DNA from: Clostridia bacterium
GTDB taxonomy: Bacteria > Bacillota_A > Clostridia > UMGS1810
DNA: 6,787 bases
Assembly: GCA_017437345.1 (NCBI GenBank)
Contig: JAFSBJ010000219.1
Location: 1-6,787 of the forward strand
Reading direction: 5' to 3'
The notes below the pieces were generated by a model. That model saw only the letters and a list, made by a program, of their open reading frames with translations, was not told where the DNA came from and did no database searches. Below, piece after piece: positions 1 to 6,787 of the stretch (position 1 is the first letter of the stretch; each line of letters starts with the position of its first letter). A program made the translations under genes and the position numbers.

Positions 1-154
1 GACTTTGAGGTTCACAGAATTTTATAAATAACAAATTTTATGATAGAATGAGGAAAAAGCGCAGGGAATATTGAGCATATTTCCGAGCATTTTGACGAAA
101 TTATATCGAAAATTTGTATTTCCAAAACGAGTTCGGATAATGCTCCAATGGCTA
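1..154 (+). mobile_element. MITE-like element, right-hand part (copy 1, left end outside window)
   Basis: Positions 1-89 match 6699-6787 at 87 of 89 bases (differences at 25/6723 and 66/6764), so this is the second half of the element whose first half lies at the other end of the window. Its right terminal inverted repeat is 131-152 (begins GTTCGGATAA, ends CTCCAATGGC). It is the reverse complement of 6579-6600 at 20 of 22 positions. A TA dinucleotide follows at 153-154, matching the TA just before the other terminus, which is the target-site pattern of the IS630/Tc1-mariner group. Joining both pieces gives about 272 bp, too short for a transposase, and no conserved protein is visible. A non-autonomous, trans-mobilised element is inferred. 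At 154 it runs straight into the SGNH hydrolase reading frame. Confidence 0.8.
131..152 (+). repeat. MITE right terminal inverted repeat
   Basis: This 22-nt terminus pairs with 6579-6600 on the opposite strand, with mismatches at only two positions (11 and 13 from the outer end). The similarity stops sharply beyond 22 nt on the inner side, and on the outer side both termini meet TA. This defines the element boundary and shows that the two partial copies belong to one family. Confidence 0.85.
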
Positions 155-760
155 TCAACCTATGAAGGTTATGTGCCCGAAGGATATGCCATATATTATG
201 GTCCCAATTCAAAGTGTGATGCAAGGGTTAGCGATGTGAGCCTCACCTGGTGGGGAAGATATTTAAAAAACACAAATTCCACCCTTTTAAGAAACTGTAG
301 CTGGTCGGGTTCAACTATCTGCCACACAGGCTACGACGGAGCAGATAAAATAAATAATTCATTCATAACCCGCATGGAAAAGCTTATAGATGAAGGCTTT
401 TTTAAAGAAAATAAACCCGACACTTTTTTTGTTTTTGGCGGCACCAACGATAGCTGGGCAGATGCTCCCCTTGGTGAAAAAATGTATTCGGGGTGGGAAG
501 TAAAGGATCTTTACTGCGTTTTGCCTGCTATATGCTATCTTTTAAATCTTTTAAAGAAAAATTTCCCCGAAACAAGAATCATATGTCTTTTGAATTCGGG
601 AGTATACAAAAAGGAAATAACCGATACATTTATCGAAGCCTGCGAAAAATATGATATAGAATATATTAAAATAGAAGATTTTGAAATGCTCACAGGTCAT
701 CCCACAGAGCTTGGTATGGAACAGATTGAAAAAATGGTGAGAGATGGGATGGAAAGATAA
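140..760 (+). pseudogene. SGNH/GDSL hydrolase remnant, 5' end replaced by MITE
   Basis: SGNH hydrolases are esterases, lipases or deacetylases that use a Ser-Asn-His active site. The frame is open from a TTG at 71, but everything before 153 is MITE sequence. The first ATG (140) lies in the MITE terminus with no good ribosome binding site, giving 206 residues. Original coding sequence resumes at the peptide STYEGYVPEGY. Members of this family normally read GDS-x-STYEGY there, so the insertion fell right after the nucleophile block, and residues MLQWL now replace it. The other blocks remain: block II Gly (SWSGS, G57), block III GGTND (Asn103) and a C-terminal GHPT (His187). No Asp lies three residues before that His, so the acid of a triad is not obvious. 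Without the catalytic Ser, activity is not expected. The substrate is unknown. The 5' fragment should lie left of the window. Confidence 0.8.
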
Positions 761-809
761 GGGTTTTGTTTTTTGAAAATCGGAGATGAAAGGGCGCATT
801 ATAAAATTT

Positions 810-827
810 GTTTTGCGTAAGCAAAAC
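810..827 (+). terminator. hairpin downstream of the SGNH remnant
   Basis: A perfect 7-bp stem (GTTTTGC / GCAAAAC) with a GTAA loop is followed by a pyrimidine-rich tract (TTCCTTTTCTCTT). It could end the SGNH transcript, but the tract is interrupted by C residues, so it is not an ideal intrinsic terminator. Confidence 0.4.
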
Positions 828-829
828 TT

Positions 830-920
830 CCTTTTCTCTTCTCTATTCTCTTTTATCTATTATCTGGAAACGATAATCCCTAGAGAAGAATGAAGAGAGA
901 AAAACGAAAAGATAATAGGA
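830..920. other. pyrimidine tract followed by purine tract, no gene
   Basis: A C/T-rich run (about 828-861) is followed by an A/G-rich run (about 881-916). ATTATC / GATAAT pair around TGGAAAC, so an imperfect long hairpin is possible. A 77-codon frame starting at 890 runs on through hairpins and tRNA fragments and shows no protein-like features, so no gene is called here. Confidence 0.35.
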
Positions 921-921
921 C

Positions 922-966
922 AAAAAGAAACGACAACTTTCCCAAAGAAAATTGTCGTTTCTTTTT
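922..966. terminator. strong 15-bp hairpin, terminator-like on both strands
   Basis: AAAAAGAAACGACAA (922-936) pairs perfectly with 952-966 around a 15-nt loop. The A-run and T-run at the base make it a possible bidirectional intrinsic terminator. Read on the minus strand, it directly follows the tRNA-Ala 3' remnant at 968-983, just as the hairpin at 1137-1160 follows the intact tRNA. It therefore probably once terminated a neighbouring tRNA transcript (inference). Confidence 0.6.
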
Positions 967-967
967 G

Positions 968-983
968 ATGGAGCATAAGGGAC
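968..983 (-). repeat. tRNA-Ala 3'-end remnant (direct repeat of 1167-1182)
   Basis: The 16 bases here are identical to 1167-1182, which hold the discriminator base, the 3' acceptor strand and the edge of the T-arm of the intact tRNA-Ala, in the same orientation. Beyond position 983 the similarity ends abruptly and GC-rich sequence begins. A duplicated tRNA 3' end is what tRNA-targeting integrative elements leave behind as an attachment site. A decayed tandem tRNA copy is the alternative. Confidence 0.55.
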
Positions 984-1120
984 ACATCCGCTTCGCGTCT
1001 TACCTGCTTGCCCACCCAATCCCTTCGGGATTCGGTACCGGTCTGCGCACCTTTTTGCTAAAAACGATTATCAATCGTTTTCTTAACGCAAAAACCCTCT
1101 TAGGGTTCAAGTCCCCTGAA
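984..1120. repeat. GC-rich multi-hairpin cassette next to tRNA-Ala
   Basis: This stretch is clearly richer in G+C than its surroundings, particularly 984-1050, and is packed with perfect small hairpins: CGC-TTC-GCG (989-997), AATCCC-TTC-GGGATT (1018-1032), AAAACGATT-ATC-AATCGTTTT (1061-1081) inside an outer TTTTTGC/GCAAAAA pair, and AACCCT-CTT-AGGGTT (1093-1107). It ends in GGGTTCAAGTCCC (1104-1116 region), a T-arm sequence like that of tRNA-Ala but on the opposite strand. It may be a dispersed non-coding repeat or a structured RNA. No reading frame here is convincing, and the function is unknown. Confidence 0.45.
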
Positions 1121-1129
1121 TAATTTTTT

Positions 1130-1160
1130 AAAAAAAGAAACCTACCTTGCGGTAGATTTC
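1130..1160 (-). terminator. intrinsic terminator of tRNA-Ala
   Basis: On the minus strand, GAAATCTACC and GGTAGGTTTC form a 10-bp stem (one G-T pair) with a GCAA loop (plus strand 1137-1160). A run of seven or more T residues follows. It begins 7 nt after the 3' end of the tRNA, as expected for a monocistronic tRNA unit. Confidence 0.75.
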
Positions 1161-1167
1161 ATTTTTA

Positions 1168-1240
1168 TGGAGCATAAGGGACTTGAACCCTTGACCCCCA
1201 CACTGCCAGTGTGATGCGCTCCCAACTGCGCTAATGCCCC
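1168..1240 (-). tRNA. tRNA-Ala (anticodon GGC)
   Basis: The minus strand folds into a complete 73-nt cloverleaf: acceptor GGGGCAT/ATGCTCC, D-stem GCGC/GCGC, anticodon stem TCACA/TGTGG with loop CTGGCAG, a five-base variable region, and T-stem AAGGG/CCCTT with loop TTCAAGT. The anticodon is GGC, decoding GCC and GCU alanine codons. The G3-T70 wobble in the acceptor stem is the universal alanyl-tRNA synthetase identity element and confirms the assignment. CCA is not encoded; after discriminator A73 the sequence is TAAAAA, so CCA must be added by the nucleotidyltransferase. It has its own promoter and terminator. Confidence 0.96.
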
Positions 1241-1264
1241 GTGGATATTTTAAACACAATAAGA

Positions 1265-1293
1265 ATTATATTATGCAAAGAGAACTTTGTCAA
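1265..1293 (-). promoter_or_regulatory. consensus sigma-A promoter for tRNA-Ala
   Basis: On the minus strand, TTGACA (plus 1288-1293) is separated by exactly 17 bases from TATAAT (plus 1265-1270), a perfect match to the housekeeping consensus. The predicted start of transcription is near 1258, giving a leader of about 18 nt before the mature tRNA 5' end at 1240. Confidence 0.85.
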
Positions 1294-1323
1294 GAAAAAT
1301 CTATTTTATTTTTTAAAAATTTG

Positions 1324-1344
1324 TGATACAATATGGAAAAGGAG
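1324..1344 (+). promoter_or_regulatory. extended -10 and ribosome binding site of the flavin reductase-rubredoxin gene
   Basis: TGATACAAT (1324-1332) resembles an extended -10 element, with no good -35 at the right distance. AAAAGGAG (1337-1344) is a strong ribosome binding site 8 nt before the ATG at 1353. It decides the start: an in-frame GTG at 1323 has no such site and would add ten unconserved residues. If the -10 is real the leader would be very short, so the promoter part is weaker than the ribosome site. Confidence 0.5.
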
Positions 1345-1352
1345 TGAATTTT

Positions 1353-1964
1353 ATGAGTACAATTGACACAAAAGCACTTTTTAATATTTCCTATGGGCTG
1401 TATGTTGTAACATCAAACGACGGTAAAAAGCACAATGGTCTTATTGTCAACACAGTTATGCAGCTCACAGACACCCCCAATAGAGTTGGTGTTTGCATCA
1501 ACAAGGCGAATTATTCTCATGATGTGATAAAACAAACCGGGATTATGAATATAAACTGTCTTACAGAGAGCACACCCTTTGAAACCTTCAAGCGATTTGG
1601 TTTTCAAAGCGGTAAAGATGCAGACAAATTCAGTGGCGAAAGCGTTAAAACCTCCGAAAATGGTCTGGCAGTCCTTGGTGCAAATATAAATGCCTTTATT
1701 TCTCTTAAGGTGGCAAGCTATGTTGACCTTGACACCCACGGTCTTTTTATCTGCGATGTTACAGAAGCGCAGATTGTATCAGATGAAAAAGCTGTGACCT
1801 ATACCTACTATCAGGAAAACATAAAGCCAAAGACACAGGCTCAGAAGAAAAAGGGCTATGTATGCAAAATATGCGGCTATGTGTATGAGGGAGAAAATCT
1901 TCCCGAAGATTTTATCTGCCCGTGGTGTAAGCATGGTGCATCTGATTTTGAAGAATTAAAATGA
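1353..1964 (+). CDS. flavin reductase domain-rubredoxin fusion (Hrb-like)
   Basis: The product is 203 residues. Residues 1 to about 150 form a flavin reductase-like FMN-binding split barrel, with the typical opening FNISYGLYVVTS and the NGLIVNTVMQLT segment. Residues 168-203 form a rubredoxin with four iron ligands, CKIC (171, 174) and CPWC (189, 192). In clostridial high-molecular-weight rubredoxins (Hrb of Moorella) this pairing moves electrons from NADH through FMN and rubredoxin to a flavodiiron protein or other oxygen- or NO-detoxifying partner. The same cytoplasmic role is inferred here. The rubredoxin is the short form, lacking about 15 residues of the loop between its two Cys pairs, as in rubrerythrin-type domains. 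No partner gene lies in the window, and the gene appears monocistronic. Confidence 0.85.
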   Translation: MSTIDTKALFNISYGLYVVTSNDGKKHNGLIVNTVMQLTDTPNRVGVCINKANYSHDVIKQTGIMNINCLTESTPFETFKRFGFQSGKDADKFSGESVKTSENGLAVLGANINAFISLKVASYVDLDTHGLFICDVTEAQIVSDEKAVTYTYYQENIKPKTQAQKKKGYVCKICGYVYEGENLPEDFICPWCKHGASDFEELK

Positions 1965-1968
1965 TTTT

Positions 1969-2002
1969 AAAGGGGCATGACCGCTATAGGTTTTGCTCCT
2001 TT
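1969..2002 (+). terminator. possible terminator after the rubredoxin fusion gene
   Basis: AAAGGGGC (1969-1976) can pair with GCTCCTTT (1995-2002) across an 18-nt loop, with one G-T pair. It starts five bases after the stop codon, but only a weak T-rich tail follows, so termination would be inefficient. Confidence 0.35.
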
Positions 2003-2008
2003 GTTATG

Positions 2009-2037
2009 TTGCATTATAGTAATTTTGATGATATAAT
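2009..2037 (+). promoter_or_regulatory. sigma-A promoter of ktrBA
   Basis: TTGCAT (2009-2014) and TATAAT (2032-2037) are 17 bases apart, and the -10 is preceded by TG in the extended -10 position (TGATATAAT). Transcription would start near 2044, leaving a leader of about 90 nt before the ktrB ATG. Confidence 0.65.
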
Positions 2038-2077
2038 AATTTCAAAGACTTATGCGTGAGTATTGTTTTTGTATTCC

Positions 2078-2125
2078 GGGCATGACCGTAGCAGAAACAT
2101 GACGGAAACTGATAAGGGGAGGGAG
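2078..2125 (+). promoter_or_regulatory. ktrB leader with repeated CATGAC motif and ribosome binding site
   Basis: The leader contains CATGACCG at 2081-2088 and CATGACGG at 2098-2105. The first lies in GGGCATGACCG (2078-2088), which is repeated exactly at 1973-1983, upstream of the promoter. Such repeats could be operator half-sites or RNA elements, but I recognise no known riboswitch. A purine-rich Shine-Dalgarno stretch (AAGGGGAGGGAG, 2114-2125) ends 7 nt before the ATG at 2133. Confidence 0.35.
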
Positions 2126-2132
2126 TGATGTA

Positions 2133-3482
2133 ATGCGAAGGGCTATAAGAAAATTGTCATCAATTCAAATAATTATGTTTGCCTTTTTGCTGGTAATTGT
2201 AATAGGCAGTATTCTTTTGAGCCTGCCCATAAGCTCGGCAAACGAAAAGAGCGTGCCTTATGTTGATGCTCTTTTTACTGCAACAACAGCTACCTGTGTT
2301 ACAGGTCTTGTAACCTTGCCAACCGTATCAACATGGAGTGCTTTTGGACAGATTGTAATACTGGTTCTTATTCAGATTGGCGGACTAGGCGTTATGACAG
2401 TTGTTGCGGGTATGCTGATGATTCTGCAATGTAAATTTAATGTAAATGACAGAATTATAATCAGCGATTCGTTTAATATGAATTCTACCGGAGGAATCGT
2501 TAAGTTTGTTAAAAAAGTAATATTGCTAACCTTTATAGTAGAGCTGATAGGCGCATTATTATATATGGTAGTTTTCATTCCCGAATTTGGGATAAAAGGA
2601 ATATGGGTGTCGGTTTTCACCTCTGTGTCAGCTTTTTGTAATGCCGGCATAGATATAATTTCAGAAAACAGCTTGTGCGGATATGCACTTAACCCGATAA
2701 TTAACATAACAACTATTATGCTTATTATTTCAGGCGGTATCGGATTTGTTGTTTTATTTGATTTGGCAAGGGTGATGGGAAATAAAAAATGTAAGTCATT
2801 TAAATTTTTATCCCTTCACAGCAAAATTGCGCTTTTGGTTACGGCTTTTCTGATAATTGCCGGCACGGTTTTTATTTTGATTTTTGAATATAACAACCCG
2901 GATACATTAGGAGGATATACATTTATTGACAAAATTATGGTATCCTTGTTTCAGTCGGTGACTTTAAGAACTGCAGGCTTTGCTTCAATAGCTCAGGAAT
3001 GTATTACGGATGCATCTGCATTTGTATCAATGCTTCTCATGTTTATCGGCGGTTCACCGGCAGGAACAGCCGGCGGTATAAAGACGGTTACATTTTTTGT
3101 TTTGATTGTAAGCACATCTTCCGTTATAAAGAATAAAAGAACAGTAGATGTGTTTAACAGACAAATTTCAACAGAGATTTTAAAGCGTTCGGTCGCTGTT
3201 TTTGCAGTTTCATTTTTGACGGTTATATGTTCAACTGTTTTACTTATAGTTTTTAATGGCGGAGAATTTATTGATATATTATATGAAACAGTAAGTGCCA
3301 CAGCAACAGTCGGACTGAGTCGGAGTTATACAAGCACTCTAAACACAGTTGGTAAACTTATTATTACATTAACTATGTATCTAGGAAGAGTGGGGCCTAT
3401 TTCTTTGGCTTTTGCATTTAGTGTAAATAAGGGCAGGGAAAATCTGATTAACAATCCTGTTGAAGAAATTAATGTGGGATAA
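2133..3482 (+). CDS. ktrB: KtrB/TrkH-family potassium channel-like transporter subunit
   Basis: This 449-residue integral membrane protein is the ion-conducting subunit of a Ktr-type K+ uptake system. Its fourfold M1-P-M2 architecture is visible. The four selectivity-filter loops are at about 51-59 (ATCVTGL), 165-173 (AFCNAGI), 276-283 (LRTAGF) and 388-396 (ATVGLS), each with the filter Gly (58, 172, 282, 394). The intramembrane gating loop of the third repeat is GGSPAGTAGG (306-315), and a conserved LGRVGP follows at 418-422. The length fits KtrB rather than the longer proteobacterial TrkH. The start follows a strong Shine-Dalgarno. The stop codon overlaps the ribosome site of ktrA, so the two are co-transcribed. 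Coupling to Na+ is known for some KtrB proteins but cannot be read from the sequence. Confidence 0.92.
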   Translation: MRRAIRKLSSIQIIMFAFLLVIVIGSILLSLPISSANEKSVPYVDALFTATTATCVTGLVTLPTVSTWSAFGQIVILVLIQIGGLGVMTVVAGMLMILQCKFNVNDRIIISDSFNMNSTGGIVKFVKKVILLTFIVELIGALLYMVVFIPEFGIKGIWVSVFTSVSAFCNAGIDIISENSLCGYALNPIINITTIMLIISGGIGFVVLFDLARVMGNKKCKSFKFLSLHSKIALLVTAFLIIAGTVFILIFEYNNPDTLGGYTFIDKIMVSLFQSVTLRTAGFASIAQECITDASAFVSMLLMFIGGSPAGTAGGIKTVTFFVLIVSTSSVIKNKRTVDVFNRQISTEILKRSVAVFAVSFLTVICSTVLLIVFNGGEFIDILYETVSATATVGLSRSYTSTLNTVGKLIITLTMYLGRVGPISLAFAFSVNKGRENLINNPVEEINVG

Positions 3483-3486
3483 GGAG
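3481..3486 (+). promoter_or_regulatory. ktrA ribosome binding site overlapping the ktrB stop
   Basis: AAGGAG shares two bases with the TAA stop of ktrB (3480-3482) and sits 8 nt before the ktrA ATG. This tight arrangement supports coupled translation of the two subunits. Confidence 0.7.
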
Positions 3487-3494
3487 TTTTTTAT

Positions 3495-4136
3495 ATGGGT
3501 AAAAGTTATGCAGTTTTTGGACTTGGCAGATATGGAAGAGCAGTTGTAAAAGAGCTACTTAATAACGGAGCAGAGGTTCTGGCTGTGGATCAGGACAGAA
3601 AAATTGTAGATGAATTGGTGGGCGAAATTCCCATTTGCAAATGTGCTGATATAACTGAGCCGGGAGTTATAGAACAACTTGGCATATCGGATATAGATGT
3701 TGTTGTTATTTCAATGGCAAAAAGCTTTGAGGCAAGTATTATGGCAACTATGCTGTGCAAAGAAGCTTGTGTTGGAAAGGTTATTGTAAAGTGTTCTGAT
3801 GAATCACAGTGTAAGGTTCTTAAAAAAATCGGGGCGGACGAAGTTATTTTGCCTGAAACCGAATCAGGAACACGACTTGCCAAAAGTATTCTTAGCTCAG
3901 GGTTTATAGATATTGCTGATATAACTGATAAGATTTCAATTCTGGAAATAGATATAAAATCTGAGTGGGTTGGAAAAACACTTAGAGAGCTTGATTTAAG
4001 AAAAAAACACAACATAAATATAATGGCATTTAAAATCAGCAATGATGTGCTTTTTGCAAATCCCGACATTGTTATTGAGGATAGCATGAAAATGATAGTA
4101 ATGGCTGACAAAAAAGGTGCGGATTTTCTTAAATAG
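3495..4136 (+). CDS. ktrA: KtrA/TrkA-family regulatory subunit (RCK domain)
   Basis: This 213-residue cytoplasmic protein forms the nucleotide-gated ring under KtrB. An N-terminal RCK/TrkA-N Rossmann domain (about 4-125) carries the dinucleotide motif GLGRYG (9-14) and an acidic residue at the end of strand 2 (AVDQD, Asp32), which binds the ribose of ATP/ADP or NAD. The segment ADEVILPE leads into a C-terminal TrkA_C domain (about 135-213), the known c-di-AMP site in Firmicutes KtrA. Regulation by ATP/ADP and c-di-AMP is family knowledge, not shown here. A single RCK unit of this length is typical of KtrA rather than the duplicated proteobacterial TrkA. Only 12 bases separate it from ktrB. 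No convincing terminator follows. Confidence 0.92.
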   Translation: MGKSYAVFGLGRYGRAVVKELLNNGAEVLAVDQDRKIVDELVGEIPICKCADITEPGVIEQLGISDIDVVVISMAKSFEASIMATMLCKEACVGKVIVKCSDESQCKVLKKIGADEVILPETESGTRLAKSILSSGFIDIADITDKISILEIDIKSEWVGKTLRELDLRKKHNINIMAFKISNDVLFANPDIVIEDSMKMIVMADKKGADFLK

Positions 4137-4202
4137 TATAAGCTTTATCCCGAAGGGTTGCACAAAGCAGAAAGAGCGTCTCAGATTGGTATACTGCATA
4201 AT

Positions 4203-4252
4203 CTTGACACCTCACCACCGCCTGTGGCGGAGCCTCTCCTCAAGGAGAAGCC
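4203..4252 (+). repeat. solo two-hairpin repeat unit
   Basis: TGACACCTC is followed by CCGCC-TGT-GGCGG (4218-4230), then AGCC, then TCTCC-TCAA-GGAGA (4235-4248). The same order, TGACACCTC then a triloop hairpin then AGCC then a second C/T-G/A hairpin, occurs on the right side of the DUF559 cassette (4788-4845) with different stem sequences. This indicates a diverged member of one repeat family, here without cargo. Confidence 0.5.
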
Positions 4253-4311
4253 ATTTACAGCAGCACGATGATAAACTTTACAACTTGATTTGAAGATGCT
4301 ATCAAAACAAT

Positions 4312-4361
4312 TGGCATCTGGATTATACAGTCTTTATATAAGAGATGTCGAATTTTGGCCA
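4312..4361 (+). repeat. left copy of imperfect direct repeat flanking the DUF559 cassette
   Basis: About 50 bases from TGGCATCT to CCAA align with 4873-4923 at roughly 80 percent with one single-base gap. Shared blocks include TGGCATCT, AGTCTTTATA and TCGAATTT. It ends just before the inverted repeat at 4367. TTGGCA (4311-4316) and TATATA (4335-4340), 18 bases apart, could act as a weak promoter for the DUF559 gene, but this is speculative. Confidence 0.5.
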
Positions 4362-4366
4362 ATAAA

Positions 4367-4417
4367 AAAGCCTCCCTTGCCTAAAGGGAGGGGGACCACC
4401 GAAGGTGGTGGAGGGAT
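4367..4417 (-). repeat. left inverted repeat unit of the DUF559 cassette
   Basis: This unit contains CCTCCCTT-GCCTA-AAGGGAGG (4371-4391) and ACCACC-GAA-GGTGGT (4395-4409), ending in GGAGGGAT (4410-4417). Three segments recur inverted on the far side of the gene: AAAGCCTCCCTTG (4367-4379 against 4854-4866), CCCTTGCCTAAAGGG (4374-4388 against 4830-4844) and GGAGGGAT (against 4767-4774). GGAGGG (4410-4415) is also the only plausible ribosome binding site of the nuclease gene, so the repeat supplies its translation signal. Confidence 0.75.
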
Positions 4418-4419
4418 AG

Positions 4420-4824
4420 ATGGATAGAAAACACAATATGGAATTAACCAACAATGCAAGAGTATTGAGAAAGAATATGACAAAAGAAGAAAGACATTTA
4501 TGGTATGATTTCCTGAAAAGTTATCCCGTTAGATTTTTAAGACAAAAGGTAATTGATAATTATATAGTTGATTTTTATTGCCATAGTGCGAGGTTGATTA
4601 TCGAACTTGATGGCTCACAACATTATGAGGAAAAAGGTCTGTTAAAAGATAAAATCAGGACAGAAAGAATTGAGAAAAGAAATTTGATAGTTATTAGAAT
4701 ACCTAACAACGAATTAAACAGAAACTTTGAGGGAGTATGTCAGTATATTGATATTGCTGTAAAAGAATCCCTCCGTCAGTCTTCGACTGACACCTCCTGT
4801 GAATCCCCCAGTCAGCTACGCTGA
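4420..4824 (+). CDS. DUF559 family endonuclease-like protein carried by a repeat cassette
   Basis: The product is 134 residues of the DUF559 family, which shares the fold of the very-short-patch repair endonuclease Vsr and other PD-(D/E)XK-related nucleases. Visible features are the N-terminal RKNMTKEERHLWYDFLK helix, FLRQKVIDNYIVDFYC (core Asp), the IIELDGSQHYE strand holding the putative metal-binding E-x-D, and a final RNFEGVCQYID segment. The gene looks full length. Its actual DNA target and function are unknown. Residues 117-134 are encoded by the right-hand repeat and look like low-information read-through, so the functional domain probably ends near residue 116. The start at 4420 uses GGAGGG inside the left repeat, 4 nt upstream. 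Met7 (4438) is an alternative start. Proteins of this family often sit inside such repeats, which suggests a cargo or partner relationship (inference). Confidence 0.8.
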   Translation: MDRKHNMELTNNARVLRKNMTKEERHLWYDFLKSYPVRFLRQKVIDNYIVDFYCHSARLIIELDGSQHYEEKGLLKDKIRTERIEKRNLIVIRIPNNELNRNFEGVCQYIDIAVKESLRQSSTDTSCESPSQLR

Positions 4825-4866
4825 CAGCCCCCTTTAGGCAAGGGGTCCTATGTCAAGGGAGGCTTT
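4767..4866 (+). repeat. right inverted repeat unit of the DUF559 cassette
   Basis: From the inside out this unit carries ATCCCTCC (4767-4774), GTCAGTC-TTC-GACTGAC (4775-4791), TGACACCTC, GTCAGC-TAC-GCTGAC (4811-4825), CCCCTT-TAGGC-AAGGGG (4829-4845) and a terminal CAAGGGAGGCTTT (4854-4866). It is about twice as long as the left unit because it contains two hairpin modules instead of one. The last 18 codons and the stop of the DUF559 gene lie inside it. Confidence 0.75.
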
Positions 4867-4872
4867 GGTGCG

Positions 4873-4923
4873 TGGCATCTAAATTATGTAGTCTTTATAG
4901 CAAGGATTATCGAATTTGGGCAA
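4873..4923 (+). repeat. right copy of imperfect direct repeat flanking the DUF559 cassette
   Basis: This is the partner of 4312-4361, in the same orientation, beginning 6 bases after the end of the right inverted repeat. Most differences are transitions (for example GG to AA and AC to GT), as expected for an old duplication. It leads into the promoter of the toxin-antitoxin operon. Confidence 0.5.
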
Positions 4924-4933
4924 AAATTATAGG

Positions 4934-4962
4934 TTGACAATATCCTACAATTTGCATATAAT
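4934..4962 (+). promoter_or_regulatory. consensus sigma-A promoter of the toxin-antitoxin operon
   Basis: TTGACA (4934-4939) and TATAAT (4957-4962) are separated by exactly 17 bases, a perfect housekeeping promoter. Both arms of the operator palindrome overlap it, so repressor binding would block RNA polymerase. Confidence 0.88.
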
Positions 4963-4978
4963 ACAAATTGTAGGATAT
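4940..4978. promoter_or_regulatory. Phd-type operator palindrome
   Basis: ATATCCTACAATTTG (4940-4954) and its exact reverse complement (4964-4978) are separated by 9 bases that include most of the -10 box. A 15-bp perfect inverted repeat over the promoter is what a Phd-family antitoxin dimer pair, alone or with Doc, would bind for autorepression (inferred from the family). Confidence 0.85.
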
Positions 4979-5007
4979 ATTTATCGTATAAATAATAGGA
5001 GGTAGTT

Positions 5008-5250
5008 ATGAATATAAATACTGAAACAATTACAACCATGACGGAAGCAAATCAGAATTTTTCAAAGGTTGCTAAAGTTGCGGAGAATAACGGTCAGGCA
5101 GTTATCTTCAAAAATAATAAACCCAAATTTTTGCTTATTGATGTTGAATCGGGCTTCTACTTTGATATTACTGACGATGAAAAAATAGATGTGGCGTCAA
5201 AAAGAATTATGCAAAGATTCAAGCCTGCTTTTGAGGAGCTGGCAAAATGA
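5008..5250 (+). CDS. Phd/YefM-family antitoxin
   Basis: The product is 80 residues. The N-terminal half (about 5-48) matches the Phd/YefM DNA-binding fold: an opening strand (ETITTMTEANQNFSKVAKVAE), then NNGQAVIFKNNKPKFLLIDVE. The C-terminal part (about 58-80) is a charged segment expected to fold onto the toxin and block its active site. It starts after a strong AGGAGGT (4997-5003). Its stop overlaps the toxin start by four bases (ATGA at 5247-5250), coupling translation and keeping antitoxin ahead of toxin. It is expected to repress its own promoter through the palindrome at 4940-4978. YefM proteins can pair with YoeB-type toxins, but the neighbouring gene shows that this is a Phd-Doc pair. 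Confidence 0.88.
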   Translation: MNINTETITTMTEANQNFSKVAKVAENNGQAVIFKNNKPKFLLIDVESGFYFDITDDEKIDVASKRIMQRFKPAFEELAK

Positions 5251-5624
5251 TTAAACTTAGCAAAGAAAAGGTTTTGCTATTGCATCAATTAATAGCAGAA
5301 GAAACGGGCGGTAGTGTCGGTGTAAGAGATGTTGGACTTTTAGAAAGCGCCCTTAATAATGCGTATGCCACATTTGGTGGAGAAGAACTTTATAAAACAA
5401 AAGAAGAAAAAGCAGCAAGTCTTGGATTTTCGTTAATATCTAACCACGCATTTGTTGATGGCAACAAGAGAATAGGTGTGTATGTTATGCTGACATTTTT
5501 GGAAGCAGAGGGAATAAGAATGAATTGCACCAATGCAGATGTTGTAGATTTTGCTTTGTCTGTTGCATCAGGCGATATGAAGTATGATGAAATTTTAGAT
5601 TGGATAAAAAAGTTTGAAAAATAA
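5247..5624 (+). CDS. doc: Doc-family (Fic fold) toxin
   Basis: The product is 125 residues, the usual Doc length. The Fic/Doc signature is HAFVDGNKRIG (His67 to Gly77), matching H-x-F-x-D-G-N-K-R, with the catalytic His and the phosphate-binding Asn-Lys-Arg intact. The upstream segment GVRDVGLLESALNNAYATFGG is characteristic of the Doc branch rather than larger Fic AMP-transferases. Doc of phage P1 phosphorylates elongation factor EF-Tu and halts translation, and the same activity is inferred here. The gene overlaps the antitoxin stop (ATGA). It has no N-terminal inhibitory motif of its own, consistent with control by the separate Phd-type partner. The role could be plasmid- or island-type stabilisation or phage defence; its position beside several mobile repeats fits a transferred module. 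Confidence 0.9.
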   Translation: MIKLSKEKVLLLHQLIAEETGGSVGVRDVGLLESALNNAYATFGGEELYKTKEEKAASLGFSLISNHAFVDGNKRIGVYVMLTFLEAEGIRMNCTNADVVDFALSVASGDMKYDEILDWIKKFEK

Positions 5625-5665
5625 GATTTTCTATTCACTTTAGTTATACCCAAGGAGGAAATGAT

Positions 5666-6250
5666 ATGCTTTGTTATAAATGTAATCGTGCTATCCCCGA
5701 CAATGCTCTTGTGTGTCCCAATTGCGGTGCTGAGATGTCGGTCTATGCCCGCAGAAGCTTTGAAAGCGGCGCTGATGCAAATCCATTTACTAGCCTTACG
5801 CCCATGGTATGGTATAAGGTTCTTATTTATTTTTCCTTATATGCAAGTGCCATCACGGGAGTTATAAATGGTATAAGCTATCTTACCGGATATATCTATG
5901 CTATTCAGTCTGCAGGAAAAATAGACGCCTATATGATATATATGGAGTATGGAAAAGGTCTTATGATTACTGATATAGTCTATGGAATTATATCTGTTGT
6001 ATACTCTCTCTTTGCCCTTGTGGTTCGCTCAAAGCTTGCCGGCTTTAAAAAGAATGCTCCCCTTTATCTTTATATATGGTATGGAATTGGGGCTGTTATA
6101 AGCTTTGGTTATGCAGTTTCTATCGGAGTTTTTGGAAATGTTCCCAATTCCTATGGTCTTATGCAGTTTCCACAGCTTATAGGGGAGGCAGTTTTCATCT
6201 GGATTAATTATATCTATTTTTCAAAAAGGAAACACTTTTTTGTTAATTGA
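5666..6250 (+). CDS. zinc-ribbon membrane protein of unknown function
   Basis: The product is 194 residues. A short N-terminal zinc ribbon has two Cys pairs, CYKC (3, 6) and CPNC (17, 20), separated by 10 residues. A linker to about residue 45 follows, then four predicted membrane segments (about 48-72, 100-120, 131-156 and 169-186) and a basic tail SKRKH. Zinc-ribbon plus multi-span proteins are common in Firmicutes, but no function can be assigned. The start at 5666 is fixed by AAGGAGG (5652-5658); the ATG at 5661 opens a different, unrelated frame. The gene lies 41 bases after doc with no clear terminator and 13 bases before the NUDIX gene, so it is probably co-transcribed with the latter and may receive read-through from the toxin operon. 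Confidence 0.7.
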   Translation: MLCYKCNRAIPDNALVCPNCGAEMSVYARRSFESGADANPFTSLTPMVWYKVLIYFSLYASAITGVINGISYLTGYIYAIQSAGKIDAYMIYMEYGKGLMITDIVYGIISVVYSLFALVVRSKLAGFKKNAPLYLYIWYGIGAVISFGYAVSIGVFGNVPNSYGLMQFPQLIGEAVFIWINYIYFSKRKHFFVN

Positions 6251-6263
6251 CAGGTGATGAAAA

Positions 6264-6617
6264 ATGAAAGAAACAACTCTTTGCTATATAGAAAACAATG
6301 GCAGATACCTTATGCTCCACAGAATAAAAAAAGAAGATGATGTTAACAAAGGAAAATGGATAGGTGTTGGCGGAAAGCTTGAAAATGGCGAAGGCCCTGT
6401 GGAGTGTATTCAAAGAGAAATCAAGGAAGAAACCGCTCTGGAGATTACGGATTTAAAATACAGGGGAAAGGTCTGCTTTGTTTCAGATATATATGAAGAT
6501 GAAATAATGCACCTTTTCACAGCTAAAGCTCAAAGCAAAATTTTTTCCTCATGCCCAGAGGGCAAGCTTAAATGGATAGCCATTGGAGTACTATCCGAAC
6601 GCGCCTCAAAGTCTTGA
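6264..6617 (+). CDS. NUDIX hydrolase (MutT-like), C-terminus truncated by MITE
   Basis: NUDIX enzymes hydrolyse nucleoside diphosphates linked to another group, such as 8-oxo-dGTP. The opening (ETTLCYIENNGRYLMLHR) and the NUDIX box at 37-59 are intact: Gly37, then Glu43, then REIKEETAL (51-59), with the metal-binding Glu52, 55 and 56. Ala58 replaces the usual Gly of the box. Native sequence ends at GKLKWI (residue 105, codon ATA at 6576-6578). From 6579 the frame is MITE sequence, giving a foreign 12-residue tail ending SERASKS. MutT-like relatives run to about 150 residues, so perhaps 40 C-terminal residues, including a terminal helix, are missing. The protein may be unstable despite its complete catalytic box. 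The start follows AGGTGAT. The missing 3' part should lie beyond the right end of the window. Confidence 0.82.
   Translation: MKETTLCYIENNGRYLMLHRIKKEDDVNKGKWIGVGGKLENGEGPVECIQREIKEETALEITDLKYRGKVCFVSDIYEDEIMHLFTAKAQSKIFSSCPEGKLKWIAIGVLSERASKS
6579..6600 (+). repeat. MITE left terminal inverted repeat
   Basis: These 22 bases are the inverted counterpart of 131-152 (20 of 22 match). The preceding TA mirrors the TA after the other end, consistent with a 2-bp TA target duplication. Confidence 0.85.
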
Positions 6618-6708
6618 AAAAAGGCTTTTTCTTCGTTGTCGCTTTTGCCATACCTCGTATTACCAAAAGCTTCCGCCTTGAAAAATCTCTATTTTCAAGA
6701 CTTTGAGG
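6604..6708. repeat. internal long hairpin of the MITE
   Basis: CCTCAAAGTCTTGAAAA (6604-6620) pairs perfectly with 6692-6708, enclosing 71 bases that themselves contain pairing segments (AAGGC/GCCTT, GCTTTTG/CAAAAGC). The result is a long branched stem on either strand, able to fold as RNA or as a DNA cruciform. Whether it terminates transcription, is processed or is recognised during transposition cannot be told from sequence. Confidence 0.7.
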
Positions 6709-6787
6709 TTCACAGAATTTTAGAAATAACAAATTTTATGATAGAATGAGGAAAAAGCGCAGGAAATATTGAGCATATTTCCGAGCA

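Follow-up and report, generated by a model that had tools for sequence, protein, structure and literature searches.

A mobile, TA-flanked and non-autonomous 272-bp element with a conserved two-hairpin body and variable tips in gut Clostridia

The two ends of the DNA stretch analysed here (the window; the whole 6787 nucleotides of contig JAFSBJ010000219.1 of a Clostridia bacterium, assembly GCA_017437345.1) carry related non-coding sequence, which raises the question of what kind of element lies there, whether it moves and by which enzyme. A sequence-only reading had proposed that the ends, at positions 6577–6787 and 1–154, are overlapping halves of a single element of about 272 bp. The coordinates proved to be right, and positions 6579–6787 and 1–152 are indeed pieces of one 272-bp non-coding element, but they belong to two different copies: positions 1–89 match positions 6699–6787 at 87 of 89 sites, and the differences at 25 and 66 distinguish two copies from one circularized piece. 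The right-hand copy represents the first 209 nt of the element and continues past the window end, as judged from its match to L007:5121–5392 and its overlap with positions 1–89, while the left-hand copy represents the last 152 nt and starts outside the window (92% identity to L007:5243–5394). L007:5121–5392, from the yak colon metagenome-assembled genome (MAG) RGIG9535, spans all 272 bp without interruption and has TA on either side. It is identical to the joined window element at 253 of 272 positions (93%) without gaps and thus independently confirms the reconstruction. Recalculation also bore out the 22-bp terminal inverted repeats (TIRs), which pair at 20 of 22 positions and are bounded by TA at their outer edges; the best complementarity over 24 bases between the window ends is 22, whereas 60 first-order Markov pairs reach no more than 18. 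The element had further been described as lacking coding capacity. Of the four open reading frames of at least 50 amino acids that touch it, two continue flanking genes and two are short (70 and 54 amino acids) and are read by us as chance, so that we see no gene in the element. The window ends most probably fall within copies because short-read assemblies break at such repeats. The features are listed in Table 1.

Both window copies cut genes. The NUDIX hydrolase frame ends inside the element after ...GKLKWI, whereas its relatives extend to 151 amino acids. The lipase is cut at its catalytic GDSx motif and resumes at STYEG immediately past the TA; P0001 and P0002 (93 and 92% identical, respectively) read FILGDSY-STYEG, that is, they carry an N-terminal ...FILGDSY ahead of the STYEG of the window. 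The lipase frame demands a codon xTA, while five of five aligned relatives have Tyr (TAY). This one-base discrepancy reflects either a differing original codon or the loss of one base, the window's own insertion sites having been compared at the protein level only.

Table 1. Positions of the element copies, their parts and the interrupted genes in the window.
Feature	Position	Strand	Remarks
Right-hand partial copy	6579..6787	+	Left TIR, whole left hairpin and start of right hairpin
Left-hand partial copy	1..152	+	Whole right hairpin and right TIR
Left TIR, GCCATTGGAGTACTATCCGAAC	6579..6600	+	20/22 paired with 131–152; tip also in G001 and G002 copies
Right TIR (reverse complement GCCATTGGAGCATTATCCGAAC)	131..152	+	Pairing with left TIR
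TA, outer left edge	6577..6578	.	Read as target duplication, from TA across the group and the site without the element
TA, outer right edge	153..154	.	Read as target duplication, from TA across the group and the site without the element
Left hairpin	6604..6708	+	Arms 6604–6630 and 6682–6708, 85% complementary
Right hairpin, approximate limits	16..130	+	Window 3–130 is a row in alignment A2; model R1; covariation over 82 distinct matches
Conserved core of right hairpin, CGCAG-stem-CGAGNATTTTNACGAA	about 60–99	+	Within 16..130
NUDIX hydrolase gene, truncated by right-hand copy	6264..6578	+	PF00293; relatives P0122–P0125
GDSL-like lipase gene, cut by left-hand copy	155..760	+	Comparison with P0001 and P0002

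The terminal repeat was found in 14 stretches of a genome collection: ten in SIG434 (G002, an Oscillospiraceae MAG), one each in RGIG9535 and RGIG4708 (roe deer) and two in unrelated phyla. The last two (L001 and L005), flanked by GT and TT, were dropped as chance matches. Of the 12 Clostridia matches, 11 have TA ahead of the repeat, the exception being a 43-bp palindrome in RGIG4708 (L014) that is preceded by AA. The SIG434 copies have the same tip and are about 70–76% identical where their last 150 bp can be aligned; at zero or one mismatch the subfamily TIR yields 27 termini in SIG434 and is present in three of 147 genomes overall, with none for a reversed-pattern control. The three genomes holding related copies contain several families with a common body and other tips, and about twenty different tips occur across the group. 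R1, a covariance model built from 15 rows for the right hairpin, has matches at E ≤1e-3 in 37 of 147 relatives of G001, termed carriers below, among which the weakest (E near 1e-5 to 1e-3) may be chance matches. At most 25 candidates were scored per genome, so that copy numbers are lower bounds. The resulting locus set comprises 80 fetched regions and ten earlier loci; recovery of these 90 by R1 is no test, as they were picked by R1 or used in its training. A loose pattern of the core matched 23 of 391 genomes of the class and its reversed control 16, so that single matches mean nothing; judged by sequence, the matches in ten genomes are real, with G149 and G183 as new carriers. G149 (2.2 Mb) contains 46 termini at up to three mismatches, short palindromes counted. 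Phage and plasmid records gave no match to positions 6577–6787, none of the viral contigs contained any of three patterns, and literature searches of open-licence papers returned no description of the group. Because carriers can contain dozens of termini, of which several lie at contig ends, assemblies of gut metagenomes are probably broken up by the group, and genes interrupted.

Two ends could be assigned at 75 of the 90 loci, the 15 dropped being 13 truncated loci and two without a stem. TA stands at 62 of 70 assigned left ends and at 56 of 62 right ends, and 51 of the 75 elements have it on both sides; these counts lean upward, since the 22 tip motifs matched were chosen after the ends had been seen, and they retain the mis-assigned left ends of L135 and L169. 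Together with the 27 SIG434 termini they provide the many copies that the sequence-only reading had suggested looking for. The length without TA is 271–274 bp in 51 of 62 elements measured, and the variable tip leads into ATCCGAA in 31 of 75. Palindromes of 24 bp (G149 and G007) and 43 bp (G003) bear the same or similar tips as the element. They can be read as internal deletion products, because the joint in G149 sits at the common TCCGA; insertion of the element into small palindromes was considered and dropped. Two loci in G149 (L266 and L261) are deletion forms in which the right hairpin is gone, while the two tips and most, or part, of the left hairpin remain. A composite in the same genome (L216; G149:C23:249900–251300) has a single pair of termini enclosing two tandem right hairpins, which suggests that subfamilies have recombined. 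Another repeat family, ..GATAGCCCGAAGCTGTACAAAAGTACTGCGAG.., lies beside elements or is interrupted by them in several loci (L007:2170–2300, L058:1600–1700, L121, L130 and the flanks of L018).

The feature that distinguishes the group is a conserved, covarying two-hairpin body combined with variable paired tips. Neither the sharing of this body among families with differing tips nor its covariation can be seen in a single window. The body forms a terminal stem and two inverted hairpins that have a core motif in common, and the L007 copy gives z scores of -10.2 and -11.3 for its two strands. Alignment A1 (14 sequences) supports a three-way-junction fold with compensatory change at 44 of 74 pairs, and its consensus helix 2, together with the L007 fold, backs the left hairpin of the window. 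Over 82 distinct R1 matches 96.4% of the cells pair, and double-changed cells number 623, compared with 175 in shuffled alignments (reached in 0 of 500) and 59–129 in slid versions; the numbers lean upward, the alignment having been fitted to the model and its sequences being related. One of five covariation measures, further pair types, is barely above the shuffles (reached in 34 of 500 for the 82 matches and in 68 of 500 for A1). Six weaker R1 matches (E of 3e-8 to 4e-7) correspond to left hairpins read in reverse; the two halves therefore resemble inverted copies of a single unit that have diverged. Strand preference was assessed in 28 non-redundant elements of 268–283 bp with TA at both ends, which were folded with G-U pairs forbidden; single (1×1) mismatches inside helices were then counted, with statistics that ignore kinship between elements. 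The terminal stem has 29 GU and 19 AC mismatches and hence no significant strand bias (p 0.19), in contrast to the left hairpin (GU 2, AC 20; p 0.0001) and the right hairpin (GU 20, AC 6; p 0.009), where G·U is favoured on the motif strand of each. Counting each position and type once gives GU:AC ratios of 19 to 14 in the terminal stem, 2 to 9 in the left hairpin and 12 to 4 in the right, or 21 to 6 on the motif strand for both hairpins (p 0.006). The overall fold energy favours neither strand (the plus strand has the lower value in 10 of 28), a result to be expected if the two halves prefer opposite strands.

Movement of the element can be seen in the sister genomes G007 and G004, which have a common region of 98–99% identity. 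A stretch identical at 279 of 279 positions that includes the element (277 with both TA) lies at L258:2816–3092 in G007 and elsewhere in L259 of G004. Where G004 carries the insertion, G007 has a single TA (..CCGGATATTAATTGCATATAAG in G007 and ..CCGTCCGTTA-element-TAATTATATATAAG in G004). A candidate empty site with a single TA, as the sequence-only reading had envisaged, was thus observed once, but the neighbouring bases differ at four of seven positions on one side and at two on the other (about six), and the G007 site holds CGGATA, which is also present in the right end of the element, so that loss of an element with a remnant left behind, rather than a site never filled, is possible. Whichever reading holds, the element occupies different places in close relatives; an identical element at different places and a single TA at the site without it mean that the element moves. 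Site 1 of the same genome pair, with a mini-palindrome beside the element in G007 and a different element half in G004, was left uncounted, and cross-species comparisons in L060, L007 and L058 are inexact, one site without the element differing by one T. The many TA-flanked copies and their different places in sister genomes make the mobile, TA-flanked and non-autonomous nature of this TIR-bearing element, which had been claimed from the window, well supported. Overall, the ends of the window are probably parts of two copies of a non-autonomous mobile element, one member of a larger group that occurs in gut Clostridia resembling Oscillospiraceae.

Such an element would be inserted at TA, with duplication of the TA, in trans by a transposase acting at the terminal repeat. 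The enzyme would most likely use DDE-type chemistry, as Tc1/mariner enzymes do, given that the two ends are equivalent and that no significant strand bias is seen in the terminal stem, and its gene may be rare, lost or missing from the draft carrier genomes. The hairpins would be maintained as single strands (ssDNA in replication, or RNA), each on its motif-bearing strand. The assignment first made from the window was that of an ordinary miniature inverted-repeat transposable element (MITE) of the IS630/Tc1-mariner type, dependent on an insertion sequence (IS) resident in the same genomes. IS630 elements produce just what is seen here, TA at both ends and TIRs. For ISY100, PMC2170065 describes insertion at TA with duplication of the dinucleotide. 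However, PF13358, the catalytic domain of IS630 transposases, was found in 13 of 147 genomes and in only one of the 37 carriers, there with an internal stop, and in neither G004 nor G007. Relative to the non-carriers, of which 12 of 110 have the domain, this depletion does not reach significance (p 0.19), and draft genomes can miss multi-copy IS genes, so that absence is no proof. Tips vary from one subfamily to the next and the body is conserved, whereas a classical MITE would be expected to have constant tips and a drifting body. No autonomous element with these ends was seen: seven pairs of inverted termini lie within 2.5 kb of each other, the longest spanning 395 bp, and of 11 termini that were followed (seven in G149 and four in G007) six belong to whole, deletion or truncated elements, the other five running into contig ends and being uninformative. 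One candidate, L013, which carries a subfamily TIR, was rejected, as it has no transposase-sized frame between its ends; other short repeats lie in it. IS5-type searches were nearly empty (PF01609 in one of 15 carriers and PF13586 in one of 39). With no IS630-type transposase gene of the same termini seen in the draft carrier genomes, membership of IS630/Tc1-mariner is not supported, and we regard a resident IS630-type source as rather unlikely.

A REPIN-like origin would invoke a single-copy Y1 HUH enzyme of the RAYT or TIRYT type that acts on one ssDNA hairpin per strand, with a TA cleavage site at the 3' side of each unit. The element resembles REPINs with their RAYT (TnpAREP) in having two inverted hairpin units genome-wide, and both the reverse R1 matches of the left hairpins and the strand-specific G-U bias of each unit point the same way. 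The Y1 domain PF01797 was present in nine of 15 genomes, and four carrier Y1 proteins match NF047646 (REP-associated tyrosine transposase) at 62.8–77 bits, below the cut-off of 80. An alignment of three such proteins (A6, RAYT-type) has matches in 19 of 37 carriers and 18 of 110 non-carriers (p 6e-5), an association that weakens without the first 16 handles (8 of 22 and 17 of 109; p 0.036) and in both forms is uncorrected for kinship. Yet 18 of the 37 carriers have no A6 match, and no R1 match was seen at 38 distinct Y1/RAYT loci when their flanks were scanned over at most about 1.5 kb; 26 of these loci lie in carriers, and the set covers part of the A6 matches. In 15 of 62 elements GTAG occurs in the 60 nt on the 5' side of the right core, which is no excess over shuffled stretches (28%), and in ten of 62 it stands at the hairpin foot. 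The terminal stem has no significant strand bias. Unlike REPINs, the element thus lacks a consistent GTAG foot and flanking RAYT genes at the loci scanned; it has TA on both sides and measures 272 bp, against 20–40 bp for single REPs in PMC3733652. The same source describes TIR-associated Y1 enzymes (TIRYT) and defines TIRtrons/TIRYT repeats (Di Nocera, 2013) by a flanking Y1 gene; the present group is like these in its long inverted repeats, dispersed families and host genomes with Y1 enzymes, and unlike them in that the scanned loci showed no such flanking and the GGGGWSAS consensus is in the ends of none of 75 elements. On balance, we consider mobilization by a Y1 enzyme quite unlikely. A structured RNA or regulatory repeat (attenuator, terminator or sRNA) spread by chance events, and not primarily mobile, would fit the strong covariation and stable folds, but is very unlikely: the same element lies at different places in sister genomes, the hairpins favour opposite strands so that one transcript does not explain both, convergent gene pairs are not enriched (eight of 66 in a rough reading-frame test) and no Rfam family was found on the element (window at the gathering cut-off; four loci at E ≤1). 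Orientation relative to genes gave no clear signal.

RUP, NEMIS/Correia, ERIC and Nezha have TA as their target. Like these TA-inserting MITEs, the non-autonomous element described here is short and non-coding, with TIRs, many copies and stable folds. It departs from them in a body conserved across genomes by compensatory change while the tips differ, in its two inverted hairpin units and in that no partner IS was found. All four are grouped as MITEs in PMC3733652. A more speculative proposition, which we hold to be unlikely, is that the group is a bacterial mobile element of a new kind with structure rather than terminal sequence as its conserved identity, having two inverted hairpins recognized by an enzyme as single strands, freely changing paired tips and insertion at TA; if true, it would join REPIN-like substrate logic to transposon-like target duplication. 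The group is a natural case for asking whether selection on a transposable element can act on its folded structure rather than on the sequence of its ends, and which enzyme mobilizes repeats flanked by TA in genomes without a visible IS630 gene.

Other repeats were noted in passing. At L297 and L303, RAYT-type genes are flanked by inverted repeats such as AGGGGCGACCAATGGTCGCCCCTAC. These resemble GTAG-type REPs, and the RAYTs at these loci may have their own repeat. In the window, a DUF559 gene at 4420–4824 (PF04480) lies within 4366–4870, flanked by repeats that are imperfect palindromes of the CCTCCCTT...GGGAGG type, and looks like a separate small mobile unit; the repeat stretch beside it, at about 4367–4417, matches several relatives. 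Positions 5008–5624 contain a Phd/YefM-like antitoxin (model below cut-off) paired with a Fic/Doc gene, in DNA that is 85–89% identical in several relatives. Another dispersed intergenic repeat, with an inverted repeat at 921–941/947–967, occupies about 799–975 and also occurs in G093, G033, G138, G102, G115 and others.
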